From the NCBI RefSeq assembly GCF_000426345.1, contig NZ_AUFE01000006.1:124001-188000 (forward strand): a stretch of DNA of 64,000 nt. The letters run 5' to 3'. Numbering within the stretch: position 1 is the first letter of the stretch; each line of letters starts with the position of its first letter. Of this stretch, positions 1 through 64,000 are shown one piece after another. The notes below the pieces were generated by a model. That model saw only the letters and a program-made list of their open reading frames with translations, was not told the origin of the DNA and made no database searches. Source of the stretch: Cupriavidus phytohabitans. Its GTDB lineage: Bacteria > Pseudomonadota > Gammaproteobacteria > Burkholderiales > Burkholderiaceae. The translations under genes were made by a program, and so were the position numbers.

Positions 1-132
1 GTTGACGACCACGAAGTTGTGGTCGATGCGCACGACTTCAGCGGAGATCACTTCGCCAGCCTTCATATTGGAGCGGGCGATCGATTCCTCGAACAGTGCG
101 GCAAAGGATTCGTTAGTTTGCAGGTCGGACAT
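1..132 (-). CDS. rpsA: 30S ribosomal protein S1, N-terminal fragment
   Basis: This is the first 44 codons of the S1 ribosomal protein, which binds mRNA on the 30S subunit and helps initiation on structured leaders. The gene starts with ATG at 130-132 and runs off the left edge of the window. The visible N-terminus (MSDLQTNESFAALFEESIAR, then a segment ending in HNFVVVN) matches the start of S1 and the first strand of its first S1/OB-fold repeat. It lies directly downstream of cmk on the same strand, the usual cmk-rpsA order in proteobacteria. Recognition rests on the N-terminus and the context only. Confidence 0.9.
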   Translation of the reverse strand, partial: MSDLQTNESFAALFEESIARSNMKAGEVISAEVVRIDHNFVVVN

Positions 133-302
133 AAACGTAAGGTGAAATCCGCAGTACGCTGGCCGGCGCGACTATCGCGCTCAGTCTGCCAGTGCAGCGG
201 GGTCAGGTTTCACAAAAGCCAGCGCCGGGCCGATCAGGCATGTCCGGGCTGGCGCCAGCCGGTGCGGGCGAGGTCCGTTCACTTGTCATGCGTCCGATGC
301 AT

Positions 303-971
303 TCATGCATCGGACCGCACAGCGGCAAACCACTCCAGCACCTGCGCCACTGCCTGATCCACCGTCATGTCGGAGGTATCGAGCAGCTTTGCATCCTCGG
401 CGGGACGCAGCGGTGCGGCCGCGCGGTTGCGATCCCGCGCGTCGCGCGCCTCGAGGTCACGCAAAAGGTCTTCGATATTAGCAGAAATTCCCTTATCAAT
501 CAATTGTTTATAGCGCCTGCGAGCACGCGCCTCGACACTTGCCGTCAGGAACACTTTCAGTTGGGCGTCCGGGAAGATCACGGTGCCCATGTCGCGGCCA
601 TCGGCGACCAGCCCGGGCAGCTTGCGGAAATCGCGCTGCAACTGGGTCAGCGCGTCGCGCACCGGCTGGTGCACGGCAATGGCCGAGGCGCGGTTGCCGA
701 TGGCCTCGGCCCGGATCGCCAGGCTGACTTCCTCGCCCTGCAGCCAGACCCGGTCAGGGCCGAACTTCACTTCGAGGCGGGAAGCGACCTTTGCAAGGGT
801 GTCCACGTCGGCCAGGTCAACGCCGGCGCGATCGCTTGCCAACGCCACCAGCCGGTACAGGGCCCCGCTGTCGAGCAGATGGAAGCCCACCGCATCGGCG
901 ACCTTGTGTGCAACCGTACCCTTGCCGGAAGCGGTCGGCCCGTCAATGGCGATGACGTTGACAATAGTCAT
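303..971 (-). CDS. cmk: Cytidylate kinase
   Basis: CMP/dCMP kinase (222 aa) transfers phosphate from ATP to CMP or dCMP in cytosolic pyrimidine nucleotide recycling. The N-terminus has the P-loop of the family, GPTASGKGT at about residues 11-19, followed by LLDSGALYR, which lies in the CMP-binding region. [13 protein letters not shown] in the middle and the RARRRYKQL lid-type arginines are also characteristic. The length matches the family. It lies between aroA and rpsA on the minus strand, the standard Burkholderiales arrangement. A Fur-box-like sequence lies about 40 bp upstream of the start, in the region shared with the divergent DUF2061 gene. Confidence 0.97.
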
Positions 972-1012
972 TGGTTATGACACTCAAAGAAACGATTTAT
1001 TGTTAAGGCAAC

Positions 1013-1034
1013 TGAGAATCATTATTATTTGATT
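1013..1034. promoter_or_regulatory. Fur-box-like AT-rich site
   Basis: The sequence TGAGAATCATTATTATTTGA, in an otherwise GC-rich region, resembles the GATAATGATAATCATTATC family of Fur operators; the GAGAATCATTATTA core is the strongest part. It lies in the 124-bp gap between cmk (minus, start 971) and the DUF2061 gene (plus, start 1096), so it could affect either. This is a pattern match only. No ferric-uptake gene adjoins it. Confidence 0.4.
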
Positions 1035-1095
1035 CACGGTGCTTTGCCGCATTGCGGTGCGCACCCTCCAGTTTTCGATCGCGAGGCAATCTACC

Positions 1096-1332
1096 ATGGC
1101 AAAAACCCTGACGTTCGGCATCATGCACCTCGGCATCGCTTTCAGCGTGACGTATGCGCTGACCGGCAGCATTGCCATCAGCGGCGCCGTCACGTTCATC
1201 GAACCGGCCGTCAATACCGTGGCCCACTACTTCTTCGATCGCTACTGGGAACGGCGCGAGCGCCGCCATGCGGCCGCCGTCCCTGCAGCAACCAGCACCC
1301 CGGCAACGCCCGGAGATCTGGTCAGCGCGTAA
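1096..1332 (+). CDS. DUF2061 small membrane protein
   Basis: This 78-aa protein resembles the DUF2061 family of small predicted inner-membrane proteins of unknown role. The ATG at 1096 was chosen over the upstream in-frame ATG at 1039 because family members begin close to the [14 protein letters not shown] segment. Two hydrophobic stretches (about residues 5-22 and 24-40) are followed by [16 protein letters not shown], the recognisable family end, and a Pro/Ala-rich tail. It is transcribed opposite to its neighbours, and its last 11 bp overlap the 3' end of aroA tail to tail. A Fur-like site lies about 60 bp upstream. Confidence 0.8.
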
Positions 1333-2626
1333 CGCCGGCAAAGACGCTGAAGTAGTCCGGGAACGTCTTTGCCACGCAGCCTGGGTCGTTGATCCGCACT
1401 GGCAGCGGTCCGAATGCGGCCAGCGAGAAACACATCGCCATGCGATGGTCATCATAGGTGCCAATGCCGTCGGCCGGGGTCTGCCAGGCGGGCGGCGGCG
1501 TCACACGCAGATAGTCCGCCCCTTCTTCCACGACTGCGCCCAGCTTGCGCAGTTCCGTTGCCATCGCGGCGATCCGGTCGGTTTCCTTGACGCGCCAGCT
1601 GGCGATATTGGTCAGTGTCGTGGTGCCTTCGGCAAACAGCGCCGCCACCGCCAGCGTCATTGCCGCATCCGGGATGTGGTTGCAGTCCAGCTCGATGCCG
1701 TGCAGGCGGCCGTCTTCGCGTTCCGTACCGCGCACTTCGATCCAGTTGTCGCCGGCCATGATGTTAGCGCCCATGCGGTTGAGCGCATCGGCAAAGCGCA
1801 CGTCGCCCTGGATGCTGGACATGCCCACGCCCTCCACCCGCACCGGCCCGCCGCCGATTGCGCCGGCCGCCAGGAAATACGATGCCGAGGAGGCATCGCC
1901 CTCCACATAAATCTCGCCGGGCGACATGTAGGCCGCGCCCGCCGGTAGCACGAAGCGCTCCCAGCCCTGCCGCTCGACCTGGATGCCGAAGCGCGCCAGC
2001 AGGTTCAGCGTGATCTCGATATAGGGCTTGGAGATCAGCTCGCCCACCACCTCGATCTCGATCCGGCCGCTGTTGCTTTGCGCCATCGGAAGGCTCATCA
2101 GCAACGCGGTCAGGAACTGGCTCGACACATCGCCGCGCACGCGGATCGGCGCGTCGATGCGGATGCCGGCCGGCTGGATATGCAGCGGCGGGAAGCCTTC
2201 GTTGCCGAGGTAGTCGATCACCGCGCCGATCTGGCGGAGGCCGTCGACCAGGTCGCCGATCGGGCGCTCGTGCATGCGCGGCACGCCCGACAGCTTGTAG
2301 CTGCCTCCCTGCAGCGCCAGCGCTGCCGTCAGCGGGCGGATCGCCGTGCCGGCATTGCCCATGAACAGCTCGGCCGATTTGTTCGGGAAGTTCCCGCCGG
2401 CGCCGGTGACGATGTAGTCGGCGCCGTCCTGCCGCCATACCACGCCCAGCGTGCGCAGCGCCTGCAGCATCACGCGGGTGTCGTCGGAATCGAGCAGGTC
2501 GCGCACGCGGGTTTCGCCGCTGGCCAGCGCGGCCAGCAGCAGCACGCGGTTGGAGATGCTCTTCGAGCCCGGCAGCCGCACGGTGCCGGTGGCGCGGGTC
2601 AGGGGGCCTAGCGTCAGGTGTTCCAT
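1322..2626 (-). CDS. aroA: 3-phosphoshikimate 1-carboxyvinyltransferase (EPSP synthase)
   Basis: EPSP synthase (434 aa) joins phosphoenolpyruvate to shikimate-3-phosphate in the sixth step of the shikimate pathway. The start at 2626 gives MEHLTLGPL, the usual beginning; an in-frame ATG 36 bp upstream is less likely. Signature motifs are visible: [10 protein letters not shown] near residues 18-27 (shikimate-phosphate binding), [14 protein letters not shown] near residue 95 (PEP binding), and a C-terminal [10 protein letters not shown] segment. It sits between tyrA and cmk in a co-directional aromatic biosynthesis run. Its 3' end overlaps the opposing DUF2061 gene by 11 bp. Confidence 0.97.
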
Positions 2627-2731
2627 GGTCTCGGAGGGCGCCGGGGCGCCGCGGTAAGGCAAATTCAGCGATTCAGTCGCGGCGCGGCAGCGTGCCGCGC
2701 CCGCGCTGTCTTGTGGTTCGATACTACGGTT

Positions 2732-3631
2732 CTACGGTTCGATATGGTTGTTGCCCGCGGCGCGTTCTGCGCCCCAGGCCAGCCGGGTCTTGCTGGCGCG
2801 CGTGAAGATGCGTTCGAGCGCGTCGCCGTCGCCCTTCTCGATCTGTGTCTTCAGGTGCGCGAGCACCGACTGGTAGGTATTGAGTTCGCGCAACAACGCA
2901 TCACGGTTGGCCACGCAGATGTCGCGCCACATTTCCGGCGACGACGCCGCGATGCGCGTGAAATCGCGAAAGCCGCCACCGGCGAAATCCAGTTTCAACT
3001 CGGCGTCTTCGGCATTGGCCACCTGCGCCACCAGCGCGTACGACAGCACGTGCGGCAAGTGGCTGACCGACGCGAACACCGCGTCGTGCTGCACCGCCGA
3101 CATCACGTGGCATTGCGCGCCGGCGCTTTCCCACATCGCGCGGACGGCAGCGACATCATCGCGAGAATTCTCCTGCAATGGGCACAGCACGGTTTTCTTG
3201 CCGACGTAGAGGTCGGGGAGCGCCGCTTCCACGCCGTTGAGTTCGCGCCCGGCGATGGGGTGTGCCGGCACGAACTGCGCGGCCTTGTCGCCAAGCGCGG
3301 TCTTGGCCGCCATGATCACGTCGGACTTGGTGCTGCCCGCGTCGGTGACGATGGTGCCGGGCTGCAGGTGCGGCTCGAGCGCATGCAGCAGTGCGAAATT
3401 CTGCGCCACTGGCGTGCACAGCACGATCACGCTGGCGCCACGAGCAGCATCGGCCAGCGTCGCCGCTTCGTCGATCACGCCAAGGTCCAGCGCCTTCTGC
3501 AACGACGCGGGCGACCGGCCCACGCCGACCACCGTGCCCGCCACGCCGGCGCGCTTGAGCGCCAGCGCGAGCGAGCCGCCGATCAGGCCGACGCCGACAA
3601 TGACAACACGGGAAAAATGCAAAGCACTCAC
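2732..3631 (-). CDS. tyrA: Prephenate dehydrogenase
   Basis: NAD(P)-dependent prephenate dehydrogenase (299 aa) converts prephenate to 4-hydroxyphenylpyruvate in tyrosine synthesis. The N-terminal Rossmann motif GVGLIGGS lies at residues 13-20. HPIAGRELNGVEAA and the SHLPHVLSYAL segment are typical of the prephenate dehydrogenase fold. I prefer the GTG at 3629-3631 because it puts the Rossmann strand about 8 residues from the start; the ATG at 3679 would add 16 atypical residues. There is no fused chorismate mutase domain, which is instead fused to the dehydratase PheA. The 266-bp palindromic element lies between this gene and hisC upstream, so promoter or mRNA structure effects on tyrA are possible. 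Confidence 0.93.
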   Translation of the reverse strand: MSALHFSRVVIVGVGLIGGSLALALKRAGVAGTVVGVGRSPASLQKALDLGVIDEAATLADAARGASVIVLCTPVAQNFALLHALEPHLQPGTIVTDAGSTKSDVIMAAKTALGDKAAQFVPAHPIAGRELNGVEAALPDLYVGKKTVLCPLQENSRDDVAAVRAMWESAGAQCHVMSAVQHDAVFASVSHLPHVLSYALVAQVANAEDAELKLDFAGGGFRDFTRIAASSPEMWRDICVANRDALLRELNTYQSVLAHLKTQIEKGDGDALERIFTRASKTRLAWGAERAAGNNHIEP

Positions 3632-3740
3632 GATTTCAGGCCCGACGGGCAGTGGCTCGGCCGGGCCGAGCGATAGCAAAAAGGCACGGCGCCGGGCACA
3701 CCGGCCCGGCGCGAAACGCCGCGATTGTAGCGGGGCTCAA

Positions 3741-4006
3741 GAACCCGTTTCATAATGAAAAAGAGGCGCGAAGGCTGCTGCCGGGCCGCAGGGCTAGGCG
3801 TGGCCGACGCGGCGTGGTTATTCCACGCAAGGAGGCCACAACAACGCCATGCGGCCCGGCAGCAGCCTTCCCTTCGGGTTCAGGCCAGGCGCGGCGCATG
3901 CGTTGTTGCGGGCCTTGACCTTGGAATAACCAAGGCCGGCGGCCCACGCCTAGCCTGCGCCGCGCCTGGCCTGAACGCGTCCCCTTTTTCATTATGAAAC
4001 GGGTTC
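3741..4006. repeat. 266-bp element of interleaved inverted repeats
   Basis: A perfect 23-bp terminal inverted repeat (3741-3763 with 3984-4006) encloses further inverted repeats. B is 20 bp perfect (3771-3790 with 3850-3869). F is 19 bp perfect (3879-3897 with 3957-3975). C is 12 bp (3792-3803 with 3944-3955), D is 10 bp (3816-3825 with 3922-3931), and E is 9 bp (3839-3847 with 3900-3908). The order is A B C D E B' F E' D' C' F' A'. The loop of hairpin B therefore carries C-D-E, and the loop of hairpin F carries their complements. The last base of A' is the third base of the hisC stop codon. Short open frames inside on both strands look like by-products. No transposase and no clear target-site duplication are seen. 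It may be a MITE-like or structured-RNA repeat; the function is unknown. Confidence 0.9.
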
Positions 4007-5133
4007 TAAGCCAGCGCCCGCTCCAGTGCCGCAATGAAGGCAGCGTTTTCCTCGGGCAGGCCGATGGTCACGCGCAGCCAGCGCGGCAGGTTGTAGTTAC
4101 CCACCGGGCGCACGATCACGCCCTGCTTCAGCAAGGCCAGGTTGACGCGCGCACCGGCACCGTCGTCATCGCCGACGCGGACCAGCACGAAGTTGCCCGA
4201 CGATGGCACGTATTCCAGCCCGAGACGATCGCAGGCCTCGACCAGCTGCGCCTTGCCCGCGCGGTTCAGCTCCGCGCTGCGGCGCAGGAACTCGGCATCG
4301 CCCAGCGCGGCAATCGCCGCTGCCTGCGCCACGCTGTTGACATTGAACGGCTGGCGGATGCGGTTGAGCAGATCGGTCAATGCCGGCTGCGCCACCGCAT
4401 AGCCGATGCGCAGTCCCGCCAGGCCATACGCCTTGGAGAAGGTGCGCGAGACCATCAGGTTGGGATAGCGGCGCACCCACTCGATCGAATCGTATTGCTG
4501 ATCGGCATCCAGGTATTCGTTGTAGGCCTCGTCCAGCACGACCACCACGTTTGGAGGCACCACCCGCAGGAAGGCTTCGATCTGCGCAGCCGGCAGGAAG
4601 GTGCCGGTGGGGTTGTTGGGGTTGGCGATAAAGACCAGCCGCGTATCCGGCGCGATCGCAGCACCCATGGCATCGAGATCGTGGCCATAGGCGCGCGCAG
4701 GGACTTCAATGGCCCGTGCGCCGATCTCCTGTGTCGCCAGCGCATAGACCGCGAACGAGTACTCGGCATAGACGATCGACTGGCCGGGCTCGACCAGCGC
4801 ATGCGCCGCCAGCTCCAGAATATCGTTGCTGCCGTTGCCGAGCGTGAGCCAGTCGTCCGGCACGCCGAAACGCGCCGACAACGCGGCCTTCAGCGCAAAG
4901 CAGTTCGAATCGGGGTAGCGTCCCAGCTCAGCCACAGCGGCAGCGACGGCGCGCTGCGCGGAGGCCGGCATGCCCAGCGGGTTCTCGTTGGAGGCAAGCT
5001 TGATAATGCCGGCCTCGTCCAGCCCGAACTCGCGCGCGACTTCCGAAATCGGCTTGCCGGCCACATACGGCGAGATCGCCCGCACATAGTCCGGCCCGAA
5101 CACCGTGCCGCCCTGCTTACCCTGCTCCGCCAT
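4006..5133 (-). CDS. hisC: Histidinol-phosphate aminotransferase
   Basis: This PLP-dependent class I/II aminotransferase (375 aa) converts imidazole-acetol phosphate to histidinol phosphate. In this aromatic cluster it may also transaminate aromatic keto acids. Family motifs: NPNNPTG at residues 171-177, DEAY at 201-204, and SKAYGLAGLRIGY with the probable PLP lysine at 234. The PhhA/HisC-type N-terminus PYVAGKPISEVAREFG is present. It is spaced 42 bp from pheA and is probably cotranscribed. It is likely a second hisC copy (hisC2), because the main his operon is not here. Its TAG stop abuts the palindromic element at 3741-4006. Confidence 0.93.
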   Translation of the reverse strand: MAEQGKQGGTVFGPDYVRAISPYVAGKPISEVAREFGLDEAGIIKLASNENPLGMPASAQRAVAAAVAELGRYPDSNCFALKAALSARFGVPDDWLTLGNGSNDILELAAHALVEPGQSIVYAEYSFAVYALATQEIGARAIEVPARAYGHDLDAMGAAIAPDTRLVFIANPNNPTGTFLPAAQIEAFLRVVPPNVVVVLDEAYNEYLDADQQYDSIEWVRRYPNLMVSRTFSKAYGLAGLRIGYAVAQPALTDLLNRIRQPFNVNSVAQAAAIAALGDAEFLRRSAELNRAGKAQLVEACDRLGLEYVPSSGNFVLVRVGDDDGAGARVNLALLKQGVIVRPVGNYNLPRWLRVTIGLPEENAAFIAALERALA

Positions 5134-5159
5134 CTCGTCTCCTTGCTACGGTTGCGCTG

Positions 5160-5185
5160 ACCTTACTTGTTCACCTTACTTGCTC
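5160..5185. repeat. 13-bp tandem duplication at the pheA stop codon
   Basis: ACCTTACTTG(T/C)TC occurs twice in tandem (5160-5172, 5173-5185; 12 of 13 positions identical). Read on the minus strand, each copy carries AAGTAAGG. The second copy contains the real pheA stop (TAA, 5176-5178); the first puts another TAA 13 bp downstream in a shifted frame. Confidence 0.8.
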
Positions 5186-6324
5186 GACGGATACGAGCCC
5201 AGCACCTTCAGATAGGCCGCGTTGCGGCGCAGTTCGTCGATGGCACGCGCCACCGCCGGCTCATTTTGGTGCCCTTCGACGTCGACGTAGAAGTAGTACT
5301 CCCAGGCACCGCTGCGCGCCGGACGCGATTCGAAGCGGCACATCGACACGCCGTTCTCGGCCAGCGGCGCGAGCAGCTGGTACACCGCGCCGGCCTTGTT
5401 CGGCACCGACAGGATCAATGAGGTCTGGTCGCTGCCCGATGGCTCGGTCTCGTAGCGGCCGATCACGGCAAAACGCGTGCGGTTGTGCGGATCGTCCTGG
5501 ATATGCGTGCGCACCAGGTGCAGGTGGTAGCGGTTGGCGGCGGATTCGCCGGCGATCGCCGCGACGGTCGGATCCTCGCTGGCCATGCGCGCCGCTTCGG
5601 CATTGCTCGATACCGCCTGGCGCTCCAGGTGCGGATAGTTGGCGGTCAGCCAGTGCTGGCACTGCGCCAGCGCCTGCGCGTGCGCGCGCACCACGGTCAC
5701 GCCCTTCATGTCGGGCGTGGATGCCATCAGGTTGTGGTGAACCTTCAGCGCGATCTCGCCGCTGATCTTCAGCGACGTCTGCAGGAACAGATCGAGCGTG
5801 CGCGACACGGCGCCCTCGGTCGAATTTTCCACCGGCACCACGCCGTACTCGACAGTACCCGCCTCCACCGCGCGGAACACTTCGTCGATGCTGGGGCAAG
5901 GCACGCCGCTCACTTCATGGCCGAAGTGCGCAAACAGCGCCTGCTCGGAGAAGGTGCCGGCCGGGCCCAGGAAAGCGACCTCCAGCGGCTTCTCCAGCCC
6001 GCGGCAGGCGGACATCACCTCGCGCCAGATCGCTGCCACGCTCTCGCCCAGCAGCGGACCCGGGTTGGCGCCCTGCACCTTGCGGATGACCTGAAGTTCG
6101 CGCTCGGGGCGGAACACCGGCGCGCCATACTTTTTCTTGACCTCGCCGACCTCGAGCGCGAGCCTGGCGCGCTGGTTCAGCATGGCCAGCAGTTCGCGGT
6201 CCACCGTGTCGATCTGCTCGCGCAGCGGCGCCAGCTCGACCGACAGGTTGCGTTCGGCCTCGCTCTGGTGATTGCCGTTGGGCTGCGTCTCCTCGTGCGC
6301 AGGGGTGCTGTCTTGACTTGTCAT
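5176..6324 (-). CDS. pheA: Bifunctional chorismate mutase/prephenate dehydratase (P-protein)
   Basis: This cytosolic P-protein (382 aa) rearranges chorismate to prephenate and then dehydrates it to phenylpyruvate for phenylalanine synthesis. The start at 6324 gives MTSQDSTPAHEE. The chorismate mutase domain covers about residues 25-110 (LREQIDTVDRELLAMLNQRA and the VGEVKKKYGAPVF helix). The dehydratase follows from about 115 (FLGPAGTFSEQA, PVENSTEGAV, and the catalytic TRF motif within HNRTRFAVIG). The C-terminal ACT domain (about 300-375) includes ESRP, which normally binds phenylalanine, so allosteric feedback is expected. It is preceded by serC and followed by hisC. Confidence 0.97.
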   Translation of the reverse strand: MTSQDSTPAHEETQPNGNHQSEAERNLSVELAPLREQIDTVDRELLAMLNQRARLALEVGEVKKKYGAPVFRPERELQVIRKVQGANPGPLLGESVAAIWREVMSACRGLEKPLEVAFLGPAGTFSEQALFAHFGHEVSGVPCPSIDEVFRAVEAGTVEYGVVPVENSTEGAVSRTLDLFLQTSLKISGEIALKVHHNLMASTPDMKGVTVVRAHAQALAQCQHWLTANYPHLERQAVSSNAEAARMASEDPTVAAIAGESAANRYHLHLVRTHIQDDPHNRTRFAVIGRYETEPSGSDQTSLILSVPNKAGAVYQLLAPLAENGVSMCRFESRPARSGAWEYYFYVDVEGHQNEPAVARAIDELRRNAAYLKVLGSYPSSK

Positions 6325-6427
6325 TGTATGAATCCGGTGGGCCGCCGGGGCGCGGCGGCCGGGGAAAAACCTGTCCGCGACAGCCGCCGCGCGCAATGGC
6401 GCGCAGGCTGTGTCGCAGCTACGCACC

Positions 6428-7585
6428 TCAGGCCGAGGTGCGTTCGAACTCGCGCATGAAATCGATCAGCGCCGTCACGCCTTCCAGCGGCATCGCGTTG
6501 TAGATGCTGGCGCGCATGCCGCCCACGGTCTTGTGTCCCTTGAGCTGTACCAGGCCATTGGCGCGTGCCTGCGCCAGGAAAGCATCGTTGCGCGATTCGT
6601 CGCCGAGGAAGAACGGCACGTTCATGCGCGAACGGCAGCTCGGATCGATCTCGTTGCGGTAGAAGTCGCTCTGGTCCAGAAAATCGTACAGCGCGGTAGC
6701 CTTGGCGATGTTGCGCTGCTCGATTGCCGGAACGCCGCCCTGGCGCTTGAGCCATTTGAAGACCAGCCCGGCGATGTAGATGGCGTAAGTTGGCGGCGTG
6801 TTGTACATCGAGTTGTGCTCCGCCACCTGGCGCCAGTTGAATGCCGACGGGCACAGCGGATGCGCATGGCCAAGCAGGTCCTCGCGCACGATCACGATGG
6901 TGACCCCGGCCGGGCCGATGTTCTTCTGCGCGCCGCCGTAGACCACCTGCACGCGCGACCAGTCGATCGGGCGCGACAGGATATGGCTGGAGGCATCGGC
7001 CACCACCACGCGCTTGCCCTTGACCTGGCCGATATCGGGAATGTCCTGGAACTCCACGCCAACGATGGTCTCGTTGGTGCACAGGTGCACGTACGCGGCG
7101 TCATCCGACAGCTTCCAGTCGGCAACAGCGGGAATTCGGTGGAATTTTTCCGCCTCGTTGGACGCGGCGATATTGACCGCGCCGAAGCGGCGCGCTTCCT
7201 GCTCGGTCTTGATCGACCAGGTGCCGGTGACGACGAAATCGGCCTTGGGCTGCTCTGCATTGCGCAGCCGCATCAGGTTCAGCGGCACGATGCCGTTTTC
7301 GCCGATGGCCCCGCCCTGCAGGAACAGCACGCGGAAATTGTCGGGGATATGCAGCAGCTCGCGCAGATCGGCGATGGCCTCGTTGTGGATGCCCTCGAAC
7401 TCACGGCTGCGATGGCTCATTTCCATCACGGAAACCCCCGTCCCGCGCCATGACAGCATTTCCTCGGCAGCCTGCTGCAGCACTTCGGCCGGCAACATGG
7501 CCGGGCCCGGGGAGAAGTTGTAGACGCGTTCGGCCAATGCACGCTGCATCATGCCGGCAAGTGCGGGATTCTGGGGATCGTTCAT
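6428..7585 (-). CDS. serC: Phosphoserine aminotransferase
   Basis: This PLP enzyme (385 aa) converts 3-phosphohydroxypyruvate to phosphoserine in serine synthesis; it can also act in the pyridoxine pathway. The start at 7585 gives [21 protein letters not shown] (about residues 21-32) and [13 protein letters not shown] are typical of SerC. The PLP lysine lies in [12 protein letters not shown] at about residue 221. [16 protein letters not shown] and a [12 protein letters not shown] segment near the C-terminus complete the match. It is the first gene of the serC-pheA-hisC-tyrA-aroA-cmk run, downstream of gyrA and the DUF2059 gene. Confidence 0.97.
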
Positions 7586-7755
7586 GAGACGGGAAAAGGA
7601 AAAATGGCTGCCGGAGTTACCCAAGCAGCCATTATCCCTCAAACCTGCGCCCGGTTGGGCGCCCGGGGCCGGACCCCGGCGCCGCACCGGCCCGCGCGAG
7701 GCGGCCAGAACGGCGCACTGCGGCGCATTGCCTCAGTCCGGCCCGGCGGCGAAGA

Positions 7756-8319
7756 TCACTTCGACGCGGCGGTGATTTCCTTCTCGGCGGCGTCGCGCAT
7801 CGACTTGCCGACCTGCGGGCCGTACTTCTGCATCATCGAGCCCCAGATCTCCTGGGTCGCCTTGCCCTGGTTGGCCATGAACTTCTGGCCGGTCGGCGAC
7901 TTCAGGAACGTGGTCAGGTCCTTCAGTTCCTGCGTGGAGTAGTACTTGCCGAAGGCGTCATAGTGGGCCTGGATGGCATCCTTGCGGAAACCGTCGGTAT
8001 TGAATGCCGTGCCGGCGCCATCGACCATGCGCTGGACCGCGCCGTTCTTCTTCAGCTTTTCAACCGCGGCCTGCTTCTGCTTGTCGCTCAGGGTCTTGTT
8101 CTCGACCAGAACCTGCTCCAGCACCAGCGGGGCTTCCTGCTTGGCACCTTGCTGCCAGTTTTCTGCCTGGCCCTTGACGGCCTGGTCAGCCTGCATGACG
8201 GAAAGCAGTTCCTTGATGGCTGCCGTCTTTTCCGCGTCCTGTGCATGGGCATGCTGCGCCACCATGAAGGTCGGAACGAAAGCGGCCAGAACAGCGATAC
8301 GTCGATAGGTTTTGAGCAT
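7756..8319 (-). CDS. Exported DUF2059 domain protein
   Basis: This 187-aa protein has a clear Sec signal peptide (about residues 1-26, ending AQHAHA) and a mature part resembling DUF2059, a small helical periplasmic family of unknown function. The family-type C-terminal segment is visible around AFGKYYSTQELKDLTTFL and SPTGQKFMA. It lies between gyrA and serC with 114 and 170 bp of intergenic DNA and probably has its own promoter. No catalytic motif is apparent. Confidence 0.8.
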   Translation of the reverse strand: MLKTYRRIAVLAAFVPTFMVAQHAHAQDAEKTAAIKELLSVMQADQAVKGQAENWQQGAKQEAPLVLEQVLVENKTLSDKQKQAAVEKLKKNGAVQRMVDGAGTAFNTDGFRKDAIQAHYDAFGKYYSTQELKDLTTFLKSPTGQKFMANQGKATQEIWGSMMQKYGPQVGKSMRDAAEKEITAASK

Positions 8320-8432
8320 TGTGACTCCCTGGTAAATACGTCCGTTTTAGTCCGGACAGCCGCAAGTCGAGTTCCGGCTGACGTCCTGTTGTTGCAACAA
8401 TTTACGTTTTAACGCGTGGTGGGGCCATTTGG

Positions 8433-11084
8433 TTACGAATTGGCGTCGGCATCGGCATTACCGCCCGCCTCTTCCGTCTCTTCAGGGCTGGCGCCATTGT
8501 CGGCGTCGCTCTCGACAATGCGCTGCAGGCCGGACAGCTTGGTGCCCTCGTCGACGTTGATCAGCGTGACGCCCTGTGTGGCGCGGCCCATCTCGCGGAT
8601 TTCACCAACACGGGTGCGGATCAGCACGCCCCCGGTGGTGATCAGCATGATTTCGTCTTCCGGCGAAACCAGCGCCGCCGCCACCACGCGGCCGTTACGC
8701 TCGCTGGTCTGGATCGCGATCATGCCCTTGGTGCCGCGGCCGTGTCGAGTGTACTCGGCGATCGGTGTGCGCTTGCCGTAGCCGTTCTCGGTCGCGGTCA
8801 GCACGCTGCCGCGGCCGCCCGTCTCGGCTTCCTCGGCGGTTTCCGCCGGCGCCACCAGCATGGCGATCACAGCCTGGCCGTCTTCGAGATTCATGCCGCG
8901 CACGCCACGGGCCTGCCGCCCCATGGGGCGAACGTCGTTCTCATCGAAACGCACCGCCTTGCCGGCATCGGAGAACAGCATCACGTCGTGCTGGCCGTCG
9001 GTCACGGCAGCACCGATCAGGTAGTCGCCGTCATCCAGGTCGACCGCGATGATGCCGGCCTTGCGCGGGTTGGAGAACTCGGTCAGCGCGGTCTTCTTGA
9101 CCGTGCCGCGGGCAGTGGTCATGAAGATAAAGTGCTCGGCGTCGAACTGGCGCACCGGCAGGATCACATTGATCTTTTCGCCGTCCGACAGCGGGAACAT
9201 ATTGACGATCGGACGGCCGCGCGAGTTGCGCGAGCCCTGCGGCACCTCATAGACCTTCAGCCAGTACAGCCGGCCGCGGTTCGAGAAGCACAGGATGTAG
9301 TCGTGGGTGTTGGCCACGAACAGGGTATCGATCCAGTCGTCTTCCTTGGTTGCCGCCGCCTGCTTGCCGCGACCACCGCGTTTTTGCGCGCGGTACTCGG
9401 AGATCGGCTGGCTCTTCATATAGCCGCTGTGGGACAGGGTGACCACCATGTCCTGCGGCGTGATCAGGTCCTCGGTGTCGAGCTCGGTCGCGTTCAGTTC
9501 GATCTGCGAACGGCGGTCATCGCCGAATTCGGCGCGAATGGCAGTCAGTTCGTCGGTGATGATCGCGGTAATGCGTTCCGGACGCGCCAGGATATCGAGC
9601 AGGTCGGCGATTTCCGCCATGATGTCGCGGTATTCCTGGACGATCTTGTCCTGTTCCAGCCCGGTGAGGCGTTGCAGGCGCATTTGCAGGATTTCCTGCG
9701 CCTGGCTGTCGGACAGCTTGTACAGGCCGTCAGCCTGCATGCCGAATACCGCCGGCAGGCCGTCCGGCCGGTACGATGCACGGCCGCCCGGGGTTTCGCC
9801 TTCGGCCCGTGCCAGCATCTCGCGGACCAGGCTGGAATCCCAGGCCTTGGACATCAGTTCCTGCTTGGCGATCGGCGGCGTCGGCGCGGCCTTGATGATG
9901 GCGATGAACTCGTCGATGTTCGCCAGCGCCACGGCCAGGCCTTCGAGCACATGGCCGCGCTCGCGCGCCTTGCGCAGTTCGAACACGGTGCGGCGGGTCA
10001 CGACCTCGCGGCGGTGCGCGAGGAAGTATTCCAGCATCTGCTTCAGGTTCAGCAGGCGCGGCTGGCGGTCGACCAGCGCCACCATGTTCATGCCGAAGGT
10101 GTCCTGCAGCTGGGTGTTCTTATATAGGTTGTTGAGGACGACCTCGGGAACCTCGTTGCGCTTGAGTTCGATCACCACGCGCATGCCGGACTTGTCGGAT
10201 TCGTCGCGGATATCCGAGATGCCCTCGATCTTCTTCTCAGTGACCAGCTCGGCGATGCGCTCCAGCAGAGTGCGCTTGTTCACCTGGTAGGGCAGCTCGT
10301 CGACGATGATTGCCTGGCGCTGGCCCCGGTCGATGTCCTCGAAGTGCGTCTTGGCGCGCATGACCACGCGGCCGCGGCCGGTGCGATAGCCCTCGCGCAC
10401 GCCCTGGATGCCATAGATAATGCCGGCGGTGGGAAAATCCGGCGCCGGAATCAATTCAATCAGTTCATCCACCGTCGCCTGCGGATTGCGCAGCAGATGC
10501 AGGCAGCCGTCGACGATTTCATTCAGGTTATGCGGCGGGATATTGGTGGCCATACCCACTGCAATACCCGAGGAACCGTTGATTAGCAGATTGGGAATAC
10601 GGGCCGGGAGAATAGAAGGCTCTTTTTCAGAGCCGTCATAGTTGCTGTCGAAATCGACGGTTTCCTTGTCGATATCGTGCAGCATCTCGTGGGCGATTTT
10701 CGACAGGCGGATTTCGGTATAACGCATGGCCGCGGCGTTATCGCCATCGACCGATCCGAAATTGCCCTGCCCGTCCACCAGCATGTAACGCAGGGAAAAG
10801 TCCTGCGCCATGCGGACAATGGTGTCGTATACAGCAGTGTCGCCGTGAGGGTGATACTTACCGATCACATCCCCGACGATACGGGCCGACTTCTTGTACG
10901 GACGGTTCCAATCGTTGTTGAGCTCGTGCATCGCATACAGCACGCGCCGGTGCACCGGTTTCAGGCCGTCCCGCACATCGGGAAGCGCGCGCCCCACGAT
11001 CACGCTCATGGCGTAGTCGAGATAGGAGCGGCGCATTTCCTCTTCGAGGGAGACCGGAAGGGTTTCTTTTGCGAATGGATCCAT
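8433..11084 (-). CDS. gyrA: DNA gyrase subunit A
   Basis: GyrA (883 aa) is the breakage-reunion subunit that, with GyrB, introduces negative supercoils. The catalytic tyrosine is Y122 in AAAMRYTE. The quinolone-resistance region reads HGDTAVYD (80-87), with threonine at 83 where E. coli has serine; Thr is common in this group. The GyrA-box motif QKRGGRGK sits in the C-terminal beta-pinwheel. The tail is acidic ([16 protein letters not shown]). The length is normal. A 433-bp gap separates its start from the divergent ompA-type gene. Gyrase genes are often supercoiling-regulated, but nothing here shows it directly. Confidence 0.98.
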
Positions 11085-11517
11085 TGCGGCGTGTTTTATG
11101 CGGCAGGTTTAAGCGAATGACAGGCCCTTTTTCACGTGGCGCGGGCAGGCGCCTGACGGCTGGGCAACGTGGCATTCTAACATGCCGGCACCCCCGGCTT
11201 ACGGCGCCCGGACAGCCCTCCCGGAGCCGGCCGGCGGCTCTGCCCGAATCCCGGAAACCCTGATGCCACAAGGCTTTGCGGGCGACACAAGACCCATGTT
11301 GCACAAACACCACAGGCCCAAAACCCGTGGGGCGAATCGAATATATTTACTTCTTAGGAAACGACCCTTGTGGCACAATTCCCCAGCGAAGAGCCAGACA
11401 TTGTTCGAAGTGGAGCATACACCACATCGAGAATGTTATACTCCGAAGAATGTATGACTTGTTTTCGTCCATTTGCTCGCAGTAACCCTGCGGTGATCTC
11501 ATCCTGAGAGGAGAAAT
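11085..11517. other. Intergenic region between gyrA and the OmpA-family gene
   Basis: This 433-bp gap lies between divergent genes. The gyrA-proximal half is GC-rich with no recognisable gene. The ompA-proximal half (about 11335-11517) is AT-richer and holds the promoter and leader of the OmpA-family gene. A Shine-Dalgarno sequence (GAGGAG, about 11508-11513) precedes the ATG at 11518. No tRNA or small RNA was recognised. Confidence 0.6.
11434..11442 (+). promoter_or_regulatory. Extended -10 promoter of the OmpA-family gene
   Basis: TGTTATACT gives an exact TGn extension followed by TATACT, a near-consensus -10. No good -35 is found at 17 bp, which is tolerable for extended -10 promoters. 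Transcription would start near 11449, leaving a leader of about 70 nt before the ATG at 11518. Confidence 0.5.
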
Positions 11518-12171
11518 ATGAAAAAATTTGCCAAGCTCGCGCTCGTTGCAGCTACCGCAGTAATGGCTGCATCCGCTCAAGCCCAGTCCGTCCCCTACGA
11601 AAAGAAGGCAGTGAACGATAACTGGGGCAACGGTACGAGCGAGTACGTGTGGAAGAATGGCACGAACGAGCTCTGCTGGCGCGACAGCTCCTGGACTCCG
11701 GCCACCGCCAACGCCCTGTGCGACGGCGCCCTGGCTCCCGCAGCACCGGCCCCGGCACCGGCTCCGGTGGCTCCGCCGGTCGTCTCGAGCGAGAAGGTCA
11801 CTTTCGCTGCTGACACCCTGTTCGACTTCGACAAGGCCGTGCTGAAGCCCGAAGGCAAGGCCAAGCTGGACGACCTGGTCTCGAAGCTGCAAGGCATCAC
11901 CCTGGAAGTCATCATCGCCGTTGGCCACACCGACTCGTTCGGTTCGGACAAGTACAACGATCGCCTGTCGATCCGCCGTGCTGAATCGGTCAAGGCTTAC
12001 CTGGTGAGCAAGGGCGTTGAAGCCAACCGCGTCTACACCGAAGGCAAGGGCAAGCGCCAGCTGAAGGTCGATCCGAAGTCGTGCAAGGGCAACCGCAAGG
12101 CCCAGATCGCCTGCCAGCAGCCGAACCGCCGCGTGGAAGTCGAAGTGGTCGGCACCCGCAGCGCACGTTAA
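11518..12171 (+). CDS. OmpA-family outer membrane protein
   Basis: This 217-aa protein has a signal peptide (residues 1-22, ending ASAQA), a short N-terminal module with [18 protein letters not shown], a Pro/Ala linker near residues 77-90, and a C-terminal OmpA-like peptidoglycan-binding domain. The last shows [19 protein letters not shown], the GHTDSFGS motif and a final NRRVEVEV. There is no room for an eight-stranded beta-barrel, so it probably anchors peptidoglycan from the periplasm rather than forming a pore. Two cysteines (SCKGN...IACQQ) flank the last helix and could form a disulfide, as in related proteins. A strong promoter and terminator suggest high expression. It may be annotated ompA in relatives. 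Confidence 0.9.
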
Positions 12172-12191
12172 TCGGATCCTTTCCGATCAAG

Positions 12192-12220
12192 AAAGCCCAG
12201 CGCAAGCTGGGCTTTTTTTT
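12192..12220 (+). terminator. Rho-independent terminator after the OmpA-family gene
   Basis: The stem AAAGCCCAGC / GCTGGGCTTT with loop GCAA is followed by an uninterrupted T tract. It starts about 20 bp after the stop codon. Confidence 0.92.
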
Positions 12221-12281
12221 TGATACAGTTGCCCACACACCTCCTCCGCCGGCGTGGGCAGTTGCCGCCGGCCCGCATACG

Positions 12282-13028
12282 ATGACGTTGCCTTCCCAGA
12301 CCCTGTCCGCCCATCCCGATCCGCTGCGCCGGAACGCCGACCCCAAGGAAATCGACAAGTTCAGCGAGCTGGCCCACCACTGGTGGGATCCCGAGAGCGA
12401 GTTCAAGCCATTGCACGAACTCAATCCGCTGCGCCTGGGCTGGATCGACGGGCTCGCCGGCCTGGCCGGCAAGCGCGTGGTCGACGTGGGTTGCGGCGGC
12501 GGCATCCTGTCCGAGAGCATGGCACGCCTTGGCGCGACCGTGCGCGGCATCGATCTCTCCAGCAAGGCGCTGAAGGTCGCGGACCTGCACAGCCTGGAGT
12601 CCGGCGTTGCCGTGACCTATGAGGAGATCGCGGCAGAAGCGCTGGCGGCGCGCGAGCCCGCCAGTGTGGATATCGTAACCTGCATGGAGATGCTGGAACA
12701 CGTACCGGACCCGGCCTCCATCGTGCAAGCCTGCGCGACGCTGGTGAAGCCGGGTGGCCACGTCTTCTTCTCGACCATCAACCGCAACCTGAAGGCATAC
12801 CTGCTGGCCATCGTGGGTGCGGAGTATGTATTGAACATGCTGCCGCGCGGCACGCACGACTATGACAAGTTCATCACGCCATCCGAGCTGGCGCGCTTTG
12901 CGCGCAATGCCGGGCTGGATCTGATAGAGATGCGCGGCATGACCTACAACCCGCTGTCGCAGGTCTATGCGCTGGGCCGCGATACGGATGTGAATTACAT
13001 GATGGCGTTCCGCCGGGTGGCCGCATGA
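12282..13028 (+). CDS. ubiG: Ubiquinone biosynthesis O-methyltransferase
   Basis: This SAM-dependent methyltransferase (248 aa) performs the two O-methylations of the ubiquinone ring. The start at 12282 gives [10 protein letters not shown]. The UbiG N-terminal signature [20 protein letters not shown] is followed by NPLRLGWID. The SAM-binding motif [20 protein letters not shown] lies near residues 66-85. [12 protein letters not shown] and the [14 protein letters not shown] segment are also diagnostic. It overlaps the downstream gph by 4 bp (ATGA), indicating translational coupling, as is frequent for ubiG-gph in beta- and gammaproteobacteria. Confidence 0.97.
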
Positions 13029-13699
13029 GCGGGGGCATCGCGGGCGTCTTCTTTGACCTGGACGGAACGCTGGCGGACACGGCCCCCGACCTGGCCGCCG
13101 CGGCCAACCGGCTCGTGATCGAGCGCGGCCGCCCGCCTGTGGCGTATGAGAAGCTGCGCCCGGTCGCCTCGCATGGCGCGCGCGGCCTGCTCGGCGCGGC
13201 TTTCGGGCTGGCGCCGGAAGACGTGGAGTTTCCGGCGCTGCGGGATATCTTTCTCGACTACTACGAAGCCGACATCGCCGTCCACACGCGCCTGTTCGAC
13301 GGCATGCCGCAGGTCCTGTCGGCACTGGAAGCGGCCGGCATCCCCTGGGGCATCGTCACCAACAAGATCGCGCGCTTCACGGTGCCGCTGGTCGCCGCCA
13401 TCGGGCTCGCGCCGCGCGCCAGTGCCGTGGTCAGCGGCGACACCACGGCCCATGCCAAGCCCCACCCTGCCCCGCTGCTGCACGCCGCGGCGAGCGCAGG
13501 CGTCGATCCGTGCCGCTGCGTGTACGTCGGCGACGACCTGCGCGACATCCAGGCAGGCAAGGCCGCCGGCATGATCACGGTCACGGCAGCCTATGGCTAC
13601 TGCGGCGATGGCGAGCCGCCGGAGGCCTGGGGCGCCGACCACCTGGTGCGCCATCCGTCCGAACTGATTCCCCTGCTGGTGCCCGCAGCCGTCAGCTAG
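13025..13699 (+). CDS. gph: Phosphoglycolate phosphatase (HAD family)
   Basis: This HAD-superfamily phosphatase (224 aa) dephosphorylates 2-phosphoglycolate. HAD motif I is [11 protein letters not shown] near residues 9-19, with the nucleophile and acid aspartates of DLD. Motif II is the WGIVTNK segment, a lysine follows in AKPHPAP, and motif III/IV is [11 protein letters not shown]. Coupling to ubiG by a 4-bp overlap supports the gph call over other HAD phosphatases, although substrate specificity cannot be proved from sequence. The name N-acetylmuramic acid 6-phosphate phosphatase (MupP) is used for some relatives in this position. Confidence 0.9.
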
Positions 13700-13742
13700 C
13701 GATGTGGCGGCCGACGCACGGGTGGCCGGTATGGAACTACCC

Positions 13743-13771
13743 GAGACACTTTCCATCCAACCGGGTACAAT
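13743..13771 (+). promoter_or_regulatory. Candidate sigma-70 promoter of the tmRNA gene
   Basis: GAGACA (13743-13748) and TACAAT (13766-13771) are separated by 17 bp. The 5' end of the tmRNA begins 16 bp after the -10, which leaves a short pre-tmRNA leader for RNase P to remove. Confidence 0.5.
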
Positions 13772-13787
13772 CCAGCTTCTTCTCACT

Positions 13788-14146
13788 GGGGCCGACCTGG
13801 TTTCGACGTGGGTTACAAAGCAGTGGAGGGCATACCGAGGACCCGTCACCTCGTTAATCAATGGGAATGCAATAACTGCTAACGACGAACGTTACGCACT
13901 GGCAGCCTAAGGGCCGCCGTCCTCGCACTGGCTCGCTGACGGGCTAGGGTCGCAAGACCACGCGAGGTCATTTACGTCAGATAAGCTCCGGAAGTGTCAC
14001 GGGTCCGGGGACGAAAACCTAGTGACTCGCCGTCGTAGAGCGTGTTCGTCCGCGATGCGCCGGTTAAATCAAATGACAGAACTAAGTATGTAGAACTCTC
14101 TGTGGAGGGCTTGCGGACGCGGGTTCGATTCCCGCCGGCTCCACCA
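13788..14146 (+). ncRNA. ssrA: Transfer-messenger RNA (tmRNA)
   Basis: tmRNA rescues stalled ribosomes and tags the nascent chain for proteolysis. The 5' end GGGGCCGACCTGGTTTCGACG and the 3' end GGTTCGATTCCCGCCGGCTC followed by CCACCA form the alanine tRNA-like domain; GGGGCCG pairs with CGGCTCC, with one G-U. The tag reading frame at 13878-13910 encodes ANDERYALAA then TAA. Its ALAA end is the signal read by ClpXP and related proteases. The gene is one continuous piece of about 359 nt, not the permuted two-piece form. It sits downstream of gph. Confidence 0.97.
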
Positions 14147-14187
14147 GTACACCGCACCATCCTCGCTGCGACAGCAGCGCAGGATCC

Positions 14188-14212
14188 TGAACGGGCCATC
14201 TGGCCCGTTTCT
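14188..14212 (+). terminator. ssrA: Terminator-like hairpin after tmRNA
   Basis: AACGGGCCA / TGGCCCGTT with a TC loop is followed by TTCTTG. It is 40 bp after the tmRNA 3' end. The T tract is weak but the stem is perfect. Confidence 0.7.
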
Positions 14213-14244
14213 TGTGTGAAGTTCTCCCCGCCTCGCGTCTCGCC

Positions 14245-14646
14245 ATGTCAGATCACCCCCGCTTCCTCGTCAACCGCTCCATGGTCGCCCTGGTGCCGGA
14301 ACAGCCGTTCCTGGACTGGATCCAGGCCGTCGATCCGCAGCCCGTGCCCAACCTCACGCTCGAGCAGGTGCGCGAGGACCAGAGCGTGTTCCTGCTGCCC
14401 GACGAGCTTGCCGACTCGCATGACAACGCCGTGCGCTGGGTGGAGAAGCGCTGGCAGGCGTTCTTCGAATTCATGCTGGGCGAGTGGTTCGACGATTCGG
14501 CCTGGCCGGAAACGCTGTCGCTGCCTATGTTCCGGGCGTGGTTCAGCGTGCGCTTCCACTCGATGGTGTTCGACATGGTGCCGGAGCTGCCGGTGATGCA
14601 CGAGGACTGGGACGAAGACGAAGACGGCTCGGACGTACTGCACTAG
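14245..14646 (+). CDS. Conserved acidic hypothetical protein
   Basis: This 133-aa protein has no signal peptide or membrane segment. It is rich in Trp and Phe in the middle (RWVEKRWQAFFEFMLGEW) and ends in a strongly acidic stretch (EDWDEDEDGSD). I recognise it only as a conserved small protein of betaproteobacteria, with no known function. The ATG at 14245 was preferred over the upstream in-frame ATG at 14212, which falls in the tail of the tmRNA terminator. Its composition suggests a soluble, possibly nucleic-acid-mimicking or chaperone-like protein, but that is speculation. Confidence 0.75.
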   Translation: MSDHPRFLVNRSMVALVPEQPFLDWIQAVDPQPVPNLTLEQVREDQSVFLLPDELADSHDNAVRWVEKRWQAFFEFMLGEWFDDSAWPETLSLPMFRAWFSVRFHSMVFDMVPELPVMHEDWDEDEDGSDVLH

Positions 14647-14861
14647 GCGTACTTCAGCGACGCTCCGATCAGCAGCGCCGGTTTCGGCATGAGCGCCGCA
14701 ACTGCCGAAATTTTCCCGGTGCATCGGGAATTTTCCGACCTTAGGCGCTGAGCAGTGCGACTACAGTTGGCTCGTCCTCCAACCGGCAAGGCGGCGCCAA
14801 CTCCAGCCAACGCGAACTGGCAGGCAAGGCCGCCGCCAGCCTCCCGCAATCGCTGAGACCT

Positions 14862-15893
14862 ATGCACAACGCTCTACCCACCGGTACCCGCCTGCTCGGC
14901 GCGCTCAAACGCTGGCTTCTGGTGCTCGCGTGCCTGACAGCCCCGCATCTCGCCCATGCCGACTGTACCGCCACGCCCGCCATGCCCTATCTGCAGACCA
15001 TGAACAATATGGCGGTGGCTGTGAACCTGCCCGTCGGCAGCGCAATTCCGGGTACCGTCCGCTACTACACCTTCACTGGCCAATGCACGGTGACCCCGCC
15101 ATACGTGGTTGCCGGCGCGCCGATCATTTCCTGCTACTACGGTTCGGGCAGCGAAGTCATGCCGGGCGTCTATTCCACCGGCGTCGCCGGCGTTGGCATC
15201 CGGCTGCGCAACGCCTCGGGACAGCCGATGACCAATGCCTGGGGGGTCAATTGCGATACACGCGCCGCCAACCTCGGCACGGTCAATGCGGACATGACCT
15301 ATTCCGTATCGGTTTCGGTGGAATTCGTGAAGACCGGGGTCATTTCCACCGGCGATCTCGATCCCACGCAGACACGCTTCGGCTTTGGCGTCTACAAGGG
15401 CTCGACGGCAGGAGCGCTCGGCGGCGGCTACGTCAACTACATCGGCTTCTCAGGCAGTGCCTCGCCGCGAGAGATTGCCTGCAATGTCAACTACCCCGCC
15501 GTGGTGACATTGCCCAACGTCAGCGCCAGTACGCTGGCGACCCAGGGTGCCGCCGGCAATACGCCCTTCTCGATCCAGCTGACCTGCAGCGGAAATGCCA
15601 TCGTCGGCCTGACATTGGACGGCGCGGGCGGAACCCCGGTGCAATCAGCGCCCAACGGCATACTTGGAATCGCCAATGCGGGGACAAGCGGCAGGGCCAG
15701 CGGTGCGGGGGTGCAGATCGTCAACGCCAGTGGCAGCGCGCCCGTGCCGCTTCAAGTACGCAATGCCATGGGCAACATTGCCGCCAACGTGCCTTCCACC
15801 TACGGCTTTGGCGCGCGCTATGTCGCCCTGGGCGGCACACCGTCGCCTGGTACGGTGTCGAGTGCCATGATATTTACGCTGGATTACCAGTAG
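14862..15893 (+). CDS. Fimbrial-type adhesin, two-domain, orphan
   Basis: This 343-aa secreted protein has a signal peptide to about residue 33 (ending PHLAHA). It has an N-terminal domain of about 170 residues containing several cysteines and a C-terminal pilin-like domain that starts near IACNVNYPAVVTLPNVSAS. The pattern C...V.LP.V...L...G...F.I.L.C and the final aromatic IFTLDYQ are typical of chaperone-usher pilins, where the last strand is taken by the chaperone. Two domains suggest a tip adhesin rather than a shaft pilin. No chaperone, usher or other pilin gene is adjacent, so its assembly partners must be elsewhere or it is a remnant. It is intact, with no frameshift. Confidence 0.75.
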   Translation: MHNALPTGTRLLGALKRWLLVLACLTAPHLAHADCTATPAMPYLQTMNNMAVAVNLPVGSAIPGTVRYYTFTGQCTVTPPYVVAGAPIISCYYGSGSEVMPGVYSTGVAGVGIRLRNASGQPMTNAWGVNCDTRAANLGTVNADMTYSVSVSVEFVKTGVISTGDLDPTQTRFGFGVYKGSTAGALGGGYVNYIGFSGSASPREIACNVNYPAVVTLPNVSASTLATQGAAGNTPFSIQLTCSGNAIVGLTLDGAGGTPVQSAPNGILGIANAGTSGRASGAGVQIVNASGSAPVPLQVRNAMGNIAANVPSTYGFGARYVALGGTPSPGTVSSAMIFTLDYQ

Positions 15894-15949
15894 AAACGCG
15901 GCGCCGTCAGGCGCCGCTGCTGCGGCTTGCGCCGCCTTCGTGCCGGCTA

Positions 15950-16456
15950 TCAGAGGAACCGGTCCAGCAGCTTGCGGCTGCGCTTGTCCAGCGCCATCAG
16001 GTCGCGGATCAGGTAATGGATGCCGTGGCTGTCCGAGACCATCAGCGTATTGCCGGACAGGCGGCGGATCGCCTCTTCCCCACGCAGCACCAGTGACGTG
16101 CGGCCGCGATCGGTCTGCACGGTCCACACGCTCGGCGTGGCAAATGTCGAGACCTCGACGATGTGCTCGATCTCCGGCATGAACTCGCGCGACGCGAGTT
16201 CTTCTTCGATCATGCTGCGCTCCGCCGCAGGCAGGCTCTCGAGCCGTGGAATCCATACCACCTCATGCCCGTCTGCGCTCATCATGCCAATGCCGCCCTG
16301 CGGTGCGGAGATCGGAAAGGCCCGCACCGGCACCACCCCTTCGTGGACAGTGCCGTCGCCATGGATCAACGTCAGGCGGCCGAACGGATTGCGCGACAGC
16401 GTGAAGGTCGCGCTGGCTGCTGCATAGATGTCCGCCAATTTCGTGTCAGTGGACAT
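15950..16456 (-). CDS. DUF1854 protein associated with cyanophycin metabolism
   Basis: This 168-aa soluble protein resembles DUF1854 members found beside cyanophycin genes and ABC exporters; the molecular function is unknown. Visible family-type segments are FTLSRNPFGRLTLIHGDG, VRAFPISAPQGGIGMMSADG, and the C-terminal DSHGIHYLIRDLMALD followed by a basic end. Its start codon lies inside the end of the upstream ABC transporter gene (11-bp overlap), so the two are probably translationally coupled and act together. The cyanophycin synthetase genes lie just beyond, on the opposite strand. Confidence 0.85.
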   Translation of the reverse strand: MSTDTKLADIYAAASATFTLSRNPFGRLTLIHGDGTVHEGVVPVRAFPISAPQGGIGMMSADGHEVVWIPRLESLPAAERSMIEEELASREFMPEIEHIVEVSTFATPSVWTVQTDRGRTSLVLRGEEAIRRLSGNTLMVSDSHGIHYLIRDLMALDKRSRKLLDRFL

Positions 16457-18743
16457 TTGCCACCTCCGGCATTTGGGTCACGGCTTCTTCCCGGTCCTCG
16501 TCTTCGGTATCGACATTGCGCGCCTGCGCCTGGTACAGCTTGAAGTAAGCGCCCTCGCGCAACAGCAACTCATCGTGGCTGCCGACTTCGACAATCTTGC
16601 CGCGGTCCATCACCACCAGGCGGTCGGCCTTGCGCAGTGTCGACAGCCGGTGCGCGATGGCGATGGTGGTACGGCCCTGCACCAGGTTGTCTAGCGCCTT
16701 CTGGATTTCCTTCTCGGTCTGCGTGTCCACCGACGACGTGGCCTCGTCCATGATCAGGATGCGCGGGTTGATCAGCAGCGCACGCGCGATCGAGATGCGC
16801 TGGCGCTCGCCGCCCGACAGGGCCTGGCCGCGTTCTCCTACCAGCGAGTCATAGCCGTGCGGCAGGCGCAGGATGAACTCGTGCGCGTGCGCGGCGCGCG
16901 CGGCGGCGATGATCTCCTCGCGCGTCGCATCGGGCTTGCCATAGGCGATGTTGTCGGCAATGGTGCCGAAGAACAGGAACGGCTCCTGCAGGACCAGGCC
17001 GATATGACGGCGATACTCGGACACCGGCAGCGAGCGGATATCGACGCCGTCGACACGGATCGCCCCTTCCGACACATCGTAGAAGCGGCAGATCAGGTTG
17101 ACCAGCGTGCTCTTGCCCGAGCCGCTGTGCCCGACGAGCCCGATCATCTCGCCCGGGGCGATCGACAGGTCCAGCCCGCAGATCACCGCCCGGTTGCCAT
17201 AGCGGAAGCCGAGGTCACGCATGTCGATGGCGCCTTCGACCTTGTCGAGCTTCGCCGGACGCACCGGCTCGGGCACGCTCGAGACATGGTCAAGGATGTC
17301 GAAGATCCGCTTGGCACCCGCCGCGGCCTTCTGCGTGACGGAAACGATGCGGCTCATCGAATCGAGGCGCGTATAGAAGCGGCTGATATAGGTCAGGAAG
17401 GCTACCAGCACGCCTACCGTGATGGCGCTGTGCGAGACCTGCCAGATGCCGAACACCCACACGATCAGCAACCCGATCTCGGTCAGCAGCGTCACGGTCG
17501 GCGTGAACAGCGACCATACCGCGTTGACGCGGTCGTTGATGGCGAGGTTATGCTTGTTGGCCTCGCGGAAGCGTGTCACTTCGCGCTTTTCCTGCGCAAA
17601 GGCCTTGACCACGCGGATGCCGGGGATGGTGTCGGCCAGCACATTGGTGATCTCCGACCAGATGCGGTCAATCTTCTCGAAGCCGTGCCGCAAGCGGTCG
17701 CGCACCAGATGGATCATCCAGGCGATGAACGGCAGCGGCACCAGCGTCACCAGCGCCAGCCAGGGGTTGATCGAAACCAGGATCACCGCCGTCATCACGA
17801 TCATCAGCACGTCGGTGGCAAAGTCCAGCAGGTGCAGCGACAGAAACACGCAGATGCGGTCACTTTCCGAGCCGATGCGGGCCATCAGGTCACCGGTACG
17901 CTTGCCGCCGAAATATTCGAGCGACAACTTAAGCAGATGTTCGTAGGTTGTTGTGCGCAAATCGGCACCGATGCGCTCGGATACGCGCGCCAGCAGATAG
18001 GTGCGCGCCCATCCCAGGCTCCATGCCACCAGCGCGGCGCCGAGCAGGCCGCTAAGGTACATGCGCACCAGGTCGTAGTCGATCGGCACCCCGTTCTGAT
18101 ACGGAATCAGCACCTTGTCCATCAGCGGCATGGTCAGGTACGGCGGTACCAGCGTGGCGCCGGTGGACAGCAGCGTCAGCATGAAACCGGCCAGCAGTTG
18201 CCAGCGGTAAGGCTGCGCAAAGCGCCACAGGCGCAGCAGCGCCCAGGTCGACGGCGGTGTTTCCAGCTCACGGTTGCACTGCGGGCACTCCTCATCATCC
18301 GGCGGCAGCGGCGCCTTGCAGGTCGGGCAGACCACTCCGCCTGACTCGCCCGCCCCGACCGCGGAAGCTGCGTCGCGCCGCGTTTCGAACTGGTCGGCCA
18401 GCCGCAGCGCGGCAGGATTGTAACCAAGCGTATATCGCCAACTGGCCAGCCGCCCGCCCGGCCCAGCCAGTTCGAGGGCCCCGACCCCCGCATGATCAGT
18501 ATGGGAAAGGCGCAGTTCGGGCGAGATGTTCCATTCCCGCACATTTTTTTCACCGGACGCGCGGGCGACGATGCGCTGGTCCGTCACAACCAGCCACCCT
18601 TGGGTAAAATGCAGCCTCGCGTCGAGGTCCAGCACCAGTCCGGCCAGGACGTTCTCACCGGGACGGAGCCACGTTCCGGATCCGGCACGCCAGGGCTCGT
18701 CGGAGGTGGGTGTGTTGAGGGCAGGCAGGGAGGACTGGGTCAT
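16446..18743 (-). CDS. ABC exporter with N-terminal PH-like and zinc-ribbon modules
   Basis: This 765-aa protein fuses several parts. The first ~130 residues (with TQGWLVVTDQRIVARA) look like a bacterial PH-type beta domain. A zinc ribbon follows, CPTCKAPLPPDDEECPQC, near residues 138-158. A six-helix ABC exporter membrane domain covers about 185-480, and the nucleotide-binding domain follows: Walker A GHSGSGKST near 537, signature LSGGERQR near 640, Walker B ILIMDEATSSVDT, and an H-loop in IAIAHRLSTL. It belongs to the homodimeric exporter class. The start at 18743 was chosen because upstream codons lie in the AT-rich divergent promoter region. Coupling to DUF1854 and divergence from cphA1 and cphA2 suggest a role in cyanophycin metabolism. 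The substrate is not known. Confidence 0.87.
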   Translation of the reverse strand: MTQSSLPALNTPTSDEPWRAGSGTWLRPGENVLAGLVLDLDARLHFTQGWLVVTDQRIVARASGEKNVREWNISPELRLSHTDHAGVGALELAGPGGRLASWRYTLGYNPAALRLADQFETRRDAASAVGAGESGGVVCPTCKAPLPPDDEECPQCNRELETPPSTWALLRLWRFAQPYRWQLLAGFMLTLLSTGATLVPPYLTMPLMDKVLIPYQNGVPIDYDLVRMYLSGLLGAALVAWSLGWARTYLLARVSERIGADLRTTTYEHLLKLSLEYFGGKRTGDLMARIGSESDRICVFLSLHLLDFATDVLMIVMTAVILVSINPWLALVTLVPLPFIAWMIHLVRDRLRHGFEKIDRIWSEITNVLADTIPGIRVVKAFAQEKREVTRFREANKHNLAINDRVNAVWSLFTPTVTLLTEIGLLIVWVFGIWQVSHSAITVGVLVAFLTYISRFYTRLDSMSRIVSVTQKAAAGAKRIFDILDHVSSVPEPVRPAKLDKVEGAIDMRDLGFRYGNRAVICGLDLSIAPGEMIGLVGHSGSGKSTLVNLICRFYDVSEGAIRVDGVDIRSLPVSEYRRHIGLVLQEPFLFFGTIADNIAYGKPDATREEIIAAARAAHAHEFILRLPHGYDSLVGERGQALSGGERQRISIARALLINPRILIMDEATSSVDTQTEKEIQKALDNLVQGRTTIAIAHRLSTLRKADRLVVMDRGKIVEVGSHDELLLREGAYFKLYQAQARNVDTEDEDREEAVTQMPEVANVH

Positions 18744-18996
18744 GGATGGCGCAGCGTGCAGCGTCCAGGGGGAAAGGACATAACTTGAAACAAATTTAGG
18801 CCGGGCGCGGACTGGCTGCCCGTGAATTCGCCCGCAGTATACATAACAGCGTAAATAACAGCGAACCGCGGGTCGTCCTGATGCACTGCACAAACACTTT
18901 TAATCGAAGAAAGTCAACCTGTACTAAGCTGTAACGTTATTGAAAGGTTAGGCTTCCATTTCTCGGGCGTTCCGCCCACTGCCTCAAGCAAATTCA
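18744..18996. other. Shared divergent promoter region of the cyanophycin locus
   Basis: This 253-bp region is AT-richer than its surroundings, especially 18840-18960. It separates the ABC/DUF1854 pair (minus) from cphA1-cphA2 (plus), so both units could be controlled together. No operator was recognised with confidence. Confidence 0.5.
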
Positions 18997-21633
18997 ATGA
19001 AAAAGAAGGACATTGAGATTTTCGATGTCATGTCGCTGCGCGGCCCGAATATGTGGACATATCGGCCCGTGCTGGAGGCGTGGGTCGATATCGGGGAACT
19101 GGAGGACTTTCCCTCCAACACGATTCCGGGGTTCTACGAGCGCCTGGCGGCATGGCTGCCCTCGCTGATCGAGCATCGCTGCAGTATCGGCGAGCGCGGC
19201 GGCTTCCTGCAGCGGCTGAAAGAAGGCACCTGGCCCGGCCATATCCTGGAACATGTGACGCTTGAGCTGCAGAACCTGGCGGGCATGCCCGGCGGCTTCG
19301 GCAAGGCGCGCGAGACCCCGGTGCGCGGCGTCTACAAGGTGATCGTCCGTGCCTGGCACGAGGAAGTCACCCGCGCCGCCCTGTTCAGCGCGCGCGATCT
19401 GGTCATGGCCGCGATCGAGGACCGTCCCTTCGACGTCGCCGCCGCCGTGGACCACCTGCGCCGCCTGGTCGACGAGCACTGCCTCGGCCCCAGCACCGCG
19501 TGCATCGTCGATGCGGCCGACGACCGGGACATCCCCGCCATCCGCCTGTCGGACGGCAACCTGGTCCAGCTGGGCTATGGCGCACGCCAGCGCCGCATCT
19601 GGACGGCCGAGACCGACCGGACCAGCGCCATCGGCGAAAGCATCTCGCGCGACAAAGACCTGACCAAGAGCTTGCTCGAGTCGTGCGGCGTGCCGGTGCC
19701 GGAAGGCCGCATGGTCGACTCGCCGCAAGACGCCTGGGACGCCGCCGAAGACATCGGCGTGCCGGTGGTGGTGAAGCCCTATGACGGCAACCACGGCCGC
19801 GGCGTCTTTACCAACCTGGTCACCCGCGAGGAGGTCGAGACCGCCTACGCGGTGGCGCTGGACGAAGGCAGCGGCGTCATCGTCGAGCGCTTCATTCCCG
19901 GTAACGAACACCGCCTGCTGGTGGTGGGCGGCCGCATGGTTGCCGCCGCGATGGGCGAGACTGCCTGCGTGGTCGGCGACGGCAAGTCCACCATCGACGA
20001 GCTGATCGAGCTGCAGATCAATTCCGATCCGCGCCGGGGCAGCACCGAAGACCATCCGCTGAACCGCGTGCGCCTGGATTCCGCCGCGCGCCTGGAGCTG
20101 AAGCGCCAGGGCATGGACGGCAGCTCGGTGCCGGCGGAAGGCCGCACCGTGCTGATCCAGCGCAACGGCAACGTTGCCTTCGACGTGACCGACCGCGTCC
20201 ACCCGAGCGTGGCCGCGCATGCGTCGCTGGCCGCGCGCGTGGTTGGGCTGGACATCGCCGGCGTGGATCTCGTGGCCGAGGACATCTCGCGCCCGCTGGC
20301 TGAACAGCGCGGCGCCATCGTCGAGGTCAACGCCGGTCCGGGCCTGCTGATGCACATCAAGCCGGCCGAAGGCACGCCGCGTCCGGTGGGCCGCGCCATC
20401 GTCAACCACCTGTTCCCCGAGTCCGAGCAGGACGACTGCGGCCGCATCCCGGTCGTCGGCGTGACCGGCACCAACGGCAAGACCGTGGTGGCGCGCCTGG
20501 TCGCGCGCCTGCTGCAGCTGTCTGGCAAGCATACCGGCCTGGCCTGCAGCGACGGCCTGTTCCTGGACCGCCGCCTGGTGCAGGGCGGCGACCGCGCCAA
20601 CTGGGACGCCGGCCACCGCATCCTGATGAACCGCGCGGTCGAGGCCGCCGTGTTCGAGAACGACAGCGGCAGCATCCTGTCCGAAGGCCTGGTCTATGAC
20701 CGCTGCCAGGTCGGCGTGGTCACCAACTTCGACCAGCCCGACCACCTCGGCGACTACTACGTCGAGGACGAGGACCGCATGTACAACGTGCTGCGCACGC
20801 AGGTGGACGTTGTGCTCAAGGACGGCGCCGCCGTGCTGAACGCGCGCGACGAGCGCCTGGTCGAGATGGCCGAGCTGTGCGACGGCGACGTGATCTTCTT
20901 CGGCCTGACGCCGGAGCTGCCCGCGATCATGTCGCACCGCGCCGCAGGCAAGCGCGCAGTGTATGTGCGCGAAGGCAAGATCGTGCTGGCCACCGGCAGC
21001 AAGGAAACGCCGCTCGTCGACGTGGCCGCGGTGCCGCTGACCTACGCCGGCCGCGTAGCATTCCAGGTCGAGAACGTGCTGGCGGCCGTGGCCGCGGGCT
21101 GGGCGCTGGGCATCTCCAACGACCTGATCCGCGCCGGCGTGGTGACCTTCGACGTCGGCCAGGTCGACGTGCCGGGCCGCTTCACGCTGTTCGAGCGCAA
21201 CGGCGCCACCGTGGTCGTCGACGACGCCCACAACGCGCCCGCGCTGGAAGCGCTGGCGGTCGCGCTGGACCGTTTCCCGTCCGAACGCCGCATGGTGGTT
21301 TACGGTGCCGGCGTGCAACGCCTCGATGAAGACCTGGTGCGTCAGGGCAAGGTGCTGGGCCAGCATTTCGACCGCGTCTTCCTGTGCGAAGACCGCAGCG
21401 TCAAGCGCGACCTTGCCGATGCCGAGGCGCGCGCGCTGCTCAAGCAAGGGCTGTACGAAGGCCGCCGCGTGACCAAGATCATCGACGAAGGCGCACGTGC
21501 CCAAGCCATCGAGACCGCACTCGGCCAGCTGGTGCCGGGCGACCTGCTGGTGCTGCAGTGCGACGAGGCCGCCACCGCGGCCACCGTCGACCTGGTGCAC
21601 CAGTGGATGGGCCAGCCTGCGCGCCGCGCCTGA
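18997..21633 (+). CDS. cphA: Cyanophycin synthetase (first copy)
   Basis: CphA (878 aa) polymerises aspartate and arginine into cyanophycin, a nitrogen-storage polymer, using ATP for each addition. The N-terminal domain (about 1-160) includes the family segment LRGPNMWTYRPVLEAWVDIG. The ATP-grasp domain (about 220-470) shows VVVKPYDGNHGRGVF and the metal-binding VEVNAGPGLLMH. The C-terminal Mur-ligase-like domain has the P-loop GTNGKTVV near 490 and DDAHNAPALEALA near 741. All three catalytic regions are intact. It is followed 43 bp later by a second cphA, and diverges from the ABC/DUF1854 unit. Two cphA genes are known from Cupriavidus necator. Confidence 0.97.
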   Translation: MKKKDIEIFDVMSLRGPNMWTYRPVLEAWVDIGELEDFPSNTIPGFYERLAAWLPSLIEHRCSIGERGGFLQRLKEGTWPGHILEHVTLELQNLAGMPGGFGKARETPVRGVYKVIVRAWHEEVTRAALFSARDLVMAAIEDRPFDVAAAVDHLRRLVDEHCLGPSTACIVDAADDRDIPAIRLSDGNLVQLGYGARQRRIWTAETDRTSAIGESISRDKDLTKSLLESCGVPVPEGRMVDSPQDAWDAAEDIGVPVVVKPYDGNHGRGVFTNLVTREEVETAYAVALDEGSGVIVERFIPGNEHRLLVVGGRMVAAAMGETACVVGDGKSTIDELIELQINSDPRRGSTEDHPLNRVRLDSAARLELKRQGMDGSSVPAEGRTVLIQRNGNVAFDVTDRVHPSVAAHASLAARVVGLDIAGVDLVAEDISRPLAEQRGAIVEVNAGPGLLMHIKPAEGTPRPVGRAIVNHLFPESEQDDCGRIPVVGVTGTNGKTVVARLVARLLQLSGKHTGLACSDGLFLDRRLVQGGDRANWDAGHRILMNRAVEAAVFENDSGSILSEGLVYDRCQVGVVTNFDQPDHLGDYYVEDEDRMYNVLRTQVDVVLKDGAAVLNARDERLVEMAELCDGDVIFFGLTPELPAIMSHRAAGKRAVYVREGKIVLATGSKETPLVDVAAVPLTYAGRVAFQVENVLAAVAAGWALGISNDLIRAGVVTFDVGQVDVPGRFTLFERNGATVVVDDAHNAPALEALAVALDRFPSERRMVVYGAGVQRLDEDLVRQGKVLGQHFDRVFLCEDRSVKRDLADAEARALLKQGLYEGRRVTKIIDEGARAQAIETALGQLVPGDLLVLQCDEAATAATVDLVHQWMGQPARRA

Positions 21634-21676
21634 AGCGGCGCCTGAACACAGCGCATTGAAGACACGGAACCATTCC

Positions 21677-24247
21677 ATGGAAGTCTCCCGTATCCGGGCC
21701 CTGCGGGGCCCGAACCTGTGGTGCCGCCACACCGCCGTTGAAGCGATCGTGGCCTGCCAGGACACCGCCGACATGCTGTCGGACCTGCCCGGCTTTGAAG
21801 ACCGGCTGCGCGCGCGCTTTCCCGAGATCGGGCCGCTGCGCCCGGACGAGGAATCGGGCGAACTCTCGCTCGCGCACGTCCTCGAAGTCGCCGCGCTGCG
21901 CCTGCAGGCGGCCGCCGGCTGCCCGGTCACATTCAGCCGCACCGCTCAGACGATCGAGCCCGGCACCTACCAGGTGATCGTGCAGTACAGCGAGGAAGAA
22001 GTCGGCCGGCTGGCATTCGAGCTGGCCGAGGTCCTGTGCCTGGCCGCGCGCGACGACACCGCCTTCGACCTGGCCGACGCGCTGCACCGCCTGCGCGAGC
22101 TGGACGAGGACGTGCGCCTGGGCCCCAGCACCGGCTCGATCGTCTACGCGGGCGTGGCCCGCGGCATCCCCTACCGGCGCCTGACGCAGGGCTCGATGGT
22201 GCAGTTCGGCTGGGGCAGCAAGCAGCGCCGCATCCAGGCTGCCGAAACCGACCGCACCAGCGCAGTGGCTGAATCGATTGCGCAGGACAAGGAACTGACC
22301 AAGAGCCTGCTGCACGCCGCCGGCGTGCCGGTGCCGCTGGGCCGCTCGGTGCGCAGCGCCGAGGAAGCCTGGGCCGCCGCGCAGGAGATCGACGCCCCGG
22401 TGGTGGTCAAGCCGCGCGACGGCAACCAGGGCAAGGGCGTGGCGGTGCGCATCCGCACCCGCGAGGAGGTGATGACGGCCTACGAGGTTGCCGCGGACAT
22501 CAGCTCCGACGTGATCGTCGAGCGCTACATCCCGGGCCATGACTTCCGCCTGCTGGTGGTGGGCAAGCAACTGGTGGCGGCCGCGCGCCGCGACCCGCCC
22601 CAGGTCACCGGCGACGGCGTGCACACCGTGCGCGAGCTGGTCGAGGAAGTGAACCGCGACCCGCGCCGCGGCGAGGGCCATGCCACCTCCCTGACCAAGA
22701 TCCGTTTCGACGATATCGCGCTGGCGGTGCTGGCCAAGCAGCACCTGACCGCCGATTCCGTGCCGGCCAAGGGCACGCGCGTGGTACTGCGCAACAACGC
22801 CAACCTGTCCACCGGCGGCAGCGCCACCGACGTGACCGACGACGTCCACCCGGACATCGCCGCGCGCGCCGTGGCCGCGGCGCAGATGGTGGGCCTGGAC
22901 ATCGCCGGCGTCGACGCGGTGTGCGAGACCATGCTCAAGCCGTTCGAGGAACAGGCCGGCGGCATCGTCGAGGTCAACGCCGCGCCGGGCCTGCGCATGC
23001 ACCTGCAGCCATCGTACGGCAAGGGCCGCGCGGTGGGCGAGGCGATCATCTCGACCATGTTCTCCGATGGCGACGATGGCCGCATCCCGGTGGTGGCCGT
23101 GTCCGGCACCAACGGCAAGACCACGACCGTGCGCCTGATCACCCATATCATGGCCACCAGCGGCCTGCGCATGGGCATGACCGGCACCGACGGCGTCTAT
23201 ATCCAGGGCGAGCGCATCGACACCGGCGACTGCAGCGGCCCGCGCAGCGCCCGCAACGTGCTGCTGCACCCCGATGTCGACGCGGCCGTTTTTGAAACCG
23301 CGCGAGGCGGCCTGCTGCGGGAAGGCCTGGCCTTCGACCGTTGCGACGTGGCCGTGGTGACCAATGTCGGCGAAGGCGACCACCTGGGCCTGTCGTACAT
23401 CAATTCGGTGGAAGACCTGGCGGTGCTCAAGAGCGTGATCGTGCAGAACGTCGCGCCGCACGGCACGGCCGTCCTCAATGCCGCCGACCCGATGGTGGTG
23501 CGCATGGCCGATGCCTGTCCCGGCGGCGTGACCTTCTTCGCGCACGACCCCAACCAGCCGGCGATGGCCACGCACCGCGCTCAGGGCAAGCGCGTGGTCT
23601 TTGTCGACGGTGCCGAGATCGTGGCCGCCGAAGGCGACACCGAGGTGCGCCTGGCGCTGGCGGAGATTCCGCTGACGCGCAACGGCACCATCGGCTTCCA
23701 GGTCGAGAACGCGATGTCGTCGATCGCCGCCACGTGGGCGCTGGGCATCGACTGGGCCATCATCCGCCGCGGCCTGGCTACCTTCGTCAATGACGCCGCG
23801 ACGGCTCCCGGCCGCTTCAACGTGTTCGACTACAAGGGCGCCATGCTGATCGCCGACTATGGCCACAACCCGGACGCGATCCAGGCATTGTGCAACGCGG
23901 TCGAGACCATGCCGGCCGGCCGCCGCCTGGTCGTGATCAGCGGTGCCGGCGACCGCCGCGACGAGGACATCCGCCGGCAGACGCAGATCCTTGGCGGCGT
24001 GTTTGACGAAGTGGTGCTGTACCAGGACCAGTGCCAGCGCGGGCGTGCCGACGGCGAGGTGCTGGCGCTGCTGCGCGAAGGCCTGCAGGGGGCGCAGCGC
24101 ACGAGCCAGGTCGAGGAAATCCGCGGCGAATTCCTGGCCATCGACACCGCGTTGTCGCACCTGAAGCCGGGCGACCTGTGCCTGGTCCTGGTGGACCAGG
24201 TGGAAGAGGCGCTGGGGCATATTGCGGGGCGGATCGCGCAGGGTTAA
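21677..24247 (+). CDS. cphA: Cyanophycin synthetase (second copy)
   Basis: This 856-aa paralogue has the same three-part layout. The N-terminus has IRALRGPNLWCRHTAVEAIV. The ATP-grasp part has VVVKPRDGNQGKGVAV and VEVNAAPGLRMH. The Mur-ligase part has SGTNGKTTTVRLI, with the P-loop near 476, and ADYGHNPDAI near 727. Unlike the first copy it has the canonical GKTT P-loop and the GH-N-P Mur signature. The start at 21677 (MEVSRIRALR) aligns with the first copy. The two genes may encode enzymes with different primer or residue preference, or subunits of a mixed complex, as reported for some two-gene systems. It ends before a convergent terminator region. Confidence 0.95.
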   Translation: MEVSRIRALRGPNLWCRHTAVEAIVACQDTADMLSDLPGFEDRLRARFPEIGPLRPDEESGELSLAHVLEVAALRLQAAAGCPVTFSRTAQTIEPGTYQVIVQYSEEEVGRLAFELAEVLCLAARDDTAFDLADALHRLRELDEDVRLGPSTGSIVYAGVARGIPYRRLTQGSMVQFGWGSKQRRIQAAETDRTSAVAESIAQDKELTKSLLHAAGVPVPLGRSVRSAEEAWAAAQEIDAPVVVKPRDGNQGKGVAVRIRTREEVMTAYEVAADISSDVIVERYIPGHDFRLLVVGKQLVAAARRDPPQVTGDGVHTVRELVEEVNRDPRRGEGHATSLTKIRFDDIALAVLAKQHLTADSVPAKGTRVVLRNNANLSTGGSATDVTDDVHPDIAARAVAAAQMVGLDIAGVDAVCETMLKPFEEQAGGIVEVNAAPGLRMHLQPSYGKGRAVGEAIISTMFSDGDDGRIPVVAVSGTNGKTTTVRLITHIMATSGLRMGMTGTDGVYIQGERIDTGDCSGPRSARNVLLHPDVDAAVFETARGGLLREGLAFDRCDVAVVTNVGEGDHLGLSYINSVEDLAVLKSVIVQNVAPHGTAVLNAADPMVVRMADACPGGVTFFAHDPNQPAMATHRAQGKRVVFVDGAEIVAAEGDTEVRLALAEIPLTRNGTIGFQVENAMSSIAATWALGIDWAIIRRGLATFVNDAATAPGRFNVFDYKGAMLIADYGHNPDAIQALCNAVETMPAGRRLVVISGAGDRRDEDIRRQTQILGGVFDEVVLYQDQCQRGRADGEVLALLREGLQGAQRTSQVEEIRGEFLAIDTALSHLKPGDLCLVLVDQVEEALGHIAGRIAQG

Positions 24248-24263
24248 TTCAATTCCGCCGGTG

Positions 24264-24297
24264 GTTTGCTCCCCTCTCCCATAAAAGGGGAGCAAAC
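24264..24297. repeat. Hairpin of the CTCCCCTCTCCC family, copy 1
   Basis: A perfect 11-bp inverted repeat, GTTTGCTCCCC with GGGGAGCAAAC, encloses TCTCCCATAAAA. It lies just after cphA2. Related sequences occur at 56483-56514 and 59917-59946, always beyond gene 3' ends. Confidence 0.75.
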
Positions 24298-24324
24298 ACG
24301 CGCAATCTGAGCTTCCTCAGCAAC

Positions 24325-24356
24325 AAAAAGGCCAGTTCCGCAGAACTGGCCTTTTT
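24325..24356. terminator. Bidirectional rho-independent terminator
   Basis: AAAAAGGCCAGTTC / GAACTGGCCTTTTT with loop CGCA. The A and T tracts on both sides allow it to end both cphA2 (plus) and the permease gene (minus), which converge here. Confidence 0.93.
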
Positions 24357-24375
24357 GCGTGTAGGAAGGCTGATC

Positions 24376-25035
24376 TCAATGCCTCGCCGGCAACGACAAC
24401 CGCCGCTCCAGCATATGCTGCAGCCCTGACAACCCCGTGCTCAACACCCAGTAGATCGCCGCCACCGCCAGGTACAGCGGCAAGGGCTGGTACGTCGCCG
24501 CGATGACCTCCTGCGCGGTGCGCAGCAGTTCCGTCACCGTGATCACCGACACCAGCGACGTATCCTTGATCAGGCTGATCAGGCTGTTCGACAAACTCGG
24601 CACCGCCAGCCGCAGCGCCTGCGGGCCCACCACGTAGCGCAGCGCCTGCGCCGGCGTCAGTCCCAGGCTGTACGCCGCCAGCCATTGTCCGCGCGCCACG
24701 CCCAGGATGGCGCCGCGCATGCTTTCCGACAGGTACGCCCCCACGTTCAGGCTCAGCGTCAGCACGCCGGCCGGCGTGGGCTCCAGCGCGATGCCGACAC
24801 CCGGCAGTCCGTAGTACACGACAAAGATCTGCACCAGCAGCGGCGTGCCGCGCATGATGCTGACATAGGTGCGCGCCACCGCCTTGAGCGGGCGGCTGTG
24901 GCTGATGCCCATCAGCGCCACCACGGTGCCGATCACCAGCCCGAACAGCATCGACCACAATGCGAACTTGATGGTCAGCAGCGTACCCTGCAGCAGCACG
25001 GGCAGGGAATCGATGACAAGCTGGAGAGCGGACAT
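24376..25035 (-). CDS. Polar amino acid ABC transporter permease
   Basis: This 219-aa inner-membrane permease is of the HisM/TcyB type. It starts with the family segment LPVLLQGTLLTIKFALWSM. It has several hydrophobic helices, SIMRGTPLLVQIFVVYYGLP, and the EAA-type cytoplasmic loop ARGQWLAAYSLGLTPAQALRYVVGPQALR. The SLIKDTSLVSVIT segment is typical of cystine and polar amino acid permeases. It pairs with the binding protein just upstream on the same strand. No ATP-binding gene follows; only a terminator and convergent cphA2 lie downstream, so the ATPase must come from elsewhere. Confidence 0.93.
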   Translation of the reverse strand: MSALQLVIDSLPVLLQGTLLTIKFALWSMLFGLVIGTVVALMGISHSRPLKAVARTYVSIMRGTPLLVQIFVVYYGLPGVGIALEPTPAGVLTLSLNVGAYLSESMRGAILGVARGQWLAAYSLGLTPAQALRYVVGPQALRLAVPSLSNSLISLIKDTSLVSVITVTELLRTAQEVIAATYQPLPLYLAVAAIYWVLSTGLSGLQHMLERRLSLPARH

Positions 25036-25129
25036 GGGCGTGACGGCGGACTAAAGGTAAGAAAACAAAGCGGCGCGGCAGCCATGCAGGCCGCCGCGCC
25101 GCGACATGATACCGCCCGGCTCGCTGGCC

Positions 25130-25168
25130 GGCTTACTTGATCGGCTTACTTGATCGGCTTACTTGACC
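25130..25168. repeat. Three tandem 13-bp copies at a gene stop
   Basis: GGCTTACTTGATC occurs at 25130-25142 and 25143-25155, with a 12/13 match at 25156-25168. Each copy carries TTA (a minus-strand TAA). Because 13 is one more than a multiple of three, the three TAA codons (25133, 25146, 25159) fall in all three minus-strand frames. Confidence 0.88.
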
Positions 25169-25980
25169 GCCTTGCCGGCGGGCTTGGTCACGTCGGTACC
25201 GAACCACTTCACCGACAGCTTGCCAAGCGTGCCGTCCTTGCCCAGGTCTTCCAGCGCGTGGTTGATGGCCTGCGCGAACTTGGGGTTGTCCTTGCGGAAC
25301 GGGATGGCCACCTGCGTGGTGGCACCCGCCACGATCGCGCCAGGCCGCAGCGGCAGGTTGGCGGTCTTGACCAGGTAGGCGACCATCAGCCGGTCGTTCA
25401 GCGCGGCGTCGACGCGTTGTGCCGCCAGGTCGCGCAGGTACTCGGGCGCGCCGGGATAAGTCTTGACGTCGATGCCCGCCACCGACTTCGCCAGTTCGTT
25501 GTAATTGCTCCCCAGGCTGACGCCGAGCTTGTGGCCCTTCAGGTCTTCCAGCGACTTGAACTGGCGCTTGTCGTCCTTGCGCTGGATCAGTTGCGCATCG
25601 GAGTAGACGTAGGGCGTAGAAAAGTCCAGCACCTGCTGGCGCTGCGGCGTGACGTTGACCTGGTTGACGATCACGTCGAACTTGCCCGCCTGCAGGCCGG
25701 CAATGATGCCGCTCCATTCCGTGGTGACGAACTCGGGCTTGACCCCGAGCTTGCCCGCCACCGCACGCGCCACGTCGACATCAAACCCTTCCAGCTCGTT
25801 CTTGGCGCCGCGGAAGCCGAACGGCGGGTACGTGCCCTCCAGTCCGATCTTGAGCACGCCAGCCTGCTTGACGGTATCGAGCAGGTCAGCGGCATGGGCC
25901 GCGGTGGCCGCCAGGCCGGCCCCGGCCATCAGCGAGGCCGCCAGCAGCGACTTGAACCAGCCAGTACGAATCGATCGCAT
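25159..25980 (-). CDS. Amino acid ABC transporter substrate-binding protein (cystine type)
   Basis: This 273-aa periplasmic binding protein starts at 25980. A signal peptide of about 28 residues ends at TAAHAADLL. The mature protein is a family 3 extracellular solute-binding protein: GVLKIGLEGTYPPFGFRG, the GFDVDVARAVAGKLGV signature, FDVIVNQVNVTPQRQQVLDFSTPY, and a phosphate-like loop GVSLGSNY. It resembles FliY/TcyA-type cystine-binding proteins more than glutamate-binding ones. It is followed by a cognate-type permease, so the two form an incomplete importer. Its stop codon lies in a 13-bp tandem triplication. Confidence 0.92.
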   Translation of the reverse strand: MRSIRTGWFKSLLAASLMAGAGLAATAAHAADLLDTVKQAGVLKIGLEGTYPPFGFRGAKNELEGFDVDVARAVAGKLGVKPEFVTTEWSGIIAGLQAGKFDVIVNQVNVTPQRQQVLDFSTPYVYSDAQLIQRKDDKRQFKSLEDLKGHKLGVSLGSNYNELAKSVAGIDVKTYPGAPEYLRDLAAQRVDAALNDRLMVAYLVKTANLPLRPGAIVAGATTQVAIPFRKDNPKFAQAINHALEDLGKDGTLGKLSVKWFGTDVTKPAGKAVK

Positions 25981-26199
25981 ATGTTCTCCAGTGAATGCGC
26001 ATAGACGGCAATGAGGCAGCAAGTGGGCAGGCAACACCGGCTGGCCTCTCGTGGCAGGCTGCCGGCCGGTTGTGCTGCTATGAGCCTATATCGGGCTCTA
26101 CACTACCGCAAACGCTATCGAAGGCGAAATAACGATTCATCATGGCTATATAACCGCCGGGGCGATCCATGCGCCACGGCGGCCATGCCCCCTCCCCCG
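25981..26199. other. Intergenic region between two binding-protein genes
   Basis: About 219 bp separate two co-directional genes. The stretch 26080-26150 is AT-richer and likely contains the promoter of the cystine-type binding protein gene. No terminator for the upstream gene was recognised. Confidence 0.35.
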
Positions 26200-27120
26200 T
26201 TACTGGTAGGCCTTGTCGTTGGGTGCCGCGAACAGCGCCTTCATGTCTGCCGACAGCGGGTAGTTCATGTTGATGTTGCGCGGCGGGATCGGCGACATGA
26301 ACCACTTGTTGTAGAGCTTCTCCGCGCGGCCGCTGGTCTGCAGGTCGGCGATCACCCCGTCAGCCAGCTTCTTGAACGAAGGATCGTCCTTGCGGAACAT
26401 GCAGGCATAGTTCTCGGTCTGCAGCGGAGCGCCGACCACCACCCAATCACCCGCACTCTTGGCCTTGGTGCGCTCGCCATACAGCAGCGGCTCGTCCATG
26501 ACGAAGGCAGCGGCGCGGCCGCTTTCCAGGATCAGGAAGGACTGGCCATGGTCCTTGGTGCTGATCAGGTTCATGTTCATCGCTTTCTCGCCGTTCATCT
26601 TGACCAGCAGGCGCTCGCCGGTGGTGCCAGCGGTGGTGACCACGTTGCGGTCCTTCAGGTCAGTGAACTCCTTCACGCCGGAGTCCTTCTTGGTCAGCAT
26701 CTTGATGCCGTAGACGAACAGGCTGTTGGAGAATGCCACCTGCTTCTGGCGCTCCAGGTTATTGGTGGTGCTGCCGCATTCGATGTCGATGGTGCCGTTC
26801 TGCACCAGCGGGATGCGGTTCTGCGAGGTGATCGGCGTCAGCCGCACCTGCAGGTTCGGCATCTTCAGCTCGCTCTTCACCTTGTCGACGATCTGCAGCA
26901 GGATCTCGTGCGAGTAGCCCATCACCTCCTTGCCGTCGGTGTACGAGAACGGGATCGACGATTCGCGGTAGCCCAGCGAGATCACGCCGCTGTCCTTGAT
27001 CTTCTTCAGCGTGTCGCCGTCGGCAGCCTGGGCCGCGCCGGCAGCGAGCAGCAGCGCGGCGGCCGCGAGAATATGGCGGGTGACAGGACGGGTGGCTGGG
27101 CGGGTGTGCAGTGGTTTCAT
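26200..27120 (-). CDS. Glutamate/aspartate-type substrate-binding protein
   Basis: This 306-aa periplasmic binding protein resembles GltI/AatJ. The ATG at 27120 was chosen because AAGGAG lies 7 bp before it; an ATG 30 bp further up has no such site. The signal peptide ends near AAGAAQAADGD. Family motifs are SGVISLGYRESSIPFSY, PITSQNRIPLVQNGTIDIECGSTTNN (shown here in part), and the C-terminal YNKWFMSPIPP. It is a solitary binding protein next to dadA. GltJKL-type permeases and ATPase are not in the window, so it must use shared components or be regulated with D-amino acid use. Confidence 0.92.
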   Translation of the reverse strand: MKPLHTRPATRPVTRHILAAAALLLAAGAAQAADGDTLKKIKDSGVISLGYRESSIPFSYTDGKEVMGYSHEILLQIVDKVKSELKMPNLQVRLTPITSQNRIPLVQNGTIDIECGSTTNNLERQKQVAFSNSLFVYGIKMLTKKDSGVKEFTDLKDRNVVTTAGTTGERLLVKMNGEKAMNMNLISTKDHGQSFLILESGRAAAFVMDEPLLYGERTKAKSAGDWVVVGAPLQTENYACMFRKDDPSFKKLADGVIADLQTSGRAEKLYNKWFMSPIPPRNINMNYPLSADMKALFAAPNDKAYQ

Positions 27121-27219
27121 GTCGCGCTCCTTGTAGTGGGGCTTGGTCATTGAGGCTCGTTTTCTCGAGGTAATGCGAACTCACGGGTACTGCAGGAACC
27201 ATTGCTGCATGGCGCTGCG

Positions 27220-28503
27220 CTAAGCGCGCGCGGCATCGAAATCCGCGGCGTCGAGGGCCGGGCGACGCCCCGCCAGCCGGTCGGCCAGCAAACCGGCGCT
27301 GCCCATCGCCAGCGTGAAGCCCAGCGCGCCGTGGCCGAGGTTCAGCCACAAGCCCGACACGCGCGATGGCCCGATCAGCGGCAGCCCGTCCGGCGTGGCC
27401 GGGCGCAGCCCCGCCCACGGCTGCAATTGCGCCAGCGGCAGGTCAGGCACGATGCCGTCGAACAGTGCGCGTGTCTGCGCCACCAGAGTGCCGACCCGCT
27501 CCGGGTCGATGCGGGTGCCGCCGCGCACCAGGTCGGCCATGCCCGCCACCCGCAGTGTATTGCCGATCCGCGCGTAAACGATCTTGTTGGCGAAATCCGT
27601 TACGCTGATATGTGGCGCGCGTGCGCCGCTGGCCAGCGGCACCGTGATGCTGTAGCCCTTGAGCGGCCACAGCATCGGCCGCACGCCCAGCGGGCGCAGC
27701 AGCGGCACGCTGCCGATGCCGCCCGCGACCACGACCACGTCGGCCGGCACCTCGCCGGTGTCGGTGCGCACGCCGGTCACGCGCCCGCCCTGCTGCACCA
27801 GCCCCTGCACCACGGTGCCGAAGCGCAGCGACACGCCAGTGCCGCCGCCGTGTTGCACCAACCGTGCCAGCGACACGCAGAAGCGGTGGCAATCGCCCAC
27901 CTCCTCGCTCGGCGTGTAGATGGCGCCGGCGATCTCGTTGCGGATGCCGGCCAGCGCAGGCTCCAGCGCGACGCAGGCATCACGGTCCATCGCCTGCTGC
28001 TCGCAGCCCAGGCTGGCCTGGTAGTCCAGCAGCCGGCAGGCCGAGGCGAACGCCGCTTCATCGCGATGCACCACCAGCTTGCCGCGCCGCGCAAAGTCGA
28101 AGCCGAAACCGCTGTCCTCATGCTCGTGCTGCGCCACGAACGCCTGGAGCTGGTCGCGCGAGTAGAAACCCAGGCGCAGCAGCTTGCGCGTGGTGGCCTC
28201 GCTGGTGCTGGCATTGCAGGCGCCCATGAAGGCGGCCAGCCAGCGCCATTGCGCGGGATCGGCTACAGGGCGGAAGCGCATCGGCGAATCGCGCCGCAGC
28301 AGCCAGCCCGGCACCTTGCCCATCACGCCCGGTCCGGCCAGCGGCGCCACGTAGCTGTAGCTGAGCTGCCCGCCATTGGCAAAGCTGGTTTCCTCGCCCG
28401 GACCCTGGTGCCGTTCCAGCACCGTCACCTCGTGCCCGTCCTGGGCCAGGCGCCACGCCGTTGTCATGCCGACCACGCCGGCGCCCACGATCACTACCCG
28501 CAT
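27220..28503 (-). CDS. dadA: D-amino acid dehydrogenase (FAD-dependent)
   Basis: This 427-aa flavoprotein of the DadA/DAO family oxidises D-amino acids to keto acids, passing electrons to the respiratory chain. The N-terminal dinucleotide-binding motif is VVIVGAGVVGMTTAWRLAQDG (part), followed by the conserved TSFANGGQLSYSYVAPLAGPG. GDCHRFCVSLARLV and, near the C-terminus, WAGLRPATPDGLPLIG match DadA. The family often has about 415-435 residues. It is divergent from a LysR regulator 137 bp away and next to amino acid binding proteins, consistent with D-amino acid catabolism. It is one of possibly several dadA paralogues, so the substrate is uncertain. Confidence 0.88.
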   Translation of the reverse strand: MRVVIVGAGVVGMTTAWRLAQDGHEVTVLERHQGPGEETSFANGGQLSYSYVAPLAGPGVMGKVPGWLLRRDSPMRFRPVADPAQWRWLAAFMGACNASTSEATTRKLLRLGFYSRDQLQAFVAQHEHEDSGFGFDFARRGKLVVHRDEAAFASACRLLDYQASLGCEQQAMDRDACVALEPALAGIRNEIAGAIYTPSEEVGDCHRFCVSLARLVQHGGGTGVSLRFGTVVQGLVQQGGRVTGVRTDTGEVPADVVVVAGGIGSVPLLRPLGVRPMLWPLKGYSITVPLASGARAPHISVTDFANKIVYARIGNTLRVAGMADLVRGGTRIDPERVGTLVAQTRALFDGIVPDLPLAQLQPWAGLRPATPDGLPLIGPSRVSGLWLNLGHGALGFTLAMGSAGLLADRLAGRRPALDAADFDAARA

Positions 28504-28640
28504 TGACTTCCTTGCCGCATCAAAAGACCGATGCCAGAGCGTAAAACAGCGGGGCCGGCTTGCCCAATGCGAATACGTGCCAGAATATGTCTTCAGGCTA
28601 TGGATGGCCTGTGCCTATCGTTCCAGACGCCCCAAATCCC

Positions 28641-29627
28641 ATGCGCCTGCGCCAGATCGAAGTCTTCCGCGCCGTGATGCTGACCGGCACCGTCAGCGAA
28701 GCCGCGCGCCTGCTGCATGTGTCCCAGCCCGTGGTCACGCGCGTGCTGCAGCATGCCGAGGCCTCGCTCGGCTTTCGCCTGTTCGAACGCGTGCGCGGGC
28801 GGCTGCAGCCGACGCCTGAGGCAAACGCCTTGTATGGCGATGTCGAAAGGCTATACGGCGAGATCGAGCGGGTGCGGCGCGTCTCGGAAAGCCTGCGCCA
28901 CAAGGGCGCCGGGCGCCTGCGCGTGGCGGCCACGCCGAGCCTGGCCAACCCGCTGCTGGTGCCGGCGGTGCGGCGCTTCTGCGCGCGCCACCCCGACACC
29001 CAGGTGCAGGTGCTGACCCACCATACCGATGAGATCGTCGGCGCGCTGCTGGCCAACCAGATCGACCTGGGTTTCGCCTTCTCGCCGCCGCGCCACGAGG
29101 CCATTTCAAGCGAACCGGTGGCCAGCGGCCGCATGTTGCTGGCGGTGCCGCGCGGCCAGCCGCTGCCCGCCGCAGGGCGCCGCCGCCAGGTGCCGATGCA
29201 GCGGCTGATGGACCGCCCCTTCATCGGCTATGACGACAACAGCTCACTCGGCCTGCTGGTGCGCCAGACCTTGGCGCGGCACGCGCTCGAGCCGCGCTCG
29301 ACGCTGGAGGTGCAGACCTACTCGCTGGCGCTGGCGCTGGTCGATGCCGGACTCGGCCTGACGCTGCTGGACCAGTACACCGCGCTCAGCGCCAACCCCG
29401 CCCATGTGGCGCTGCATGACGTGGCGCCGGAACTGCCGTTCGAGATCCAGATGCTGCGCGCCAGCCACCGCGCCGGCTCCAGCCTGGCCGACGACCTGCG
29501 CGTGCAGTTCGCGCAGGCCGCACAGGAACTGGCGGCCACGCTGCCGCAGCGGCTGGAAACGCCGGTGGTCAGCCTGGACGGCGCGCTGCCGGGCGGCGCC
29601 AGGGTGCGCACGGCGATACTGGAGTGA
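28641..29627 (+). CDS. LysR-family transcriptional regulator
   Basis: This 328-aa regulator has an N-terminal winged helix-turn-helix (residues 1-60: LRQIEVFRAVMLTGTVSEAA, LHVSQPVVTRVLQHAE) and a substrate-binding-like effector domain from about 90. The start at 28641 gives MRLRQIEVF, the standard LysR beginning. It is divergent from dadA, the usual geometry for a LysR regulator and its target, so it probably controls D-amino acid dehydrogenase and the nearby transport genes. The effector may be a D- or L-amino acid; this is inference. Confidence 0.92.
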   Translation: MRLRQIEVFRAVMLTGTVSEAARLLHVSQPVVTRVLQHAEASLGFRLFERVRGRLQPTPEANALYGDVERLYGEIERVRRVSESLRHKGAGRLRVAATPSLANPLLVPAVRRFCARHPDTQVQVLTHHTDEIVGALLANQIDLGFAFSPPRHEAISSEPVASGRMLLAVPRGQPLPAAGRRRQVPMQRLMDRPFIGYDDNSSLGLLVRQTLARHALEPRSTLEVQTYSLALALVDAGLGLTLLDQYTALSANPAHVALHDVAPELPFEIQMLRASHRAGSSLADDLRVQFAQAAQELAATLPQRLETPVVSLDGALPGGARVRTAILE

Positions 29628-29718
29628 CAGCCGCGCCGGCGCCGATTTGACAGCGTTACAGGCGGTGCACCATCATTCAGGACGCCTGCACTCGCTGGCC
29701 GCAAGCGCCAGACCGCCT

Positions 29719-31032
29719 ATGTTCGTCCTGACCCTGATCGCCCTTGTCCTGGTCAGCGCCTTCTTCTCCATCTCCGAGATCGCGCTGACCGCCGCACGCC
29801 GCACCAAGCTCCAGGTCTTGTCCGATCGCGGCGATGGCCGCGCCACGCGCGTACTGCTGCTCAAGGAAGAGCCAGGGAATTTCTTCACCATCGTGCAGAT
29901 CGGCGTCAACAGCGTGGCCATCCTCGCCGGTATCCTCTGCGAGAAGCACGTGTCCGACCTGCTGCTGGAAACGCTGTCGCCGTATATGCAGGTGGTCCAC
30001 GCGCAGCGCGTGGCCAATATCGGCTCGTTCCTGATCGTGACGCTGCTGTTCATCCAGTTTGCCGACCTGATCCCCAAGCGCATCGCAATGACATTCCCGG
30101 AAGCGTGCGCGCTGGCCGTGATCGCCCCCATGCTGACGCTGCTGCGCGTGCTCAAGCCGCTGGTGTGGGTCTTCAACGCCGCCGCCGATGCCGCGCTGCG
30201 GCTGCTGCGACTGCCGACCAAGCCGGTCGACCAGATCACCACCGAGGACATCGCCGCCATGGTCGATGCCGGGGCCGAGGCGGGCGTGCTGCACAAGCAT
30301 GAGCTGCACCTGATCGAGAATGTGTTCGAGCTCGGCTTCAAGGGCATCACCGCGATCATGACGCCACGCGACGACGTGGTCTGGCTGAGCCTGGACGAGC
30401 CAGCCGACAGCGTTCGGCGCAAGCTGGTCAACCAGCCGCATGCGCAATACCCGGTGTGCGGGCACGACCTGGATGACGTGCAGGGCTATATCGATTCCAA
30501 GGACATCCTGCAGCTGCTGCTGGCCGACGAGACCGCCGCGGTGATCGGCAATATCGGCCGCCACCACGACAAGAACGTGCTGGTGATCCCCGACACGCTG
30601 ACGCTGTCCGAGGGGCTGACGCGCTTCCGCGAGATGCACCAGAACTTTGCCGTGGTCATGAACGAGTACGGGCTGGTGGTGGGCATCGTCACGCTCGACG
30701 ATATCGTCGGCGCGCTGATGGGCGACATCCTCTACTCCAGCGAAGACGAGCAGATCGTGCGCCGCGACGACAGCTCGTGGCTGGTCGACGGCCTGACGCC
30801 GCTGGTGGACCTGAAGAAAGCGCTGGAACTCGATGCCCTGCCCGGGGAGGACTATGTCGACACCGCCGGCGGGCTGGTGATCTACGCGCTCAAGCGCATC
30901 CCGAAGAAATCCGAGTCAATTACCGTGGCGGGCTATCGCTTTGAAGTGCTGGACATCGACCATCACAAGATCGACCAGCTGCTGGTATCGCGCCTGCCCG
31001 CGCCAGAAGAGCCTGCTGCGCGGCAGCCGTAG
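29719..31032 (+). CDS. CNNM/CorC-type hemolysin-family membrane protein
   Basis: This 437-aa inner-membrane protein has an N-terminal DUF21 (CNNM) domain of about 190 residues with several transmembrane helices (starting FVLTLIALVLVSAFFSISEI). Paired CBS domains follow at about 205-340 (GITAIMTPRDDVVWL, and FAVVMNEYGLVVGIVTLDDI). A CorC_HlyC transporter-associated domain closes the protein (about 350-430). Members are called hemolysins historically; known relatives act in magnesium/cobalt efflux or homeostasis. Its last 113 bp overlap the 3' end of the convergent PAP2 gene. Confidence 0.92.
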   Translation: MFVLTLIALVLVSAFFSISEIALTAARRTKLQVLSDRGDGRATRVLLLKEEPGNFFTIVQIGVNSVAILAGILCEKHVSDLLLETLSPYMQVVHAQRVANIGSFLIVTLLFIQFADLIPKRIAMTFPEACALAVIAPMLTLLRVLKPLVWVFNAAADAALRLLRLPTKPVDQITTEDIAAMVDAGAEAGVLHKHELHLIENVFELGFKGITAIMTPRDDVVWLSLDEPADSVRRKLVNQPHAQYPVCGHDLDDVQGYIDSKDILQLLLADETAAVIGNIGRHHDKNVLVIPDTLTLSEGLTRFREMHQNFAVVMNEYGLVVGIVTLDDIVGALMGDILYSSEDEQIVRRDDSSWLVDGLTPLVDLKKALELDALPGEDYVDTAGGLVIYALKRIPKKSESITVAGYRFEVLDIDHHKIDQLLVSRLPAPEEPAARQP

Positions 31033-32038
31033 CCGATCCTGCCTGCCGATAACGCTCCAGCGTATCCGGCATGCGGAACCACGCCACGTAGCTGAACGCC
31101 ACCACCACCGCGGCCGCGGCCACCGCGCCGAGCCGCCACGGCGCCACCACATCCCGTGGCGCCGGCACGTGCAGCGTGCGGTAGGCGGTGCCGAGCAACG
31201 CGATCCACGCCAGCCCCAGCGCATAGCCCGCTGCCACGTCGGACAGCCAGTGCATGCCCAGGTACAGCCGCGACACTCCGATCGCCACCACCGCCACCAC
31301 GGTCAGCGCCAGCACCGGGATGCGCACGCGCCATGGCTGGCGCAGGCACAGCAGGAACGCCAGGAAGCCGTACGTCACCATGCTGCTGGTGGCGTGGCCG
31401 CTGGGAAAGGAATACGACTCCAGCCCGCTATAGATGCTGGCCGGCCGCACCCGCGCCATGCCGAACTTGAGCGCCATCACGCAGGCGCGCGCGCCGAGCA
31501 GCGCCGCGGCCCAGTACAGCGCCGTAACCCACGCGCGCCGCCACCACAGCCACGCGAACACCGCCACGCCGACCGCCACCGAGATGCGCGCACCGCCCAG
31601 CTCGGTCACCGCGACCATGGCGATATCGAGCCAGCCGCGACGCCATGCGCGCAGCTGCGCGAACACCAGCTGGTCGAGACGGACCACTTCCTCGCCCTGC
31701 GCGATTTCGGCGGCGAGCCAGAACAGCGCTGCTCCGCAAGCCAGCAGCGCGGCGCCGGCCACGAGCACCAGCAGCAGTTCGGCGATATCGCGTTCCAGCA
31801 CGCGCAGCGTCAGCGTGCTCAACCGGCGCGGCCGGTGCTGTGCGGCCACGCGCGTCGACAAGGCACCGGCGCCCCAGACGCGCATGCCGTCGAGCCAGCG
31901 CACCAGCGGGCGCAACAGCGCCACCAGGCACAGCAGCAACACAGTGGCAAGCGTGAACAACCCGAGCAATCCCAGCGCCGTGCCGGGCGTCAGCCATGCA
32001 TCGGCGATCGCGCCCACGCGCGCCGGCAGTTCAGGCAC
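30920..32038 (-). CDS. PAP2-family membrane phosphatase
   Basis: This membrane protein of about 372 aa has an N-terminal hydrophobic helix, a second hydrophobic region, and a PAP2 phosphatase domain. Its catalytic motifs are visible: KFGMARVRP, SFPSGHATSS, and SRLYLGMHWLSDV. It likely hydrolyses lipid phosphates such as undecaprenyl pyrophosphate or phosphatidate at the periplasmic face. I chose the GTG at 32036-32038, which overlaps the upstream gene's stop by 8 bp (coupling); an ATG at 32101 would overlap by 71 bp. The last ~37 residues are encoded antisense to the CNNM gene's end and are Ala/Gly-rich, so the true C-terminus may be poorly conserved. Confidence 0.85.
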   Translation of the reverse strand: MPELPARVGAIADAWLTPGTALGLLGLFTLATVLLLCLVALLRPLVRWLDGMRVWGAGALSTRVAAQHRPRRLSTLTLRVLERDIAELLLVLVAGAALLACGAALFWLAAEIAQGEEVVRLDQLVFAQLRAWRRGWLDIAMVAVTELGGARISVAVGVAVFAWLWWRRAWVTALYWAAALLGARACVMALKFGMARVRPASIYSGLESYSFPSGHATSSMVTYGFLAFLLCLRQPWRVRIPVLALTVVAVVAIGVSRLYLGMHWLSDVAAGYALGLAWIALLGTAYRTLHVPAPRDVVAPWRLGAVAAAAVVVAFSYVAWFRMPDTLERYRQAGSATAAAQQALLARAGAIPAAGRSCDGRCPALQSDSPPR

Positions 32039-32918
32039 GCGACACGCCGGTGCCGCCGATGCGCGCGATATTGCCGCGCGCCGGCGCCTCGCAGTCGGCA
32101 AAGGCCGGCGTCAGGAACAGGCGCGGCCGCTGCGCCAGTTCGCCGAGGAAGGCGGCACGGTGGCGCCCGAACTCCGCCAGCAGTGCATCGCCGTGCAAAC
32201 CGGTGCGCGCGGCCAGCATGGCGCGGTTCTCGGCGAAGACATCGGCGCTGTGGGCATCGAATATGCCGGGCGGCGCGGCCAGCCGGAACAGGTCGAGATC
32301 GAGCACGGTGTCCGCGCCGTCGATGGTGGGCGTATGCGTGCGGGTGTCGCGCACGATCTGCGCGGCACGGCCGAGGTCGGTACGGTCCACCTCCGGCGCA
32401 ATGGTCTCCACCAGGGCAGCCGAAGCCGACTCGTTGTGCTCGCAACCCGGCACATAGACCGCGTCGTGGCACAGCACCGCCAGCGCCTGCGCCGGATCCA
32501 GCGCGACGCCGCGCGCGTGGGCGACTTCGAACATCTCGAGGACATGGCGGCGCCCGTGGTAGTGCCGGTATGCCGAGTCATACAGCGCCAGCACATCCAG
32601 CACCGTCTTGCGTGGCAGGAAGTCGAGGCAGGCCAGCGCCGCGGGCCAGTCCGGGGCAAAGCGCGGCACCTCGCCCTGCGGCGTCGTCACGGGTTCGGTG
32701 AATACGTCGGCGCGGCGCACCCAGAGCAAGGCGGGATCGCGCATCGCGCGATAGACGACAGCCGGCGCAAGGTCGGCCTCAAGGCGACCGATACCCACGA
32801 CGGCATAGGCACCGCCCTTATGGTGGCGGTACGGCATGCCGGCAATGAGGTCAGGGTCGTCGGGCAGTTCGGCGGGGTCGCCGTGGAATTCGGCAGGCGT
32901 GGCGGGTGGCAGTGTCAT
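32031..32918 (-). CDS. DUF1653-HD domain fusion protein
   Basis: This 295-aa soluble protein joins two modules. The first ~75 residues carry the DUF1653 pattern, with YRHHKGGAYAVVG, VVYRAMRDPALLWVRRADVF. The rest resembles a predicted HD-type metal-dependent phosphohydrolase: YHGRRHVLEMF, LAVLCHDAVYVPG with the HD dyad, NESASAALVETIA, and DLDLFRLAA. Both modules usually occur separately. The substrate is unknown; a nucleotide or small phosphate ester is a reasonable guess. It is coupled to the PAP2 phosphatase downstream by an 8-bp overlap. Confidence 0.8.
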   Translation of the reverse strand: MTLPPATPAEFHGDPAELPDDPDLIAGMPYRHHKGGAYAVVGIGRLEADLAPAVVYRAMRDPALLWVRRADVFTEPVTTPQGEVPRFAPDWPAALACLDFLPRKTVLDVLALYDSAYRHYHGRRHVLEMFEVAHARGVALDPAQALAVLCHDAVYVPGCEHNESASAALVETIAPEVDRTDLGRAAQIVRDTRTHTPTIDGADTVLDLDLFRLAAPPGIFDAHSADVFAENRAMLAARTGLHGDALLAEFGRHRAAFLGELAQRPRLFLTPAFADCEAPARGNIARIGGTGVSRA

Positions 32919-32997
32919 CGGTGGCCTCGTTCATGGCAGTCCGCTGGATCGCCATGATAGTGCACCGCCAGGCGCTGGCTGCAATGAAACCGACCGC

Positions 32998-33035
32998 AAA
33001 AAAACAAAACCGACGCTCACTTGCGTGGGCGTCGG
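32998..33035 (-). terminator. Terminator after tRNA-Ser
   Basis: On the minus strand, CCGACGCCCAC / GTGAGCGTCGG (one mismatch) with loop GCAA is followed by TTTTGTTTTTTT. It lies about 60 bp beyond the tRNA 3' end. Confidence 0.85.
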
Positions 33036-33093
33036 CCTGAGTTTTACTACACTGTTGTTGCCTGTCCGGCGGTCGAGACCGGGCAGCTTCTTG

Positions 33094-33185
<92 letters not shown>

Positions 33186-33265
33186 GGTAACTGCTTTGCC
33201 GTGTGGCGAAACCGAGATTATAGCCACACCGTGCCGGCCAGTGCAAGAGGCCGGCAACAGATTTT

Positions 33266-34651
<1,386 letters not shown>

Positions 34652-36016
34652 CTATTCGCTGGTCTTGCCGCCCTTGCCGTGGTCCTTCGGCTTCGCGGCA
34701 CGCTGCTCGCGATGCCAGGCATCGTCCAGTTCGCGCAAGTGGCGCAGCTTCTCGGCGATCTTGCCTTCCAGCCCGCGCGGCACCGGCTGGTACCAGCCCT
34801 GCGCCTTCAGGTCGTCCGGAAAGTAATGCTCCCCGGCGGCGTAGGCTTCGGGCTCGTCGTGCGCGTAGCGGTAAGCATGGCCGTAGCCAAGCTCCTTCAT
34901 CAGCCTGGTCGGCGCATTGCGCAAGTGCACCGGCACCGCGCGCGACTTGTCCTTGCCGACGAAGGCGCGCGCCGCGTTGTACGCGTTGTAGCCGGCATTG
35001 GACTTGGGCGCGACGGCCAGGTAGATCAGCGCCTGGCCCAGCGCCAGCTCCCCTTCGGGCGAACCCAGCCGCTCGTAGGTCTCCGCCGCATCCAGCGTGA
35101 TGCGCGCGGCGCGCGGATCGGCCAGCCCGATGTCTTCCCACGCCATGCGCACGATGCGCCGCGCGAGGTAGCGCGGATCGGCGCCGCCATCGATCATGCG
35201 GCAGAACCAGTACAGCGCGGCATCGGGGTCCGAGCCCCGCACCGATTTGTGCAGCGCGCTGATCTGGTCGTAGAAGGCATCGCCGCCCTTGTCGAAGCGG
35301 CGCAGGTTTTCCGACAGCGCGCTGCCCAGCAGCGCGGTATCGATCTGCGCGGCGCCGGCGGTACGCGCGGCGCGCGCCACGATCTCTATGTTGTTCAGCA
35401 ACTTGCGCCCGTCGCCGTCGGCCGATGCCACGATCAGCGCAAGGGCCTCGTCCTGCCAGCTGATGCCTCCCAGTTCTTCGGAGGCGCGCAGGGCCAGCTG
35501 GGTCAGCTCGGCATCGTCCAGGCTCTTGAGCACATAGACCGCCGCGCGCGACAGCAGTGCGCCGTTGACCTCGAAGGATGGATTCTCGGTGGTCGCGCCG
35601 ATGAAGGTGAACAGCCCGCTCTCGACGTGCGGCAGGAAGGCATCCTGCTGGCTCTTGTTGAAGCGGTGCACCTCGTCGACGAACACCAGCGTGCGCCGCC
35701 CGTGCGCGCGGAACTGCTCGGCGCGCTCCACCGCCTCGCGGATGTCCTTGACGCCCGACAGCACCGCCGACAGCGCGATGAACTCGGCGTCGAAGGCATC
35801 GGCCATCAGCCGCGCCAGGGTGGTCTTGCCCACGCCGGGCGGGCCCCACAGGATCATCGAATGCGGCTCGCCAGACTCGAACGCCACGCGCAGCGGCTTG
35901 CCCGGGCCCAGCAGGTGCTGCTGCCCGATCACCTCGTCGATGGTGCGCGGCCGCAGGCGCTCGGCCAGCGGTTGGCGGGAACGGTCAGGGGTATCGGAGA
36001 ACAGCGAGTCCGCCAC
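34652..36016 (-). CDS. rarA: Replication-associated recombination protein A (AAA ATPase)
   Basis: RarA/MgsA (454 aa) is a clamp-loader-like AAA+ ATPase that acts at stalled replication forks. Walker A is [11 protein letters not shown] near residue 56, Walker B is [14 protein letters not shown], and sensor 1 is [14 protein letters not shown]. The C-terminal part includes the family's [11 protein letters not shown] and [15 protein letters not shown] segments and a typical [21 protein letters not shown] end. It lies just upstream of serS, a frequent order with ftsK-lolA-rarA-serS in beta- and gammaproteobacteria. Here lolA and ftsK are 6 kb away with the iron importer between them. Confidence 0.97.
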
Positions 36017-36097
36017 GTCATCAAACCTTGCGATTGCAGAACGCCACAGTGTAGACCATCGGCGCCCCGCGCTCAGGTGCCGGGCCTGCGCGTCGGA

Positions 36098-37174
<1,077 letters not shown>

Positions 37175-37234
37175 CGGCCGCGTACGCGCCGGGGATGCGG
37201 GTAATCGGGAATAGGAATCGGTTCGCATGTGCGC

Positions 37235-37240
37235 ATTATA
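37235..37240 (-). promoter_or_regulatory. -10 element (TATAAT) upstream of the iron ABC ATPase
   Basis: A consensus TATAAT on the minus strand in the 177-bp region shared with the divergent permease gene. No clear -35 is seen at 16-18 bp. Confidence 0.4.
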
Positions 37241-37351
37241 GGGATGTGGGGCCGCGCCGCGGGCCATCTCGTGCGCGGCATTGCTAGAATGCGGCAGCCC
37301 GCGCCGCGCCGGCACCACATTGCCCGGGCGCGCTTCCATCGAATCCACCGC

Positions 37352-38995
37352 ATGCTCCTGCCCAGCCGCCGCCGCTTCCACCCCCTGACCCTGGCCACGC
37401 TCGTGATGGCGCTGCTGATCGCCGTGCCGGTGCTGGTGGTCGCCTCTGCCGTGCTGCTGCCCGCTGGCGAGACCTGGCGCCACCTGATCGACACGGTGCT
37501 GGCAGAGTACGTCTTCAACACCATCTGGCTGCTGCTGGGCGTGGCCGCGGGCGTGCTGCTGCTCGGCGTGACCACGGCATGGCTGGTCTCGACTTACCGC
37601 TTCCCCGGCCATGCCGTGATGGAATGGGCGCTGGTCCTGCCGATGGCGATGCCGGCCTACGTGATCGCCTACGCCTACACCGATGCGCTGCAGTTCGCCG
37701 GGCCGGTGCAAGGCTGGCTGCGCGAGCTGACCGGCTGGAAGGCGCGCGACTACTGGTTCCCGGACATCCGCTCGATGGGCGGCGCCATCGCATTGTTCTC
37801 GCTGGTGCTGTATCCCTACGTCTACCTGACGGCGCGCGCCGCCTTCCTGCAGCAGACACAGAACACAATCGAAGCCGCGCGCCTGCTCGGCCACGGTACC
37901 TGGAGCCGGCTCTGGCGCGTGGTGTTGCCGCTGGCACGGCCCGGCATCGTCGCCGGCACCGCGCTGGCGATGATGGAGACGCTGGCCGACTTCGGCACCG
38001 TGGCGTACTTTGCCATCCCCACGTTTTCCACCGGCATCTACCGGGCGTGGTTCTCGCTCGGCGACAAGAATGCGGCGGCGCAACTGTCGGCATGCATGTT
38101 GCTGTTCGTCGCGGCGATCCTGCTGATGGAACGCGCCAGCCGCGGCCGTGCGCAGGTCTACGGCAACCAGCGCCGCGCCGCGGCATGGACGCTCGGCGGC
38201 ACGCGCGGCTGGCTCGCGCTGGCGGCCTGCGCCGTGCCGGTGCTGCTGGGCTTCCTGGTGCCCGCGCTGATGCTGTGCCGCATGGCCTTTACCGACGGCG
38301 ACGCCCAGTTCGGCCCGCGCTTTGTCGGGCTGGTGCGCAACAGCTTCCTGCTGGCCAGCGCGACGGCACTGGCGGCGGTGCTGGTGGCGCTGGCGATCGG
38401 CTACGCCGGCCGCGCCGCGAACGGCCGGCGCGGCTGGCTGGTGCGCGGGCTGACGCGGCTTTGCGGCATGGGCTATGCGCTGCCCGGCTCGGTCATCGCC
38501 GTGGGCGTGCTGGTGCCGGTGGCGCGCTTCGACAATGCCTTGTCGGCGTGGCTGCAGCAGCAGTTCGGGCTGTCGGTCGGATTGCTGCTGACCGGCGGCA
38601 TCGCGGCGCTGGTCTATGCGCTGCTGGTGCGTTTCCTGGGCGTGGCGCTGCAGACGGTCAACGCCGGGCTGGGCAAGATCACGCCCAGCATGGACGCCGC
38701 CGCGCGCAGCCTCGGCCACGGCCCCGGCGCCACGCTGCGGCGCGTGCATTTCCCGATGCTGCGCGGCAGCCTGCTGACGGCAGCGCTGATCGTCTTCGTC
38801 GATGTGATGAAGGAACTGCCGGCCACCTTCGTGATGCGGCCATTCAACTTCGATACGCTGGCCGTGCAGGCCTACAACCTCGCCGCCGACGAACGCCTGA
38901 CCGAAGCCGCGACGGCGTCGCTGGTGATCGTCGCCGTCGGCCTGCTGCCGGTAATCTTGCTATCGCGCACGATCCGGCGCGAGGCGCAACGCTGA
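37352..38995 (+). CDS. Iron(III)-type ABC transporter permease, fused double domain
   Basis: This 547-aa inner-membrane permease is of the FbpB type, with two binding-protein-dependent permease domains in tandem (about 60-260 and 335-540), so one chain supplies the whole membrane channel. The EAA-type loops are visible: EAARLLGHGTWSRLWRVVLP in the first and DAAARSLGHGPGATLRRVHFP in the second. The start at 37352 (MLLPSRRRFHP) precedes the first hydrophobic helix. It diverges from its ATPase and is separated from the binding protein gene by the alpha-repeat protein. The likely substrate is ferric iron. Confidence 0.93.
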   Translation: MLLPSRRRFHPLTLATLVMALLIAVPVLVVASAVLLPAGETWRHLIDTVLAEYVFNTIWLLLGVAAGVLLLGVTTAWLVSTYRFPGHAVMEWALVLPMAMPAYVIAYAYTDALQFAGPVQGWLRELTGWKARDYWFPDIRSMGGAIALFSLVLYPYVYLTARAAFLQQTQNTIEAARLLGHGTWSRLWRVVLPLARPGIVAGTALAMMETLADFGTVAYFAIPTFSTGIYRAWFSLGDKNAAAQLSACMLLFVAAILLMERASRGRAQVYGNQRRAAAWTLGGTRGWLALAACAVPVLLGFLVPALMLCRMAFTDGDAQFGPRFVGLVRNSFLLASATALAAVLVALAIGYAGRAANGRRGWLVRGLTRLCGMGYALPGSVIAVGVLVPVARFDNALSAWLQQQFGLSVGLLLTGGIAALVYALLVRFLGVALQTVNAGLGKITPSMDAAARSLGHGPGATLRRVHFPMLRGSLLTAALIVFVDVMKELPATFVMRPFNFDTLAVQAYNLAADERLTEAATASLVIVAVGLLPVILLSRTIRREAQR

Positions 38996-39128
38996 GCCGC
39001 CCGCCAACCCGCTAAAGTCCCGCCCCGCCGCGCCGATAGCGTTTCATGGCCCGGCGCTCGCCCGGGGACAAGAACAGCGGCACGCCGGGCCTTTCGGCGC
39101 CTGCCGCCGGAACGCATGAGGGGGGCGT

Positions 39129-39803
39129 ATGCTGCGATACCACATCCTGTTGTTCAAGCTGAACCGGCTGGTCAACCGCAACACGCTGAGCGGCGTGGAA
39201 GAAATCTCGCTGGCCGGCCAACTGGCCGAGATGATCGAATCCGCCGCTACCGCGGCCCGCATCATCGACGACCTTGCCGACCACGCCAACCCGCAGGTGC
39301 GCCGCATCGCGCTCAACGCGATCCGCCGCGCTCGCCAGTTCACCTCACCCGGCCTGCAGCCCGCGCTGGTACGCCGCATGGCGGATGCCGAAGCGGCAGT
39401 GCGCCATGATGCGGTGTGGATCGTGCAGGAAACGCGCATGGACGGCGCCGAACTGCGCGCGGCACTGCGCCGGCTGGCGGGCAAGGTGCGGTTGCCATGG
39501 GACGCCGAGCGTGCCCGCGCCAATCCCGGCGACACGGCGCTGGCCGCGCAGGTGCGCGCCCGCATGGCGCTGGACAGGCTGCTGGAAAAGAGTGCGGCGG
39601 AGCGCAACCAGGCGCTGGCCGCCATGGCGCTGGGAACGATCGGGGACCAGCCCTATGCGGAAGGCACGGTCGGCCACAAGGGCCTGCTGCGCCGCGCGCT
39701 GATCCGGCGCCAGGCCGGGCGGCGGCTCGACAGCAGCGTCAAGCTGACGTTCCGCAAGGTCGAGCCGGCCGAGGTGAAGGGGAACAAGCGGTTCCTGCCT
39801 TGA
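39129..39803 (+). CDS. HEAT-like alpha-repeat hypothetical protein
   Basis: This 224-aa soluble protein is rich in Ala, Arg and Leu, with successive helix pairs such as DDLADHANPQVRRIALNAI and MADAEAAVRHDAVWIVQET that resemble HEAT-type repeats (about residues 45-120). The C-terminal third is basic. It has no signal peptide. I cannot assign a function. It sits inside an iron importer cluster, between permease (same strand) and binding protein (opposite strand), which may be coincidence. HEAT-like proteins often act as binding scaffolds. Confidence 0.65.
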   Translation: MLRYHILLFKLNRLVNRNTLSGVEEISLAGQLAEMIESAATAARIIDDLADHANPQVRRIALNAIRRARQFTSPGLQPALVRRMADAEAAVRHDAVWIVQETRMDGAELRAALRRLAGKVRLPWDAERARANPGDTALAAQVRARMALDRLLEKSAAERNQALAAMALGTIGDQPYAEGTVGHKGLLRRALIRRQAGRRLDSSVKLTFRKVEPAEVKGNKRFLP

Positions 39804-39869
39804 TGTGGAACCTGATGCGGAACCGGCCGGCCACCCCTCGTGCAGGGACGGCCGGCCCGGCCCGGCGGC

Positions 39870-40907
39870 TTACTTGAAGCCCGCGCGGTCCAGCAGCTTC
39901 TGCGCCTGCGGCTGGTACTTGCCCAGCTCGGCCACGTTGATGCTGTCGGCCTTGAACTCGCCCAGCGCATCGAGCGCCGGATTGCTGACCTTCACGCCCT
40001 GCACCACCGGCCATTCGTTGTTGCCGTCGGCAAAGTAGCGCTGCGCCTCGTCGCTGGCGAGGTACTCCAGGAACTTGACCGCCGCCTCCTTGTTCGGCGC
40101 GTGCTTCAGCATGCCGCCGCCAGAGATGTTCATGTGCACGCCCTGGCTTTTCTGGTTGGGCCACACCACGCCCAGCTTGTCGGCCACGGCCTTGTCTTCC
40201 GGCTTGGTCGACTTCAGCAGGCGCGCGATGTAGTAGGTGTTGGAGATCGCCACGTCGCACTCGCCCGCGGCCACGGCCTTGAGCTGGTCGGTATCGCCGC
40301 CCTTGGGCGCGCGCGCCAGGTTGGCTGCCACGCCGCGCGCCCACTGCTCGGTGCGCGCCTCGCCGTCGTGCGCGATCAGGCTGGACACCAGCGACAGGTT
40401 GTAGACGTGCCCGCTGGAACGCGTGCAAACCTTGCCCTTCCACTTGGGGTCGGCCAGGTCCTCGTAGGTGGCGATGTCGCCAGCCTTGAGCGCGGTCTTG
40501 TTGTACGCGATCACGCGGCCGCGCGCCGAGAAGCCGAACCACTCCCCGTTCGGGTCGCGGTACTTGGCGGGAATGCGCGAATCCAGCACCTTGGACTTGA
40601 CCGGCGCGAACACGCCGGCCTGCTGGGCCCGCCACAGCCGGCCGATATCGACGGTGATGAAGACGTCGGCCGGGCTGTTGGCGCCTTCATTGCGGATGCG
40701 CTCCAGCAGCGGGTCTTCCTGGCCTTCGATGCGGTTGATCTTGATGCCGGTCTGCTTGGTGAAGTTGGCGTACAGCGCCTCGTCCGTCTGGTAGTGGCGG
40801 GCGGTATAGAGGTTCAGCACCTTTTCCTGCGCCGCCGCCGCGAGCGGCAGCGTCAGCAGGGCCAGCGCCGCGACACGCGGCAGCAAGGTTCGGATAGTGG
40901 TCTTCAC
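39870..40907 (-). CDS. Iron(III)-type ABC transporter substrate-binding protein
   Basis: This periplasmic protein (345 aa from the GTG at 40905-40907) resembles FbpA/FutA ferric-binding proteins. The signal peptide ends near LAAAAQEK. VLNLYTARHYQTDEALYANF at the mature N-terminus, the SPADVFITVDIGRL segment, and the C-terminal NNEWPVVQGV region match FutA-like members, including tyrosines that could bind iron. GTG is favoured because the signal peptide begins right after it and GGGGAG precedes it; an ATG at 40997 would add 30 atypical residues. It completes the importer with the ATPase and permease nearby. Confidence 0.92.
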   Translation of the reverse strand: MKTTIRTLLPRVAALALLTLPLAAAAQEKVLNLYTARHYQTDEALYANFTKQTGIKINRIEGQEDPLLERIRNEGANSPADVFITVDIGRLWRAQQAGVFAPVKSKVLDSRIPAKYRDPNGEWFGFSARGRVIAYNKTALKAGDIATYEDLADPKWKGKVCTRSSGHVYNLSLVSSLIAHDGEARTEQWARGVAANLARAPKGGDTDQLKAVAAGECDVAISNTYYIARLLKSTKPEDKAVADKLGVVWPNQKSQGVHMNISGGGMLKHAPNKEAAVKFLEYLASDEAQRYFADGNNEWPVVQGVKVSNPALDALGEFKADSINVAELGKYQPQAQKLLDRAGFK

Positions 40908-41101
40908 GCGGATGGCTCCCCAGCTTGGTTGGGCAGTCGCCAGCATCCGGGACACCCGGGACTGCCCGGTTATTGGATTCCGGACAGCCAAAAACAATAT
41001 TGATTCTTGTTCAGCCGGTCAAATTACATTTTTGTCATGTTGGCGGCCCGTTGAGAGATCAATATTTGCAACTCGATACACCGACGCGCTTTCACATCAC
41101 T

Positions 41102-41434
41102 TCAGCCGCGCCTCACCCACGTAACCTTGCCAGCCTTGATGCCGAGGGTCCGGCGCTGAGGGTTGTAGTCCATGGTGCCCGGGAACTGCTGCCCGTCGCG
41201 TTCGCCCAGCCGCCACGCGCAGCCTTGCAGCAGACCGATGGCCTCGGCCTCGCTCTTGCCTACCAGGGTGTCGTCGGCAACCTTGTCGGCGGCACAGCCG
41301 GCCGGCGTGCCGCGTGCGCCTTGCGGGCCGGGCATCGGTGCCGGCTCGCCGGGTTGCGCCGCGCAACCTGCCAGCAAGGCCGCGCCGGCGGCCAGCCACA
41401 GCAGTCCGCGGGAAGTCGTTCGGATGGCGGTCAT
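41102..41434 (-). CDS. Lipoprotein with I78-type peptidase inhibitor domain
   Basis: This 110-aa secreted lipoprotein has a signal peptide ending in a lipobox (LLAGC, cysteine near residue 23), a Pro/Gly-rich spacer and a C-terminal domain resembling the I78 inhibitor family, shown by LVGKSEAEAIGLL and TMDYNPQRRTLGIKAGKVTWV. AAGGA precedes the ATG at 41434 by 8 bp. I78 proteins inhibit serine peptidases; function here is inferred. It lies between the iron-binding protein and a second lipoprotein gene, on the same strand. Confidence 0.8.
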   Translation of the reverse strand: MTAIRTTSRGLLWLAAGAALLAGCAAQPGEPAPMPGPQGARGTPAGCAADKVADDTLVGKSEAEAIGLLQGCAWRLGERDGQQFPGTMDYNPQRRTLGIKAGKVTWVRRG

Positions 41435-41521
41435 GTCATGTTCCTTTGCATGGATGAGGATGCTTGGACACATGACCGCGAGGGGCGTTCCGGTCGCCAG
41501 AAAGCGCTGAAGCCGGCGAGA

Positions 41522-41971
41522 TCAGCCTTTTGCGCGGTCGGCCAGCGTCTTCATCGCATCGGCCGGCAACGGGCCGTGACACGTCCGTTCACCGCCTGAC
41601 TCGCTGACGACGAGCCAGACCTGCTCGGGCTTGCCCGTGGGATGCAGCAGCCAGGCGGGGCCGCGCGCGTTGCTGCTCGGCGGCAGGTCTTCCAGCACGC
41701 CGGTGTTGGCGGACTGCAGCATGACCGCGCATTCCGATACCGGCACGCGCGTGGATTTCAGGAATGCCGCGTTGCCGAGCACTTCAGGCAACGCCGTGTC
41801 CGGCGCGCGCAGGAAGGATTCGACATCGAACTTGCTGGCACCGCCGCCGGTACTGGTGCAAGCCGCCAGCGCCAGCGCGCCGGCACCGGCCAGGATCGCT
41901 GCACCGTAGCGTCCGCGGGCAGCGACGATGCGAGCGGCCATGGCTGAGTTCGCAATCATGGCGGGCCTCAT
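41522..41971 (-). CDS. Small lipoprotein of unknown function
   Basis: This 149-aa protein has an N-terminal hydrophobic stretch and a lipobox (LALAAC, cysteine near residue 38). The start at 41971 overlaps the lolA stop by 4 bp (ATGA), so it is probably translated together with lolA, whose product carries lipoproteins to the outer membrane. The mature part has no recognised domain. A later ATG (near 41941) would shorten the signal peptide to a more typical length. Predicted cysteines near SECAVML and ERTCHGP might form a disulfide. Confidence 0.7.
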
Positions 41972-42603
41972 TGCTTCATCACATCGGCGCCCTTGGGCAC
42001 CGTGAACCGGAACGCATCGGCCGCCAGCGGCGGGTTCTTCTGCATGTTCGTGAAGGTCAGCAAGGTGGTGTTGCCGAAGGCGTCGCGCAACTCCATGGCT
42101 TCAAGGTTGCCGCCCTTGAAGCCGATGCCGATGCGCTCGAACTGCGTGTCCTTGGCCTTGGGCGTCAGTTCCAGCCATTCCACGCCATCGCGGGTCGGGC
42201 CGTTCTTGATGGCGAAGTTCTTTTCCAGGTCGTTGCTGCCGAACAGGATCGCCGCCGGGCTGGAACCGAGCGCGGCATCGAGCTTGCGCTCGGTGACCTG
42301 GTTCAGGTCCTTGTCATAGATGTACAGGGTCTGGCCATCAGCCTGCAGCAACTGCTCGTAGGGCTTGGTATAGCGCCAGGTGAACTTGCCCGGGCGCGAG
42401 AACACGAAGGTGCCACTGGAGTTGCCGGTCACCTTGACACTGGCGCCCTGGCCCTTGACCTGGCGCTGCGTGAATTCGCCGCGCGCGCTCTTCACACCGG
42501 TGACAAAGCTCTGCAGCTGGTCGGTGGCTGCGGCATGGGCCGGCGCCTGGATGGCAAACATCGCCAGCGCGGCGCAGGCCGACACAAGGATGCGGTTGCG
42601 CAT
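41968..42603 (-). CDS. lolA: Outer membrane lipoprotein carrier protein
   Basis: LolA (211 aa) shuttles lipoproteins through the periplasm from LolCDE to LolB. It has a signal peptide (about 1-25, ending APAHAAA). Family segments include [39 protein letters not shown] (shown in part) and [10 protein letters not shown], with [15 protein letters not shown] in the second half. It lies 188 bp downstream of ftsK on the same strand, the usual ftsK-lolA pair. It is coupled to a small lipoprotein gene downstream. Confidence 0.95.
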
Positions 42604-42791
42604 GATTCTGGATCCTGGTTGTTATCGAATGCGTTGCCGTAGTGCGGCACCTGCTCCGGCAGCCGGCCGCACCGTCAACGTGCCTGGTTAGAGCCGGCAG
42701 TTGGTACAGGATTCCGTGCTGCCCGTGCTACACGGGTAACCGGATATTACGCTGGGCCAATCCGCGGCCAGCCGGGATACCCGCCTGCGCT

Positions 42792-45119
42792 TTAATCATC
42801 ATCCCGCGCAGCCGCGCCACCGCCCTGTACCAGGATGTCGCGATTGCCATTACCCGACATCGCCGACACCAGCCCGGCCTTCTCCATATCTTCCAGCAGT
42901 CGCGCGGCGCGGTTGTAGCCGATGCGCAGGTGGCGCTGTACCAGCGAGATCGACGCGCGTCGGTTCTTCAGCACCACTTCCACGGCCTGGTCATACAGCG
43001 GATCGGCCTCGCCGCCGCCACCGCCGATACCGGCGCCGCCGCCAAGGCCATCGCCGCCACCGTCGTCCGTGAGGCCGCCTTCGAGGATGCCTTCGATGTA
43101 GTTGGCGTCCCCGCCTTCCTTCAGCTTCTCCACCACGCGGTGGACTTCATCGTCAGAGACAAAGGCGCCATGCACGCGCACCGGCAGGCCCGTGCCCGGC
43201 GCCAGGTAGAGCATGTCGCCCATGCCCAGCAGCGCTTCGGCGCCCTGCTGGTCGAGGATGGTGCGCGAGTCGATCTTGCTGCTGACCTGGAAGGCGATGC
43301 GGGTCGGCACGTTGGCCTTGATCAGGCCGGTGATCACGTCCACCGACGGGCGCTGCGTGGCCAGCACCAGGTGCAGGCCGGCGGCGCGCGCCTTCTGCGC
43401 GATGCGGGCGATCAGCTCTTCCACCTTCTTGCCGACCACCATCATCAGGTCGGCCAGCTCGTCGATGACGATGACGATGGTGGGCAGCTTGTCCAACGGC
43501 TCCGGCGCGTCCGGGGTCAGGCTGAACGGGTTCGGGATCTTCTCTTCCCTGGCCGCGGCCTCGTCGATCTTCTTGTTGTAGCCGGCCAGGTTGCGCACGC
43601 CAAGCTTGCTCATCAGCTTGTAGCGCCGCTCCATCTCGCCGACCGCCCAGTTCAGCGCGTTGCCGGCCTGGCGCATGTCGGTCACCACCGGGCACAGCAG
43701 GTGCGGGATGCCCTCGTAGACGCTCATTTCGAGCATCTTGGGATCGATCAGGATCAGGCGGACGTTGTCCGGCTTGGCCTTGTACAGCAGCGACAGGATC
43801 ATCGCGTTGATGCCCACCGACTTGCCCGAGCCCGTGGTGCCCGCGACCATGCAATGCGGCATCTTGGCCAGGTCCGCCACCATCGGCTTGCCGGCGATGT
43901 CCTTGCCCAGCGCCATGGTCAGGCTGGAAGCGCTCTCGTTGTAGATTTGCGAGCCCAGGATCTCCGACAGCCGCACGGTCTGGCGCTTCGGATTGGGCAG
44001 CTCCAGCCCCATGTAGTTCTTGCCGGGAATGGTCTCGACCACGCGGATCGACACCAGCGACAGCGAGCGCGCCAGGTCGCGCGCCAGGTTGACCACCTGG
44101 CTGCCCTTGACGCCGGTGGCCGGCTCGATCTCGTAGCGCGTGATGACCGGCCCCGGGTAGGCCGCCACCACCTTGACCTCGACGCCGAAGTCCTTGAGCT
44201 TCTTCTCGATCAGGCGCGAGGTGAATTCCAGCGTCTCGGCGCTGACCGTCTCCTGGTGCGGCGGGATCGGATCGAGCAGCGACAGCGGCGGCAGGTCCGA
44301 ATCCTGGATGTCGGCGAACAGCGGCTGCTGCTTCTCGCGTTCCACGCGTTCATGCTTGGGCACCGCCTGCGGCCGCACGATCTGCACCGGCGGCGCCTCC
44401 TCGATGCGCACGCGCTGTACCTCGACGGTTTCCTTGCGCTCGACCTTGGCGGCCTCGCCGATGATGCGGTCCTGCTTGCTCTCGCGGCGCGCCTTGAAGC
44501 CCAGGAACATGGTTTCGACGAAACCGCCGATATGCTCGGCTACCGACAGCCACGAGAAGTGGAAAAACAGCGACAGCCCGATCGCGAACAGCAACAGCAG
44601 CAGCAGCGTCGCCCCGGTGAAGCCCAGCGCCACCTGCATCCAGCCGCCCAGCGTGTCGCCCAGCACCCCGCCCGGCGCACGCGGCAGCGCGGCACGCAGC
44701 GGGTACATGCGGATTGCCTCCAGCCCCATGCTGGACAGCAGCGTCAGCACGAAGCCGATCCAGCTTACCGTCACGCCCTGGCGATGGTCCTCGCGCTCGG
44801 GCAGCTCGGCCGTCAGCGTACGCCAGCCGCGCCAGCAGCGCCGCACCAGCAGCACCGCCCACCAATAGGCCGAGAAGCCGAAGATAAAGAACAGCACGTC
44901 GGCTACCCAGGCGCCGACACGGCCGCCCAGGTTATGGATGTCGGCGACCTGGTTGGCATGCGACCAGCCGGGGTCGGTCTTGCTGTAGCTGGCCAGCACG
45001 CACAGGAAGCCCAGCGTGACGGCCAGCAGCAGGAACCAGCGCACCTCGCCCAGCAGTTTGCCGATGCGGGAAGGCAAGGCTGACGGATCGGTGCGGGTGG
45101 TCGTGGTAGCTCGGGCCAT
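42792..45119 (-). CDS. ftsK: DNA translocase FtsK
   Basis: FtsK (775 aa) is a septum-anchored ATPase that pumps chromosome ends apart and activates XerCD at dif. The N-terminus has several transmembrane helices (from about residue 27). A short linker leads to the motor, with Walker [14 protein letters not shown], Walker [15 protein letters not shown], and the [20 protein letters not shown] segment (shown in part). A Gly-rich stretch ([18 protein letters not shown]) connects to the C-terminal gamma winged helix ([20 protein letters not shown]) that reads KOPS sequences. The linker is short compared with E. coli FtsK, as is usual outside enterobacteria. Confidence 0.97.
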
Positions 45120-45288
45120 GCCTGGATAGGACTCTTTAAGGTGATTCCGGATGCGTTTGGCGCCGCCGTCGGACTATGTCAGCGCTGACTGACGAGGTGA
45201 CTGACGGGCATCGTGGCGGCCATTTTAACGTGGGCGACGACTATCGCACCCATTGGAATTTGCAACAGTGGGCAAATGCCGCTCCTCT

Positions 45289-45294
45289 TATAAT
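45289..45294 (+). promoter_or_regulatory. trxB: -10 element (TATAAT) of trxB
   Basis: A consensus TATAAT lies 57 bp before the trxB ATG. TTGCAA occurs upstream but 23 bp away, too far for a normal spacer, so the -35 is unassigned. Confidence 0.45.
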
Positions 45295-45341
45295 GTCGCT
45301 TTCGAGCAATGCCGGTGGGCATCATGCCGCACCGGCCATAG

Positions 45342-46316
<975 letters not shown>

Positions 46317-46393
46317 GCGCAAGCCCTCCTGGACCGGCCTGCCGTGGCCGGTTCATCTCCACTCGCCCTCCCCGGCTGCCCTGCCCCAGTCGA

Positions 46394-46399
46394 TATAAT
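46394..46399 (+). promoter_or_regulatory. -10 element (TATAAT) of the Smr gene
   Basis: TATAAT lies 26 bp before the ATG at 46425, implying a short leader that contains CGGAG. No good -35 was found. Confidence 0.4.
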
Positions 46400-46424
46400 T
46401 CCGGCGAGCCCCCGGAGATTATTC

Positions 46425-47099
46425 ATGACGCAAGGCGCCCGCAAACCCGACCGCCCGACCCAACGCTTCGGCCTGAACGACCTGTCCCGCCTGCGCGACA
46501 ACCTCAAGGCCGATGCCGAGCGGCGCGAAGCCGAGCGCCTGGCCGCCGAGCAGGCGGCGCAGCGTGCCCGCGAAGAGGCCGACGTGTTCCGTGCCAGCGT
46601 GGGCCAGGTCAGCCAGCTGCGCGACCGCAACCGCGCCCACCACCCCGCCAGCAAGCCCGCGCCCGTCCCGGTGCAATCGCAGCGCAACGACCAGGCGGTA
46701 TTGCAAGCCTCGCTGTCCGATGACTTCGATGTCGAAAGCCTGCTGGAGACCGACGAGACCCTGTCGTTCCGCCGCCCCGGCATCGGCATGGACGTAATCC
46801 GCAAGCTGCGGCGCGGCGAATGGGTGCCCCAGGACAAGGTTGACCTGCACGGCCTGCGCAGCGACGAGGCGCGCGAGGCGCTGGCCGAATTCCTGCGCCG
46901 CTCGGTGCGCAACGGCGTGCGCTGCGTGCGCGTGATCCACGGCAAGGGCCTGGGCTCGCCCGACAAGCTGCCGGTGCTCAAGGGCAAGGTGCGCAGCTGG
47001 CTGGTGCAGAAGGAGGAAGTGCTCGCCTTCGTGCAGGCGCGCGAGGCCGAAGGCGGCGCCGGCGCGCTGATGGTGCTGCTGCGCCAGCCGAAGCCCTGA
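46425..47099 (+). CDS. Smr-domain protein (MutS2-type endonuclease domain)
   Basis: This 224-aa protein has a charged, coiled-coil-like N-terminal half (about residues 15-60, rich in Arg, Glu and Ala) and a C-terminal Smr domain: the DLHGLRSDEAREAL motif near 139-152 and HGKGLGSPDKLPVLKGKVRSWL (shown in part). Smr domains bind or nick branched DNA or act in ribosome rescue; which applies is not known here. The start at 46425 has a suitable ribosome site and a TATAAT upstream. It lies between trxB and the TRIC-type gene on the same strand. Confidence 0.9.
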   Translation: MTQGARKPDRPTQRFGLNDLSRLRDNLKADAERREAERLAAEQAAQRAREEADVFRASVGQVSQLRDRNRAHHPASKPAPVPVQSQRNDQAVLQASLSDDFDVESLLETDETLSFRRPGIGMDVIRKLRRGEWVPQDKVDLHGLRSDEAREALAEFLRRSVRNGVRCVRVIHGKGLGSPDKLPVLKGKVRSWLVQKEEVLAFVQAREAEGGAGALMVLLRQPKP

Positions 47100-47125
47100 C
47101 GCACCGGGCCTGAACCGCGCCGCGG

Positions 47126-47767
47126 ATGCATCTCCCGCTCGAATTGCTGATGGGGCGGCTGCCCCTGATCCTCCATATCATGGAGGTCATCGGCGTGCTC
47201 GCCTTCGCGGTGTCGGGCGTGGTCGATGCGCGCAAGCAGCGGCTCGACGTGGTCGGCACCTTCGTGGTCGCCTTCGCCACGGCCTTCGGCGGCGGCACGC
47301 TGCGCGACGTGCTGCTGGACCGGCGCCCGTTCTACTGGGTCGACCATGAAGGCTACGTGCTGCTGATCTTCGCGATGTCGTTCGGCGCGTCGTTCGTGCT
47401 GCGCGTGGTCAGCCGCGTGGCCTCGGACCGGGCCATGATCGTCGCCGACGCGATCGGGCTCGGGCTGTTCTCGGTCACCGGCGCCTCGCTGGCGCTGGTG
47501 GCGCAGATGACGCCGACCGTGGCGGTGATGATGGGCATCATCTCGTCGGTGTTCGGCGGCGTGGTGCGCGACGTGCTGTGCAATGAAGTGCCAATGATCC
47601 TGCGCGACCGCTCGCCCTACGCGACCTGCTCCTTTGTCGGCTGCTGGATCTACATCGGCCTGACCTGGCTGGAGGTGCAGCAGGAGGCGGCGCTGATGAC
47701 CGGCGCGCTGGCGATCATCGCGATGCGGCTGGTGTCGGTGCGCTACGGCTGGAAGCTGCCGAGCTGA
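47126..47767 (+). CDS. Trimeric intracellular cation channel (TRIC/YicG-type) protein
   Basis: This 213-aa inner-membrane protein has seven predicted hydrophobic segments in two repeats of the UPF0126/TRIC family. Each carries the pair of glycine-rich helix starts typical of the family: AVSGVVDARKQRLDVVG and TAFGGGTLRDVLLDRRPFYW in the first repeat, SVTGASLAL and GGVVRDVLCNEVPMILR in the second. Family members conduct K+ in structural work on prokaryotic TRICs. It starts 26 bp after the Smr gene and is probably cotranscribed; a bidirectional terminator follows. Confidence 0.93.
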   Translation: MHLPLELLMGRLPLILHIMEVIGVLAFAVSGVVDARKQRLDVVGTFVVAFATAFGGGTLRDVLLDRRPFYWVDHEGYVLLIFAMSFGASFVLRVVSRVASDRAMIVADAIGLGLFSVTGASLALVAQMTPTVAVMMGIISSVFGGVVRDVLCNEVPMILRDRSPYATCSFVGCWIYIGLTWLEVQQEAALMTGALAIIAMRLVSVRYGWKLPS

Positions 47768-47802
47768 GCCTGCATCGCCGCAGGACAAATCCAGAAACAA
47801 AA

Positions 47803-47826
47803 AACGCCGCCCGGTTGGGCGGCGTT
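47803..47826. terminator. Bidirectional terminator between the channel and PII genes
   Basis: AACGCCGCCC / GGGCGGCGTT with a GGTT loop, preceded by an A-rich tract. It serves the minus-strand PII gene best and may also end the channel gene. Confidence 0.85.
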
Positions 47827-47847
47827 CCTGCATTGACAGGCGGCGGC

Positions 47848-48210
<363 letters not shown>

Positions 48211-48361
48211 TCACGCGCCTGGCGGCGCACCGCCGCGGGCGCGGCGCTCTCCGGCTGGCATTTTAACAGCCATTGGCGCCATGCATTCCCCGCAATCCCG
48301 CGCCCGGCGCGGCCGGAACGTTCGACAACCCGCATCGCAGGGCGGCGCGATGCCGTTCGAG

Positions 48362-48424
48362 CCTGTGGACAACCCTGTGGACAGCCCCCGGGAAATCCTG
48401 TGCAGAGCCTGTGCAAACCCTGTG
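48362..48424. repeat. Phased CCTGTG repeat array upstream of the PII gene
   Basis: CCTGTG begins at 48362, 48374, 48397, 48408 and 48419. Steps are 12, 23, 11 and 11 bp, close to whole helical turns. The first copies read TGTGGACA (close to the DnaA box TGTGGATAA), the last three TGTGCA. It lies between the AraC-type gene's stop and the PII start. Confidence 0.7.
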
Positions 48425-48436
48425 CACATCACCCGG

Positions 48437-49384
48437 TCACGCCATGTTGAGGAAGCGGCGCCGATAGTCCGAAGGCGCCACTCCGACACGCCGCAGAAAG
48501 GCGCGCCGCAGGTTGTTGGGATCGCCAAAGCCGGCCAGCGCGGCCACGCGCTTGAGCGGATGGCGCGAACCTTCCAGCAGCCGGCGCGCGGCGTCGATGC
48601 GCGCGGCCTCGACGAAATCGGCCGGCGTCACCTGGCATTCCTGGCGGAAGACGCGGGCAAAGTTGCGCGTGCTCATGCCGGCACGTGCGGCCAGCGCGTC
48701 GACCGACAGGTCGCCGGCAAGGTTCTCGACAATCCACCCCTGCACCTCCCGGATGGCATTGCGCTCCGCCGTCTGCGCCGCAAGGTGGGCGCTGAACTGC
48801 GACTGTCCGCCTGGCCGCTTGAGGAACATCACCAGTTCGCGCGCCACCCGTAGCGCCACCACGCGGCCGAAATCCTCCTCGACAAGCGCCAGCGCCAGGT
48901 CCAGCCCCGCGGTCACGCCGGCGGAGGTGTAGACGTTGCCATCCTTGACGTATATGCGGTCCGGCTCCACCTGGACGCCCGGAAACATGCGCGCCAGGCG
49001 GTCGGTTGTGTTCCAGTGCGTGGTGGCGCTGCGTCCGTCCAGCAAGCCCGCATGTGCAAGCATCATCGCGCCGGAGCAGACCGACCCGATCCTCCGCACC
49101 GTGCGTGCCTGCCGGGACAGCCATGCGCCGATGGTTTCATCCTGCGCCTGCTTCCATAGCGCGGGGCCGCCCGCGACCAGCAGCGTGTCGATATCGTCAC
49201 TGGCGGTCTCCAGCGTTGCGTCCGGTTCGATGCGCATGCCGTTGGAGGCCGTGAGCATCCCCGGCCCCGGCGCGATGATCTCGAACTGGTACGCATTCCG
49301 CGAGGCCCACGCAGCACAGCAGCAGCAGTGCGGGACGGTGGCGATCGCGGTGCTGTCCGTGCGCACGCTGCACAGCCTGTTCAC
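48437..49384 (-). CDS. GlxA-type AraC-family regulator with atypical N-terminus
   Basis: This regulator has a DJ-1/PfpI-like domain followed by an AraC DNA-binding domain. The DJ-1 part has IIAPGPG, DTLLVAGGPALW, SVCSGAMMLAHAGLLDGRSA (cysteine elbow) and the AraC part has two helix-turn-helices (LAARAGMSTRNFARVFRQE; AALAGFGDPNNLRRAF). The usual first strand and its LDLxGP segment are missing. Homology starts only near AWASRNAYQFEI, and upstream residues (VPHCCCCA) look random. The start is therefore unsure: GTG at 49384, or ATG at 49258 for a shorter product; an ATG at 49468 would overlap sugE head-on. It may be 5' truncated and non-functional. Confidence 0.65.
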   Translation of the reverse strand: MNRLCSVRTDSTAIATVPHCCCCAAWASRNAYQFEIIAPGPGMLTASNGMRIEPDATLETASDDIDTLLVAGGPALWKQAQDETIGAWLSRQARTVRRIGSVCSGAMMLAHAGLLDGRSATTHWNTTDRLARMFPGVQVEPDRIYVKDGNVYTSAGVTAGLDLALALVEEDFGRVVALRVARELVMFLKRPGGQSQFSAHLAAQTAERNAIREVQGWIVENLAGDLSVDALAARAGMSTRNFARVFRQECQVTPADFVEAARIDAARRLLEGSRHPLKRVAALAGFGDPNNLRRAFLRRVGVAPSDYRRRFLNMA

Positions 49385-49409
49385 GCATCGCCTGCTGGCC
49401 GGCTGAACG

Positions 49410-49736
49410 ATGCCGTGGATCCTGTTGGTCGTGGCCGGCGTGCTGGAGATCGCCTTCGCCTTCGGCATGAAATGGTCGGCCGGCTTCAGCCGGTTCTGGC
49501 CCAGCGTCTATGCGGTGGCGACCGGGCTGTCCAGCATCGTCCTGCTGACGCTGTCGCTGCGCGCGCTGCCGGTGGGAACGGCTTATGCGGTATGGACCGG
49601 CATCGGCGCGGCCGGCACCGCGATGCTCGGCATGCTGTGGCTGGGCGAGCCGGCATCGCTGGCGCGCGCGGGCTGCATCGCGCTGATCCTGTGTGGCGTG
49701 GTGGGTCTCAAGCTGGTCTCGGGCCCGGCCGCCTGA
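49410..49736 (+). CDS. SMR-family exporter, SugE/Gdx-like
   Basis: This 108-aa four-helix protein belongs to the small multidrug resistance family. The conserved glutamate in membrane helix 1 is in VAGVLEIAFAFGMKW near residue 13. The family segment PVGTAYAVWTGIGAAGTAM is clear. The helix 1 tryptophan and the sequence are closer to the SugE/Gdx guanidinium exporters than to EmrE-type drug pumps. No guanidine riboswitch was seen upstream. It diverges from the GlxA-type regulator gene and ends in a strong terminator. Confidence 0.9.
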   Translation: MPWILLVVAGVLEIAFAFGMKWSAGFSRFWPSVYAVATGLSSIVLLTLSLRALPVGTAYAVWTGIGAAGTAMLGMLWLGEPASLARAGCIALILCGVVGLKLVSGPAA

Positions 49737-49751
49737 CGGCGCTCCCGCAGG

Positions 49752-49782
49752 AAAATGGCCCGCACAGTGCGGGCCATTTTTT
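49752..49782. terminator. Bidirectional terminator between sugE and nadE
   Basis: AAAATGGCCCGCA / TGCGGGCCATTTT with a three-base loop and T tract. It lies between the 3' ends of the convergent genes sugE and nadE. Confidence 0.93.
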
Positions 49783-49805
49783 CACTGCTCAGCGACACCG
49801 GCGCA

Positions 49806-51854
49806 TCAGTCCGGTACCTTCTCCAGGTCCGCCAGCCACACCGCCGACTCCGAATCGCTCGGCGCGCGCCAGTCGCCGCGCGGCGACAGCGAACCGCCCG
49901 AGCCCACCTTGGGCGCATTCGGGATGCACGAACGCTTGAACTGGCTGGTCCTGAAGAATCGGTCCAGGAAGATCGCGAGATTGCGCTTGATCTCCGGCAG
50001 CCCATACTGGTTGCGTGCCACCTCCGGCCCGTACGGCCACACGCCGCGCTCGCGGTCGCCCCAGGCGTGCTGGGCCAGGAAAGCGATCTTGGACGGCGTG
50101 AAGCCGAAGCGCAGCGTGTGGTAGAGATTGAAATCCTGCAGCTCGTACGGCCCGATGGTGCTTTCGGTTTTCTGCTCCGGCCCATGGTTGCTGTCGCCGG
50201 GCACCAGCTCGGGGCTGATGTCGGTGCCGAGCACCGCCAGCAGCACGTCCGCCCCGCCCTCGCCGATCTGCCCGGTCTCGGCGACCCAGCGCACCAGGTG
50301 CGAGATCAGCGTCTTGGGCACGCTGGCGTTGACGTTGTAGTGCGACATGTGGTCGCCCACGCCATAGGTGCACCAGCCCAGCGCCAGCTCGCTCAGGTCG
50401 CCGGTGCCGATCACGATGGCGCCGTGGAAATTCGCGAGCCGGAACAGGTGATTGGTGCGCTCGCCAGCCTGCACGTTTTCGAAGGTCACGTCATAGACCT
50501 TCTCGCCGGCGGCGTACGGGTGCCCCAGGTCCTTCAGCATCGCCAGGCAGCTGGGTCGGATGTCGATCTCGGTGGCACTGCAGCCCACCACCTGCATCAG
50601 CTTGCGCGCCTGGTCCAGCGTGCGGTCGCTGGTGGCGAAGCCGGGCATGGTGTAGGCGAGGATATTGGCGCGCGGCAGCCCCAGGCGGTCCATCGCCTTG
50701 GCGCAGACCAGCAGCGCGTGTGTGGAGTCAAGCCCGCCCGAAACGCCGATCACCACCTTGCTGATCTTGCTGGCAGAGAGCCGCTGCACCAGCGCCTGCA
50801 CCTGGATGTTGTAGACCTCCATGCAGCGCTCGTCGCGCTGGCGCGGGTCGGCCGGCACGTACGGGAAGCGCGCCACGTTGCGTGCCAGCGGCAGCGACTT
50901 CTCGCGCGGCAGGTCGAGCGCGAAGGTGACCACGCGGAACGCTTCGACCTCGGCCTTGTGCCGGCGCACCGAATGGCCGAAGGTGACCTGGTGCATGCGC
51001 TCGCGCGACAGGCGTTCGACATCGACATCGGCGAACAGCAGGTGCGAGTCGTCGGAGAAACGCTCGGATTCGGCCAGCATTTCGCCGTTCTCGTAGATCA
51101 GCGCCTGCCCGTCCCAGGCCAGGTCGGTCGACGATTCGCCCTTGCCGGCCGAGGTGTACAGGTACGCCGCCAGGCAGCGCGCCGACTGCTGCGACACCAG
51201 CTGGTGCCGGTAGCCCGATTTGCCGATGACGATGTTCGATGCCGACAGGTTCACCAGCACGGTCGCGCCGGCCATCGCGGCGAACGACGACGGCGGCACC
51301 GGCACCCACACGTCCTCGCAGATCTCGGTATGGAAGCGGAAGAACGGCAGCCCTTCGATATCGAACAGCAGCCCCGCGCCGAACGGCACGTCCTGGCCCA
51401 GCAATCGCACGCTGTCGACCGTGGCGCAGTCTGCCGCGCTGAACTGGCGCCCTTCATAGAATTCCCAGTAGTTGGGCAGGAACGATTTGGGCACCACGCC
51501 CTGCACACGGCCCGCGGCCACCACCACGGCGCAATTGAACAGCTGGTGCTGCACGCGCAGCGGCATGCCCACCACCATCGCCAGCGGCAGCTTGCGCGAA
51601 GCTTCGACGATGGTGCCGAGCGCGGCTTCGCACGCATCGAGCAGCGTGCGCTGGTGGAACAGGTCGTCGCAGGTATAGGCCGACAGGCCCAGCTCCGGGA
51701 AAGCGGCCAACACCGCGCCGCGCTGCGCGGCCTGCGTGGCCAGCGCCAGCGTCTCGCGCGCGTTGAAGGCGGGGTCGGCAACGCGGCAGACCGGCACGCC
51801 GACGGCCACGCGGGCAAAGCCGTGGGAATAGAGGTTGAAAAACGGAGTCTTCAT
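49806..51854 (-). CDS. nadE: Glutamine-dependent NAD+ synthetase
   Basis: NadE (682 aa) amidates nicotinic acid adenine dinucleotide using glutamine. The N-terminal nitrilase-type glutaminase (about 1-280) shows its triad: Glu in [10 protein letters not shown], Lys in [13 protein letters not shown], and Cys in HTEICEDVW. The C-terminal synthetase has the ATP-binding [13 protein letters not shown] near residue 370, the [13 protein letters not shown] helix and a [11 protein letters not shown] segment. The start at 51854 gives [13 protein letters not shown]. It is the long two-domain form, as in Mycobacterium, so ammonia is channelled internally. A PII gene lies 1.6 kb further on the same strand. 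Confidence 0.97.
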
Positions 51855-52056
51855 ATCGGGCCCTGGGGTATGGCAGGCATGGGGCGGATCATCCGCGCCT
51901 GAACCTGGGGGGTGACGCATATACGCCATTCTACGTCGCTACCCGGGGCCGCGCCGCCGCTGCCGTGCCGCAGCGTCGCCACGCCATTTCCGGTAGACTC
52001 GAGCCGCCCTGCGCCCGCGCGGGGCGCTCCCGTTCCCATCTCTTCAGCGACAGCCC

Positions 52057-53298
52057 ATGCAGTCGGATTCCGGCGATACGGCGGCCACAGGCAGCCGCGC
52101 AGACGACCAGAAAGCCAGCCAAGCGGACACTCCGGACTACCAGACGCGCATCGTCTCCGACCTGGCCGAGATCGAACCGGCCGCGTGGGACGCGCTGCTG
52201 GCGCGCCAGCCCGAACCGACGCCCTTCCTGCGCCACGCCTTCCTGCATGCCTTGCATGCCAGCGGCAGCGCATGCGCCGAGACCGGCTGGCATCCGCGCT
52301 TCCTGACGTTGTGGGCCGGCGACCGGCTGGCCGCGGCGATGCCGCTCTATGCCAAGGCGCATTCGTACGGCGAGTACGTGTTCGACTGGGCCTGGGCCGA
52401 TGCCTATGCGCGGCACAACATCGAGTACTACCCCAAGTGGCTGTCGGCGATTCCGTTCACGCCGGTGCGCGGCGCGCGGCTGATCGCCGAAGATCCGCAA
52501 GCGCGCCGGCTGCTGCTGAAGGTAGCGCTGGCGCTGGCGGCGGAAAGCGGCATGTCGTCGCTGCATGTCCTCTTTCCTGACGAGGCCGAAGCCGGGCTGA
52601 TGCAGCAGGCAGGCATGCTGATGCGGCACGGCGTGCAGTTCCACTGGACCAATGGGGGCGAAGGTGGCAGCACACGGTACGCCGATTTCGAGGACTTCCT
52701 GGCCACGCTATCGCAGAAGAAGCGCAAGAATATCCGCGCCGAGCGGCGCCAGGTGGCGCAGGCCGGCATCACCTTCCGCCACCTGCGCGGCAGCGGGATC
52801 GACGACGAGGCCTGGCGCTTCTTCAACCGCTGCTACCGCCAGACCTATCGCGAGCACCATTCCACGCCCTACCTGAATCTGGATTTCTTCCGGCGCATCG
52901 GCGCGGCGATGCCGCAGCACCTGCTGCTGGTGGTGGCCGAGCGCGCAGGCCAGCCGATCGCCTCGTCGCTGCTGGTCTACGACGATGCGCCGCAGGTCAG
53001 CACGCTGTACGGCCGCTATTGGGGCGCGCTGGAATACCACCCCTGCCTGCACTTCGAGACCGCGTATTACCAGCCGCTGGAGTTCTGCATCGCCCACGGC
53101 ATCCGCACCTTCGAAGGCGGCGCGCAGGGTGAGCACAAGATGGCGCGGGGCTTCCTGCCGGTGGCCACGCGCTCGGCGCACTGGCTGGCGCATCCCGACT
53201 TTGCCGATGCCGTGGAGCGCTTCCTCGCGCGCGAGCGCCACGGCATCGACGCCTACCTCGACGAACTGGGCGAACGCAATCCCTTCGCGCGTTCCTGA
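52057..53298 (+). CDS. GNAT-like acyltransferase (DUF482/COG3146 type)
   Basis: This 413-aa soluble protein belongs to the FemAB-like/peptidogalycan (COG3146) group of double-GNAT proteins. Segments include PFLRHAFLHALHAS near the N-terminus, TLSQKKRKNIRAERRQVAQ (a basic helix), the CYRQTYREHHSTPYLNLDFF stretch (shown in part), FETAYYQPLEFCIAHGIRTFEGGAQGEHK (in part) and ARGFLPVATRSAHWL. No signal peptide is visible. The substrate is not established for the family. It is flanked by nadE (divergent) and cytochrome b561 (convergent). Confidence 0.87.
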   Translation: MQSDSGDTAATGSRADDQKASQADTPDYQTRIVSDLAEIEPAAWDALLARQPEPTPFLRHAFLHALHASGSACAETGWHPRFLTLWAGDRLAAAMPLYAKAHSYGEYVFDWAWADAYARHNIEYYPKWLSAIPFTPVRGARLIAEDPQARRLLLKVALALAAESGMSSLHVLFPDEAEAGLMQQAGMLMRHGVQFHWTNGGEGGSTRYADFEDFLATLSQKKRKNIRAERRQVAQAGITFRHLRGSGIDDEAWRFFNRCYRQTYREHHSTPYLNLDFFRRIGAAMPQHLLLVVAERAGQPIASSLLVYDDAPQVSTLYGRYWGALEYHPCLHFETAYYQPLEFCIAHGIRTFEGGAQGEHKMARGFLPVATRSAHWLAHPDFADAVERFLARERHGIDAYLDELGERNPFARS

Positions 53299-53311
53299 GC
53301 CGCCGAGGCGC

Positions 53312-53896
53312 TCAGCGCCACATGCGCCGCAGCGTGTTGTCGCCCAGCATGTAGTGGTGGAACAGCGAAGCCATCGCATGCAGCCCGATGACCAGGTAGA
53401 ACGCGGTTCCCAGCGTTTCGTGGATGGCCTTGACTGTGACCTTCAGCGCGGGATCCGCCGCCACCAGCGCGGGCACTTCGATCCCCAGCGACGGCAGCGC
53501 CAGCAGGTGCCCGCCGGCATTCATCGCCAGCAGCCCCAGCAGCGGCTGCGCCAGGATAAACAGGTACAGCACCCAGTGCATGGCTGCGCCCGCCAGATGC
53601 ATCCAGCGCGGGCCGGGCTCCGGCGCAGGTGCGCCGCGCACCAGCCGCCACAGCAGCCGCGGCACTGCCAGCCCTACGACCAGCGCCCCGGCCCATTCAT
53701 GGACATCCATGGCCATCACGCGCGCCGGCGTGCCCTTGTCGAAATTGCCCTTCAGCTCGATGGCCGCATACGCCAGCGCCACCAGCACGAACACCGCCCA
53801 ATGAAAGCACACCGCAAGCCCGTCATAGCGGCGCGATGGCGACAACACTTCCGGCAGGCTCTGCATCGGTTTGATGCTCTGTGTAGCCCGGTTCAT
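53312..53896 (-). CDS. Cytochrome b561-type protein
   Basis: This 194-aa inner-membrane di-heme cytochrome has four transmembrane helices with candidate heme ligand histidines in VCFHWAVFV, AMDVHEWAGAL, IHETLGTAFY and IGLHAMASLFHHY. The protein resembles the YodB/CybB family, which transfers electrons from ubiquinol to periplasmic acceptors; some members handle superoxide. It is convergent with the acyltransferase gene (13 bp between ends). No partner catalytic protein is adjacent. Confidence 0.9.
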   Translation of the reverse strand: MNRATQSIKPMQSLPEVLSPSRRYDGLAVCFHWAVFVLVALAYAAIELKGNFDKGTPARVMAMDVHEWAGALVVGLAVPRLLWRLVRGAPAPEPGPRWMHLAGAAMHWVLYLFILAQPLLGLLAMNAGGHLLALPSLGIEVPALVAADPALKVTVKAIHETLGTAFYLVIGLHAMASLFHHYMLGDNTLRRMWR

Positions 53897-53984
53897 GGCG
53901 GTTCTCCTTCTCTTTCGACACGGACCCAGCGTAGCGCAAGCCGCGCGGACAGGTCCTAACCGCCATCAAGCGGCGGGCAACAAA

Positions 53985-54006
53985 AAACCCCGCCGCGGCG
54001 GGGTTT
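53985..54006 (-). terminator. ppa: Terminator of ppa
   Basis: A perfect palindrome AAACCCCGCCGCGGCGGGGTTT followed by T residues on the minus strand. It begins about 20 bp after the ppa stop codon. Confidence 0.9.
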
Positions 54007-54024
54007 CTTCAGCGTCGGTTCAGC

Positions 54025-54552
54025 TTACTTCTTGTAGTTGGCCACGCCGTCGGTGATTTCCTTGTGGGCTTCCTCGATGCCGGCCCAGCCTTCGACCTTG
54101 ACCCACTTGCCGGCTTCCAGTGCCTTGTAGTGCTCAAAGAAATGCTTGATCTGGTCCAGCAGGTTCTGCGGCACGTCCGACAGGCCCTTCATGTAGGCGG
54201 TAGCGGGTGACAGCTTGTCCACCGGCACGGCGACCAGCTTGGCGTCCACGCCCGACTCGTCGGTCATCTTCAGCATGCCGAGTGCACGGCAGCGCACCAC
54301 GGCGCCAGCCAGGATCGGGAACGGGGACAGCACCAGCACGTCCACCGGGTCGCCGTCGCCCGACAGCGTCTGCGGGATGTAGCCGTAGTTGGCCGGATAG
54401 CGCATGCCGGTGCCGATGAAGCGGTCCACGAACAGCAGGCCGGTTTCCTTGTCGGCTTCGTACTTCACCGGATCGCTCTGGGCCGAGATCTCGATGATGA
54501 CGTTGAAATCGTTGGGGATGTCCTTGCCCGGGGTGACGAGGTTGAAGCTCAT
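54025..54552 (-). CDS. ppa: Inorganic pyrophosphatase
   Basis: PPase (175 aa) hydrolyses pyrophosphate to phosphate, pulling biosynthetic reactions forward. The start at 54552 gives [20 protein letters not shown]. The signature DGDPVDVLV near residue 65 provides the metal-binding aspartates. [16 protein letters not shown] and [13 protein letters not shown] complete the family I match. The length is normal. It diverges from the aldehyde dehydrogenase gene and has its own terminator. Confidence 0.98.
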
Positions 54553-54755
54553 GCGGTTCTCCAGATGCCTGCGCTGTGTTGTCGGATGGCGGGCATTATA
54601 ACGGCTCGCGCCTGACCGGTTGCTGACAAGCCATCGCCCTTTCTGACCTCCCGGCCCGCTGCAACGCGTTGCAGCCACGCGCGCGTGGGCGATAATGGCG
54701 CATTCTTCAGCCGACACTGAATAGCCGCAGCCTTCGTGCTGCCCCGGAGCCACCC

Positions 54756-56192
54756 ATGCATGCCCAGCACTTTGTCGCCAACCGCCTGATCGCGCCGGAC
54801 AACGGCCTGCGCATCAAGGTGTTCGACCCGTCCAACGGCGAGCCCTTTGCCGAGATCGCCCGCGGCAACGCCACCGACATCAATGTCGCAGTCCACGCCG
54901 CGCGCCAGGCCGCCGACGGCGCCTGGGGCCAGATGGCCCCGGCCGAGCGTGTGCGCCTGCTCAACCGCGTTGCCGTGGCGCTGATCGCCCATGAAGAAGA
55001 GCTGGCCGCGCTGGAAGCGCGCGATACCGGCAAGCCGCTGCGCCAGGCCCGCGCCGATGCCCGCGCCGTGGCGCGCTACTTCGAGTTCTACGCCGGCGCG
55101 GTCGACAAGCTGCACGGCCAGACCATCCCCTACAACCCCGGCTACACCGTGCTGACGGTGCGCGAGCCGCACGGCGTGACCGGCCACATCATCCCGTGGA
55201 ACTACCCGCTGCAGATCTTCGGGCGCAGCGTGGGCGCGGCGCTGGCCGCTGGCAATGCCTGCGTGGTCAAGCCGGCCGAGGACGCCTGCCTGTCGCTGCT
55301 GCGCGTGGCCGAGATCGCCGCCGAGGCCGGCCTGCCCGAAGGCGCGCTCAATATCATCACCGGCTACGGCCACGAGGCCGGCGCCGCGCTGGCGCGCCAT
55401 CCCGGCATCAACCACATCTCGTTCACCGGCTCGCCGCAGACGGGCAAGCTGGTGTCGCAGCTGGCCGCCGAGAACCATGTGCCGGTCACGCTGGAACTGG
55501 GCGGCAAGTCACCACAGATCGTGTTTGCCGATGCCGACATCGACGCGCTGGTGCCGGTGGTGGTCAACAGCATCGTGCAGAACGCCGGCCAGACCTGCTC
55601 GGCCGGCAGCCGCCTGCTGGTGGAGCGCCCGGTCTACAACGCGCTGCTCGACCGGCTGGCATCGGTATTCGAGTCGCTGCGCGTGGGCCCGTCCGAACTC
55701 GACCTGGAATGCGGCCCGCTGATCAGCCGCAAGCAGCAGCAGCGCGTGTGGGACTTCGTCTCCGACGCGCAGCACGCCGGCGTGGCGGTCATGGCGCAGG
55801 GCCAGATCGTGGCCGAGGCGCCCGAGGCCGGCTACTACCAGGTGCCGATGCTGTTCCGCGATGTCCCGCCCGCGCACCGGCTGGCGCAGGAAGAAGTGTT
55901 CGGCCCGCTGCTGGCGGCCATGCCCTTCGACACCGAGGCCGAGGCCGTCGCGCTGGCCAACGGCACGCCCTATGGCCTGGTCGCCGGCGTCTGGACCCGT
56001 GATGGCGGACGCCAGCTGCGCCTGGCGCACAAGCTGCGCGCGGGCCAGGTCTTTATCAACAACTACGGAGCCGGCGGCGGCGTGGAGCTGCCCTTCGGCG
56101 GCAGCGGCCAGTCCGGCTACGGCCGCGAGAAGGGCTTCGAGGCCCTGTACGGGTTCACCACACTGAAAACCATCGCCATCCAACATGGGTAA
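54756..56192 (+). CDS. Aldehyde dehydrogenase (NAD(P)-dependent)
   Basis: This 478-aa enzyme oxidises an aldehyde to its acid. The catalytic cysteine is in [12 protein letters not shown] near residue 285 and the general base glutamate in [10 protein letters not shown]. The cofactor segment is [24 protein letters not shown] (in part), with [12 protein letters not shown]. The substrate cannot be read from sequence. It heads a plus-strand group with a small membrane protein, an SDR and an MFS transporter. These could be a catabolic unit for an alcohol or hydroxy acid, but they are not tightly spaced. Confidence 0.95.
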
Positions 56193-56427
56193 CATCAATT
56201 TCCTTTCCATCGCTTTTGCCATTTTCTTTTTCTGGATGGCGTGGCATGTGCGGAACAAGCGCGCCACCAATCCCTCCGGCATGCCGCGGCTGCAGGTGTT
56301 CAAGCGCAAGTGGGGCGATGTGGTGGGAGACCGCGTGCACTGGTGCCTGTATGTGGCGCTGCCGTTCTTGCTGGCGGTGATGATGGTCGCGAATGCGTTG
56401 CGCGGGCAGGGGCCGTTCTCGCATTGA
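56185..56427 (+). CDS. Small membrane protein, ALDH-linked
   Basis: This 80-aa protein has two hydrophobic helices (about 5-22 and 53-72) around a basic loop (NKRATNPSGMPRLQVFKRKW). It has no known domain I can name. Its start overlaps the aldehyde dehydrogenase stop by 8 bp, so it is translated coupled with it. It may anchor or accompany the enzyme at the membrane; this is speculation. Confidence 0.75.
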   Translation: MGNINFLSIAFAIFFFWMAWHVRNKRATNPSGMPRLQVFKRKWGDVVGDRVHWCLYVALPFLLAVMMVANALRGQGPFSH

Positions 56428-56482
56428 GCGAACGAGGCGCGATCATCGATGGCGCCTGAGCGGGCCGACGCCCGTTGCAGAC

Positions 56483-56514
56483 GCTCCCCTCTCCCGCCGG
56501 CGGGAGAGGGGAGC
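56483..56514. repeat. 32-bp perfect palindrome of the CTCCCCTCTCCC family, copy 2
   Basis: GCTCCCCTCTCCCGCC and its reverse complement abut, making a perfect 16-bp stem without loop on paper. It lies between the small membrane protein gene and the SDR gene. Copies 1 and 3 are at 24264 and 59917. Confidence 0.85.
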
Positions 56515-56578
56515 ACACAGGCGGACATTGAAAACCTGTAGCGATCACCCAAACCACAACAACACCAGGAGACAACCA

Positions 56579-57337
56579 ATGAGACTGGCCAACAAGGTAG
56601 CGATCGTCACCGGCGGCGGTTCCGGCTTCGGCGAGGGCATCGCCCACACCTTCGCGCGCGAGGGCGCCAGCGTGCTGGTGGCCGACCTGCGCGAAGACGC
56701 CGCCGAGCGCGTTGCCGCGGCGATCCGCGAGGCCGGCGGACAGGCGCGCGCGGTGCGCGCCGACGTCTCGCGCGGCGACGATACCGAAGCCATGCGCGAG
56801 GCCGCGCTGGCCGCCTTCGGCGACGTGCATATCGTCGTCAACAACGCCGGCACCACGCATCGCAACAAACCCATCCTCGACATCACCGAGGATGAGTTCG
56901 ACCGCGTCTACGCGGTCAACGTCAAGAGCATCTACTGGTCGGCGCGTGCCTTCATCCCGCACTTCCGCCAGCGCGGCGGCGGCGCGTTCGTCAACATTGC
57001 CTCCACCGCCGGCATCCGCCCGCGTCCCGGACTGGTCTGGTACAACGGCAGCAAGGGCGCTGTGATCACCGCCAGCAAGGCCATGGCGGCCGAACTGGGC
57101 AAGGACAATATCCGCGTCAACTGCGTCAACCCGGTGATCGGCGCCACCGCGCTGCTCGAAGAGTTCATGGGCATGCCCGACACGCCCGAGAACCGCGCGA
57201 AGTTCCTCGCCACTATCCCGATGGGGCGCATGTCGACGCCGCAGGACGTGGCCAATGCCTGCCTTTACCTGGCTTCCGACGAAGCCGCCTTCATCACCGG
57301 CACCTGCATCGAAGTCGACGGCGGGCGCTGCGTCTGA
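56579..57337 (+). CDS. SDR-family oxidoreductase
   Basis: This 252-aa short-chain dehydrogenase has the nucleotide motif TGGGSGFGEG near residues 12-21, NNAGTTH, a catalytic serine in NIASTAG, and Tyr155 with Lys159 in YNGSKGA. DLREDAAERV places Asp at the end of strand 2, suggesting preference for NAD over NADP. The C-terminal FITGTCIEVDGGRCV is typical of FabG-like members. Its specific substrate is unknown. An AGGAGA site is near the ATG at 56579. The next gene is an MFS transporter. Confidence 0.95.
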   Translation: MRLANKVAIVTGGGSGFGEGIAHTFAREGASVLVADLREDAAERVAAAIREAGGQARAVRADVSRGDDTEAMREAALAAFGDVHIVVNNAGTTHRNKPILDITEDEFDRVYAVNVKSIYWSARAFIPHFRQRGGGAFVNIASTAGIRPRPGLVWYNGSKGAVITASKAMAAELGKDNIRVNCVNPVIGATALLEEFMGMPDTPENRAKFLATIPMGRMSTPQDVANACLYLASDEAAFITGTCIEVDGGRCV

Positions 57338-57416
57338 GCCCTGCTTCCCCGGCATTTCCTTGTCGTAACACCGCTGTACCGCGTCGTCGAGAACGCAAAC
57401 ATCCTCAGGAGACAGC

Positions 57417-58724
57417 ATGACAACGACCGCAGTAACCCCCGGCGTCAGCGACGCCGCCTTTGAAGACGCCACCTACCGCAAGGTGAGCTGGCGCCTGGTG
57501 CCCTTCCTGCTGATGTGCTACGTGGTCGCCTACCTGGACCGCGTCAATGTGGGCTTTGCCAAGCTGCAGATGCTCAACGACCTGCAGTTCAGCGAGACCG
57601 TCTACGGACTGGGCGCCGGCATCTTCTTCATCGGCTACTTCCTGTTCGAAGTGCCGAGCAACGTGATCCTGCACAAGGTGGGCGCGCGCATCTGGATCGC
57701 GCGCATCATGATCACCTGGGGCGCGATCTCGGCGGCGATGATGTTCGTCACCACGCCGACCATGTTCTACGTGCTGCGCTTCCTGCTGGGCATTGCCGAA
57801 GCCGGCTTCTTTCCGGGCATCATCCTGTACCTGACCTACTGGTACCCGGCCAACCGGCGCGGGCGCACCACCACCTTCTTCATGACCGCGATCGCGCTGT
57901 CGGGCGTGATCGGCGGGCCGCTGTCGGGGTGGATCATGCAGTCGTTCGACGGCCATAGCGGCTGGGCGGGCTGGCAGTGGATGTTCCTGCTGGAAGGGGT
58001 GCCCTCGATCCTGGTGGGGCTGTGGGTGCTGGCCTACCTGGATGACCGCATCGCGCACGCCAGGTGGCTCACGGCCGGGGAAAAGGCGCTGCTAGAGCGC
58101 AATATCGCCGCCGAAGACGCGCACAAGGAAGACCCGCCAATCCGCACCGTGATGTTCAGCCCGCGCGTCTGGCTGATGAGCGCGATCTACTTCTGCTTCG
58201 TCATGGGCCTGTACGGCGTCAGCTTCTGGCTGCCGACCATCATCAAGCAGACCGGCGTGAAGAGCGCGCTCGACATCGGCCTGCTGACCGCGATCCCGTA
58301 TGGCTGCGCGGTGATCGGCATGGTGCTGGTGGCGCACAGTGCCGACCGCAGCGGCGAACGGCGCTGGCATATCGCGATCCCGGCGCTGCTCGGCTCGTTC
58401 GGCCTGCTGCTGTCGGTGCAATGGGCCACCAATACCACGCTGGCCATGTGCGCGCTGACGCTGGCCACCATCGGCATCCTGACCACGTTGCCGCTGTTCT
58501 GGAGCCTGCCCACGTCGTTCCTGGCCGGCACCGGCGCGGCAGCCGGCATTGCCCTGATCAACTCGCTGGGCAACCTCGCCGGCTTTCTCAGCCCGTATGC
58601 GGTAGGCTGGCTCAAGGACCTGACCAGGAGCACGGACTCCGGCATGTACCTGCTGGCCGCGTGCCTGGTGGTCGGCGCGGCGTTGACGCTGTCGGTCCCG
58701 GCCCGGCTGGTGAGCCGCAGGTAG
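57417..58724 (+). CDS. MFS transporter, anion:cation symporter family
   Basis: This 435-aa inner-membrane transporter has 12 predicted helices. The family signature is visible as YLDRVNVGFAKLQM near helix 1, GYFLFEVPSNVILHKVGARIWIARIM (in part), and a long central loop. It resembles tartrate, phthalate, 4-hydroxyphenylacetate or glucarate carriers of the ACS family. It has a ribosome site (CAGGAGA) before the ATG at 57417. With the SDR and aldehyde dehydrogenase it could bring in and process an organic acid. A strong terminator follows. Confidence 0.93.
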   Translation: MTTTAVTPGVSDAAFEDATYRKVSWRLVPFLLMCYVVAYLDRVNVGFAKLQMLNDLQFSETVYGLGAGIFFIGYFLFEVPSNVILHKVGARIWIARIMITWGAISAAMMFVTTPTMFYVLRFLLGIAEAGFFPGIILYLTYWYPANRRGRTTTFFMTAIALSGVIGGPLSGWIMQSFDGHSGWAGWQWMFLLEGVPSILVGLWVLAYLDDRIAHARWLTAGEKALLERNIAAEDAHKEDPPIRTVMFSPRVWLMSAIYFCFVMGLYGVSFWLPTIIKQTGVKSALDIGLLTAIPYGCAVIGMVLVAHSADRSGERRWHIAIPALLGSFGLLLSVQWATNTTLAMCALTLATIGILTTLPLFWSLPTSFLAGTGAAAGIALINSLGNLAGFLSPYAVGWLKDLTRSTDSGMYLLAACLVVGAALTLSVPARLVSRR

Positions 58725-58748
58725 GCAAGCGCTTCGCGGGTGGCCCGC

Positions 58749-58782
58749 AACGGCGCTTTCCGGCAAGGAAAGCGCCGTTTTT
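58749..58782 (+). terminator. Rho-independent terminator after the MFS gene
   Basis: AACGGCGCTTTCC / GGAAAGCGCCGTT with a short loop and TTTTTC. It begins 24 bp past the stop codon. Confidence 0.93.
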
Positions 58783-58972
58783 CATGGGATCTGCGCAAGT
58801 GCCTGGCGCGGCGCTCGCGCGGCGACGACGCGCCATCCGCTGACGCCGGTGTAGGACCAAACCCGGCATTGCGGCCCCGGCTTGCGCCCTAGCATGGAAA
58901 GGAAGACACCCGGAGTGATCCACACGGGGTCCTCCGGGCATGTGAATCCTGAAGATTGCCAAGGAGGCCACG

Positions 58973-59803
58973 ATGCCGCACCTGCCCCCGTTTGCCCCCA
59001 CCCAGTCACTGAAGCGCGTCGAAGCGCGGCTCGCACGCCGCACGCGCGTCAAGCGCCTTGTCATCGCGCTCAGCGCCGGCGTGGTCGCGCTGCTGGCCCT
59101 TGTGCCAGCTGCCAGCCATGCCCAGGCACCCGTGGTCGAAGCCACACCGGCGCCCGCGCCCGCCATGCCCGCGCCGGCTCCGGCAGCGACTGCTCCGGCA
59201 CCGACTGCTCCGGCAGCGACGTCGCCAGCAGCGACCGCCCCAGCTCCGGCCGGCGCCATCGCCCCAACCCCGGGCGTGACCGCGCCCGCGACGCAGCCGC
59301 CCACCACCATGCCGCCGCCGGTTGCCCAGCCTGCACCGGCACCGGGTACTGCAGCGCCGCCGCCAACGGCATCGCCTGCCCCGGCACCGGGCGGTGCCTC
59401 ACCTGCCGTGCCCGCTCCGCCGGCCACCGCGGCCCAGCCACGCCCGCCGCTGACCACGCCGCAGCCTCCGCCGCCGCGTGATGCAATGGTGCAGCGTACC
59501 GCGGGGGCGGTAACCTACATCTGCGGCGGCGTTGCCGAGGACGAACAGGTCGCACTGCAGCAGCTGGCACGCAACTTCAACATGAGCCTGCTCTTTACGC
59601 AGGGCGCGCGCGGCGAGTACCTGTCGGATGTCGACGTCAAGCTGATGCGCGGCAACAAGGAAGTGGCGAGCTTTGTCGCCGACGGGCCGCGCTGCCTGCT
59701 GAAGGCGCCGAGCGGCACGTACAACGTGCGGGCGACTTACCAGGGCCGGACCAGGACGGCCACGGTGAGCACCGGCGGCCGCAACAACCAGATGCGCTGG
59801 TAG
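58973..59803 (+). CDS. Pro/Ala-rich exported hypothetical protein
   Basis: This 276-aa protein has a long N-terminal region with a basic stretch and signal sequence (about 25-51, ending AASHAQA). A low-complexity segment rich in Pro and Ala (about 52-165) follows, then a compact C-terminal domain of about 100 residues starting at YICGGVAEDEQVAL. The last has one cysteine pair (YICGG; GPRCLLKA) and ends RNNQMRW. The C-terminal domain looks like a small all-beta module (YNVRATYQGRTRTATVS); I cannot name it. The Pro/Ala region resembles a cell-wall-spanning linker, as in TonB-like proteins. Function unknown. Confidence 0.75.
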   Translation: MPHLPPFAPTQSLKRVEARLARRTRVKRLVIALSAGVVALLALVPAASHAQAPVVEATPAPAPAMPAPAPAATAPAPTAPAATSPAATAPAPAGAIAPTPGVTAPATQPPTTMPPPVAQPAPAPGTAAPPPTASPAPAPGGASPAVPAPPATAAQPRPPLTTPQPPPPRDAMVQRTAGAVTYICGGVAEDEQVALQQLARNFNMSLLFTQGARGEYLSDVDVKLMRGNKEVASFVADGPRCLLKAPSGTYNVRATYQGRTRTATVSTGGRNNQMRW

Positions 59804-59916
59804 GTCGAGGATGGCAGCGCCGCTACGCGGCGTTGCCGGAGGAGAGGAAGGGGCGCGGCGTGTCGCGATGCCGCGCTTTTTCTTTTGGCCGAATGCCTCA
59901 CGTCAACTGACGGTGG

Positions 59917-59946
59917 TCTCCCTCTCCCGCAAGCGAGAGAGGGGAG
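59917..59946. repeat. Imperfect hairpin of the CTCCCCTCTCCC family, copy 3
   Basis: CTCCCTCTCCCGC and GCGAGAGAGGGGAG face each other across AA, with one bulge and one mismatch. It lies between the convergent ends of the exported protein gene and the CheA-type kinase gene. Confidence 0.65.
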
Positions 59947-59969
59947 CGAACCGATAGCGTTTGAAACGC

Positions 59970-62900
59970 TCAGGCCCCCGGCCCCTCGCCCAGCATCTGC
60001 GCCACCGATGCCGCCGTTCCCGCCGCGCGCTCGCCCAGCAGGCGCTGCAGCGTGGCCAGCAGCTGGTCCTCGTTATACGGCTTGCCGAGGTAGACGTTGA
60101 CGCCGATTTCCTCCGCGTAGCGGCGATGCTTGTCCGCCGTGCGCGAGGTGATCATCACCAGCGGCATATGCGCCGTGCGCGAGTCGGAACGCACGTTGCG
60201 GGTCAGGTCGAAGCCGTCCATGTTCGGCATCTCGATATCCACCAGCATCGCATCCGGCATCACTTCCTGCAGCTGCTTGAGCGCATCCACGCCGTCACGC
60301 GCCAGCACCACCTGGTAGCCGGCGCGGCCGAGCAGGCGCTGGGTCGCCTTGCGCACGGTCAGCGAATCATCGACCACCATCACCGTGGGCTGCAGCGCCA
60401 GGCCGCGCACCGGCGCGGCGCTGCCGTCACCGGCCAGTTCGGCGACCGCGCCCAGCGGCCCGGCCACCGGCTGCGCCAACTGCGGCGCGGACTCCGGTGC
60501 GGACGGCGCAGGGACCATCTGCTGCGGCGCGGGCTGGCCGCGCTCGCGCAGCAGCCGCTGGGCCAGCACCACGGGGTTGTAGATCAGCACGATCTCGCCG
60601 TCGCCGAGCGTGGTTGCGCCGGCAATGCCTTCCAGCCGCGCCAGCTGCGGCCCGATGTGCTTGACCACCACTTCGCGGTTGCCGACCACCTCGTCAACGT
60701 GCACGGCGACACGTTCGGCGCCGCTGCGCACCAGCACCACCGGCGAGTACTTGCGGCCGGCCGTCACGGAGTTGCCCTCTTCCAGCAGGGCGCCGAAGTA
60801 GAAGAACGGCACGTCGGCGCCGGCCACCGCGAAGCGTCCCTGGTTGTAGGCCTCCACCAGCGCCGGCGCGCGCAGCTGCTGCACCTGGTCGATCATGCCG
60901 CTGGGCACCGCATAGCGCCGCGCGCCCAGCGAGAACACCAGCACCTGCGTGATGGCCGTGGTCAGCGGCAGGTGCACGGTAAAGGTGGTGCCCTGCCCGG
61001 CCTTCGAAGCCAGCGTGATGCGGCCGCCCAGCGCCACGGTCTCGGCGCGCACCACGTCCATGCCGACGCCGCGCCCGGCCAGCTCGGAGACTGCATCGGC
61101 CGTGGAGAAGCCGGGGGTGAAGATCATCTCGGTCAGGCGCGCCTCGCCGGCGTCGTCGTCCGGCGCAAGCAGGCGGCGCTCGACCGCGCGCGCGCGGATG
61201 CGCGCCAGGTCCAGCCCGTTGCCGTCGTCGACGAAGTGCAGCACCACTTCATTGCCTTCCTGCTGCACCTCCAGCGTCAGCGCGCCCGTGGCGGGCTTGC
61301 CGGCGGCGCGGCGTTGCGGCGCGGGCTCGATCCCGTGCACCACCGCATTGCGGATCAGGTGTTCGATCGGGCCAGCCATGCGGTCCAGCACGGAGCGGTC
61401 GATCTCGACCGTGCCGCCCTTGATCAGCAGCCGCACTTCCTTGCCGGTCTCGGCGGCGGCCTGGCGCGCCACGCGGTACAGGCGTTCGGCCAGCGCGTCG
61501 AACTGCACCATGCGCGCCTGCATCAGGCTGCGCTGCAGCCCGCGCGTCAGCCGCGCCTGCGCAGCCAGGTCGCCGGCGGCGCGGTCGAAGCCGCGCTGCA
61601 GGTTCTGCTCGACGGTGGCCACGTCGTTGACCGATTCGGCCATCATCCGCGTCAGTTCCTGGAAGCGGGTAAAGCGGTCGAACTCGAGCGGGTCGAACTC
61701 CTGCTTGTGCTGCGCATCGGCGATGCGGGACGCCATCTGCGATTCGGCCTGGATCTCGATCTCGCGCAACTGGCCGCGCAGGCGCGCGACGTTGTCGTTG
61801 AGTTCGCCCAGGTAGGTGCGCATCGCATCGAGTTCGCTGTCGAGCCGCGCGCGCGTCGCGCCGACTTCGCCGGCCTCGTTGATCAGCGTGTCGAGCGCAC
61901 GCGCCTGCACACGCACCAGCGCACGCTGCGGCTCGGCCGCCGGGATGGACGCGGTGGGAGGCATCGGCACCATCACGTCCGCGGGCCCGGGCATGACCGG
62001 CAGCATGGAGACCGCACCGGCAACATCTGCGGCAGGATTTGGGGCCGCTTCAGGGTGCGCTTCGGCGGCGGGCTCCGCCTCATCCTGCGGCGCCCCGCCC
62101 AGACCGTTGATCACATCCGGGTCGTCGGGGGGCAGCAGGCGGCCGGCCTGGAGCGCTTCGGCGTGCGCGAGAATGCGGTCGTACCAGGCGTAGAGGCGCT
62201 CGAACAACTGCGGGCCGGCTCCCGGCCCGGCCTGCACGCGCAGGCTGGCATCGAGCAGCGTTTCCATCTCGTGCGCGGCTTGGCCCAGCGCCATTGCGCC
62301 GGCCATGCGCGCACTGCCCTTGAGCGTATGCAGCGCGCGCAGCACCAGTCCGCCGTGGCGCGCGTCCGCCGGCGCCGCTTCCCAGGTGCGCACCAGCTTG
62401 CCGAGTTCGGGCAGCGTGCCCTGGGCTTCCTCGAGGAAGATCTGGACCAGCGCGGGGTCGGGCGCGGGGTCGGACGCGGCGTCACCGGCCTCCGCCGCGA
62501 CCGGCGGCCGGTGCGAGGTCGGCAGCGCAATCACGACGGCATCATGCTGCGCAGGGAGCGCGGGCGGCGTGGGCTCGGCCGGCGCTGGCGCTGACGGTGC
62601 TTCGTCATCCTCGGGCAGCGGCTGGCCATACAGCTGCGCCATCGAGCTGTCCGGCGCGTCGGGCACCACCACGGCCACGCGTGGGCGCAGCAAGGCGCGC
62701 TCGCCGAATTCCACCAGGCTGCGGTGCAGGCCTGCGTCGGCCTGCGGCCAGACGCCGGCGGCAAACTGGTGCAGCATGCCGCGCAGCCGCTCCACCGCCT
62801 GCTCCAGCAGGCGGAAGTCGCCCGGATGCATTGCCACCGGGTGCGAGCCCAGCTGCAGCAGCAGTCCTTCCAGCGCTTCGGCGATCTCGCGCACCGGCTC

Positions 62901-64000
62901 CAGCCCCACGGTCGAGGCACTGCCCTGCAGCGTGTGCGCCACGCGCAGCGCCAGCTCGCTCGGGCACGGATGCCCCTCGTGGCGCCATTCGGAGATATCA
63001 GTGGCGAACTGGCGCAGCAGGTCGTCGGCCTCCTGCAGGTAGACGTTGTAGAGCGCCAGGCCGATTCGGACCGGGCCGATGACCTTGTAGTTGTCCTCCT
63101 CGCTGGACAGGCCGCCGGCCAGGCGGAACGGGATGACGTTGTCGTCCTCGCCGGGCGTGTCCTGCGGTGCCGCCGCTCCCGGCTGCCTGTCGTCCGCGGA
63201 AGGCACTGGTGGAGCGGCCTCCGGGGTGGACGGCTTGCCCGCAGCCTCCCCTTCATTCGCCTGGAGGCCGTCGCGCACCGCCTCGGCAGTTGCCACCAGG
63301 GCAGCGATATCGTGCCCCGCACCCGCGTCGCGGTGCAACTGAGCCACCCACGCCGACAGCTCGGCGTGCGCGCGGCGCAGCAGCGACAGCAGCGCCGGCA
63401 CCGGCGCGCGGGACTCGGCGATCCACAGGTTCATCACCTGCTCCACCGCCCACGCGGCTTCGCCGTAGCGATGCAGGCCGACCATGCGGCTCGAGCCCTT
63501 GAGCGTATGGAAGGCACGCCGCATGCGGCTGAGCGTGTCGGCATCACGCAAGGGATCGACGCCCCCGTCGAGGTCGCTGGCAATGCCGTCCAGCACCTCG
63601 TCGGCTTCATTGAGGAAGATGTCGAGCAGCTCGGCGTCGACCGCGGCGCTGTCATCGGCAGCGGGCCGGGTCGGCGCGGCGGCGGCTGCAGCTGCAGCAG
63701 GCAGCGGAGCCGGTTCAGGCTCGCCCGCGGCATCGGCCAGCGCCAGCATCAGGCGACCGGCGGCATCATCGCTGCCGGCCAGCCAGGCATTGCATTGCGT
63801 GGTGGCATCGGCGGCGCGGCGCCGCAGCGGCGCGTTGTCGTCGATCGCGGCCTGGTCCGCCAGCGCCTGCAGCGCGGCACGCAGGCGCTGCACCTGCGGC
63901 GCGTCGAGCATGGGACCGGCCTGGAACGCTTCGGCCGCGGCGTCGCGGGCAGCGGCAAGCGGAGTCTGCACAGCGCGTGCATCCTCGATGGCTGCGGCTT
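59970..64000 (-). CDS. CheA-type hybrid histidine kinase/response regulator (PilL/ChpA-like), C-terminal part
   Basis: At least 1343 residues are visible, and the frame stays open to the right edge of the window, so the start lies outside; a GTG at 63971 is probably internal. Three Hpt domains are seen, with phosphoacceptor histidines in FHTLKGSS, AHTLQGSA and LHTLKGSA. They are followed by a dimerisation helix region, a CheA ATPase domain (LIRNAVVHGIEP; GRGVGMDVV; GQGTTFTVHLPL), a CheW-like domain, and a C-terminal receiver domain (VMVVDDSLTVRKATQRLL; MLVDIEMPNMDG with the acceptor Asp; KPY). This order matches ChpA/PilL, which controls type IV pili twitching. The rest of the pil-chp operon would lie further right. 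Confidence 0.93.
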   Translation of the reverse strand, partial: AAAIEDARAVQTPLAAARDAAAEAFQAGPMLDAPQVQRLRAALQALADQAAIDDNAPLRRRAADATTQCNAWLAGSDDAAGRLMLALADAAGEPEPAPLPAAAAAAAAPTRPAADDSAAVDAELLDIFLNEADEVLDGIASDLDGGVDPLRDADTLSRMRRAFHTLKGSSRMVGLHRYGEAAWAVEQVMNLWIAESRAPVPALLSLLRRAHAELSAWVAQLHRDAGAGHDIAALVATAEAVRDGLQANEGEAAGKPSTPEAAPPVPSADDRQPGAAAPQDTPGEDDNVIPFRLAGGLSSEEDNYKVIGPVRIGLALYNVYLQEADDLLRQFATDISEWRHEGHPCPSELALRVAHTLQGSASTVGLEPVREIAEALEGLLLQLGSHPVAMHPGDFRLLEQAVERLRGMLHQFAAGVWPQADAGLHRSLVEFGERALLRPRVAVVVPDAPDSSMAQLYGQPLPEDDEAPSAPAPAEPTPPALPAQHDAVVIALPTSHRPPVAAEAGDAASDPAPDPALVQIFLEEAQGTLPELGKLVRTWEAAPADARHGGLVLRALHTLKGSARMAGAMALGQAAHEMETLLDASLRVQAGPGAGPQLFERLYAWYDRILAHAEALQAGRLLPPDDPDVINGLGGAPQDEAEPAAEAHPEAAPNPAADVAGAVSMLPVMPGPADVMVPMPPTASIPAAEPQRALVRVQARALDTLINEAGEVGATRARLDSELDAMRTYLGELNDNVARLRGQLREIEIQAESQMASRIADAQHKQEFDPLEFDRFTRFQELTRMMAESVNDVATVEQNLQRGFDRAAGDLAAQARLTRGLQRSLMQARMVQFDALAERLYRVARQAAAETGKEVRLLIKGGTVEIDRSVLDRMAGPIEHLIRNAVVHGIEPAPQRRAAGKPATGALTLEVQQEGNEVVLHFVDDGNGLDLARIRARAVERRLLAPDDDAGEARLTEMIFTPGFSTADAVSELAGRGVGMDVVRAETVALGGRITLASKAGQGTTFTVHLPLTTAITQVLVFSLGARRYAVPSGMIDQVQQLRAPALVEAYNQGRFAVAGADVPFFYFGALLEEGNSVTAGRKYSPVVLVRSGAERVAVHVDEVVGNREVVVKHIGPQLARLEGIAGATTLGDGEIVLIYNPVVLAQRLLRERGQPAPQQMVPAPSAPESAPQLAQPVAGPLGAVAELAGDGSAAPVRGLALQPTVMVVDDSLTVRKATQRLLGRAGYQVVLARDGVDALKQLQEVMPDAMLVDIEMPNMDGFDLTRNVRSDSRTAHMPLVMITSRTADKHRRYAEEIGVNVYLGKPYNEDQLLATLQRLLGERAAGTAASVAQMLGEGPGA

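Follow-up and report, generated by a model that had tools for sequence, protein, structure and literature searches.

What kind of DNA lies between hisC and the neighbouring tyrA-like gene of Cupriavidus phytohabitans? At this junction the window (the whole stretch of 64,000 nucleotides that was analysed) carries an interleaved array of inverted repeats (Table 1). The initial annotation saw in it two hairpins within a perfect terminal inverted repeat (TIR), with complementary loops that could make a two-state switch, and took it for a non-autonomous mobile or structural element inserted at the hisC stop codon.

Table 1. The element at the hisC-tyrA junction and its surroundings (positions in the window)
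Feature	Position	Strand	Basis or remark
Whole element	3741-4006		266 bp, between the tyrA-like gene and hisC
Left TIR, 23 bp, no mismatch	3741-3763	+	Sequence
Right TIR, 23 bp	3984-4006	-	End base is the final base of the hisC stop codon TAG
Hairpin unit 1 (hairpin B of the initial annotation, with C-D-E)	3767-3873	+	R2, 110.9 bits, E 7.8e-24; fold
Hairpin unit 2 (hairpin F of the initial annotation)	3875-3979	-	R2, 96.3 bits, E 2.3e-20; alignment to unit 1
CCCTTCGGG, junction of units 1 and 2	3870-3878	.	Could form a very short third arm
CAA, left flank	3738-3740	.	Possible altered target duplicate; inexact repeat of right flank
TAA, right flank	4007-4009	.	Possible target duplicate
hisC (histidinol-phosphate transaminase)	4006-5133	-	TIGR01141, E 2.3e-105, passes cut-off; terminates within right TIR
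tyrA-like gene	2732-3679	-	Prephenate dehydrogenase models, every one under its curated cut-off; start uncertain

The anatomy described in the initial annotation was borne out. The 23-bp TIR, GAACCCGTTTCATAATGAAAAAG, was perfect, and one further base pair (3740/4007) continues it. Hairpin B pairs 3770-3794 with 3846-3870 (25 nt, 96% complementary), hairpin F pairs 3875-3901 with 3953-3979 (27 nt, 93% complementary), and C, D and E were present as complementary parts of the loops. The predicted fold of the element had an energy of -200.4 kcal/mol compared with a mean of -113.1 for shuffled sequences, none of 200 shuffles being as stable. When unit 2 was reverse-complemented it aligned with unit 1 as a diverged copy (80 identities, score 92; the maximum among 300 shuffles, which preserved single-base content only, was 52). 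No second element was found in the 64-kb window with the unit model R2; a further match had an E value of 0.69 and was not credible.

The same genome carried a second copy, 93% identical. The initial annotation had proposed a search for further copies, and matches were obtained in 10 of 60 genomes of the genus at E<=0.001, the window's own genome counted, and in 7 of 60 at the stricter limit of E<=1e-20. A TIR scan across the named genomes returned 26 stretches, all from Cupriavidus. Ten copies, distributed over six Cupriavidus genomes, were full-length. The others included 178-bp copies with one hairpin, copies of about 52 bp containing barely more than the two TIR arms, and 27-bp palindromes. 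Three of the 178-bp derivatives (L008, L015 and L020), with the first hairpin complete and the other truncated, had exact TTA or TAA flanks. The near-perfect or perfect 27-bp palindromes at G055:C24:25453-25479 and G029:C3:80744-80770 correspond to the Cupriavidus TIR alone, and have TTA/TAA-like flanks. Among plasmid and phage sequences the window element had no blastn match at E<=1e-5.

An empty site was sought among 30 hisC-junction loci, and only the window's own locus contained the element. The four closest loci (L055-L058, 92-96% identical to the query) read GGGGCTTACGCC, whereas the window reads GGGGCTCAA followed by the element and TAAGCC. The flanks in the window are compatible with a TAA target altered at one base, as an inexact repeat. 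Exact TTA/TTA or TAA/TAA flanks were found at three of the ten full-length Cupriavidus copies and at five shorter copies. The empty site, the dispersed copies, the size variants and the TTA/TAA flanks support the view that a non-autonomous mobile element had inserted at the hisC stop codon.

A possible targeting of stop codons was assessed at 289 flanks. Long open reading frames ended at the junction in 57 cases, within the element or beyond it in 117 and shortly before it in 51; 64 flanks had none. The 57 are one third of the 174 reading frames that reach the junction, which is what would be expected if the element end supplies TAG in one frame. Judged from sequence, the most likely status of the element at hisC is that of a neutral passenger, the stop codon there remaining functional.

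The window element is a member of a dispersed family. The unit model R1 matched 24 of 249 genomes of the family Burkholderiaceae, in 7 of 25 genera (E<=0.01). The broader model R2 matched 137 of 349 genomes of the order, in 70 of 147 genera (E<=0.001), and 77 of 398 genomes of the phylum, in 43 of 212 genera (E<=0.0001). Within this last set of 77 genomes, 23 belonged to the same class but lay outside the order and 41 to other classes. The E values of both models are rough, sequences used for model building match by construction, and copy numbers in the three scans are lower bounds (at least so many), few candidates having been scored per genome and under strict filters. DNA matches in named records came from Burkholderia stagnalis, B. 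cenocepacia and Caballeronia, and from Variovorax over a quarter of the query; both units were found in Azotobacter chroococcum pAcX50f (L311).

The same architecture recurred across the phylum: a long TIR around two hairpin units of about 107 bp, mostly in head-to-head orientation, each unit being a diverged copy of the other. Among 94 unit placements at 93 loci, 86 were head to head, three were direct (L200, L208 and L261) and five were single; neighbouring units were one base apart in 81 of 89 cases. Long TIRs were found at 115 of 119 loci, the remaining four (L232, L250, L264 and L279) being excluded, and at 22 of 23 phylum-level loci. As the TIRs were located by an inverted-repeat search beside model-located units, their perfection is partly ascertained. 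The outer ends were diverse, with 73 different ten-base strings in 146 elements (147 with one identical duplicate), some of these strings being frame shifts of each other or misplaced ends. Some element boundaries are off by a few bases or more, as in the 418-bp L229. Three short elements of 179-187 bp (L145, L161 and L303) contain a single full unit. In L159, L160 and L162 (289-293 bp) the unit junction is extended and could fold as a third hairpin. L153, in which two units lie 1.6 kb apart, was considered as a candidate autonomous element and ruled out, for it consists of two separate copies (3298-3577 and 4925-5195), in inverted order on either side of a gene whose translation is aminotransferase-like.

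Conservation of the unit was examined by comparing columns over 150 units. Mean identity was 0.55 in the outer stem, 0.69 in inner paired and 0.68 in inner unpaired positions. The two A residues of the gcaAC motif, which are internal-loop bases, had identities of 0.85 and 0.99. Compensating changes were seen at 18 of 35 pairs in an alignment of 26 units and at 34 of 38 pairs in 46 units from seven genera; many of these are contrasts between first and second units, so the events are fewer than the cells.

The initial annotation had also suggested that the two hairpins could kiss through their loops, or that C-D-E could pair in a rival fold, and that the element perhaps regulates the downstream tyrA. 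The C-D-E stretches of the window are indeed complementary, and across ten copies 97.5% of the C-D-E cells pair. Complementarity of this kind arises, however, because the units are inverted duplicates with common loop sequence. Compensatory changes, the check proposed for both folds, supported the local hairpins, with 15 double-changed pairs, a number reached by none of 500 shuffles. The C-D-E helix had only 3, which was reached by 105 of 500 shuffles; 27 of the 500 shuffles equalled its covariation score and 32 its number of paired cells, and a trace of coupling is possible. In 100 elements from clusters of at least two members, an element's own loops scored 11.31 and swapped loops 11.09 (51 above, 34 below and 15 equal). 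Over all elements the own-loop score was 10.8, compared with 9.32 for loops swapped across clusters and 6.2 for shuffled loops. Cluster means above 19 occurred in 2 of 46 clusters, one of which has ten members, the size of the Cupriavidus set. In the three direct-unit elements there is no reason to expect loop complementarity. With C-D-E lacking clear covariation and own loops scoring only slightly above swapped ones, the switch was not supported, and we consider a two-state switch that regulates the neighbouring gene very improbable.

Is the fold kept as RNA or as DNA? A helix kept for its RNA is expected to tolerate G.U and to reject A.C on the transcribed strand. Arm changes in the TIR were counted in 48 independent sister pairs, without elements shorter than 240 bp. 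Of the differences 145 were matched in the other arm and 86 were unmatched (33 in the left arm only, 53 in the right only). Leftover mispairs, counted once per cluster, were 39 G.T, 38 A.C and 33 others in the TIR, 38 G.T, 36 A.C and 57 others in second units, and 43 G.T, 26 A.C and 39 others in first units. L298, which has a poor TIR, was excluded from both counts. A tRNA control for the comparison of G.T with A.C found 9 tRNAs, of which 0 were usable. Since the TIR arms change together with no consistent excess of G.T over A.C, maintenance at the DNA level is favoured, first units being a partial exception.

These numbers bear on the proposal that the element is transcribed and conserved for an RNA fold, such as a terminator, an RNase III site or a small RNA. 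The fold is very stable, its covariation is extensive, the mispairs of unit 1 lean towards G.T, and MITE transcripts have been described as stable stem-loops in the portion of PMC10969869 considered here. Against an RNA role, the G.T excess is missing from the TIR and from unit 2, and 86 of 94 placements put the units on opposite strands, so that one of them is antisense in any transcript. A search with Rfam models of window positions 2500-5500 and 18 further loci assigned no family at gathering score to the elements. The only known RNA models to appear at the elements were microRNA precursors far under the gathering score (MIR5084 in the window, mir-341 and MIR5534 in the loci), and these were rejected. 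We regard a structured RNA as unlikely.

The matched-arm data fit selection on folded DNA and copying from arm to arm alike. In the latter case the mobile element would be the same, but its fold would be functionless. One arm would be copied onto the other through strand switching or through repair of the folded DNA, and pairing would be a mutational by-product. Matched arm changes and the balance of G.T and A.C mispairs left in the TIR agree with this, as does the inner TIR, whose sequence is highly variable with complementarity retained. Mutation bias alone, on the other hand, predicts neither the conservation of the two A residues of gcaAC nor the persistence of the unit across classes and TIR types. 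A functionless fold is a possibility to be taken seriously, if on the whole a doubtful one.

Evidence on the mode of movement came from one genome, G452. There pairs of a common TIR occurred at two spacings, 270-272 bp (22 pairs) and 859 bp (11 pairs), TA flanks included. The five 270-272-bp copies that were read (L192-L196) have TA on either side. Five of the 859-bp copies (L212-L214, L216 and L217) were identical to the first at 857-859 of 859 positions and represent a TA-flanked insertion sequence (IS); L215 gave no result that was used. This IS contains two overlapping open reading frames matching DUF4096, a DDE domain and the IS5-family model NF033580. Element and IS have GAACCCATTTCATAAATAG in common at one end (19 bp), and the other IS end differs by one or two changes. 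The TIR sharing in G452 is direct evidence for mobilisation in trans, in one lineage.

An autonomous copy with the Cupriavidus TIR was not present among the matches listed for 10 genomes, nor, with a shorter TIR, among those listed for 60 Cupriavidus genomes; draft contigs could hide one in either set. A protein search for the partner IS in 8 Cupriavidus genomes (second reading frame only, run without a positive control) was negative, and no partner IS was seen in G456 or G515.

At the right end of the G452 IS (the same five copies), GGGTCTGTTAAC lies just within the outer repeat, after TA, as a nested end. Other elements, L263 among them, have this sequence as their outer end. This arrangement of sequences suggests that ends may be gained by nested insertion.

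The dispersed copies, the empty site, the TIR sharing in G452, the conserved fold and the co-changing arms are observed. As to what the element is, we think it probably a MITE-type non-autonomous transposon with a conserved two-hairpin core, which inserts at TA-containing targets and is moved in trans by a transposase most likely of the IS5 family. The transposase would cut the TIR, and the Cupriavidus copies would have been moved by one of the same kind. The interior would be a conserved core with no visible remnant of the IS: two units of about 107 bp, as a rule head to head and a single base apart, with the long TIR stem closing the structure. As a single strand it could fold into a Y or a cloverleaf. 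Presumably the fold is maintained in the DNA itself. Movement may require folded single-stranded or cruciform DNA, or else the correction of mispairs in folded DNA may make one arm a copy of the other.

A wider reading is offered tentatively. The elements may be phylum-wide DNA parasites with a heritable folded core, whose arms drift under enforced pairing and which switch transposases by acquiring new outer ends. The core would consist of the two hairpins of about 107 bp and the TIR stem, and recognition or repair would act on it as folded DNA. One route to new ends would be a nested insertion into the central TA of a solo-TIR palindrome, a possibility suggested by the nested IS end in G452. 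Repeats of many proteobacterial genera would become one superfamily defined by shape. They would offer natural replicates for studying Y or cruciform folding of bacterial DNA in vivo and the persistence of perfect long inverted repeats, and an example of a non-coding element whose core outlasts the turnover of its transposase-binding ends.

With regard to known systems, the element is 266 bp long, repeated and TIR-bounded, and was judged non-coding from its length and structure. These are features of prokaryotic MITEs, which, in the portion of PMC10969869 considered, are short, non-coding, TIR-bounded, repeated and foldable, take their transposase from an IS and are usually described as derived from one IS. 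In contrast to MITEs, the core of the present element is defined by shape and conserved across TIR types and the phylum.

Correia elements have IS1106 as their partner IS. In the excerpts of PMC5039591 and PMC2649163 used here, these repeats of Neisseria are TIR-bounded, 69-151 bp long and near genes; they resemble the present element in being TIR-bounded, short and near genes, and in similar core motifs (AAGGCG, GCAACGC). The 26-bp Correia repeat was absent from the ends of the window element, whose TIR differs from published repeats beginning tatagtggattaa (PMC5039591, in part). Six stretches containing Correia copies gave no unit with R2. The similarity of the cores was weak: the best score was reached by 42 of 200 shuffles, the mean of the top ten by 8 and the overall mean by 3. 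The Correia copies L314-L319 have short motifs in common with the units, again with weak similarity. Descent from Correia elements is suggestive only.

Integron attC sites are variable in sequence and conserved in folded shape, and are recognised as folded DNA; the resemblance is one of principle only.

REPs, in the part of PMC3733652 consulted, are 20-40 bp long and tagged with GTAG/CGTC, and like the present units they occur as repeated hairpins in inverted pairs. If the element were REPIN-like and mobilised by a RAYT (tyrosine) transposase, it would likewise be repeated and intergenic. However, the units of about 107 bp, the long TIRs and the IS5-family link, with a TIR common to element and DDE-type IS, set the element apart from REPs and REPINs, and we give this alternative hardly any credence.

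A 2008 catalogue, as far as excerpted (PMC2267715), contains repeated double-hairpin families such as Pae-1, including some of Pseudomonas and Bordetella. They too are double hairpins, known here by description rather than by sequence, and some members of the superfamily may already have been catalogued there species by species. The initial annotation knew of no described family with this topology, and among the open-licence papers considered, in part as excerpts and with the Pae-1-type families compared by description only, no matching description was seen. We class the element as MITE-like, apart from Correia elements and REPINs, and as belonging to a shape-defined family that is apparently unnamed.
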